Of a DNA stretch of 38,974 bases, positions 1 through 38,974 are shown piece by piece; position 1 is the first letter of the stretch; every line of letters starts with the position of its first letter. A program made the position numbers and the translations under genes. This stretch comes from Phycisphaerae bacterium. Lineage in GTDB: Bacteria > Planctomycetota > Phycisphaerae > Sedimentisphaerales > Anaerohalosphaeraceae. The notes below the pieces were generated by a model that had not been told where the DNA came from, ran no database searches, and worked only from the letters and a program-made list of their open reading frames with translations. The stretch covers positions 1 through 38,974 of the forward strand of contig JAAYVQ010000072.1 in assembly GCA_012517095.1 (NCBI GenBank). The letters run 5' to 3'.

Positions 1-2069
1 ATTAAATCGCCCTGTACGAGAACCATTTCCGCCCGTTGCTGGACGGTGGAGATCTGGTCGGTCGAAGGACGCAGACAACTCTCGATATTGACGATCGGGA
101 TAATGTATCGGGTTTGTCCGATTCGCACGATCTGTCCTTCGATAATCGCCATCGTCAGGGGCAAACGGATGGTAAAGGTCGATCCCTTGCCCAGTTCCGT
201 GGCGATTTCGATTTTTCCGCGGAGGGCTTCGATGTTTTTCTTGACCACATCCATCCCCACGCCCCGGCCGGACACTTCGGTCACCTTGGCCGCGGTGGAA
301 AGACCGGCGGCGAAGATCAGCTTGTATATCTCCCCATCGCTGAGTTCCTGATCGGGACTGATCATCTTCATGTCCAAGGCCTTTTTCAGGATTTTGTCCT
401 TATTGAGGCCGCGTCCGTCATCCTGGATCTCGATCACGATGCTTCCGGCCTGATGAAACGCCCGCAACAAGATATGGCCGACGGGATCTTTCCCCGCGGC
501 GGCTCGATCTTCCGCGGATTCCAGACCATGATCCATGGCGTTACGAATCATATGGACCAGCGGATCGCCGATCTGATCGACGACAATCCGATCCAATTCG
601 GTTTCTTCGCCTTCGGTGGTGAATTTGACTTTTTTGCCGGTCTTCTGGCTCAGATCGCGAACCAGACGCGCCATTTTCTGAAACACGCCCTGGATGGGAA
701 CCATCCGCATCATCATGGACAATTCCTGCAATTCCCGCACCAGTTTTCCCTGATGGCTGACTTTTCGGCACAACGAATGATCGACCGCCAGGGCGGCATT
801 GGCCTCCTGCAGGACCATCGATTGCGAAATGACCAGTTCTCCGACCATATTGACCAGATTATCCAGTCGGGAGGTACTGACTTTGATTTTCTCGTCGGTC
901 GCGGCGGTCTTGACTTTGCGGGGTTCTCCGGGGCGTTCGGCAGTGTCATCGGATTCGGCGGTTTTTTCGCCTTCGGTTTTGCTCGGCTGTTTGGAAGTCG
1001 AAGCGGATTCCGGGGTCGATTCCGTCGGCGTTGCTGATTCGCTTGACCCTTTTGTTTCAACCGCAGGATGTTCGGATGCCGACGGTGTCGTGGATGGCGC
1101 TGTCGAAACCTGCGCGGGTTCCTTCGGTTGACTTGCCGGAGAAGCGACAGCCGGATTGTCCACCTTTTTGCCTTCAACCGCCGCTTTCAGATTATCCAGA
1201 AGGTGGGGCATATCCGGACTCAAGGCAATCGGATCGCCGGTTGCCATGGCCCCTTTCAGACCTTCGACCATCCCTTTGAGCAAGTCGATCGATCCGAAGA
1301 CCAGGTCAAGATTCATCCCGGTCAAATTCAGATTCCCCTTGCGTGCCATGTCCAGCAGATTTTCGGCGGCATGCGCCAATTTCCCGATCGGCGTCAAATT
1401 CAGAAAACCCGCCATCCCCTTGACGGTATGAAATCCGCGAAAGATCCGGTTGATCGATTCGGCATCCGACGGATCCGCTTCCAGTTGCAGCAGGCCGGCT
1501 TCCACCGATTCGATGTGCTCGGCGGCTTCGGTCACAAAATCCTTCACCAAGTCCAGATCATCCAGATTGATCACCCACAGATTCGAATCGGTCTGCGGTT
1601 TGGATTCTTCGGGCGTCACGGCGGGTTTCGGCTCGGCCGGCGCAATCGCCTGCGCGGAGGGTTCGACTGATTCAACCGCTGGCGCCGGGGTCTGCGTTTC
1701 CTGCGGTTTGGCTTGCGACCCGGGAAACGCCACGGCGATCTGGCCGGGGGCGACGCTTCGCACGATCTGCTCGTTGAGTTGCTGGAGCGCCACAATCGTA
1801 TCCGAGACCTGCTCCAGGGTATGCTTGGCATCGCCAGCTTGCTGGGATCGAAGCTGGTCAACCAGTTGACGCGCCGACTCCGCAGCCCCCGACGCTTCCT
1901 GACGAACGGGATCCGGAAGTTGCGATAAGCCCTGTAAGCACTGTTGAATCTCGTCGAGAAGCTTATGCAATCCGTCAATTTCCGACAGGTCAGATGGGTT
2001 CGCCATCATCACTGTCGTCGCCGCTTGTTGAACCAGATCACTTAGCTTGCCTGTACTCATAGGTTCCAT
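1..2069 (-). CDS. cheA: Chemotaxis histidine kinase CheA, 3' end truncated by window edge
   Basis: Minus-strand open frame from ATG at 2069 (alternative 2060) to the window edge; contains Hpt-like FRGFHTVKGMAGFL, H-box/N-box MIRNAMDHGLE, G-box GRGVGMDVVKKNIEALRGKIEI...GKGSTFTIRLPLTMAI and the start of a CheW-like domain. Confidence 0.95.
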   Translation of the reverse strand, partial: MEPMSTGKLSDLVQQAATTVMMANPSDLSEIDGLHKLLDEIQQCLQGLSQLPDPVRQEASGAAESARQLVDQLRSQQAGDAKHTLEQVSDTIVALQQLNEQIVRSVAPGQIAVAFPGSQAKPQETQTPAPAVESVEPSAQAIAPAEPKPAVTPEESKPQTDSNLWVINLDDLDLVKDFVTEAAEHIESVEAGLLQLEADPSDAESINRIFRGFHTVKGMAGFLNLTPIGKLAHAAENLLDMARKGNLNLTGMNLDLVFGSIDLLKGMVEGLKGAMATGDPIALSPDMPHLLDNLKAAVEGKKVDNPAVASPASQPKEPAQVSTAPSTTPSASEHPAVETKGSSESATPTESTPESASTSKQPSKTEGEKTAESDDTAERPGEPRKVKTAATDEKIKVSTSRLDNLVNMVGELVISQSMVLQEANAALAVDHSLCRKVSHQGKLVRELQELSMMMRMVPIQGVFQKMARLVRDLSQKTGKKVKFTTEGEETELDRIVVDQIGDPLVHMIRNAMDHGLESAEDRAAAGKDPVGHILLRAFHQAGSIVIEIQDDGRGLNKDKILKKALDMKMISPDQELSDGEIYKLIFAAGLSTAAKVTEVSGRGVGMDVVKKNIEALRGKIEIATELGKGSTFTIRLPLTMAIIEGQIVRIGQTRYIIPIVNIESCLRPSTDQISTVQQRAEMVLVQGDL

Positions 2070-2317
2070 TTCCGACTCCTGGCTGATTCCGCGCATCTGT
2101 GGAATCGCAATCGAAATACTACCGACAGCTATCGCACTACTCATCGGTTTCTTGGGAGTCAAGATTAATCAGGAACCTATAAAAAACCGGGGAATCCATG
2201 GGGTCAACGACATTCCGATTGTCCGATAAGCGGGATGGATCTGACCTTAACGAACAGAACCCCCCACCCACCCCAACACCCGTTCGGAACCGATGATCGG
2301 AAGGAACATGATGAAAA

Positions 2318-2345
2318 CGGCCGCCTTTTTTTGAAAAGGCGGCCG
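2318..2345 (-). terminator. Intrinsic-terminator-like hairpin downstream of fliS copy 1
   Basis: CGGCCGCCTTTT-TTTG-AAAAGGCGGCCG, 12-bp perfect stem; read on minus strand it is followed by TTTTC. Confidence 0.65.
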
Positions 2346-2404
2346 ACAGGATCCGCGATGAAGGATCGATGAATTCGGGAATGAGATTCGGATCGATTCG
2401 CCCG

Positions 2405-2764
2405 TTATGCCGTAATGCTTTTCCAGCTTTGATTGAGGGTTTCGAGAATTCGAATCACATCCTGAATCAAATCCGGATCGTTCTTGATGGTGGCCTGTGT
2501 CAGGTGGCGATTCATGAAATTATACAGGGACCGGAGATTGGATGCGATTTCACCGCCGTTTTCCATATCCAGCACCGTGTTCAATTCAAGGATAATATCC
2601 TGGGCTTTCCGGATATTCCGACCCTTGGCTTGAAAGTCATTGGCCTGGAGGTTGACCACGGCCTGGCGGAGAAACTTGATCGCCCCGTCGTATAACAGAA
2701 CGATCAATCGGCCGCGGTTTTGCGTCGTGACGGCCGTTTGTTGATAGAGGTTTGCGACATTCAT
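2405..2764 (-). CDS. fliS: Flagellar secretion chaperone FliS (copy 1)
   Basis: 119 aa, typical FliS pattern (NRGRLIVLLYDGAIKFLRQA, LYNFMNRHLTQA); directly downstream of a flagellin gene. Confidence 0.92.
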   Translation of the reverse strand: MNVANLYQQTAVTTQNRGRLIVLLYDGAIKFLRQAVVNLQANDFQAKGRNIRKAQDIILELNTVLDMENGGEIASNLRSLYNFMNRHLTQATIKNDPDLIQDVIRILETLNQSWKSITA

Positions 2765-2865
2765 AAGGTTCTTCCTGAACCTGGGTCCTTGGTTGAGGAT
2801 CCTTCCTCATCCGGGTCGTCCATTTTCGTTTCCCGGAGGGAATGAGCCGAAAGAGAGAGAGGATC

Positions 2866-2896
2866 GGGGGATGACCGCAGAATACGGTCATCCCCC
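2866..2896 (-). promoter_or_regulatory. Hairpin in flagellin 1 - fliS 1 intergenic region
   Basis: GGGGGATGACCG-CAGAATA-CGGTCATCCCCC, 12-bp perfect stem, no clean U-tract on the transcribed strand. Confidence 0.75.
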
Positions 2897-2946
2897 GCGG
2901 AATTTACAATCCGTTAGGCACGGACGCTACGGCCTTGTTGAGCGTA

Positions 2947-3762
2947 TTATCCCAACAGTCTCAAAGCCATCTGCGGCATACCATTGGCCTGGGACAGCAT
3001 GGCCACACCGGCCTGTGACAGCACCTGGTTACGAGTCAACAGGGCCATTTCGGTTGCAACATCCACATCCGAAATACGAGACTCGGACGCCATCATATTT
3101 TCGGCCGAAATGTTGAGCACCGAATAGGTGGCCTGGAGACGGTTCATCATGTAACCCATGCTCGCCCGGGCACTATCCTTGAGCGAAATTGCATCGCCGA
3201 CCAGCCCCAGCGCCGTCTGGGCGTTGGCTGATGTGGTCAAGGAGGTGGAAGCGATACCCAGGGCAGATGCGGTCACATTCACCGAGTTAACGGTGATGCT
3301 GGACCCGACACCAAAGTGAATCGTCGCAGCATTCGAGGTGCTGGCGCTATCCAGCATATGAATGCTGTTGAACTTGGTGTCGCCGGAAATACGGGTGATT
3401 TCCGACATCAGTTGCTGATACTCGTTGTTCATAATGGAACGCTGGCCCGTCGAATACGAACCCGTCGAGGCCTGTTCCGCCAGTTCCTTCATACGAACCA
3501 GCAACTGGTCAATGGTGGACATGGCACCTTCCATCGTCTGCAGCATGCTGATACCGTCTGAAGCGTTTCGGGCGCCCTGTCGGAGCACCGCGATGTCGGC
3601 CCGCATCAATTCGCGAACCGCCAAGCCCGCCGCGTCGTCCTTGGCACTGTTGATTCTCAGGCCCGACGACAGCCGCTCGATCGACTGGGACAACGAGTCA
3701 TAGCTCAATCCCAAGTGCCGTGCGGCATTTTCCGCCATAAGGTTGTTCTTGATTACTAACAT
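2947..3762 (-). CDS. Flagellin (copy 1, short D0-D1 type, 271 aa)
   Basis: Conserved flagellin N-terminus (SIERLSSGLRINSAKDDAAGLAVRELMRADI) and C-terminus (SRISDVDVATEMALLTRNQVLSQAGVAMLSQANGMPQMALRLL). Confidence 0.96.
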   Translation of the reverse strand: MLVIKNNLMAENAARHLGLSYDSLSQSIERLSSGLRINSAKDDAAGLAVRELMRADIAVLRQGARNASDGISMLQTMEGAMSTIDQLLVRMKELAEQASTGSYSTGQRSIMNNEYQQLMSEITRISGDTKFNSIHMLDSASTSNAATIHFGVGSSITVNSVNVTASALGIASTSLTTSANAQTALGLVGDAISLKDSARASMGYMMNRLQATYSVLNISAENMMASESRISDVDVATEMALLTRNQVLSQAGVAMLSQANGMPQMALRLLG

Positions 3763-3872
3763 TTTCCTAACTCCTTAACCAATGGTCAATTGCCCCTGTC
3801 AGGACCTTTTCCCTGATTCCCGATACACTGCCGTAGCGAAGCGGGACAGCTATTCCCCGCTACTACCTGGAT

Positions 3873-3899
3873 ATATCGCAGGATTTAGGGGTTTCTAAA
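3873..3899 (-). promoter_or_regulatory. Weak candidate sigma-28 promoter for flagellin 1
   Basis: Minus strand TTTAGAAA-N11-TGCGATAT; same spacing and similar leader length as the stronger flagellin 2 element, but a degenerate match. Confidence 0.35.
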
Positions 3900-4126
3900 G
3901 GAGTGAAAATAGGCAATATGGCGGCTTTCACCGAAGGACCGATAGTGTTGGAACTTCTCGGATTGAAAGGGGGAACTTTGAATGGAAAGATTTTTCACAA
4001 AATGGAGAAATTTTTTTCCGGCGCGCGACAAAAAATCCTGAACTCCTCGGATACCAACCGAAGGACTCGATCCTTCATCGCCTCCCCTGATCTTGAAACC
4101 AAATGAATTGTGATTCCGTTATGGGA

Positions 4127-4489
4127 CTATGCGGCCACGATCGCTTTCCATCCGCTCAACAATTCATTCAAGATCGAAATGGCCTGGCGGAGCCCCTGAG
4201 GATTGTTTTGAACACTGGAACGATTCAGGTGCAAATTCAAGAAATTATACAAGGCGCGAAGATTCTGAGCCAGCGGCCCTCCGGCTTCCATATTCAAGAC
4301 GGTATTTAACTCGAAGAGGATATCCTGAGCACGCAAGATATAGTGATTTTTCCGGGATAAATCCCGGACTTCCATGGCCGCCAAAGCTTGTCGAAGAAAT
4401 CGGATCGCCCCTTCATACAAGAGGATAATCAGGCGTCCGCGGTTTTGCGTTGTAACGACCTGTTCTTCATATTGAGCGATCGCGTTCAT
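4127..4489 (-). CDS. fliS: Flagellar secretion chaperone FliS (copy 2)
   Basis: 120 aa, NRGRLIILLYEGAIRFLRQA and LYNFLNLHLNRSS; paralogous to 2405-2764. Confidence 0.92.
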   Translation of the reverse strand: MNAIAQYEEQVVTTQNRGRLIILLYEGAIRFLRQALAAMEVRDLSRKNHYILRAQDILFELNTVLNMEAGGPLAQNLRALYNFLNLHLNRSSVQNNPQGLRQAISILNELLSGWKAIVAA

Positions 4490-4540
4490 GAGATCCTCCC
4501 GGAATCGTATGGTCGATTCGCCGTCTTCCGGTTACGGCTC

Positions 4541-4571
4541 GGGTGACTGCCCCACAGCGGGGCAGTCACCC
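4541..4571 (-). promoter_or_regulatory. Hairpin in flagellin 2 - fliS 2 intergenic region
   Basis: GGGTGACTGCCCC-ACAGC-GGGGCAGTCACCC, 13-bp perfect stem, no U-tract on the minus strand. Confidence 0.78.
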
Positions 4572-4595
4572 TTTCAGATGGTAAGAAGCTTGGAA

Positions 4596-5414
4596 TTAGA
4601 CCCGCAACAGATTCAGGGCCATTTGTGGCATACTGTTGGCCTGACCCAACATGGCGATACCGGCCTGAGCCAACACCTGGTTTCGCGTCAGCTTGGCCAT
4701 TTCCGTCGCCACATCGACATCGGAAATTCGGGATTCGGATGCCATCAGGTTTTCGGCCTGGATGTTCAACACATCGGTGGTGCTCAACAACCGGTTCATC
4801 ATATATCCGAAGCTGGCCCGTGCGCTGTCTTTGGCTTCGATCGCCGAGGTGACCAGATTCAAGGCCGCAATCGCGTTACTTCCATCGGCCCCATTAATCG
4901 CCGCCGAACCCAGACCCAGAGCCGAGGTCGTTACATCGACCGAGCTGATAATGATCTGAGAACCCACGCCAAAATGAATGGTATTGGTCCCGGTGGCGCT
5001 GTTGAGCATGTTGATACTGTTAAAGGTGGTGGTGGTCGCGATACGGTCCACTTCCGCCGCCATCTGTTGGAATTCATTATTCATGATGTCGCGCTGTTTG
5101 GAGGAGTAGGACCCGGTCGCGGCCTGTTCGGCCAGTTCCTTCATGCGGACCAGAAGGTTATCGATCGACGCCATCGCTCCTTCCATTGTCTGCAAGAGAC
5201 TGACGCCGTCCTGGGCGTTTCGGGCCCCCTGCCGGAGCACGGCCACTTCCGCTCGCATCAATTCGCGAACCGCCAAACCGGCCGCGTCATCCTTGGCGCT
5301 GTTGATCCGCAGACCGGAAGACAACCGTTCAACCGACTGGGCCAAGGCGTCATAACTTCGGCCCAGGTGCCGTGCCGCATTGTCCGCCATAATGTTGTTT
5401 TTAATTGCTAACAT
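4596..5414 (-). CDS. Flagellin (copy 2, 272 aa)
   Basis: Conserved flagellin termini (VERLSSGLRINSAKDDAAGLAVRELMRAE; SRISDVDVATEMAKLTRNQVLAQAGIAMLGQANSMPQMALNLL). Confidence 0.96.
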   Translation of the reverse strand: MLAIKNNIMADNAARHLGRSYDALAQSVERLSSGLRINSAKDDAAGLAVRELMRAEVAVLRQGARNAQDGVSLLQTMEGAMASIDNLLVRMKELAEQAATGSYSSKQRDIMNNEFQQMAAEVDRIATTTTFNSINMLNSATGTNTIHFGVGSQIIISSVDVTTSALGLGSAAINGADGSNAIAALNLVTSAIEAKDSARASFGYMMNRLLSTTDVLNIQAENLMASESRISDVDVATEMAKLTRNQVLAQAGIAMLGQANSMPQMALNLLRV

Positions 5415-5510
5415 CGATTCATCTCCTTACCAACTTCGTTTTGAGCCTGATTGCCGTCATCGCTTTTTCTATCCGATAATCCGATGGAAAATTTGTTTTA
5501 TCGAAATACA

Positions 5511-5537
5511 TTATCGGATGAGTTTCGGATTTCTTTA
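5511..5537 (-). promoter_or_regulatory. Sigma-28 (FliA) promoter for flagellin 2
   Basis: Minus strand TAAAGAAA-N11-TCCGATAA against consensus TAAAGTTT-N11-GCCGATAA, about 90-nt leader to the ATG at 5414. Confidence 0.75.
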
Positions 5538-5888
5538 GGTTTTCTGATCTCTTTCTCCGGGTTTTCTTTCAAGGGCAATCGAATTTGGGAATAAGGTCGT
5601 CAGTTATTATCGGAAACACCAAAAAGACCTTGAGCGAATTATCGGGCCTTCAAGAAAAATCCTGTTGAATGCCGGATCCAACCTCATTTTCCGTTTTAAA
5701 ATGAGGATATTGCATTCTCGCCGTCCGAAAATATTTTGTATTCACGCCGGGAATCGAAGGGCTTATAGGACACCTTTTCACCGAACGGAATCTGAAATAT
5801 GCAGGGGATATCCGATTGATGAAGGGAAGACATTTTTCCGATACTGAATAAACGGGGTCACGATAGCCAATGAATTTGCTTTGAAGGA

Positions 5889-6068
5889 ATGGCGAATATG
5901 TCAGAACCGCAGAAACTGTGCAAGAACTGTACGCATTTTGATGCCAAGCTGCAGGAATGTCATCGATATGCTCCACGACCCGTCACGACAACGGACCAAA
6001 AGAACATCCGTTGGCCCATAGTCCAACCCATCAGTTGGTGTTCAGAATACCAAGTCCGAACGGCGTAA
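5889..6068 (+). CDS. Small four-cysteine putative metal-binding protein (59 aa, or 56 aa from ATG 5898)
   Basis: Read directly: MANMSEPQKLCKNCTHFDAKLQECHRYAPRPVTTTDQKNIRWPIVQPISWCSEYQVRTA*; CxxC...C...C pattern; AAGGAA upstream of the second ATG. Absent from the supplied ORF track, whose shortest entries are 60 aa. Confidence 0.65.
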   Translation: MANMSEPQKLCKNCTHFDAKLQECHRYAPRPVTTTDQKNIRWPIVQPISWCSEYQVRTA

Positions 6069-6132
6069 GGCGGCTGGTTCGGAAAAAATCCGGAAACCGA
6101 TTTGGCGAAGATCCCCGTGATCGTGTTGGGGA

Positions 6133-7473
6133 TTAAACCAGCGGGGCAGGTTCGGCAATCCGCCCGGCCGAAGTGGTTTGACCCCCCAGATTCAACAGGG
6201 CGTGAAAAATATCGAATACGGTAACGATTCCGAGAACACGGCCGTTTTCATCCACCACCGGCATACACCTTCCCCCGTGTTCCATCATGACATGCATCAC
6301 GGCTCCGACGGAGGCGTCCGGGCGAATGGTCCTGACGGGCCTGTTCATGACCCACCGGGCCTTGATTTGCAGCGTGGCGATATCCATCGGGGTTCGCCAT
6401 TTTGAAAAGATCGTCTGCAAATACGGGCTTAGCGCGCCCCGAACATCCGACCGGGAAATAATCCCGTCGAGTTTGCCATTTTTCCCGACGAGAATATACC
6501 CGCTGTCGTGTCGCTGCATTTTGTTGATGATGTCTTCAACGGTCTCCTCATCCGTCACCCAGACGACATCCGAACGCATAACCTGCTGGGCCGTTAGCGA
6601 ACAACTCGCCAATCCCCCGCCCACTCCCCCACTCTGCGAACTCAGAGCCATCGCGGCAGCCATTTTCTGGATCGCATCGCTGACCGGGCCCGATGGAGAC
6701 GGAGAACCCGACGGAGCAACGGGAGCCGCGGTCACCGGTTCCGGCTGAGGGGGTGCTGGAGGAGGAGATCCGTCGGCCGAGACGGCCGGATTCGCCGACG
6801 CCGCAGGCACTGGGGAAGATACCGGAGCCGCCGATTGAGCATCCGCAGGTGCGGATGCGGCTTCGGGAGGAGCGGCGGCCACTTGCGCCTGCTTGTCATA
6901 AATAGAAGCCGGAAAGGTCACAGCCATATAAAAGGGCTCGTAGGATCCGACTTTGACCGCGAACGAGATGATGTCCAATTCGGCTTCCGGGGCCACGCGG
7001 ATCTTGCTTTCCGAACTCGACCAGGGATTCCCGACGAAGGTGCCGCTTTGAACATGGTGACCATGACCCGGATAATTTTCACGAAACACCCGGTCGAACG
7101 CCCCCACGAGAAGGTTTCCCACCTCTCCGAGCGCATCGCCGATATCCGCGGCCTCTTTTTCCCCCCCCGATTTTCGATTGATATGAATGATTTGCTCCGG
7201 CTGCATGACAAAGGTGCCGGCCAGCGTAAAAAGTCCCTCGCGATCGATTATGACCTGATACTCTCCGTCCATGATCCCTTCGGATCGGACCATGATCACC
7301 GCGCAGAGCTTTTTGTAGCGATTCTTAAGATTGGTAATCGTTCCGCTTTCGATATCCGATTGCTGCGACTCCACCTCGGTATCGAACATTGTGGAAATAT
7401 CCTCGGCAAAGGCCTTCATGGCCTCCACCGTCAGGTCGTTGGTGGCGGACCGAAGTTCGGCAATTTCGGCCAT
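6133..7473 (-). CDS. CheC/CheX-like N-terminal domain fused to C-terminal CBS-domain pair
   Basis: N-terminal ADIGDALGEVGNLLVGAFDRVF resembles the CheC/CheX/FliY E..N motif; Ala/Pro-rich linker; two CBS-like units (VMRSDVVWVTDEETVEDIINKMQRHDSGYILVGKNGKLDGIISRSDVRGAL and VMNRPVRTIRPDASVGAVMHVMMEHGGRCMPVVDENGRVLGIVTVFDIF). Confidence 0.75.
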   Translation of the reverse strand: MAEIAELRSATNDLTVEAMKAFAEDISTMFDTEVESQQSDIESGTITNLKNRYKKLCAVIMVRSEGIMDGEYQVIIDREGLFTLAGTFVMQPEQIIHINRKSGGEKEAADIGDALGEVGNLLVGAFDRVFRENYPGHGHHVQSGTFVGNPWSSSESKIRVAPEAELDIISFAVKVGSYEPFYMAVTFPASIYDKQAQVAAAPPEAASAPADAQSAAPVSSPVPAASANPAVSADGSPPPAPPQPEPVTAAPVAPSGSPSPSGPVSDAIQKMAAAMALSSQSGGVGGGLASCSLTAQQVMRSDVVWVTDEETVEDIINKMQRHDSGYILVGKNGKLDGIISRSDVRGALSPYLQTIFSKWRTPMDIATLQIKARWVMNRPVRTIRPDASVGAVMHVMMEHGGRCMPVVDENGRVLGIVTVFDIFHALLNLGGQTTSAGRIAEPAPLV

Positions 7474-7495
7474 ATTCGGTCGAATCCTTTCGAGA

Positions 7496-7978
7496 TCAGT
7501 TGGCTTGCGTGGTAAACCGGTACAAGAGTATTATGTGAGCGACATCTTCATCCACATGCACCATCTTCGAGACTTCGAAGGACTGCTCGCCGAGACTATT
7601 GATCAGTTCCTTCCCCTTGACAACCGTCGGGATGGATACCTGGATGTCTCCCACCGAATCCGCCAGTCGCGCCTTGACGGCTCCAAGGACCATGTTGGCC
7701 ACTTCGCCCATGGCATCGACCACTTCCTCTTCCGAAAGGGTCTGGCCGGCGTCGGATCCCAACATGTTTCGAGCAATGGCCTGAGCGCAATTCAGGTTGC
7801 ATCGAACCCCCAGGCAGCCCTCGACGGCCCCCTTAAAGGTGATGGAGGACAAGAGGGCTTCTCCCTCGATGGCTTCATACATCTCGTTGCACTCTTCCAC
7901 CGACATGAACATCATCGTCTCAAAGACTTCCGCCATGCCGGAAAGCAGCGCTTCGCTAAATATTTCCTGCCCGACCAT
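7496..7978 (-). CDS. cheX: CheX-type chemotaxis phosphatase
   Basis: CheX/CheC signature EEEVVDAMGEVANMVLGAVKARLAD; start placed at ATG 7978 with GAAGG upstream (track start 8029 is TTG). Confidence 0.82.
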   Translation of the reverse strand: MVGQEIFSEALLSGMAEVFETMMFMSVEECNEMYEAIEGEALLSSITFKGAVEGCLGVRCNLNCAQAIARNMLGSDAGQTLSEEEVVDAMGEVANMVLGAVKARLADSVGDIQVSIPTVVKGKELINSLGEQSFEVSKMVHVDEDVAHIILLYRFTTQAN

Positions 7979-8029
7979 GAATACACCTTCCATTACAAGT
8001 CTATATCGAATGGATTCCCGACCCGACAA

Positions 8030-8407
8030 TCACTGCAAATACGGGGCCAATTCCTTTTGAATGGTTTCGGGCGTGAACGGCTTGGTGACATACCCGTCCG
8101 CCCCGTCGGCTTTCACGCTGGCAATCAAGCCCTCAGCGCTTTCCGTTGAGATCATGACAATCTTGGTGTTCTTGTTGGCCTCATTGGTGCGGGCTTTTTT
8201 GACGAAATCCAATCCTCCCATCCCGGGCATATTGATATCGCACAAAATGATATCCACCGGTTTGCCTTCGATTTTCTGCAAGGCCTCATTTCCATCTCCG
8301 GCCTCGAGAATTTCATCCGCCACCGGCAACCCGGCTTTACGGATTGTCCGCGTAATGATCTTCCGCATCGTGGCGGAATCATCGACTACCAACATCGTCT
8401 TTGACAT
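8030..8407 (-). CDS. cheY: Chemotaxis response regulator CheY
   Basis: Single receiver domain MSKTMLVVDDSATMRKIITRTIRKAG...DIILCDINMPGMGGLDFVKKAR...VMISTES...GADGYVTKPFTPETIQKEL. Confidence 0.93.
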   Translation of the reverse strand: MSKTMLVVDDSATMRKIITRTIRKAGLPVADEILEAGDGNEALQKIEGKPVDIILCDINMPGMGGLDFVKKARTNEANKNTKIVMISTESAEGLIASVKADGADGYVTKPFTPETIQKELAPYLQ

Positions 8408-8487
8408 AGGACTGACTCCTATCCAAGCCCATCTTTTTTCGATTCATCCCAGACCCTGACGGTCTATCCAACCAGACCATCGGTTAT

Positions 8488-8757
8488 CTAAACCCCATAC
8501 TTAAGAATGGATTTTGCGGCTTGATAGGCATTCTCGGGTGTATCGATTTCCGTCCAGTCAATGGTCATCTTCCCGGTTTCCCCGGTTTTCAGTATTTCCG
8601 CGGCCCATTGGCCGGCCTTTCGTATCACTGAGGCCTGATCGGAAACAAGGCCGGTTGTGTTATCGGAAAGTCCGGTTGATTCGGTCTTCTGGACTTTCTG
8701 TTGCGCAAGTATTTGACTTAACGATACTTGCGTCACATCTTGAATCGGAATACTCAT
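8488..8757 (-). CDS. Hypothetical 89-aa protein in the fliA/chemotaxis operon
   Basis: ATG start, same strand between cheY and a lipoprotein gene; C-terminal part SVIRKAGQWAAEILKTGETGKMTIDWTEIDTPENAYQAAKSIL; no confident family. Confidence 0.6.
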   Translation of the reverse strand: MSIPIQDVTQVSLSQILAQQKVQKTESTGLSDNTTGLVSDQASVIRKAGQWAAEILKTGETGKMTIDWTEIDTPENAYQAAKSILKYGV

Positions 8758-8875
8758 CGGTTTTTCCTTCGTTATCCCTATGCGCTCTTTACCATTTCTG
8801 ATTATCGCAAAAAATGGAAGAAGCTTTAGGGATATTATTGATTTTTATGAAATTATCGGTCGTTTTCCAGGCACC

Positions 8876-9553
8876 TCAACGGACAGAAGGTCTCATGTTG
8901 AGAATTTGAGCCGCATGGGGAAGCGTTTGGGCGACCTCATCAGCGACAAATTTATGAAACTCCCGGGGACTGGTAATCAGGACCTGCCAGTTCAGCGGAT
9001 CGTAAATATCCCCCATCTTGTCACGGTAGTACATTTTCATCCGCCGCTGGACCGATTGATCGGTGCTATCCCAGATCTGTTCCAAGCCCCAGAAAATCCC
9101 GCCGGTATTCAGATCAATCAGCTTAAGATGCAGGGAGGACATCAGATGGGGATAGGGCTGATACCCCTTCACGCGGCCGAGCAGGACGGCATCGGCGGAT
9201 AGTCGCTTTCGAATATCCAGTAATTCCTGATTCGTGAATGACGATTTATCCAACTGCATATCCTGCCACAGATCCGAATCGCGGGGGATAATCCGCAGAT
9301 TGAACAGATTTTTCCGCTGCAACCCGTCGGTGACGGCCTGCGTCAAATCCGTCGAACTGAAGGGATATTCGGTTTGGTTTTCGAACTCGAACACGACGAC
9401 TCGTCCAATCCGGGAAAAATCCGCATCCGGACTGATATAGTATTGCCCCGTTTCGGGAACGACGGGATTGACGACCGTACAACCGCACAGGATCAATCCC
9501 CAAAAAACGGCGCTGAGTCCCCTCCCTCGTGTCCAGGAACTTCTGCCAGTCAT
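8876..9553 (-). CDS. Putative lipoprotein with a TolB/CsgG-like fold signature
   Basis: Start chosen at ATG 9553 (MTGRSSWTRGRGLSAVFWGLILCGC lipobox); the ORF extends to 9622. Pattern IGRVVVFEFENQ...LSADAVLLGRVKGYQPYPHLMSSLHLKLIDLNTGGIFW. Confidence 0.65.
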   Translation of the reverse strand: MTGRSSWTRGRGLSAVFWGLILCGCTVVNPVVPETGQYYISPDADFSRIGRVVVFEFENQTEYPFSSTDLTQAVTDGLQRKNLFNLRIIPRDSDLWQDMQLDKSSFTNQELLDIRKRLSADAVLLGRVKGYQPYPHLMSSLHLKLIDLNTGGIFWGLEQIWDSTDQSVQRRMKMYYRDKMGDIYDPLNWQVLITSPREFHKFVADEVAQTLPHAAQILNMRPSVR

Positions 9554-9596
9554 GACTGCATTCTGTTTCGCGATCATCGGATCCTGCTTGACGGAG

Positions 9597-10187
9597 TTAA
9601 TGGGATTTTGGTTCGGCTCCACTCGCAGAGGACGCCGGAGATCCTCCAGCCGGATTTTCGGACTGCGTTTTGGGGAGATTGGTCGTCTCGGCCCCCAGAA
9701 CCTTGAGAATCCGGATCAGGGCTTCCATTTGCGCTGCCTGGGCCTGGCGCATTTCCTCTCGATATCCCAGGACATCCGCTTTCCATTGTGTCAATTCTCG
9801 ATGCATATCCTGCAGAAAAGAATTGGCCTCATCCAATTCTTTTTTGGTTTTGGCCAATTCCCCCTGCAATCGGTCGATGGTCTGTTTCAGATCGCTGTTT
9901 TCCGCCACGAGGGTCTGGGTTTTATCCCCCTGCTTCTGATGTTGCTTGAGCAATTCCTCGTATTTCTGCGACCAGGCCAGAGCGCTATCGGTGGCGCCGT
10001 CGGTGGTTCCATCCGCAAATCGTTTTTTGAGCGTCGGATCTCCCTGATCCGCAACCAGGGCCTGCTCCGACCCAACCGTCACTCGGGCCGTCGGAAGATT
10101 GTCCACTTTTATGGGTTCGTCCACCACGCTGCATCCCATCAGAAGCATCGCGGAACCGGCAAGAATCCAGATTGTTTTCCGTATCAT
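9597..10187 (-). CDS. Putative coiled-coil lipoprotein
   Basis: Signal MIRKTIWILAGSAMLLMGCS with lipobox LLMGC; heptad-like NSDLKQTIDRLQGELAKTKKELDEANSFLQDMHREL. Confidence 0.7.
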   Translation of the reverse strand: MIRKTIWILAGSAMLLMGCSVVDEPIKVDNLPTARVTVGSEQALVADQGDPTLKKRFADGTTDGATDSALAWSQKYEELLKQHQKQGDKTQTLVAENSDLKQTIDRLQGELAKTKKELDEANSFLQDMHRELTQWKADVLGYREEMRQAQAAQMEALIRILKVLGAETTNLPKTQSENPAGGSPASSASGAEPKSH

Positions 10188-10227
10188 AATCGTTCCTTCA
10201 TCGATTCATTCGAGTTGTACCCGTTTG

Positions 10228-10503
10228 CTACGGGCTGGCCGGAGCGGAATACTGACACTGAATGAACAAGGATTGTCCGCACCCGCAGATCACTTCCAGA
10301 ATGGCATAATCGGGTGTATTTTCGACCAGTTTGACCTGCGGTGTCCCCATCGGGCCGGCACACGGCCGAACCGCCGCGGGACTCGACGCCGCACCGGAAA
10401 CACGAACGGGAAGCCGATATCGGCCTTCCGTCTTGATATTTTGACGCTTGAGTACGGTTACGGATTCCATCAGCATTCGCTTAACAAGAAGTTTTGGGTT
10501 CAA
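10228..10503 (-). CDS. Small hypothetical protein with terminal CGCG..F.QC motif
   Basis: 91 aa, ends VKLVENTPDYAILEVICGCGQSLFIQCQYSAPASP; ATG overlaps the upstream ORF end. Confidence 0.6.
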   Translation of the reverse strand: MNPKLLVKRMLMESVTVLKRQNIKTEGRYRLPVRVSGAASSPAAVRPCAGPMGTPQVKLVENTPDYAILEVICGCGQSLFIQCQYSAPASP

Positions 10504-10763
10504 GCACGAAAATCGATATGATCTCCGGCTGATTGGGATTCGGCCGGATTTCGGTTCTCGGAATCCAGCAGATCCTCGGTCTTTTCCGCGGGCGCCGACC
10601 CGTTCGGTCTCTTCGGACGCCGCTGACGATTTCGCCGATCGGCCTGATCCTTATTCCGGTCAACCCGCTGGTTCAGCGAAACCGGCTGCTCAACCTGCTG
10701 GAGCGATTCGACGGAACGAAATGATTGCGGCGTATCGGCCATAGTCGGAACGGACCCGTTCAC
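10500..10763 (-). CDS. Small basic hypothetical protein
   Basis: 87 aa, Arg/Gln/Asn rich, 4-nt overlap with the following ORF, same strand as fliA; otherwise low support. Confidence 0.4.
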   Translation of the reverse strand: MNGSVPTMADTPQSFRSVESLQQVEQPVSLNQRVDRNKDQADRRNRQRRPKRPNGSAPAEKTEDLLDSENRNPAESQSAGDHIDFRA

Positions 10764-10808
10764 ATTCTGCTTGACATCATCGGCTCCTGCGCAGACCTAT
10801 CATTGAAG

Positions 10809-11828
10809 TCATTCCTGGGAGTCTTTCCACGATTTTAACCGAGCGGCCAGCTTCGTCAGGGCGGCCGCATGGAGCTGGCTGATGCGCGACTCGGTGATAT
10901 CCATCGTTGTGGCAATCTGCTTCATCGTCAGCTCGCGCGTATAGTACAAGATAATAATTCTTCGCTGTTTGGTCGGAAGATCCTGAATAGCCCTGGCCAG
11001 TTGTTCGATCAGTTCCTGTCGCTGGAGCCGATCGTCGGGGTCTTCGGATTCGGCGGCCAGCGATTCCCCCAGGGCCGGAGATTCGTCACTGAGACCGTGA
11101 ATCGAAAGGAAATGCCGTGCCCGAGCGTTTTCGAATATCTTGTACATTTTCTCGACGGGCATCTGAAGTCGATCGGCCAAATCGGAATCGGAGGGCATTT
11201 CACCCTCCTGACCGGTCATCTCCTGGAGAACCTGCCGGGCCTGATCGTACTGCTTTTTCCAATTCGACGGGGTAAACGACCAACTCCGCAGTTCATCCAG
11301 AATCGCCCCCCGAACCCGGATATAGGCATAGGTTTTGAATTCGGTCTGGTGAGCGGAGTCATAATCCCGGGCCGCCTTGACCAGTCCGATAGTCCCGGCG
11401 CTGACCAGATCCTCCCGAGTCATCGGCGGCTGTAAATACGACACCACCTGGCCGACAATCCGGTGTACCAGGGGGAGGTATTCCAGAATCAGTTTGTCTT
11501 CCCGGGCCTGACGGGTATGGTGAGAATAGGCCTTCAGCGCTTTGCCCTTCAATGGATTGGATTGGGGTTTGACAAAATCTTCGGCGTGGGTCTGAGCCGG
11601 ATCCGTATCCTGAAGAGCGACTCCCGGCGTATCCGGATGGGGTTTTTCGGAAATATCCGTGAAGACTTCTTGAACGGATTCCAACACCGACACCGAACGA
11701 TCGATCGTCGGATCCAGACGGTCCGATTTCCGTTCGATCGCAGATTCCGATCCGGTATCGCCGGAAGCCGGCGAATCGGAATCGACCGGGTCCAGATTTG
11801 TATCAAGATGGTTCTGATCGGATGTCAA
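10809..11828 (-). CDS. fliA: Flagellar sigma factor FliA (sigma-28) with long N-terminal extension
   Basis: Sigma regions 2-4 recognisable: LVHRIVGQVVSYLQPPMTREDLVSAGTIGLVKAARDYD...FKTYAYIRVRGAILDELRSW...LPTKQRRIIILYYTRELTMKQIATTMDITESRISQLHAAAL. Confidence 0.93.
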   Translation of the reverse strand: MTSDQNHLDTNLDPVDSDSPASGDTGSESAIERKSDRLDPTIDRSVSVLESVQEVFTDISEKPHPDTPGVALQDTDPAQTHAEDFVKPQSNPLKGKALKAYSHHTRQAREDKLILEYLPLVHRIVGQVVSYLQPPMTREDLVSAGTIGLVKAARDYDSAHQTEFKTYAYIRVRGAILDELRSWSFTPSNWKKQYDQARQVLQEMTGQEGEMPSDSDLADRLQMPVEKMYKIFENARARHFLSIHGLSDESPALGESLAAESEDPDDRLQRQELIEQLARAIQDLPTKQRRIIILYYTRELTMKQIATTMDITESRISQLHAAALTKLAARLKSWKDSQE

Positions 11829-11882
11829 ACAGGATCATTCCGTTCGTGTCAATTTGTGCGATCGTCGTCCATTCTATCGAAA

Positions 11883-13418
11883 TCAAAGATACACATTAAT
11901 CGCATCATCCCGAATAAAACTCTTTATTTGATCGGCATTATCGGGCGTTTGGGATAACTGAAAGTCCCGAGACGACCGTTCGGAACCGGTTCGACCTTGT
12001 TCCTGACGAGAGTCTGAGGAAAAGAACGAATCGGCATGTTTCATGAAGGAGTCCGAAGAGGCCGGATGGCCCGCTTGTTGATCCGGCGACGAATTGTTAC
12101 CGGAATTGTTCATCACGACATCAAGCCGTCGGACCTGAATCCCGGCACTCTGCAGCGATGCCAGGACCTGGGGCAGTTCTTTTTGAATATCCGCCCGTGT
12201 ACGGAGCTTATCCACCTCGAGAAGTCCTGTGATCTCCTCATTGTTCTGTTGGAATGAAATCCGGATTTTCCCCAGTTCCGGCGGATTCAGGGTCATCTGA
12301 ATTTCCGACTGGGGAGTCGGCACAGACATTTGATCGCGAATCGCCTGAACAACCTGCCGACCGGGACTTTGAGGCACTTGGGCATTGTCAGTAGTGAAAA
12401 CCGGATTTGTCAGGGACTCGGTTCTTCCCGAAACCACACTTCCTTGTTTAGCGTCATATTGTGATTGGACAAACGATAAAACTCCATCCGATTGAGCCGG
12501 CTGGTTTCCATTGTTCTCATTTTGTGAAACCGATACATCGTTGGGAGTTTTTGTTTTGTTCGTCTTCTTTGTCGATTGATTCACTTGCTGTATTGGAGTT
12601 TCATCGGAATGAGCCCGAGATCCCTGTGTGAATTTTATACGAGAAACTACTTGAGAATCGGTTTTTGCATTCTCGGCCCGATTGACTGCCGCATTGAGAG
12701 TGGGATTGCCAACTCCAGCCGTGGAATTCGTTGACGCGATTTCCACATTTCGGGATGATGGATTTCTTTGACCGTCCTGAATCCGATTCTCAACATGATC
12801 CGGTTTTGTCGAAACCCGCCCTTCCTCATTGATTTTTCTATCCTTTGTCAAGTCCTTGACATTCGACCGCTTCATTTCGGCGGAATTCTGGGTAACTTGG
12901 GTAGATTGAGTGGCACTTTCTCCGCGTGTTCCATTTTCGCCAATTTGAAATCGCCCTGAAAATCGCTCCTTTACCTGAACTGACGAAAGATTGGATTTAC
13001 CAGATTCTTTCCCAGGATCTTTATTCGAAGAAGGAATTCGGGTTTGTACGCTTTGCGGAGTTAGCTGCGTTGAGATGACTCTTTCCGGATGGGAAAGAAT
13101 TGGATTTGCGGCCAACAAGGCCAAGTTTGACAAGTCCCGGATCGATGTTTTTGTTTTTTTCTTTTCCGGCTTTTCGTCCCCGGCAAATTCGGATGTATTC
13201 GTCTCTTGCCGTGAATTTGCGGGTAAACGCTTTTCAAGGACATCCTTGAATGATATCGTTTCAGTCCGAAATGTTTCGTTTGCGCCGTTGTTTCGACCTG
13301 CCGGCAGATCCCGAAGCTTATCCGGTTGTGAAGAAGAACCCGTCCGGGATACCGAGGCAGACGAATCCTGCTGAACCGATGCAGGGTTCATCAACAACGC
13401 AGCAGCAGCTTGTGACAT
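11883..13418 (-). CDS. fliK: Flagellar hook-length control protein FliK
   Basis: C-terminal Flg_hook-like segment SEIQMTLNPPELGKIRISFQQNNEEITGLLEVDKLRTRADIQKELPQVLASLQSAGIQVRRLDVVMNN; start at ATG 13418 preceded by AGGAG (track start 13850 is too long). Confidence 0.85.
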   Translation of the reverse strand: MSQAAAALLMNPASVQQDSSASVSRTGSSSQPDKLRDLPAGRNNGANETFRTETISFKDVLEKRLPANSRQETNTSEFAGDEKPEKKKTKTSIRDLSNLALLAANPILSHPERVISTQLTPQSVQTRIPSSNKDPGKESGKSNLSSVQVKERFSGRFQIGENGTRGESATQSTQVTQNSAEMKRSNVKDLTKDRKINEEGRVSTKPDHVENRIQDGQRNPSSRNVEIASTNSTAGVGNPTLNAAVNRAENAKTDSQVVSRIKFTQGSRAHSDETPIQQVNQSTKKTNKTKTPNDVSVSQNENNGNQPAQSDGVLSFVQSQYDAKQGSVVSGRTESLTNPVFTTDNAQVPQSPGRQVVQAIRDQMSVPTPQSEIQMTLNPPELGKIRISFQQNNEEITGLLEVDKLRTRADIQKELPQVLASLQSAGIQVRRLDVVMNNSGNNSSPDQQAGHPASSDSFMKHADSFFSSDSRQEQGRTGSERSSRDFQLSQTPDNADQIKSFIRDDAINVYL

Positions 13419-13456
13419 ACCATTTCTCCTGAAGATATTCCAGTTCTTTGAAAGGG

Positions 13457-13473
13457 AGCAATTCATGTGCCAA
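13457..13473 (-). promoter_or_regulatory. Sigma-54 (-24/-12) promoter for fliK-fliA operon
   Basis: Minus strand TTGGCACATGAATTGCT against consensus TTGGCACGNNNNTTGCW; upstream of the fliK ATG at 13418. Confidence 0.85.
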
Positions 13474-13777
13474 GAAACCGGCATCGGCCTATGATACATT
13501 CGTAATGTTTTTTCCAACAAACACTTACGACCATGCCCCCGGGTGACATCGGCCTCCACAGGGTCTTTGAATTCGGGTTTGTGCTGTCTGGGATTTGGAC
13601 TCGGAGGGAAAAATTTTCCCCACGGTGGGAAAAAGAGAGTCGAACCAATCGATGGTCTGGGGTTCTTGTATAAAAACCGAACAATCGAAAACCGATTCCA
13701 TCTTGCCCTATTGGCTGTGTTCCCCAAAACCAAGCTCTGAACTGGACACTTGAAGTTCGTTGGCAAGCTCCAATGAC

Positions 13778-13793
13778 TGGCACAAGAGTTGCA
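13778..13793 (+). promoter_or_regulatory. Sigma-54 (-24/-12) promoter for flgB operon
   Basis: TGGCAC-AAGAG-TTGCA, correct GG-to-GC spacing, just upstream of the flgB start. Confidence 0.85.
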
Positions 13794-13820
13794 CATTGTG
13801 GAACGCGAGATAGTGTCTTG

Positions 13821-14192
13821 ATGGAGCAAGGTATGATTCACGATACTCAAATATTGGATCTTTTAGAGTCCGGGGTCAAGGCCGAAGGAGTCCGGCAGAA
13901 GGCGATCGCCAACAATATCGCCAATCTGAATACGCCGGGCTATCGCCGGTACGACATCAAATTCCAGGATATCCTGGCCAAGATGGTCGAGGCGGACGGT
14001 CCGATCGACTCATCCAAACTGGAACCGGAGTTCTTTCAACCTCGGACCACTCGGGTGGATACGACGGGCAACGACGTAGATCTGGACACGGAAGTCGGCG
14101 AAATGGTCAAGAACTCATCGTTGCATACGGCCTATACCCTGCTGATCAAGAAAAAATACGAACAAATGAAGGCGGCGATTCAGACCTTTTAG
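13821..14192 (+). CDS. flgB: Flagellar basal-body rod protein FlgB
   Basis: KAIANNIANLNTPGYRRYDIKFQDIL...VDLDTEVGEMVKNSSLHTAYTLLIKKKYEQMKAAI; start 13821 or 13833. Confidence 0.93.
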   Translation: MEQGMIHDTQILDLLESGVKAEGVRQKAIANNIANLNTPGYRRYDIKFQDILAKMVEADGPIDSSKLEPEFFQPRTTRVDTTGNDVDLDTEVGEMVKNSSLHTAYTLLIKKKYEQMKAAIQTF

Positions 14193-14202
14193 GGAGTAAG
14201 CC

Positions 14203-14610
14203 ATGCGGGTTGAAGGCGACATGTTTGGAACGCTGGATGTGGCGATTTCGGGCCTCAAGGCCAACCGCAAGCAGATGGATGTCATCACATCGAATGTGGT
14301 CAATGCGCAGACCACCGACACCGGACAAGGCGAGCCCTATCGCCGGCTGGAGGCCGTCCTCAAGGCCACCAACGAGGGAGTCAGCGGAGTCGAGGTGGCG
14401 GACATCGTCGCCGATCCCAGCGAATTTCAAAGAGTGCTCAAACCCGGACATCCGCAGGCCGACGCGCAGGGATATGTTCGAATGCCCAATGTGAATCTGC
14501 CGCGCGAACTGATCCAAATGAACCAGGCCACGCGGGCCTATGAAGCCAACGCCTCCATTCTGCGAAGGTATCAACGGATGGTGGATGCCAGCTTGGCCTT
14601 GTTGAGATAA
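14203..14610 (+). CDS. flgC: Flagellar basal-body rod protein FlgC
   Basis: Rod-protein N-terminus (FGTLDVAISGLKANRKQMDVITSNVVNAQTTDT) and C-terminus (YVRMPNVNLPRELIQMNQATRAYEANASILRRYQRMVDASLALLR). Confidence 0.93.
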   Translation: MRVEGDMFGTLDVAISGLKANRKQMDVITSNVVNAQTTDTGQGEPYRRLEAVLKATNEGVSGVEVADIVADPSEFQRVLKPGHPQADAQGYVRMPNVNLPRELIQMNQATRAYEANASILRRYQRMVDASLALLR

Positions 14611-14637
14611 CCATCGCAATCGTGAAAGGGACATTCG

Positions 14638-14946
14638 ATGTCATTTCAATTTCCAACGGAACTCGGAGCCGTATCGTCCCAAGACCTGCTCCGGAAAGTC
14701 GTCGAGACGAAAACGCAGCCGAAAAACGACACCTTCATGGATTCCGTCGGCCGATCGTTCGCCCAGATGAACGAACAGCAACAGCAATCGGACGCTTCGA
14801 TCGTGGAATTGTTGTCGGGTAAACAGCAGGACATCAATGCGGTCGTGGCTTCGGTCGCGAAAGCGGATATGAGTTTCAAGGTTCTGGTGGGCGTTCGCAA
14901 CAAGCTGGTCGAGGCCTACAAAGAAACCATGAAGATGCAGGGATAA
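14638..14946 (+). CDS. fliE: Flagellar hook-basal body complex protein FliE
   Basis: C-terminal ADMSFKVLVGVRNKLVEAYKETMKMQG is typical of FliE; position between flgC and fliF. Confidence 0.9.
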   Translation: MSFQFPTELGAVSSQDLLRKVVETKTQPKNDTFMDSVGRSFAQMNEQQQQSDASIVELLSGKQQDINAVVASVAKADMSFKVLVGVRNKLVEAYKETMKMQG

Positions 14947-15007
14947 GGCAAACCGGATCATGACGCGGTTATCCGGAGACATCGGGAATCGGTTCTGACG
15001 AGGGATC

Positions 15008-16582
15008 ATGGGACTGCTGGCAAAGATTAACGCAATCTGGCAGAAGATCGGGATCGTGCAGCGGGCGATGCTTGCGGCGATCGTCCTGGCCTGTATCCTG
15101 ACCGGAGCCCTGTTGACGCAATGGGCCCGGATGGCCGACATGCAACTGTTGTATAAAAGCTTGTCGCCGGAGGATGCGGCCGCGGTCTGCGACAAACTCA
15201 GCGAGCAGAATATCCGCTACGAATTGCGGGGTGGCGGGACCAGCATTTATGTCCCGGAGAATCAGGTGTATCAACTCCGGCTGGACATGGCCAAAGACGG
15301 CCTGCCCAGCACAGGCAAAAATGGATACGAAATATTCGACCATGAGCCGATCGGGGTCAGCCCGATGATCCAGCAGATGAACAAGCTAAGGGTCCTGCAG
15401 GATGAAATGGCCAAGTCGATTCAGTTGATCGACGGGGTCGAGTCGGTCCGCGTACACATCGTCGATCCGGTCAAGGCGGGAATTCTGAGCGGTCCGAACC
15501 AGGAGACGAGCGCTTCGGTGGTGCTGGTGCTTCGGCCGGGCTGGCAGTTGAATTCCTCTTCGCTGGCGGCGATCACGCATATCGTGGCCGGAGCGGTGGA
15601 CGGGCTCAAACCGAGCAATGTGATCGTGGCGGACAGCCGCAAGGGTCTGCTGACGAAAAAGGGCGGCGACAATGCGCTGATCGACGGGGCCAATACCTAT
15701 CAGGATACCAAGGCCCGCATCGAACAACAAACCAACGAACGGATCAAATCGGCCCTCGAACAATTTCTGGGGCCCGGCCGAGTGTCGATCCTTTCCAGCG
15801 CCGTACTGGATATGAACAGCGAATCCGTGGTCAAGACCGAATATGAAAAAGGGGTCCCGCTGGAAGAAGTCATCGACGGATCCACCAATGTCAAGGAAGC
15901 CGGGACCGACGCTCAGGGAAAACCCGTCACTCCGGGCAGCCAGGACAAAACGGAAACCGTAACCAACAAGTATAAGGTCCCGGAGACGATGACGACCAAG
16001 ACGACGATTCCGGGAAAGGTCATTTCCTGGTCGATTACGGCGATCGTGGATTTATCCAAGCCCAAACCCGCAGGAGAGACGGAAGCGGCGCCGACGCCGG
16101 CAACACCGCCGGCGGGCAGCGGAACGGCGGCGCCCGCCGATCTGATTATGTCCGTTCAGGATGTCGAAGAGATCATCAAGAACGCCATCGGCGGAGACAA
16201 GATGCTCCTGGACGCGACTTCGCTGACGGTGAAGAACATTCCGATCTATCAGCCGCCGGACAGTCTGATCGCGGCGATCTCGGACAGCAGTTACGAAAAA
16301 TTGACTCGGTATATTGAAATTGCCCGGCAATCCAGTCTGGGCATTCTGGCCGTGTGCGCCCTGCTTGCCGTACGGATCTTTACCAAGGCCTCCAAGAAGG
16401 CGACGACGGCGGGACCGGAAGTCGCCGGACCCAATCGGCTGGACGCGATGACGCTGGGTCTGTTGCCTTCCGGCCAAGACAATCCGGCCCTGGCGGTACG
16501 GCGACACATCGCCGCGGAACTCAAACAGAATCCGGAACAGGTCAAACAATTGTTCGCCAGTTGGCTGGCCGAGGGGACCTGA
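15008..16582 (+). CDS. fliF: Flagellar MS-ring protein FliF
   Basis: YRLRLDMAKDGLP-like YQLRLDMAKDGLPSTGKNGYEIFD...SVRVHIVDP...ASVVLVLRPG...ITHIVAGAVDGLKPSNVIVAD, membrane helices at both ends. Confidence 0.94.
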   Translation: MGLLAKINAIWQKIGIVQRAMLAAIVLACILTGALLTQWARMADMQLLYKSLSPEDAAAVCDKLSEQNIRYELRGGGTSIYVPENQVYQLRLDMAKDGLPSTGKNGYEIFDHEPIGVSPMIQQMNKLRVLQDEMAKSIQLIDGVESVRVHIVDPVKAGILSGPNQETSASVVLVLRPGWQLNSSSLAAITHIVAGAVDGLKPSNVIVADSRKGLLTKKGGDNALIDGANTYQDTKARIEQQTNERIKSALEQFLGPGRVSILSSAVLDMNSESVVKTEYEKGVPLEEVIDGSTNVKEAGTDAQGKPVTPGSQDKTETVTNKYKVPETMTTKTTIPGKVISWSITAIVDLSKPKPAGETEAAPTPATPPAGSGTAAPADLIMSVQDVEEIIKNAIGGDKMLLDATSLTVKNIPIYQPPDSLIAAISDSSYEKLTRYIEIARQSSLGILAVCALLAVRIFTKASKKATTAGPEVAGPNRLDAMTLGLLPSGQDNPALAVRRHIAAELKQNPEQVKQLFASWLAEGT

Positions 16583-16583
16583 T

Positions 16584-17600
16584 ATGGCGGGGGGATTGAG
16601 CGGCAAACGCAAGGCGGCCCTGTTGTTGGCGGCGCTGGATCCGGGCACGGCCTCCGAGCTTCTCAAGGGTCAACCGCAGGAAGTGATTCAAGAGATCGCC
16701 ATGGAGTTGTCGCATCTTGACGCCACGGGGCAGAACGATCCCGAAGTGGCGATCGGGGTGGCCAAGGATTTCTGTCTGTCGCTCCAAAAATCCAGCGAAG
16801 GCGGAATGCATGTCAAAAGTTTCGTGAACAACCTGCTCAAAGGAGCGGCAGGCAAGGAGAAGGCCAGCGAACTTCACGCCCAGATGCAGAAGGCCATCCG
16901 GGAAAAGGATCCGTTTATCGCGATCAGTTCCGCCACGCCCGCCCAGATCGCCGCGGCGGTAACCGGCGAACCCCCGCAGGCCATCGCTCTGGTCCTGTCG
17001 GCACTGCAGCCAAAAATGAGCACGGAAGTGTTGGCACGGCTGGATCCGGAAATCGGCCAGAAAACGGTGTGGCGCATGACCCGGCCAACGGAAGTCTCGG
17101 CTCGAACGATGCGGCGAATCGGCGAGATGGTGTGTAAACGATTGGTGGAACTGACCAGCGAAGACGGCACGCCTGTCCAGGACGCCAAACCCAAAGAGGT
17201 CTTGCGGAAGGTGGCGATTGTGCTGAGCGGTCTGAACAAAGAACGCCGAGACCAACTGCTGGAAGATATCACGGCCAAAGACGAAGAGGCGGGCAAACTC
17301 GTGCGCGCCCTAATGGTGACCTGGGAGGATATTCTCAAGGTCGAAGATCGGTCCCTGCAGGAATCGCTGCGAAAAGTGGACGCCGCCGTGCTGGCCAAGG
17401 CCATGTTCGGGGCGGATCCGGCGATCACGGCAAAAATCCGTTCGAATATTTCGGAGCGCGCCGCCCAGATGGTGGACGAAGAGACTTCGCTGATGTCGGA
17501 GCCGCGCAAGTCGGAGGTGCTGGAAGCCCGGGAGCTGGTCGCCAAGCCGCTGCGGGAGGCCAACGAGAAGGAAGAACTCCGGTTTATCGAGGAGGAATAA
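16584..17600 (+). CDS. fliG: Flagellar motor switch protein FliG
   Basis: KRKAALLLAALDPGTASELLK...PPQAIALVLSALQPKMSTEVLARL...NISERAAQMVDEE; position between fliF and fliH. Confidence 0.9.
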   Translation: MAGGLSGKRKAALLLAALDPGTASELLKGQPQEVIQEIAMELSHLDATGQNDPEVAIGVAKDFCLSLQKSSEGGMHVKSFVNNLLKGAAGKEKASELHAQMQKAIREKDPFIAISSATPAQIAAAVTGEPPQAIALVLSALQPKMSTEVLARLDPEIGQKTVWRMTRPTEVSARTMRRIGEMVCKRLVELTSEDGTPVQDAKPKEVLRKVAIVLSGLNKERRDQLLEDITAKDEEAGKLVRALMVTWEDILKVEDRSLQESLRKVDAAVLAKAMFGADPAITAKIRSNISERAAQMVDEETSLMSEPRKSEVLEARELVAKPLREANEKEELRFIEEE

Positions 17601-17603
17601 TCG

Positions 17604-18161
17604 ATGGCCAAATCGTCCCTGACCCTTACGACTCTTCGTCCCATCGCCTCGGTAAAAATCACCACGGACCTCAAGACCCTCGTTGGCAAACCCAAACCTT
17701 CGGCCGATCCGGAGGCCCTCAAGGCGGACAAGGAAAAACTGGCGCGTACCGGGGAGGGATTGTCGCGGGCGGCGGCGGCGTTGCAGCAATTTCAGGAAGA
17801 ATTGTTCGGTTCCCATCGCGATCCGATCGTCCGACTGAGCATCGGAATCGCCGAAAAGATCCTGATGCGGCAAATCGACGCCGGTCAGTACGATATCGCC
17901 CGGATTGTGGGCGAAGCGCTGGCCGTGGCGCCGGCACAGGAACCGATCACCGTTCGCATGAATCCGCAGGACCTGGAGGTCTATGACAAAGCCCTGCAGG
18001 ATTTAGGGAAAAGTAGACCCGGTAATGTGATTTTCAAGGGCGACGGAGAGGTGGGGCGGGCCGAGTGCGTGGTGGAAACCAGCAAGGGATTGATCGAATC
18101 CCGGATCGCCGATCATCTGCGGCTGGTGGAAGAGGCCCTTTTGCGGGACAAGACCGAATGA
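17604..18161 (+). CDS. fliH: Flagellar assembly protein FliH
   Basis: FliH/HrpE-like LSIGIAEKILMRQIDAGQYDIARIVGEAL...ITVRMNPQDLEVYD...GECVVET-like segment; overlaps fliI by ATGA. Confidence 0.85.
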   Translation: MAKSSLTLTTLRPIASVKITTDLKTLVGKPKPSADPEALKADKEKLARTGEGLSRAAAALQQFQEELFGSHRDPIVRLSIGIAEKILMRQIDAGQYDIARIVGEALAVAPAQEPITVRMNPQDLEVYDKALQDLGKSRPGNVIFKGDGEVGRAECVVETSKGLIESRIADHLRLVEEALLRDKTE

Positions 18162-19549
18162 GCGATTCGCCCAGACCAGCCGGATTTATCGACTTTTCCC
18201 GGTTCCATACGGCCCTGGAGGATACGACCCTGGTCACCTGCAAGGGATCGATCGTGCGTGTGTCGGGACTGACGGTGGAGAGCACCGGTCCCAACATCGG
18301 CCTGGGGCGAATGTGCGAGATCCGATCCGTCAGCGGTCGAACCATCCCTGCGGAAGTCATCGGCTTTAAGGGATCGAACCTGATCCTGCTTCCGCTGGAT
18401 TATATTGACGGGATCAGTCCGGGAGATTCGGTCGTTGCGCTGAATCAGCCGCGGACGATTGTGTGCGATCCCAGTCTCAAGGGACGGGTACTGGACGGTC
18501 TGGGTCGGCCCATCGACGGCAAGGGACCCTTGAAGGGAACCGAAAAACGCGGGATCGACAGTTCCAGTCCCCCGCCGCTGACACGAGAGATGATCCATCA
18601 GCCGCTGTCGCTGGGGATTCGGGCCATCGACGGTTTATTGACCTGCGGAAAGGGACAGCGGATCGGAATCTTTTCGGGCAGCGGCGTGGGGAAAAGCGTG
18701 CTGCTCGGCGAGATCGCCAACAGCAGCGCCGCGGATGTGAATGTCGTGGCCCTGGTCGGCGAACGCGGACGGGAGGTGCGCGAGTACCTGGAGAAAGATC
18801 TGGGACCGGAAGGACTGGCCAAAAGCGTTGTGATCGTCGCCACCAGCGATGCGGCGGCGATCCAGCGGGTGAAGGCGGGTTTTGTGGCCGCGACCATCGC
18901 GGAGTATTTCCGCGATCAGGGAATGAATGTCCTGTTCATGATGGATTCGCTGACGCGGTTTTCGCAGGCCCAGCGAGAGATCGGACTGGCGGCGGGGGAA
19001 CCGCCGGCGACCAAGGGGTACTGTCCCAGCGTGTTCGCGCTGTTGCCGCGTCTGGTCGAGCGGCTGGGATGCAGCGAGAACGGCAGCATCACGGGAATTC
19101 TGACGGTGTTGGTGGAGGGCGACGATCTCGGCGATCCGGTGGCCGACAGCGCCCGGTCGCTGCTGGACGGTCACATTGTCCTGTCGCGAAAACTGGCCTC
19201 GCGAGGACACTACCCGGCCATCGACATCCTGCAGAGCATCAGCCGATTGATGAATACCGTGGCCACGGAGGAGCATAAAAAGGCCGCACAAAAAGTCCGG
19301 GAAATTTACGCCACTTACACGGACGCGGAAGACCTGATCAGTATCGGAGCGTTCGCTCCGGGCAACAATAAACGCATTGACGGATCCGTTGCCCTCATTG
19401 ATCGCATTCAGTCGTTCCTGGTCCAGTCGATCCGGGAACGCAATCGATTTGAGGAGACCGTCAAGCGACTGGTGGATATCGCCAAGGCCTGGGACCGATT
19501 GCTCAGCGAACCGACGCCGACCCGGGCAACCGTCGGGTCCAAAACATAA
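18158..19549 (+). CDS. fliI: Flagellum-specific ATP synthase FliI
   Basis: Walker A GIFSGSGVGKSVLL, ALVGERGREVREYLEKDLG, LFMMDSLTRFSQAQREIGLAAGEPPATKGYCPSVFALLPRLVERLG; start ATG 18158 overlapping the fliH stop. Confidence 0.96.
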   Translation: MSDSPRPAGFIDFSRFHTALEDTTLVTCKGSIVRVSGLTVESTGPNIGLGRMCEIRSVSGRTIPAEVIGFKGSNLILLPLDYIDGISPGDSVVALNQPRTIVCDPSLKGRVLDGLGRPIDGKGPLKGTEKRGIDSSSPPPLTREMIHQPLSLGIRAIDGLLTCGKGQRIGIFSGSGVGKSVLLGEIANSSAADVNVVALVGERGREVREYLEKDLGPEGLAKSVVIVATSDAAAIQRVKAGFVAATIAEYFRDQGMNVLFMMDSLTRFSQAQREIGLAAGEPPATKGYCPSVFALLPRLVERLGCSENGSITGILTVLVEGDDLGDPVADSARSLLDGHIVLSRKLASRGHYPAIDILQSISRLMNTVATEEHKKAAQKVREIYATYTDAEDLISIGAFAPGNNKRIDGSVALIDRIQSFLVQSIRERNRFEETVKRLVDIAKAWDRLLSEPTPTRATVGSKT

Positions 19550-19560
19550 GCGGGTAAACC

Positions 19561-20013
19561 ATGCTCAAATTCGAGTGGCGATTGCAGAAACTGCTGGACC
19601 TGAAGCTCAAACAGGAACAAGCCCTTCGCGCCGAGCTGATCGCCGTCACGGAACAGGCGGTGGCGCTGCGGGGACAGATCCTGATGGAGCGGACGCTTCT
19701 GCGGCAACGGTTGTCGGAAGCGGAACGACTGCCGGCCGTCGAGCGGATGGCTCGACAGGAGTTCGTGTTGCACTACTCGCAGGTCACGGAGACGGCGATC
19801 CGGGGCATGGAACAAAAACTGGACCAGCTGGAGATGGTTCGACGCAACAAGATCCAGGAGATCCTGACGGTCCGGAAGTTTCGCAAGGGACTGGAAAAAC
19901 TCCGGGCCCGGGCACAGGAGGAATTCGAACTGGAACAGCAACGACAAGATCAGAAACAAACGGACGATCGTAACACGATCGGATATGCGCGCCGGATCAT
20001 GCAGCCGGCTTGA
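19561..20013 (+). CDS. fliJ: Flagellar export protein FliJ
   Basis: About 150-aa coiled-coil protein beginning FEWRLQKLLDLKLKQEQALRAEL; directly after fliI. Confidence 0.85.
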   Translation: MLKFEWRLQKLLDLKLKQEQALRAELIAVTEQAVALRGQILMERTLLRQRLSEAERLPAVERMARQEFVLHYSQVTETAIRGMEQKLDQLEMVRRNKIQEILTVRKFRKGLEKLRARAQEEFELEQQRQDQKQTDDRNTIGYARRIMQPA

Positions 20014-20042
20014 CGGCCGCAACGGCGAAGGGAGACGGAATC

Positions 20043-20765
20043 ATGAACAAGAAGATCCTCATCATGGCGGGCGTGGGGCTGATCAGCTTCGGCGGGACTT
20101 TTGGCGTCACCTGGATGCTCAAGGGTCCGGTGCCGGCCGCCGCGACCGAGACCCACGAGACGGAAACCCCGACCGAACCGACGGCTCAGTCCCCGGAGGA
20201 TAAGGTTCCCGAATTGAAGATCACGGAGAATCCCGGCGAGGAGATGGCCCGGGGCATGACGGAAAAGCAGATGCAGGGTCTGATCTTCGACATCCGCGAG
20301 AAGATGAAGGAGTACAAGTTCAAGGAGCGACAGCTCACCGAACAAGAGGAGCGAATCCGCGTGGCGCGGGAGGGATTGCAGGAAGACATTACCCGGCTCA
20401 ATCAGCTCCAGGCCCAACTGACGCTGGTCTATGAAAAGATTCGCAAACAGGAATCCTCTCTGCAGGCCCGACAGCTCGATATCAGCCAGACGGAAAAGGC
20501 CAACATGCAGAAACTGGCTCAGACCTACGACAAGATGGACTCCGCCCAGGCCAGCAAGGTCCTGATCAGCATGGCCGCCAACCAGCAGTTGGCCGATGCG
20601 GTCAAAATCCTGTATTACATGAGCGAGCGAACCTCGGCCAAAGTCATCGGCGAGATTGCCACCACCAAGCCGGATGTGGCCAGCGTCCTGAGTCTGGAGC
20701 TGAAACGCGTTCGGGAGGCGCCCGAAACGACGGCCGCTGCGGGGACCCGCCAAACCAAGGGATAA
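20043..20765 (+). CDS. MotE/YlxF-like membrane-anchored protein (MgtE N-like C-terminal domain)
   Basis: N-terminal TM anchor, coiled coil, YDKMDSAQASKVLISMAANQQLADAVKILYYMSERTSAKVIGEI; position after fliJ as for ylxF/motE. Confidence 0.75.
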   Translation: MNKKILIMAGVGLISFGGTFGVTWMLKGPVPAAATETHETETPTEPTAQSPEDKVPELKITENPGEEMARGMTEKQMQGLIFDIREKMKEYKFKERQLTEQEERIRVAREGLQEDITRLNQLQAQLTLVYEKIRKQESSLQARQLDISQTEKANMQKLAQTYDKMDSAQASKVLISMAANQQLADAVKILYYMSERTSAKVIGEIATTKPDVASVLSLELKRVREAPETTAAAGTRQTKG

Positions 20766-21077
20766 AAACCGTTCGTGAACTCCAACGCCAGGCGGGGTCG
20801 GCAACCCCTTCAACTCAGGGGCAGGATCCGTTTCCGGAAGACGGGTGTTTAAGGATCGTGCGCGCGATGCGGGGCCGTCACCGCTCGAATCGCGTCTGCG
20901 AACATCGGTACCCGATTCCCATATCCGGTCCGAACAACCTCCACAGATTCAAACGCCGCTGATAGAATCACAACCCGTTGCCATAAACGGCTTTACACGC
21001 AAAATACCTTTCTGATCTCTCCGGGTTTGCCCGGATTGAATTTCGGTCTTTCGGGAATCAGACCGCCGGGGGCCGGA

Positions 21078-21094
21078 TCGGCATGACTTTTGCA
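21078..21094 (+). promoter_or_regulatory. Sigma-54 (-24/-12) promoter for fliO-flhB operon
   Basis: TCGGCATGACTTTTGCA against TTGGCACGNNNNTTGCW (two mismatches; invariant GG and GC kept), in a 372-bp intergenic gap upstream of fliO. Confidence 0.75.
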
Positions 21095-21137
21095 TCCTCT
21101 CTGGGCAGGAATCCGTGTAACCGGAATTACGCGCTTG

Positions 21138-21587
21138 ATGAAACCCGTTGGGAAAACAATTTGGATTCTTTTGATCGTCGGGTGTCTGGTCCCGCTGGGC
21201 CGATGCGCCGACGACGCCAACGCTCTTGATCCTTCAACAACCGTTCAACCCAGGGGACCCGCGACTCCATGGAAGGGGTTTGGGAATCCAAATGACAAGC
21301 TGCCGGAACAAACGGATTTGTTTCGGCAGTTTGCCACGGCGATCGGATTTGTGCTGGTCCTGGGAGTGGGAGCATTCTATGTATCGCGGCGACTGGGGCC
21401 CCGCTGGCATCCGTCGCGCGGACGACATCTTCGGGTCGTTGAAACCATCGCTCTGGGTCCTCAACGGCACATTCATCTTCTGGAGGTGGAGGGGCGCCGT
21501 CTGGTGGTCGGCAGCACATCCCAGGCCATTCGATTGATCGCCGAACTTGGCGAACCTTCCGAACCGAAAGGCAACGGCACGGCATGA
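21138..21587 (+). CDS. fliO: Flagellar biosynthesis protein FliO
   Basis: N-terminal signal/TM segments and FliO-like LRVVETIALGPQRHIHLLEVEGRRLVVGSTSQAIRLIAEL; the track start at 21090 (TTG) lies inside the -12 element. Confidence 0.82.
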   Translation: MKPVGKTIWILLIVGCLVPLGRCADDANALDPSTTVQPRGPATPWKGFGNPNDKLPEQTDLFRQFATAIGFVLVLGVGAFYVSRRLGPRWHPSRGRHLRVVETIALGPQRHIHLLEVEGRRLVVGSTSQAIRLIAELGEPSEPKGNGTA

Positions 21588-22444
21588 ACCAATCCCGGCG
21601 ACAACTCGTCCGAGGATTTGCGGCCCTGGCGGTCGTCTGGCTTCTGATGGCCGTATCCAACCCGGCGCGGGCGGCATCCGCACCCGCACCCGCCCCCGCG
21701 GCCGGCAACGCCAAGCCCAACGGCCAGATCGCCCCCTCGGCCATGCCGACGGTTCCGGACATCGTCCAGATGATCGACAAGGTCGCCGCGCCGCAGGATC
21801 CCCAGGACAAGCCGCCGGAGTGGGGCACGCCGGTCAAGCTGGTGGTGATCTTCACGGTCCTGGCGATCATCCCCAGTCTGCTGGCAATGACGACTTCCTT
21901 CACGCGGATCGTGATCGTGTTGAGTTTTGTGCGTCAGGCGCTGGGAACCCAGTCCATTCCGCCGACGACCGCGGTGATGGGGCTGGCCCTGTTCTTGACG
22001 CTCTATACGATGGCGCCGACTTTCATCGCGATGAATGATCAGGCCATTCAGCCGTACCTTCGCGACGAAATCGTGTTCGCCGAATCGATGGCCAAATCCA
22101 GCCAGGTGATGAAGGAATTCATGATCCGTCAGACCCGCAACGAAGACCTGAAACTGTTCGTCCAGATGGCCAAGATTGTGCCGCCGAAAACCCTTCCGGA
22201 GCTGCCGTTTCATGTCGTCGTGCCGGCGTTCATCATCAGCGAGTTCCGCACGGCGTTCGAGATCGGCTGCCTGATGTTCATTCCCTTCCTGCTGCTGGAC
22301 CTGGTCATCGCCAGCGTCTTGCTCAGCGCCGGGATGATGATGCTGCCGCCGGTGATGATCTCTTTGCCGTTTAAGCTGATCCTGTTTATCCTGATGGACG
22401 GCTGGGGCATTCTGGCCAACAGTCTGAGTTTGAGCTTCAAGTAG
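21584..22444 (+). CDS. fliP: Flagellar export gate protein FliP
   Basis: LAIIPSLLAMTTSFTRIVIVLSFVRQALGTQSIPPTTAVMGLALFLTLYTMAP; VVPAFIISEFRTAFEIGCLMFIPFLLLDLVIASVLLSAGMMMLPPVMISLPFKLILFILMDGW. Confidence 0.97.
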   Translation: MNQSRRQLVRGFAALAVVWLLMAVSNPARAASAPAPAPAAGNAKPNGQIAPSAMPTVPDIVQMIDKVAAPQDPQDKPPEWGTPVKLVVIFTVLAIIPSLLAMTTSFTRIVIVLSFVRQALGTQSIPPTTAVMGLALFLTLYTMAPTFIAMNDQAIQPYLRDEIVFAESMAKSSQVMKEFMIRQTRNEDLKLFVQMAKIVPPKTLPELPFHVVVPAFIISEFRTAFEIGCLMFIPFLLLDLVIASVLLSAGMMMLPPVMISLPFKLILFILMDGWGILANSLSLSFK

Positions 22445-22455
22445 GAGCGGCGACC

Positions 22456-22725
22456 ATGGACGCCAATTACATTCTGTATCTGGGACGGCATACGATGGAA
22501 ACGGCGCTGCTGCTGTCGGCACCGCTGCTGATCGCCGGCCTGCTGGCGGGCCTGGTCATCTCGATCTTTCAGACGATCACCTCGCTTCGGGATTCGACCC
22601 TGAGCATGGTCCCGCGACTGGTGGTGATGGGCGCGGCGACTTTGTGGTTCGGCAACTGGATGCTCCAAATCCTGATCCGGTTTTCGACGGAAGTATTCAA
22701 CCAGATCCAGTTGTACGGACAATAG
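22456..22725 (+). CDS. fliQ: Flagellar export gate protein FliQ
   Basis: 89 aa, AGLLAGLVISIFQTITSLRDSTLSMVPRLVVMGAATLWFGNWML. Confidence 0.95.
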   Translation: MDANYILYLGRHTMETALLLSAPLLIAGLLAGLVISIFQTITSLRDSTLSMVPRLVVMGAATLWFGNWMLQILIRFSTEVFNQIQLYGQ

Positions 22726-22728
22726 GCG

Positions 22729-23481
22729 ATGGATTTCCTGTCGGGAATTGTGCTGGGATTTGCCCTGGTCCTGACGCGCGTCGGAGCGTTCTTTGCGGTG
22801 TTTCCGCTGTTCGGATGGAAGGTGATCCCGGTGCGCCTGAAGATCGCCATCATTCTGGTGGCGGCGATTTTTTTCGGCAGTCAGGTCCAGTGCCCCGTGC
22901 GTCCCCGCGACGCCTTCGGACTGCAGAGCGTCCTGATGATGATCAACGAGGCGATCTACGGACTGGGGCTGGGTCTGGTCTGCGCCCTGCTGTTCCAGAC
23001 CATCCAGGTCAGCGCCCGGATCGTGGAGCAGGAAATGGGATTGTCGATGGCCAATGTCTTCGATCCGTTCAGCGGCGATCAGGCCGAATCGCTCAGCGTG
23101 TTGAGCGAGACGATCTTCGCGCTGTTGTTTCTGGCCGTCGGCGGACATCATGTCCTGCTGAAACTGGTCCAGCAGAGTTTTGTCCGCTATCCCGTCGGCA
23201 GCATTCCGAATCTGGAACGGCTGACCCACGGCCTGATCGAGACGGTGAACACCATGCTGCTGCTGGGTCTGCAGATGGCCGGGCCGATCGTGGCGGTGTC
23301 GCTGCTGACACTGGTGATCCTGGCGGTCCTGGCCAAGATCGCGCCGGACGCCAATGTCCTGTTTCTGAGTTTTCCCCTGCGGATCGGAATGGGACTGATC
23401 CTGGTCGGACTGTTCTTCCCGTTTCTGCAGCACTTCGTCAAAGAGTTCATGAACTGGCTGGATAAACTGCTGCCGCTGTAG
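22729..23481 (+). CDS. fliR: Flagellar export gate protein FliR
   Basis: VLTRVGAFFAVFPLFGWKVIPVRLKIAIILVAAIFF...GLGLVCALLFQTIQVSARIVEQEMGLSMANVFDP. Confidence 0.95.
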   Translation: MDFLSGIVLGFALVLTRVGAFFAVFPLFGWKVIPVRLKIAIILVAAIFFGSQVQCPVRPRDAFGLQSVLMMINEAIYGLGLGLVCALLFQTIQVSARIVEQEMGLSMANVFDPFSGDQAESLSVLSETIFALLFLAVGGHHVLLKLVQQSFVRYPVGSIPNLERLTHGLIETVNTMLLLGLQMAGPIVAVSLLTLVILAVLAKIAPDANVLFLSFPLRIGMGLILVGLFFPFLQHFVKEFMNWLDKLLPL

Positions 23482-23509
23482 GAACGGCGGCGCGCAAACC
23501 CGAGGCGAT

Positions 23510-24571
23510 ATGGCGGATGCCAGCAGCGAAAAAACCGAAATGCCGACCGGCAGGCGGCTGACCAAGGCCCGGGAAGCGGGGAAGGTCCCGCAAAGCTCCG
23601 AACTGGTTTCGTCGGTGTCGCTGGTGGCGCTGTTCGCGACGGTCTATCTGCTGGGATCCCACCTGGCGCAGTGGATGATGGCGAGCATGCGCAAGGCCCT
23701 GTCGTGCGACCGGTCCGTCCTGGACAGCTCCGGACTCTTTCTGGCGCATCTGCACGACAAGATGGCGGAAGCGGCCCTGATCATGGCGCCGTATCTGCTG
23801 GTCCTTCTGGTGACGGGCGTGGGCATTTCCATCTGGATCAGCGGCTGGCATGTCACCTTCAAACCACTGGAGCCCAAATTCAATTTCTTCAATCCCTCCG
23901 CCGCCTTGGGCTCGATGTTTTCCGCCTCCACGGGCGTCCGGATCCTGGTCTCCCTGGCCAAGCTGACGATCGTTTCGGTGATCGTGTATTTTTACCTTCG
24001 CAATCGCATGGAGGACATCGTGGCGCTGCGATGGGCCTGGTCCACGGAACTGGTAGTCGGGATCATGCGACTGATCTTCGGCGCGTTGCTGCGGATCTCG
24101 ATCGGCCTGATGATCATCGGAATCGCGGATCTATTGTATCAGAAATGGAAATACATCGAAGACCTCAAGATGACCAAGCAGGAGGTCAAGGATGAATTCC
24201 GGAGCATGGAAGGTCCGCCCGAAATCATGCGGCGGATCCGTCAAAAACAGTTCGAGATCGCCCTGCAGCGGATGATGCAGGAGGTTCCGACGGCCAATGT
24301 GGTGGTCGTCAACCCCGACCATGTGGCCGTGGCGCTGAAATACGATCCGAAAACCATGGGCTCCCCCATCGTGGTGGCCAAGGGCGCCGACAAGGTCTGC
24401 GAAAAGATCAAGGAGATCGCGCGGGCCTACGGCGTGCCGATCCTGCGGCGGCCGGCGCTGGCTCGGGAGCTGTTTGCCACGGTGGATCTGGGTCGGGCGA
24501 TTCCGGAGGCGCTGTTTGTCGCGGTGGCGGAGATCCTGGCCCTGGTCCTGCGACTGCGGCGAAACCGATAA
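23510..24571 (+). CDS. flhB: Flagellar export switch protein FlhB
   Basis: EKTEMPTGRRLTKAREAGKVPQSSELVSS; C-terminal VVVNPDHVAVALKYDPKTMGSPIVVAKGAD...GVPILRRPALARELFATVDLGRAIPEALF. Confidence 0.95.
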   Translation: MADASSEKTEMPTGRRLTKAREAGKVPQSSELVSSVSLVALFATVYLLGSHLAQWMMASMRKALSCDRSVLDSSGLFLAHLHDKMAEAALIMAPYLLVLLVTGVGISIWISGWHVTFKPLEPKFNFFNPSAALGSMFSASTGVRILVSLAKLTIVSVIVYFYLRNRMEDIVALRWAWSTELVVGIMRLIFGALLRISIGLMIIGIADLLYQKWKYIEDLKMTKQEVKDEFRSMEGPPEIMRRIRQKQFEIALQRMMQEVPTANVVVVNPDHVAVALKYDPKTMGSPIVVAKGADKVCEKIKEIARAYGVPILRRPALARELFATVDLGRAIPEALFVAVAEILALVLRLRRNR

Positions 24572-24584
24572 TCCTTGAAACGCG

Positions 24585-26117
24585 ATGGCGACGGGCTATA
24601 CTAAAGCGATCGACCGTATGCAAGCTGAGGAACCAACCAATCCGTTGACCGGCATGTCGCGGCGGGTCATCGAGCGAAACCATCTGGTGACGATGACGCT
24701 GGTGATCTGCCTGATGGGCGGTTTTGTCGTTCCGCTGCCCGGATGGGGGCTGGATATTCTGCTGGTCATCAATGTGTGCCTGACGGCGGCGCTGGTGATG
24801 ATCGGGTTTACCGGCAAGTCCAGTCCGGAACTGGGGTCGCTTCCGGGACTGCTGACGGCGGCGACGCTGCTGCGGATCCTGGGACATGCGGCGATGGGCC
24901 GATCCGTTTTTTCCGGCGCCGATCCGGGAAGGATTCTGACGCTGACCGGGCAGGCCACCGGATTTTTACAATCGGCCTGGATTCGGCTTCTCGGACCGGC
25001 GGCGGCGCTGGTGGTTCTGGTCGCCGTCGTGCAGACCGTCCGCAAGATTCATCAGGTCTATGTCGGGTTCGTGGAAGATACCGTCGTCGCCGAGGAACTC
25101 CGGATCAACAGCGAATTTCGCAAGGGTCTTCTCGACCGCGCCACGGCCGAACGGCGTCGCGGACGGCTGGAGATCGAAACGATGTTTTACCAGGGACTGG
25201 CCGGGGCGACGGACCTGGTCCGAATCGAAGGAATCATCGTGGCGGCGATTCTCCTGGGCCTGAGTTTCGGATTTCAACGAACCGCTCCCCGGGAAGGAGC
25301 GCAACCCTATTGGTTTTCGTCGCTGACCGCCGCGGCGTTCGCGATGATCCTGCCGGAATTCCTGATCACGATGGGGTGTCGGCGGCTGGGGGGCGTATTG
25401 ACGGCGGGATGGCCGAAGCCGGTCGTGTCCCCGTCGCAACAGGCCGAGACGATCACCATCGTTTCCGAACAGACCGGCCAGCCCGAAGAGGTCGAACTCC
25501 TGAATCCCGATTTCCGGGACCAGCACAATCCGATCGTCTCGGCGCCGGTCGAACAAGTTGTCGCATTTGAACCTCCGAATTCAACAGAACCCGCCTCGGC
25601 CGCCGCGCCCGCTCAGCCGCCGGCGCCGTCGGAGGACTTCTACCTGGGCCTGTGCCGGCGGATCTGGTCGGGCGGCAAGGCGATCGTGCTGGCCGCCCGG
25701 AGTCTCCAGGAACTCCCGGTCACCGTCGTGGTCAACCTGGCGATCCGACTGGCCGAATCGGAGGACAAGGTCCTGCTGGTCGATGTCGAAAAGGGTCGCA
25801 ACGCGCTGGGCGAGGTGTTCGATCTGCAGGAGTCGTCGGCCCCGAAGTCCGTGCCGAGCTGCATCGAAAATGTCCATGTCTGGATGGGGCGGGACTTCGA
25901 GGAATGGACCGACGAAGAGTGTTCCGCCGCGATGGAGGGCTTCCAGCGCGTGCTGATCTACGCCCCGCAGATCGGCGACTGGCCGGCCCAGATGGCCCTG
26001 GCCCGCAAGGCCGACCGAATCCTCCTGTTCGGCCGGACCGATTCAACCCCCGACAGCCCCCCCACCGTCTGGGGCCGAACCGCAGAACCCGTCCCCCCCG
26101 CCAAAGACAGCGGGTGA
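24585..26117 (+). CDS. Degenerate FlhA-like N-terminal membrane domain fused to a degenerate MinD/FlhG/CpsD-like C-terminal domain
   Basis: 510 aa at the flhA position; VYVGFVEDTVVAEELRINSEFRKGLLDRATAERRRGRLEIETMFYQGLAGATDLVRIEGIIVAAILL parallels FlhA [56 protein letters not shown]; C-terminus KAIVLAARSLQELPVTVVVNLAIRLAESEDKVLLVDVEKGRNALGEVFDL. Confidence 0.7.
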   Translation: MATGYTKAIDRMQAEEPTNPLTGMSRRVIERNHLVTMTLVICLMGGFVVPLPGWGLDILLVINVCLTAALVMIGFTGKSSPELGSLPGLLTAATLLRILGHAAMGRSVFSGADPGRILTLTGQATGFLQSAWIRLLGPAAALVVLVAVVQTVRKIHQVYVGFVEDTVVAEELRINSEFRKGLLDRATAERRRGRLEIETMFYQGLAGATDLVRIEGIIVAAILLGLSFGFQRTAPREGAQPYWFSSLTAAAFAMILPEFLITMGCRRLGGVLTAGWPKPVVSPSQQAETITIVSEQTGQPEEVELLNPDFRDQHNPIVSAPVEQVVAFEPPNSTEPASAAAPAQPPAPSEDFYLGLCRRIWSGGKAIVLAARSLQELPVTVVVNLAIRLAESEDKVLLVDVEKGRNALGEVFDLQESSAPKSVPSCIENVHVWMGRDFEEWTDEECSAAMEGFQRVLIYAPQIGDWPAQMALARKADRILLFGRTDSTPDSPPTVWGRTAEPVPPAKDSG

Positions 26118-26245
26118 GCCGTACAAATCCGACTGGGAGCCGTAGGATGGGTTCGCCGGGATTGCGAACCCATGCGGAGCGATGGATCATCGGTATGGGT
26201 TCGGAAAACAATCCGAACACAACCTACAGATTGCCACCCATCGCA

Positions 26246-26274
26246 TGAAAGCCCCGGGATTTATTCCCGGGGTT
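26246..26274 (+). repeat. 29-bp hairpin repeat copy 1
   Basis: TGAAAGCCCCGGGATTTATTCCCGGGGTT with inner palindrome CCCCGGGA-TTTAT-TCCCGGGG. Confidence 0.85.
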
Positions 26275-26297
26275 GTTACCGTATTCGGGATTCTCAA

Positions 26298-26318
26298 CCC
26301 CCAACCTAAAGTTGGGGG
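26298..26318. repeat. Hairpin between the two 29-bp repeats
   Basis: CCCCCAAC-CTAAA-GTTGGGGG, 8-bp perfect stem. Confidence 0.8.
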
Positions 26319-26344
26319 CTTGCATCGACTCTTTAACTTCCGAT

Positions 26345-26373
26345 TGAAAGCCCCGGGATTTATTCCCGGGGTT
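26345..26373 (+). repeat. 29-bp hairpin repeat copy 2
   Basis: Identical 29 nt to 26246-26274, offset 99 bp. Confidence 0.85.
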
Positions 26374-26661
26374 ATTCCCGCATTCGTGGTATCCCCGGCG
26401 CGTGGCCGCCACCGAGTGACGAATCCGAAGGATCGGAACGAGGTGGATGTTCGTTTGGATTGCCGGCTCTTCCACCGCTTCGGCGAACGCTTCGCCTTCG
26501 CGTTTTCTGCCACCCATCGCAAAATCCCGCCGTCCCTGCGGGACCGGTCGCGATATTCCTGTGACCTTCGTTGCCCTTGTACGGGCGGGTTTCAAACCCG
26601 CTCCTACCGGCCTTTGAGGAATTTCCTCTTTCAGATCAACCTGTAGCCCTGGAAACTTCCT

Positions 26662-26784
26662 ATCATCATCTTTGGCATCTTTGGAAAATTGATTGAATAT
26701 CCAAAGATAATGATCCAATCTCTTCCATCTTTGGGTTTTTAGGCTAAAAATCCAAAGGCACCAAAGATGTTCAAAGATGATGAT
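26662..26784. repeat. AT-rich imperfect inverted repeat
   Basis: Left arm ATCATCATCTTTGGCATCTTTGG (26662-26684); right arm CCAAAGATGTTCAAAGATGATGAT (26761-26784). Confidence 0.75.
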
Positions 26785-27090
26785 TCTGTCTCTCTGAACC
26801 ACCCAACAAATCCAGCCGAGTCGAATCGGGCCAGGACCACAACCATCGCCCCTGAAATCCCGATTTAGCGGTCTCAATCCCCAGGTCCCGCTTGGCTTCA
26901 CGAAGACGATTGTCCGAAATCTCGTACCCTCTGGCCCGTCGGAAGATTTCCTCGCTGTCCATCGGCTCTTTGCCTTCGAGTTGTTCCCGCAGGAACTGTT
27001 TGGCGTCGTGGAGTTTCTTGGAGCCGGGCTTGTCGCGGCGGTTGGCGAGGATCTCGTCGGTGTCGGGTTGGGCGAAGAAACGAACCCTGC
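26771..27090 (-). pseudogene. Relic of the C-terminus of a mobile-element-type AAA/RepA-like ATPase
   Basis: Minus-strand frame [87 protein letters not shown] matches the typical A..FL...L..G....EI...A...GIS..TLRRAK..LGV...K.GF.G.W.W.LP ending; no ATPase core in the window. Confidence 0.6.
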
Positions 27091-27101
27091 GGGTTGTTGG
27101 G

Positions 27102-27130
27102 TTGACAGGATCGGGCCGGTCCGTTAGACT
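27102..27130 (+). promoter_or_regulatory. Sigma-70-like promoter for the metabolic cassette
   Basis: TTGACA-N17-TAGACT, ending about 32 nt before ATG 27162. Confidence 0.65.
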
Positions 27131-27161
27131 GGCGGCTCGTCCAAACGGAACAGGAGAAACT

Positions 27162-28316
27162 ATGACGACGATTCATACGGCCGTGATTGGGGCGGGGTTT
27201 ATCGGCCCGGTGCATGTGGAGGGTTTGCTGCGGGCCGGAATACCGGTGCTCGGGATCCTCGGCGTAAGCCCGGAAGAATCCAAAGCCAGCGCCAAGCGGC
27301 TGGGCTTGAAGAAGGCCTACGAGAACTTCCAGCAGGTCCTCGACGACAAGGATGTCCAGGTCGTACACATCGCCACACCGAACCGGCTGCACTTCGATAT
27401 GGCCAGGAAGGCCCTGGAGGCCGGTAAGCATGTGCTGTGCGAAAAGCCGCTGGCGATGAACAGCAACCAATCCGCCGAGCTGGTCAAGATCGCCCGCAAG
27501 ACGGGGCTTGCCACCGGCGTCAACTACAACCTTCGCTATTATCCGCTGAATGTCGAAGCGGCCGATCGCGTCCGCAAGGGCCAGCTCGGCACGGTCTTTT
27601 CCGTCTGCGGGAGCTATGTGCAGGACTGGTTGCTGTATCCGACGGACTACAACTGGCGGGTGCTGGCCGAGGAAGGCGGCGAACTTCGCGCCGTGGCGGA
27701 TATCGGCACGCACTGGCTCGATCTGATCGGCGCGATCACCGGCCTGGAAGCCGAAGAGGTCTGCGCGGATCTGGCCACGGTGCATCCGGTGCGGCAGCGG
27801 CCGATCGGCGAGGTCCTGACCTTCAAGGGCAAGGAAGACCGCAAGGAGGTCAAACGCGAACCGGTGAATATTAATACAGAAGATTATGGATGTATTATGA
27901 TTCGATTCGGGGGCGGGGCCAGGGGTTGCCTGTGGGTTTCGCAGGTCACGGCCGGACGCAAGAATTGTCTGCGCTACGAATTGTCCGGGTCGAAGGAAGC
28001 TCTGGCCTGGTGCAGCGAACAGCCCAACGAGATGTGGATCGGTCACCGCCAGACGCCCAACGAGCTGCTGCTGCGGGACCCGTCGCTGGTGGGCGACGCG
28101 GCCCGGCGGTTCATCCATTATCCCGGCGGACACAACGAGGGATTCCCGGACACCTTCAAGCAGTGCTTCCGGGCCTTTTACGACGCGATTCGGTCGGGCA
28201 AACCCGCCGACGGAGGATATCCGACCTTCGCCGACGGGCATCGGGAGATCGTCCTGTGCGAGGCGATCTTGAAAAGCCATCGAGAACGAACATGGATTCC
28301 AATCCAGGGAGCGTAA
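27162..28316 (+). CDS. Gfo/Idh/MocA family oxidoreductase
   Basis: N-terminal Rossmann [26 protein letters not shown] and [39 protein letters not shown]; start ATG 27162 after AGGAG (track start 26892 runs antisense through the relic). Confidence 0.93.
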
Positions 28317-28318
28317 TC

Positions 28319-29233
28319 ATGAAACTGGGATTTGTCAGTGCAATATTACCGGATTTGTCGCTGGAAGAAGTCGTGGACTTTGCGTCCAAGGAAGGATTTG
28401 CGTGCGTGGAGCTGATGTGCTGGCCGGTGGGCAAGGCCGAGCGGCGATACGCGGGCGTCACGCATGTGGATGTCGCGACGCTGGACAAGACCAAGTCCGA
28501 GGAGATCCTGTCGCTGATGGAATCGACGGATGTCCAGATCAGCGGGCTGGGCTATTATCCCAATCCGCTGTGTCCCAACCAGGCCGAGTCGAAACTGTAT
28601 GTCCAGCATATCAAGAAGGTCATCGCCGCGGCGCGAATGCTCAAGGTCAACCGGATGAACACCTTCGTCGGTCGCGACTGGACCAAGTCCGTCGATGACA
28701 ACTGGCCGCAGTTCCTGAAGGTCTGGAAGCCGATCATCCGTTACGCCGAGGATCAGGGTGTCAAGGTCGGGATCGAGAACTGCCCGATGTTCTTCACCCA
28801 CGACGAGTGGCCCGGCGGCAAGAATCTGGCGACCTGTCCGGCGATCTGGGACCGGATGTTCAACGACATCGACAGCAAATATTTCGGCCTCAATTTCGAT
28901 CCGTCGCACTTTGTGTGGCAGGAAATGGACTACATTTCCGTGCTGCGGGAATACGCCTCCAAGCTGTTCCACATCCACGCCAAGGACGCCCGGCTCGATC
29001 GCGACAAACTCAACCGCGTGGGACTGCTGGCCAATCCCAGCCAGTACCACACCCCCAAGCTCCCCGGACTGGGCGATGTCGATTGGGGTCGTTTCCTGGC
29101 GACGCTCGGCGAGACGGGCTATCGCGGACCGGTCTGCATCGAGGTCGAGGATCGCGTGTACGAAGGTTCCGTGGAACTTCGCAAGGCGGCGCTGCGGCAG
29201 AGCGGGCGATACCTCCAGCAGTTTATGCCGTAA
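28319..29233 (+). CDS. Sugar phosphate isomerase/epimerase (xylose isomerase-like TIM barrel)
   Basis: [33 protein letters not shown]...VKVGIENCP...[34 protein letters not shown]...[27 protein letters not shown]. Confidence 0.9.
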
Positions 29234-29248
29234 AAGCTACAGGATATT

Positions 29249-29935
29249 ATGAATTATACATATCTTGATATTGCCAAGATGATCGACCACTCGCTGCTGA
29301 ATCCGACGCTGACGGACCGGCAGCTCGAAGAAGGTTGCCGATTGGCCCTGCAGTACGACACGGCCAGCGTGTGTATTCTGCCCTATGCGCTGAGCCGGTG
29401 TGCCCAGATCCTGCGCGGCAGCGATGTCAAGGCCAGCACGACGATCGGATTTCCCCACGGCGGTCACGCCACGGCCGTCAAGGTCGCCGAGACGCTGCGG
29501 GCTCTCGAAGACGGCGGCGAAGAACTGGACATGGTCGTCAATATCAGCAAGGTCCTCAGCGGCGACTGGGACTATGTCGCCCGGGATATCGCCGCGGTGA
29601 TCGAGCCGACCCACGCGGCCGGGCAGAAGGTCAAGGTGATCTTCGAGAATTGCTACTTAAACGATCCGCAGAAGATTCGACTGTGCGAAATCTGCACCGA
29701 ACTCAACGCCGACTGGGTCAAGACCTCCACCGGATACGGCGGCGGCGGGGCCACGCTGGAGGATCTGAAGCTGATGCGAAAGCACGCCGGCCCGCGGGTT
29801 CAGGTCAAGGCCGCCGGCGGCATCCGCGATCTGGACGCCCTGCTGGCCGTCCGCGCCATCGGCGTAACCCGCAGCGGCGCGACGAAAACCCGCGAGATCC
29901 TCGAGGAATGCAAACGCCGGCTGAGAATGGCGTAA
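29249..29935 (+). CDS. deoC: Deoxyribose-phosphate aldolase
   Basis: IAKMIDHSLLNPTLTD...CILPYAL...VKASTTIGFPHGGH...ELDMVVNISKVLSGDWDYV...KVIFENCYL...ADWVKTSTGYGGGGATLEDLKLMRKHAGPRVQVKAAGGIRDLD. Confidence 0.93.
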   Translation: MNYTYLDIAKMIDHSLLNPTLTDRQLEEGCRLALQYDTASVCILPYALSRCAQILRGSDVKASTTIGFPHGGHATAVKVAETLRALEDGGEELDMVVNISKVLSGDWDYVARDIAAVIEPTHAAGQKVKVIFENCYLNDPQKIRLCEICTELNADWVKTSTGYGGGGATLEDLKLMRKHAGPRVQVKAAGGIRDLDALLAVRAIGVTRSGATKTREILEECKRRLRMA

Positions 29936-29955
29936 TGTTCCCGTTGGCGAACCGG

Positions 29956-32043
29956 TTACGACGACATCGAAGTCACTGAGCTCATCTGTCGCTGAAGTTG
30001 GGAAAGCAATGTTTCCAATCGGGCGTACTGCGCGACCAATCGTTCCCGTTCTTTCTCCAGCCGCTCCTCTTCTTCCTCGATCCGATCGTTCTGGTTCTTG
30101 ATGGCCTGGTCGATCGATTTGGTCGTGATCGTCAAGCTGCCGTCCACCGAATCGAGATTGGTATTGAGGACATCGTACGCCGCCCCGGCGAATCCCTGCT
30201 TGACGGAAATCGTGGCCGTCAGCGGAGTCCCCGAGGTCTGGCTGACATCGACGGTGAACTGTAAGCTGTTTTCCGCGTACAGGGGCGTACCGTAACTGTT
30301 GAAGGTTGAATTTCCCGTCACCGTGTTCCCGCTGAATGTGGCATCGCGCCAGGTGGTTTCGCCGACTTCCCGGATCTGGGCGGAGGTGATCGCGGTCCCG
30401 TTGCCATAGACGCGGACTTCGTATTGACTGGCGGTGGTATATTTGTTGGCGGAATAAAACTTGATCGCGTCGCTGGTGGAATCGCCCGTCTTGTCGGTGC
30501 CGATCAGGTCCAGCACGCCGTTGTAATCATCCACGATGGCCTCGTCCAGGGCCTTTTCATCCAGTTCGAGCATACCTTCTGCGTTCAGCGTCAGACCGAT
30601 GTCCGAGGGGCTGGTGAAACTGTCCCGGGATCCGAAACCTTTTGTGGCCGAGTTGAACGGTTCCTTCATCTGGCTCCAGATCGTCAGGACATTGTATTCC
30701 GTGGATAAGATGCCGCGGGTCTTGCCGTCGGCATCAAACGCGGTCTTGTCTTTGATGTAGAGAACGGCGGCATTGTAGGTGGTGACGAGCGTATCGATTT
30801 TCTCTTTCAGGGCCTCGGTGTCGCGCGTGAGGTTGACTTCAATGTTGTCGTAGCCGGTTCCGTTGTAGGAAGTGTCGTGCAAATGCAAAGTGACGCCGGA
30901 GATCACATCGTCGATGGTGTTGGAACTTCGGCTGATCCAGTCGTCGGCGCCGGTCGGAAAGTCGTCCACCTTGATCAAGCTGTCCTGAGCGCTGCGGGTT
31001 TCGGTAAAGGTCGCCGGTGCGAAGGCGGCGACGCTGGCGGAAACCGTGCCCCCTTCGTCTCCGTCCAGAATGAAAGTCGGCAGGGCCAGCGATGCCGTTG
31101 AACCCGTGCCGGGCACAAAGCTCATCGCCAAGTCCAAGCTGCTGGCGCCGGAGGTTTTGTCCGTCAGACGAATCACGCCGTCCTCGTAAGTGGCGACGGC
31201 GGTCCGTACGCCGGCGGTTTCGAAGGCCTCGTTGATCTGCGTCAATACATCATCGATCGTGGTGTAATGGGTGACATCGAAGTAGTAGTCCACGGCCGTA
31301 TTGTCATGACGGGTCCCCGTGATATGGATCTGGTCGGCGGTCGAGCCGCTTTCCAATTCGCCGGTGAATCCGTCCAGGTCTTCCAGCTTGGTATCCACAT
31401 CCGCGGTTTCCCCGTTTTCCAGAAGCTCCGTGTTGGCCTTCCGGACTTCCGTGTTGGTGGCATTGACGGTGATCTGGTAATCGGAGCCGCTGTCTTTGCC
31501 GTTGAGGACCAGGTGATAGGCGTTGCCAGTCCCGCTGTCGTATTTGAGAATGCTGGCCGTCACGCCGGGGTTGTCGGTATCGTTGTTGATCAGGCCGACC
31601 ATGTCCTCCAGCGTGGTCTCCTCGGTGGTCTGGATGATCAGTTCCTTGTTGTTATACGAGAAAATGAAATTCCCCGCGCCGACATAGGCGGTGGAATTGG
31701 AGATGCCGCTGTGGACCCATCGTTCGGCGGTCGCCAGTTGCTTGACCTTGACAGAGTGGTTTCCTTCGTACGCGTCGGACGACGCTTCGGCCGAGATGAT
31801 GTCCGAATCGCTGGTTACGGCCTTGAATGACTTCAGGACGCTGCTGTTGTTGAGAGCCGACATTGCGGTCTTCACCGAAGTCAGTTTGCTTTGCAGCTCC
31901 GTATAGGCCTCTTTCTTGGTCTCGCTGACCGTCAGATTGGATTTCATCAGATTGAGCTTACGGCTGTTGACTTCCATGAGCTGCTCGATGATCTTGGCCG
32001 TATCGAGGCCGGTTGACAAACCTGGGAAACTGAGTGTGCCCAT
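29956..32043 (-). CDS. fliD: Flagellar filament cap protein FliD
   Basis: MGTLSFPGLSTGLDTAKIIEQLMEVNSRKLNLMKSNLTVSETKKEAYTELQSKL; C-terminal NQNDRIEEEEERLEKERERLVAQYARLETLLSQLQRQMSSVTSM; start ATG 32043. Confidence 0.93.
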   Translation of the reverse strand: MGTLSFPGLSTGLDTAKIIEQLMEVNSRKLNLMKSNLTVSETKKEAYTELQSKLTSVKTAMSALNNSSVLKSFKAVTSDSDIISAEASSDAYEGNHSVKVKQLATAERWVHSGISNSTAYVGAGNFIFSYNNKELIIQTTEETTLEDMVGLINNDTDNPGVTASILKYDSGTGNAYHLVLNGKDSGSDYQITVNATNTEVRKANTELLENGETADVDTKLEDLDGFTGELESGSTADQIHITGTRHDNTAVDYYFDVTHYTTIDDVLTQINEAFETAGVRTAVATYEDGVIRLTDKTSGASSLDLAMSFVPGTGSTASLALPTFILDGDEGGTVSASVAAFAPATFTETRSAQDSLIKVDDFPTGADDWISRSSNTIDDVISGVTLHLHDTSYNGTGYDNIEVNLTRDTEALKEKIDTLVTTYNAAVLYIKDKTAFDADGKTRGILSTEYNVLTIWSQMKEPFNSATKGFGSRDSFTSPSDIGLTLNAEGMLELDEKALDEAIVDDYNGVLDLIGTDKTGDSTSDAIKFYSANKYTTASQYEVRVYGNGTAITSAQIREVGETTWRDATFSGNTVTGNSTFNSYGTPLYAENSLQFTVDVSQTSGTPLTATISVKQGFAGAAYDVLNTNLDSVDGSLTITTKSIDQAIKNQNDRIEEEEERLEKERERLVAQYARLETLLSQLQRQMSSVTSMSS

Positions 32044-32053
32044 CGGGAACTCC

Positions 32054-34165
32054 TTATGTCGTCGAAACGATAGACGGATTTGCGGTTTGGTTGGGAGAAA
32101 CGGATGGCTCAAGAGATGCCCATTGTCCCAATTGCGTCAGCAACTGCTCGGCATCCGGATTCGGCCGGCGATTCAACTCGGCCCTGCAGGCCGCTATCGC
32201 CTGATCGTTCCGACCGAGTTGCACAAACGCCACGGCCCGGGCATAGTCCAGGCCGGACATCTCGAAACCTCCGCTGCGGGTTTCATCCATATAGACCAGC
32301 GCCTCATCGGGTCTTCCGGATCGGAGACGATCCACGGCGCACCGAAACAATTCCAGCGGTCGCTGATTTCCGGTCATGCTCCAGACCGATTGCGATAACC
32401 GGCCGGTTTTTGTCAGAGATTCAATCATCAGGGTACGATAGCGATCCCCCCGTTGCCGGAACGGTTCGCTGAATCGGCCCGCGTTGGTTTGCGCGTGGGA
32501 ATAAAAGGTCATCATCAGGTATTCGTGAAACCGGCATGTCCGCTCGGCCGGATCGGAAACTTGCGCCAGTTGCGGATACAGAATCTCGGCCGGATAGCGC
32601 GAGATCATCTCCTCCAGCGCCGCGGCGGTGATCTCGTTGCGCTGCTGATATTTCCGCGAAAGCCCCCCCGAGCCGACGCGATAATAATACGGCATGCTGC
32701 CGGCCACCCGGCTGAAGCGCATTTGTCCGGCGTTGCGGCAGAGAAAATCGAAATCGGCCGCCGTCTCGACCGGACGATACAGGCCCGTCCGCTCATACAG
32801 GGATCGCCGAACAAGACTTCCCGGTTCCGGAATAACGCTTTTGCCCAGCGTAAACAGAACGGCAATCAGGACCCGGCTGTCGCGAATCTCTTCGTACCGC
32901 CACACCACGCCCGTCGGCCGACCGGCATCATCCACCAGCGTCAGCCCGGCCGGATAATAATAGTCGGCGCCGGGGTTTTGCTCGGCATGTGCGACCATCG
33001 CCTGAATATATCCCGGAGCGATCGTGTCGTCGGAGTCCACCACCAGCAGGTAGTGTCCCTTCGCCTCGCCAATGGCCCGGTTTCGGGCGGCGGCGTAGTT
33101 GGCGTGGTCCTGATGGATAGATCGGATTCGCGGATCGCGGTATTCGGCAACGATCGCCGCCGTGTCGTCCGTGCTGCCGTCATCGACGATGAGAAGCTCG
33201 AACGGTTCATAATCCTGCGCGAGAATCGACTCGATCGCGCGGCGGATGTGTCCGGCGGCATTGTAGGCGGCCATCTCGACGGTCACCAAAGGCCGATGCG
33301 GGGGCGAGGGTTTCGTTTCTGTGCCGCCGCGAAAGACCAGTTCGGCTTCCTGATGGCAGGCCTGAGGAACAAACCCGGAATACAGCGTCACATCGATTGA
33401 ATGGCCCTGATCGAACAGATCGGAAAGTCGCTGGACGGAATAGGCCGGATCGGCGCCGTTTCGATTGGGACAGACGGTCTGCACGAGATTGACGGGATTG
33501 CAGAAGGCGACGGATTGTTCAAAGCACAGCAAGCCGGGCCGGGCCGCGGCGTAGAGTTGCGCGTTGGCGGCCATCAGGCCTTCCAGCGTATTGGGGTTGG
33601 TGAAGGGCAATTGCTCCAGCAGCGCCAGAAGTTCAGCCGTTCGGTAGAGACTGCTGGAGACTTCCAGCGGATAGCCAAAATCGTGGGGAGCTCCGGGCCA
33701 GGAAAATTTCACAATTTCCGGCGCGGCCGGAATAAAAGCGGGTTGGGCAGGCGGAACATCCCGCATGTAGCAGCGATGGATGTTGCGGCCCAGACGCAGG
33801 GAAAACCCGATTGCGTCCGGATGCGCCGCCAGCGCCGCGCAAATATCTCCGATCGAAAAGTCCCGCACAAACAGATTGTCATCGACCGCAAACAGAACCA
33901 TCTCCGACGGGCGAATCAGCGACAGAACCTGCGACCGAAACTCCGTCTCTTCGACGAACGCCACATCCGGATATCGTGTGCGCAACCGCCGATACTGATC
34001 GCCAACGCGCGGTGACGATGCCCGAAACAGAACCGCCAGCCGCATCGCCTGCGGATCGCGCAGATGCAGCCGCAGCGAATCCAGGACTGCCTGCAGTTGC
34101 ATCGCCCGGTCTTTGCTGAAGACAAGACCCAGAATATTCGATTGTGTCGGTTGACTCGCGTTCAT
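32054..34165 (-). CDS. Large glycosyltransferase: GT-like N-terminal domain, GT2 domain, TPR-like tail
   Basis: GT2 core VTVEMAAYNAAGHIRRAIESILAQDYEPFELLIVDDGSTDDTAAIVAEYRDPRIRSIHQDHANYAAARNRAIGEAKGHYLLVVDSDD; N-terminal VFSKDRAMQLQAVLDSL...LFAVDDNLFVRDF. Confidence 0.85.
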   Translation of the reverse strand: MNASQPTQSNILGLVFSKDRAMQLQAVLDSLRLHLRDPQAMRLAVLFRASSPRVGDQYRRLRTRYPDVAFVEETEFRSQVLSLIRPSEMVLFAVDDNLFVRDFSIGDICAALAAHPDAIGFSLRLGRNIHRCYMRDVPPAQPAFIPAAPEIVKFSWPGAPHDFGYPLEVSSSLYRTAELLALLEQLPFTNPNTLEGLMAANAQLYAAARPGLLCFEQSVAFCNPVNLVQTVCPNRNGADPAYSVQRLSDLFDQGHSIDVTLYSGFVPQACHQEAELVFRGGTETKPSPPHRPLVTVEMAAYNAAGHIRRAIESILAQDYEPFELLIVDDGSTDDTAAIVAEYRDPRIRSIHQDHANYAAARNRAIGEAKGHYLLVVDSDDTIAPGYIQAMVAHAEQNPGADYYYPAGLTLVDDAGRPTGVVWRYEEIRDSRVLIAVLFTLGKSVIPEPGSLVRRSLYERTGLYRPVETAADFDFLCRNAGQMRFSRVAGSMPYYYRVGSGGLSRKYQQRNEITAAALEEMISRYPAEILYPQLAQVSDPAERTCRFHEYLMMTFYSHAQTNAGRFSEPFRQRGDRYRTLMIESLTKTGRLSQSVWSMTGNQRPLELFRCAVDRLRSGRPDEALVYMDETRSGGFEMSGLDYARAVAFVQLGRNDQAIAACRAELNRRPNPDAEQLLTQLGQWASLEPSVSPNQTANPSIVSTT

Positions 34166-34168
34166 TCT

Positions 34169-35923
34169 CTATCGTACGCCGCCGGAAACCAGCGGTTCAC
34201 TCGCCTTTGTCTTGGGTACCCCGGAAGCATTGACCTCGAATTCACTCGTGCACATCCTGTTATCGGCTAAAAGGGTTTGCAATTCACGCATCCAAATGTC
34301 CCAAGTCGGCCGCTCTTTCGGCGAAACCATACTCTCGGCGAGCAACTGGCCGGCGGCCGAAAACTGCGTATCAACGGTGCGCTCTTCCGTTTTATGGGCC
34401 GTGACAATCACATTCGAAAGGAAGGGCTCCTGCGACCAGGATTTTTCCTCTTTGTGCAATCCCCCGAATCCCAGCGCCGACAGCGTCCGCTGGAACCGTT
34501 CGGCAAACCAGTGATCGACATGATACGCCCATTTTGCGGCCTGATCGCCGGCCAGATGGCGAACCACGGCCATCTTGGTTTTCCAGGCCGCATTGGACAA
34601 CAGCGTCCGGGCGCTGCCGATCAGGTCGGGCGTTTCGATGCACAGTACGCCGCCGACTCTGAGCCATTGGTGCCAGCGAATCAACAAGGCAAGAGCGGTA
34701 ACGCGGTTGAAATGCTCGAAGACATGGTGCAGACGAATCTCATCGACCGTCCTATCGGGAAACCGCAGCGTCGTGATATCGGCATGAATGTCGGCGCCGA
34801 GCTTGGGAATCGTGGTGTGCTCGCTGGGCGGGTAATCAATGTTGACATAGCCGTCGAACTTCCACTGCCCGCAGCCCAGGTGCAGACGCAGGGGCTTTCC
34901 CGGCGACCACAAGCCCGCCCGCTGAATGCGGGACAACAGTTCGCCATCCGGCCATACCGCCGGTTTCGATGGAGCCACCGGTAAGGGTGGGCCGCAACGA
35001 TCGATCCATTTGCGGATCAGCGGATGATCACAACCACCGGAGACGGCCCTCATCAAACTGTCGCGCGCGGCGTTCCCTTGGCGATATTGAATTTGCGCCA
35101 GCCCCTTCCACAGATGCTCAATGGAGGCATCCGGGGTTCGCATGAACGCGGGAATCTGAAGGATATCGGCCATCTCATCGGACCAGAGAAGCCGGCGCGG
35201 GGTTGGTTCTTCTGTCGAAACGAAATGCCGCCACTTGTCGAGGTATCGGGCGATATCTTCGGCGCTGGTCTGGGCGTTGGTATTTTTCTGGTTGTCGAGG
35301 ACATTGTTGTGGAGAACAAAACAGCCCGGCAGCGGAACCAATTGACGGCCGGACTGATAGAGCTTGTAGCACAGATCGCCGTCGGCACAATAGAACAGGT
35401 AGGATTCGTCGATGCCGCCGACGGCGGAGAACGCGTCCATCCGAATCAGGCCATAATTCATCAGGAGTTTGTGGCCGTAAGTAAAGTCGATACCGAACTT
35501 GTCCCAGTCAGGCCGCGTGTGAAGATTCTTGTAGAAGAAAATGCCTCCCGCCACGGAGGATGCCAGGGAGTCCAGATAGCGTACGGCCTGGGTCATGCTG
35601 TCGGGGCCGAAAACGATATCGTCGCTGGCATACATGGCATAGCGGCCTCGGGCTCGGGCGAATCCAAAATTGTACAACTGCGGCCAGGAATGCCGACCGG
35701 GGCCAAAGTGTTCGAATTCGTTGAAGACCTGCGTGATGTTGTGCTTTCGAAGAACCGACCGCGTTTGGTCCGTCGAACCGCCTTCGACAACAATGACCTC
35801 CAGCGAAACCCCGCGGGCGGCCGGCTTGAGACTGGTAAGCATCGCATCCAAAAGTGAGTCGCGATTTTTCGTGCATACGACAATGCTGACATCGACACCC
35901 GTTGGCGTAAAGTTTGAGTTCAT
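34169..35923 (-). CDS. GT2 glycosyltransferase fused to class I SAM methyltransferase-like domain
   Basis: GT2: VSIVVCTKNRDSLLDAMLTSLKPAARGVSLEVIVVEGGSTDQT...YAMYASDDIVFG; MTase: LRLHLGCGQWKFDGYVNIDYPP...DEIRLHHVFEHFNRVTALALLIRWHQWLRVGGVLCIETPDL. Confidence 0.87.
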   Translation of the reverse strand: MNSNFTPTGVDVSIVVCTKNRDSLLDAMLTSLKPAARGVSLEVIVVEGGSTDQTRSVLRKHNITQVFNEFEHFGPGRHSWPQLYNFGFARARGRYAMYASDDIVFGPDSMTQAVRYLDSLASSVAGGIFFYKNLHTRPDWDKFGIDFTYGHKLLMNYGLIRMDAFSAVGGIDESYLFYCADGDLCYKLYQSGRQLVPLPGCFVLHNNVLDNQKNTNAQTSAEDIARYLDKWRHFVSTEEPTPRRLLWSDEMADILQIPAFMRTPDASIEHLWKGLAQIQYRQGNAARDSLMRAVSGGCDHPLIRKWIDRCGPPLPVAPSKPAVWPDGELLSRIQRAGLWSPGKPLRLHLGCGQWKFDGYVNIDYPPSEHTTIPKLGADIHADITTLRFPDRTVDEIRLHHVFEHFNRVTALALLIRWHQWLRVGGVLCIETPDLIGSARTLLSNAAWKTKMAVVRHLAGDQAAKWAYHVDHWFAERFQRTLSALGFGGLHKEEKSWSQEPFLSNVIVTAHKTEERTVDTQFSAAGQLLAESMVSPKERPTWDIWMRELQTLLADNRMCTSEFEVNASGVPKTKASEPLVSGGVR

Positions 35924-38900
35924 CTGTCCGCCGGCACCTCCGACGCAACGCGCCTCTGAGCTTCCGGCGGCGCGGCGTCATTCCATGTGATGATTCGGGC
36001 CGGCTGGGATTTGAGCCAGGGCTGACATCCCTGCCACTGGGGTTGACCCGGATGATGCGCCCACAGCGAAGGCCCTTGAACACAAACACGGATCTCTTTC
36101 GAGTCGCATGACAAGGCCTCACGGACAGCGTTTTCGAGAATGCCCGGGTTCAGATCGCGTACACAATGAATGCGTTTATAGCGGCAGGACCAGTCGCAGC
36201 CGTAGCAGTCCAGAGGCAGCGCTGCGATTGTGGTCAAGGGCGAATACGGCATGAATCTCCCAAAGTGGCCTCCTCCCAGCAGAATCACATTCGGGGTTCC
36301 GACGGCACAGGCCAGATGCGCCAGGCCCGTTTCGGCGCCGATCGCCAGGCGGCATCGACGCAGCAGAGCCGCCGTCTGCCGCAAGGTACAACGGCCCGAC
36401 AGGTTCAGTCCGCCGGCTCCCGAAGCGATCATGTTCCGCTGATTGACCCCGAGGTCGTTGGCGCCGCCCAGTGCGAGGAGGGACAAACGATTCTCGGCGC
36501 AGACAGATCGGATGGCCTGCCCGTAATATTCGTACTGACGATGCGGCGTTCGTGTCCCGGCAAAGAGGGCCAGAGTTCGTTCAGGATGGAGGCCGTGCTG
36601 TTTCAACAATTGCTCGGCAAATTGCGTATCTTGATCCGTTAGCCAGACGGTCGGAAGCAGGGAGTGAACCTCGATCCCCAGCCCCCTGAGGAAATCGCGG
36701 TGGCGATGCAGCTCGGGCATCGGTACCGGGTCGGTCCGGATGATCTGCGTATAAGCGGCGTTTCGAACCTGTCGAAGGGCAATCCGGCGAGGGATGAACT
36801 CCAGGCCGGGCAGGTCGGCCAAACCATGAGTCGCCCAGGTGGAATTCAACAACAGATCCGGGTTGCACGCGCGGACCTTGCCGAGAAACTCCTGGTACTG
36901 AGCGTCGGACTCCCAACGGTGCTCGATGGGTACAGGAAGGATATCCTCGACATGGGGACAGGATTCGTACAGTTCAGCGATATGCTGCTGGCACACCACG
37001 GTAATGCGGGCGTCGCCGAAGCGCCGGTGGATGTGCGGGAGCATCGACGCCGAGAGGAGCGCATCGCCGATCGAATCGGTCCGGAGCCACAAGATCCGGC
37101 GAATGGGATCGCTGCGGCCTGCCGGTTGCGGCGTAAAGCGGGCGATACAGAAACCGAATTTCTCTTTCGACGCCGTCACAATCTCGAACCGCGGATCGCT
37201 CTGCATTCGCAGAAAGTTACGATGGTGCTTGATGTGATCGATGTCGTCGAGGGCGATGTGGCAGGGACCCTGCAGGTGGTCAAGCAGATAGTCAAACTCG
37301 ATGGCTCCAATGTGCCCTGCGCTGTCGAGCAGGACGAAGTCGGGGCAGAACCGAAAGGCCTTGAGGCATTCATAAAGCCGATTGTCGGGTACATCGGGAA
37401 AATCGGTCTCGCGATAGTAAGCGCCGACCCGTTCCCCGGGCCGATGATCGACAAAGATATCCTGTCCGCCGAGATCGGAAACGGTTTGCTTTTGGATCTG
37501 ATCGGGCGACGGAAGCATCGACCGCGGAATCGACAATCCGAGCACGGCGTGAACCTTCAGGCCGGCGGCAACGAAGTACTCCTTTGCCTGACTCCAGTGC
37601 CTCGGATTGACCTCGATCGTACAAAACACCGCGTCGGAGATCCCCTGCTCTTCCAAGGCGCGGGCGATAATCGTCGTGGTCCCCCGGCCCAGATAAGTCC
37701 CGGTTTCGATGATCTTGCGAGGACGAATCCGCGCAAACAATTTACGGATTTCCGCGGCAAACTGCGATTCGGTTCCCACGGTGGCTCCGGCCCGTTCGAA
37801 GTCGCAAGCCACTTTGACCTTCCGGCCGGAAGCGGAACCGGCCAATCCCGATTCTCTCGATGCCTCGACAGGGGGACACGAGATTTCGTCCTGCGACACG
37901 GACGATGTCGCACGACGCAGTCGAAGGCGGAATTCCTCCATCACGGGCGGATGCGTTCCGCTGAAGAGTTCGGTTCGGGAGTTTCTGTCATTAATCCACA
38001 CCGGGTACTGTGCTTCGATCTGCTGACGGTTGTGCGGTGTCCAGGCCCGGTAGCAGCGATCAAACCATTCCTGCCGATCCACACCGTTGACCCGGTCACC
38101 CCATTGCCGGGCATAGTAGGAATTCTTCTGGGCAACCTGGTGTTCAAACACATAACTATAATGGTACAGGAGGATGCCCATTTTACGGGTCTGAAAACCA
38201 TCGAACAGGTGCATCTGTTCCGTTGTCTGACTCGATCCCGGCCACATCAGGGTCGGCGGCCGGTGCGTGGTAAAGACGGCACCGGGAACATATTTGAACA
38301 ATCTGCGGTAATGGTAGTCGCTCTGGAAAAACAGGGGGCTTACGAAGATATAGTCCAGCCCCTTCCAGAAATTGTCGGGAATGAAGTTGACCTGCGTGAT
38401 CGTCGGGTCTTTGACAAACAGATCCCGGAGGGTCTCCAGGTCCTGCGGCTTGTAAACCTCATCCGAATCGATCAGCCAGACATAATCGCCGGTCACATAC
38501 TCCAGGGCCTTGTTCTGCATCTGGCACTTTTCGGGCCAAAGCCCCTGGACAAGGCGGATTTTCCGTTGCGGATCGGGGAACGAGCGGAGAAACTCGACGG
38601 TTCCGTCGCGGCTGCTGCCATCGGGATTGGCGGCGTCCAAGCAATTCTTTACGGCGCCTTCCACAACGATGATTTCATGAGCGAAATCGTAAATCGATCG
38701 CAAACTGTATTCGATCAGCGGCATCCCATTAAGGACGATCATGACGAAGCTAAAGCGGGGACGACGGCCCTGAGATCTTCGCTCAAGCGGAGCGATCCTG
38801 TCCGGTTCCAACGGGTTTGGAGCGACGGACAACTCCATTTTGATGTGGGGTTCCTTTCGTTGTGGAAGTTCCGTGGCACATGAAGCCGAGAGTTCGGCAC

Positions 38901-38967
38901 GGCCAACCCCGGCCCTCACATCGTGGAGGCGCACTTCATAGTCAAACCGGCCGTCCCACAGGAGCAT
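35920..38967 (-). CDS. Multidomain protein: GT2 + methyltransferase/cephalosporin hydroxylase-like domain + GT9 heptosyltransferase-like domain (start 38967 or 38838, may extend past window)
   Basis: GT2 FSFVMIVLNGMPLIEYSLRSIYDFAHEIIVVEGAV; middle RPRKIIETGTYLGRGTTTIIARALEE...HIALDDIDHIKHHRNF; C-terminal RRILWLRTDSIGDALLSASMLPHIHRRFGDARITVVCQQHIAELYESCPHVEDI...IGAETGLAHLACAVGTPNVILLGGG...CYGCDWSC. Confidence 0.85.
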   Translation of the reverse strand: MLLWDGRFDYEVRLHDVRAGVGRAELSASCATELPQRKEPHIKMELSVAPNPLEPDRIAPLERRSQGRRPRFSFVMIVLNGMPLIEYSLRSIYDFAHEIIVVEGAVKNCLDAANPDGSSRDGTVEFLRSFPDPQRKIRLVQGLWPEKCQMQNKALEYVTGDYVWLIDSDEVYKPQDLETLRDLFVKDPTITQVNFIPDNFWKGLDYIFVSPLFFQSDYHYRRLFKYVPGAVFTTHRPPTLMWPGSSQTTEQMHLFDGFQTRKMGILLYHYSYVFEHQVAQKNSYYARQWGDRVNGVDRQEWFDRCYRAWTPHNRQQIEAQYPVWINDRNSRTELFSGTHPPVMEEFRLRLRRATSSVSQDEISCPPVEASRESGLAGSASGRKVKVACDFERAGATVGTESQFAAEIRKLFARIRPRKIIETGTYLGRGTTTIIARALEEQGISDAVFCTIEVNPRHWSQAKEYFVAAGLKVHAVLGLSIPRSMLPSPDQIQKQTVSDLGGQDIFVDHRPGERVGAYYRETDFPDVPDNRLYECLKAFRFCPDFVLLDSAGHIGAIEFDYLLDHLQGPCHIALDDIDHIKHHRNFLRMQSDPRFEIVTASKEKFGFCIARFTPQPAGRSDPIRRILWLRTDSIGDALLSASMLPHIHRRFGDARITVVCQQHIAELYESCPHVEDILPVPIEHRWESDAQYQEFLGKVRACNPDLLLNSTWATHGLADLPGLEFIPRRIALRQVRNAAYTQIIRTDPVPMPELHRHRDFLRGLGIEVHSLLPTVWLTDQDTQFAEQLLKQHGLHPERTLALFAGTRTPHRQYEYYGQAIRSVCAENRLSLLALGGANDLGVNQRNMIASGAGGLNLSGRCTLRQTAALLRRCRLAIGAETGLAHLACAVGTPNVILLGGGHFGRFMPYSPLTTIAALPLDCYGCDWSCRYKRIHCVRDLNPGILENAVREALSCDSKEIRVCVQGPSLWAHHPGQPQWQGCQPWLKSQPARIITWNDAAPPEAQRRVASEVPADR

Positions 38968-38974
38968 GGTATTC

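Follow-up and report, generated by a model that had tools for sequence, protein, structure and literature searches.

A conserved fusion of a CheX-like domain to a CBS pair in Planctomycetota, a candidate regulated CheY-P phosphatase

In the flagellar and chemotaxis region of a Phycisphaerae bacterium, a gene was found that joins a CheX-like domain to a pair of CBS repeats, and this fusion is real and conserved. Its N-terminal domain is a relative of CheX and CheC that has the same fold and the same catalytic pair, while not being a member of the CheX or CheC families as Pfam defines them. It is tentatively proposed, with a confidence somewhat short of even, that the protein acts as a second CheX-like CheY-P phosphatase of the flagellar chemotaxis operon, in which the CBS pair would serve as an adenine-nucleotide control module.

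The fusion gene, its surroundings and its relatives

The features of the fusion and of the nearest che genes are collected in Table 1; the window, the whole stretch of DNA that was analysed, comprises 38,974 nucleotides.

Table 1. Coordinates in the window of the fusion gene, its parts and the neighbouring chemotaxis genes.
Feature	Position	Strand	Basis
Whole fusion gene (CheX-like domain, linker and CBS pair)	6133..7473	minus	single open frame, ATG start, 446 codons/446 aa
N-terminal CheC/CheX/FliY-fold domain, residues 1-195	6889..7473	minus	AlphaFold2 pLDDT 94.6; PDB fold matches; 27-sequence alignment
Catalytic motif E117-V-G-N120, in helix 112-133	7114..7125	minus	E in 58/59, N in 58/59 of the loci
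Ala/Pro-rich linker, residues 196-285	6619..6888	minus	predicted disordered, pLDDT mostly <50
CBS pair (Bateman module), residues 293-430	6184..6597	minus	PF00571 E=1e-28, 99.8 bits, two stretches
CBS1 ribose-phosphate motif G337-I-I-S-R-S-D343	6445..6465	minus	fits G-h-h-S/T-x-x-D/N
Conserved inter-repeat segment, residues 349-378	6340..6429	minus	27-sequence alignment
CBS2 ribose-phosphate motif G415-I-V-T-V-F-D421	6211..6231	minus	fits G-h-h-S/T-x-x-D/N
cheX (single-domain CheX with its own E..N)	7496..8029	minus	PF13690 E=9.7e-18
cheY (stand-alone receiver)	8030..8407	minus	PF00072 E=1.5e-25; NCBIfam CheY model best match
cheA (cut by contig end)	3..2162	minus	H-kinase_dim PF02895 E=7.2e-13 at 708-890; open-ended frame

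The initial annotation had placed the gene directly downstream of cheX and cheY, and both were found immediately upstream of it on the same strand. Downstream of the fusion gene, two flagellin/fliS pairs at 2405-5414 separate it from cheA; in many relatives cheA follows directly, and where the flagellin insert is missing the order cheA-cheR-cheD-...-cheB is found immediately after the fusion. The remaining window is a flagellar region with fliK, a sigma factor, fliF, fliG, fliH, fliI, fliJ, fliP, fliR, flhB, part of flhA, and fliD. At 29956-35923 on the minus strand, fliD stands beside two glycosyltransferase genes, one of which also has a methyltransferase match, and this group is possibly involved in flagellin glycosylation. 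Past the fusion gene, on the opposite strand (5898-6068, plus), lies a 56-aa frame with a C-x-x-C and two further Cys (MSEPQKLCKNCTHF...ECHRY...WCSEY), which may encode a zinc-binding mini-protein.

A scan of the genomes of 84,980 species with the N-domain alignment, whose patterns were drawn from a Planctomycetota clade so that distant relatives elsewhere are possible, recovered 58 loci in other genomes (59 counting the window), whereas a scan of genome contigs with the single N-domain sequence gave no match. All 58 belonged to metagenome-assembled genomes (MAGs) of Planctomycetota, mostly Phycisphaerae/Sedimentisphaerales, or to an unclassified MAG. Both parts lie within one frame at 56 of the 59 loci, window included; the exceptions are L114, with its halves in separate frames, L113, whose CBS part is interrupted by a shift of frame (a locus partly counted), and L123, which is cut by a contig end. 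The order cheY-cheX-fusion was observed in 50/59, several of the others starting too near a contig end. Among 59 related genomes, CheA was found in 25/31 with the fusion and in 8/28 without it (Fisher p 7e-5, a value overstated by kinship), and flagellar SpoA genes in 29/31 and 16/28, respectively (p 0.0016, likewise overstated by kinship).

Fold and active site of the N-terminal domain

The assignment of the N-domain could not be read from Pfam scores. The full protein matched the CheX model (PF13690) with E=0.27 and 11.8 bits and the N-domain alone with 13.3 bits, both under the curated cut-off of 27 bits, and the best E among 27 relatives was 1e-5, 15/27 of them matching at E<=1. The score against CheC (PF04509) was 11.5 bits, under a cut-off of 22; the FliM middle-domain model (PF02154) found no match in the fusion protein, and the Pfam scan found no SpoA (FliMN_C) domain in it. 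Global hhalign of the N-domain with CheX gave no match, and local hhalign with the neighbouring CheX family gave E=3.2e-4 at an HH probability of 39%, with the D-A-x-x-E-x-x-N motifs aligned, a result that was counted as support only. Since a search of PDB sequences with the N-domain profile returned a single weak match, to FliY (E=0.024), the fold call depends on the structure model.

This model was obtained with AlphaFold2 from the alignment of 27 relatives, with a mean pLDDT of 94.6. Foldseek returned 34 PDB matches at E<=0.001, every one of them FliY, FliM, CheC or CheX, led by Thermotoga maritima FliY (E=1.7e-10, TM 0.75); the first match outside these families had E=0.03. The kinship with CheC/CheX/FliY suggested by the initial annotation, on which that interpretation hinged, was thus borne out by the modelled fold and by the presence of E117-V-G-N120. 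CheC, CheX and FliY insert the acid and the Asn of such an E-x-x-N pair into the receiver active site (PMC3035606). Across five distant lineages and seven CBS-type members, this E, this N and one Pro were the sole invariant columns. Within the first helix, residues 2-30, the window protein contains no E-x-x-N, and none is conserved there in the family, which leaves one active site, as in CheX. The earlier designation CheC/CheX is therefore narrowed to a domain with a single active site like CheX, whose overall shape, as modelled, is nearest to FliY, FliM and CheC.

Each of these families differs from the fusion in some respect. CheX (T. maritima 1squ/1xko; Borrelia burgdorferi CheX-CheY 3hzh) shares the fold class, a gene adjoining cheY, and one E-x-x-N site, carried by the long helix in the second half; unlike CheX, the N-domain falls under the Pfam CheX cut-off, is longer (195 aa), has a long first helix, carries a CBS pair and adjoins a genuine cheX. 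T. maritima FliY (4hyn), the best overall structural match, has the E-x-x-N pair in common with the fusion, but the latter has no SpoA domain and hence is not FliY. The catalytic pair is also common to CheC (1xkr); CheC has two E-x-x-N sites, whereas the fusion has only one. The FliM middle domain has the same fold (TM about 0.66-0.72), but FliM carries SpoA, which the fusion does not, and it lacks the phosphatase motif and is not a phosphatase.

The catalytic residues were lost in two members, L116 (E to Q) and L115 (N to T). Neither has cheX or cheY beside the fusion, no CheX was found in either genome (both incomplete MAGs), and the L116 MAG is also without CheA. L080 lacks cheX/cheY and CheA too, yet it retains E..N. 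The loss of a catalytic residue thus accompanied the loss of cheX/cheY in 2/3 cases (Fisher 0.002, from few events); this fits a role on CheY-P, with two cases in favour and L080 contrary. The E-to-Q copy in L116 adjoins a gene for an Hpt + CBS protein (L116:4037-4924).

The CBS pair and its origin

The two CBS repeats named in the initial annotation were recognised by PF00571, and the long Ala/Pro linker was likewise recovered, with predicted disorder. In relatives the linker spans 41-353 aa (median 128) and is rich in Ala, Glu and Pro. In the full-length model (pTM 0.49) the CBS pair was modelled confidently, and the mutual placement of the domains is not given by the model. By sequence, the CBS pair matched CBS proteins in the PDB, the best being 4esy_A (E=3.3e-15).

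The motif G-h-h-S/T-x-x-D/N is the CBS ribose-phosphate motif, which is tied to adenosine phosphates (PMC11172384), and both repeats of the window protein fit it. In the relatives, the S/T of CBS1 was found in 57/57 and its D/N in 52/57 (5/57 lacking it); in CBS2, T/S occurred in 56/57, and the last position was D in 44/57 and E in 7/57. The fusion resembles CBS-pyrophosphatases and other CBS-regulated enzymes in having a regulatory CBS pair with these motifs on an enzyme domain (PMC11172384), and differs from them in that its enzyme part is a chemotaxis-type phosphatase domain and that its inter-repeat segment is distinctive and conserved. The family consensus of this segment is SPYLxxxFAKWRRPxDDATLQIKxKWxMSR, in which S349, Y351, F356, D364, A366 and W374 are invariant among 27 sequences; its very conserved stretch is FAKWRRPxDDATLQIKxKWxMSRPV. 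To our knowledge, this is not a feature of standard CBS pairs. The same module, by profile, was observed on long coiled-coil or low-complexity proteins in two other loci (L063:2271-5063 and L064:6059-7453).

A broader profile detected the N-domain in 62/392 Planctomycetota genomes; a few weak matches were FliM/FliY-type proteins, L235 having SpoA. E-x-x-N was retained in nearly all members. The relatives without CBS share E-x-x-N and, in several genomes, the same slot between cheY-cheX and cheA, but they end in a true or degenerate receiver or in nothing. The group f52 has the arrangement cheY-cheX-[N-domain + true receiver]-cheA, with receivers matching PF00072 at up to E=1.8e-27; members of f89 and f54 end in a degenerate or unassigned receiver-like domain; and f40 has the N-domain on its own, behind cheY-cheX in several genomes. 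Over these loci (L164, L165, L167, L168, L198-L237), a second CheX-like protein was thus observed phylum-wide behind cheY-cheX, whose C-terminus may be a receiver, a degenerate receiver, nothing or, in Phycisphaerae, a CBS pair. A different arrangement was noticed at L125:12927-13766, where a protein with the receiver first and CheX second is encoded by a further CheX-type gene of the same che operon, along with two cheD-type genes.

The 29 N-domains that carry a CBS pair all grouped in one clade, with 100/100 support, in an unrooted tree of 69. The N-domain is thus an old second CheX-like protein of Planctomycetota, and the simplest account of the CBS pair is that it was joined once, in the place held by a receiver in other lineages. 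As a receiver, nothing or a CBS pair may fill the same slot, the CBS pair appears to be a control module that was exchanged into this position. This Planctomycetota-wide protein is apparently undescribed. No description of CheX or CheC with CBS was found in the open-licence literature, which is weak evidence as an absence; the possibility that the architecture is widely known with another function found nothing in its favour there, and the titles and abstracts of that literature offered nothing relevant on CheX in Planctomycetota.

Proposed function and competing explanations

In the proposed mechanism, the N-domain would work in the manner of CheX: it would dock on phosphorylated CheY and insert E117 and N120, and water would then attack the phospho-aspartate. 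For its part, the CBS pair would bind an adenine nucleotide, most likely ATP, ADP or AMP and possibly SAM, and the nucleotide-bound pair would raise or lower the phosphatase activity via dimerisation across the flexible linker. In this way, the metabolic state of the cell would influence swimming bias at a point beyond the receptors and CheA; in the f52-type relatives, phosphate received from CheA would let the receiver play the corresponding part. The steps differ in strength. We infer that the N-domain probably has CheY-P phosphatase activity, and adenine-nucleotide binding by the CBS pair appears rather more probable than its absence. Allosteric coupling of the two is likely if both hold, and a link of CheY-P dephosphorylation to the energy state, as supposed at the outset, is plausible on circumstantial support. 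The more specific version, in which cytosolic adenine nucleotides switch the phosphatase allosterically through the CBS pair and bypass receptors and CheA, while the receiver version of other lineages would be controlled by phosphorylation, so that the type of signal was swapped, is possible though on balance doubtful. The dedicated cheX next door suggests a pair of one constitutive and one regulated phosphatase; the same neighbour could also make a second phosphatase redundant or indicate another job for the fusion. In favour of a regulated phosphatase are the fold matches, the retained E and N, the cheY-cheX-fusion order, the co-occurrence with CheA and flagellar SpoA genes, the ribose-phosphate motifs in both repeats and the receiver that replaces the CBS pair in other lineages. 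Against it stand the scores of the N-domain, under the CheX and CheC cut-offs, its overall shape, nearer to FliY/FliM than to CheX, the variable length and disorder of the long linker, and the 5/57 relatives without D/N in CBS1.

CBS pairs also bind c-di-AMP or metal ions, or bind nothing, or merely dimerise. It is therefore conceivable, if rather unlikely, that the phosphatase domain works as proposed while the CBS pair is no energy sensor and instead serves in dimerisation or localisation of the protein, or responds to another ligand such as c-di-AMP, a metal ion or SAM. Besides this diversity of ligands, such an explanation draws on the closest named NCBIfam CBS families, which include the c-di-AMP-binding CbpB as well as CBS-pyrophosphatases, on the unusual segment 349-378, which rather than the nucleotide motifs alone is the best-conserved part of the CBS half, and on the occurrence of related CBS modules on coiled-coil proteins that have no enzyme domain. 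It is opposed by the ribose-phosphate motif, linked to adenosine phosphates (PMC11172384), which is kept in both repeats, the S/T of CBS1 being nearly without exception.

It would be less expected still that the N-domain binds CheY-P, CheD or CheX without significant hydrolysis, acting as an adaptor, buffering the phosphate signal, or setting adaptation as a CheC-like partner of CheD. CheC is a known partner of CheD, cheD genes occur in the operon of the relatives, PDB 2f9z (CheC as CheD partner) is among the fold matches, the shape of the N-domain is nearer to CheC/FliY than to CheX, and phosphatase activity could come from the separate CheX. A pure adaptor, though, need not retain the acid-Asn pair required for catalysis, and no other feature of the family is as well conserved as this pair.

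A role as a structural subunit of the flagellar switch (C-ring) of the FliY/FliM type is very improbable. The best PDB matches are FliY and FliM middle domains, and PF02154 has no match in the genome at E<=1; but the fusion lacks a SpoA domain, is placed with cheY-cheX rather than with fliM-fliN, and a divergent FliM-type gene occurs together with a FliN-type gene elsewhere in the genome (G000:C292). As the SpoA-bearing, 412-residue frame of that locus adjoins the FliN-size gene, the fusion was rejected as a FliM substitute. SpoA-bearing frames in the relatives match FliM weakly; in most of these Phycisphaerae, FliM appears too divergent for the Pfam model, with a SpoA-bearing frame of 320-412 residues beside FliN. 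Finally, that there is no fusion at all but a mis-assembly or read-through between two genes, for which the split loci L113 and L114 and the truncated L123 might be cited, is refuted by the one-frame loci and the fully supported clade and has a negligible probability.

Discussions of how chemotaxis senses energy usually centre on the receptors. A phosphatase that carries its own nucleotide sensor would instead bring this input in at the far end of the pathway, at CheY-P itself, and, if the fusion works as proposed, the energy state (ATP/AMP) could act directly on CheY, the signal to the motor. The family also offers a natural comparison, in which the N-domain is found with a CBS pair, a receiver or nothing in the same slot behind cheY-cheX, and the role of the control module is testable by swapping.
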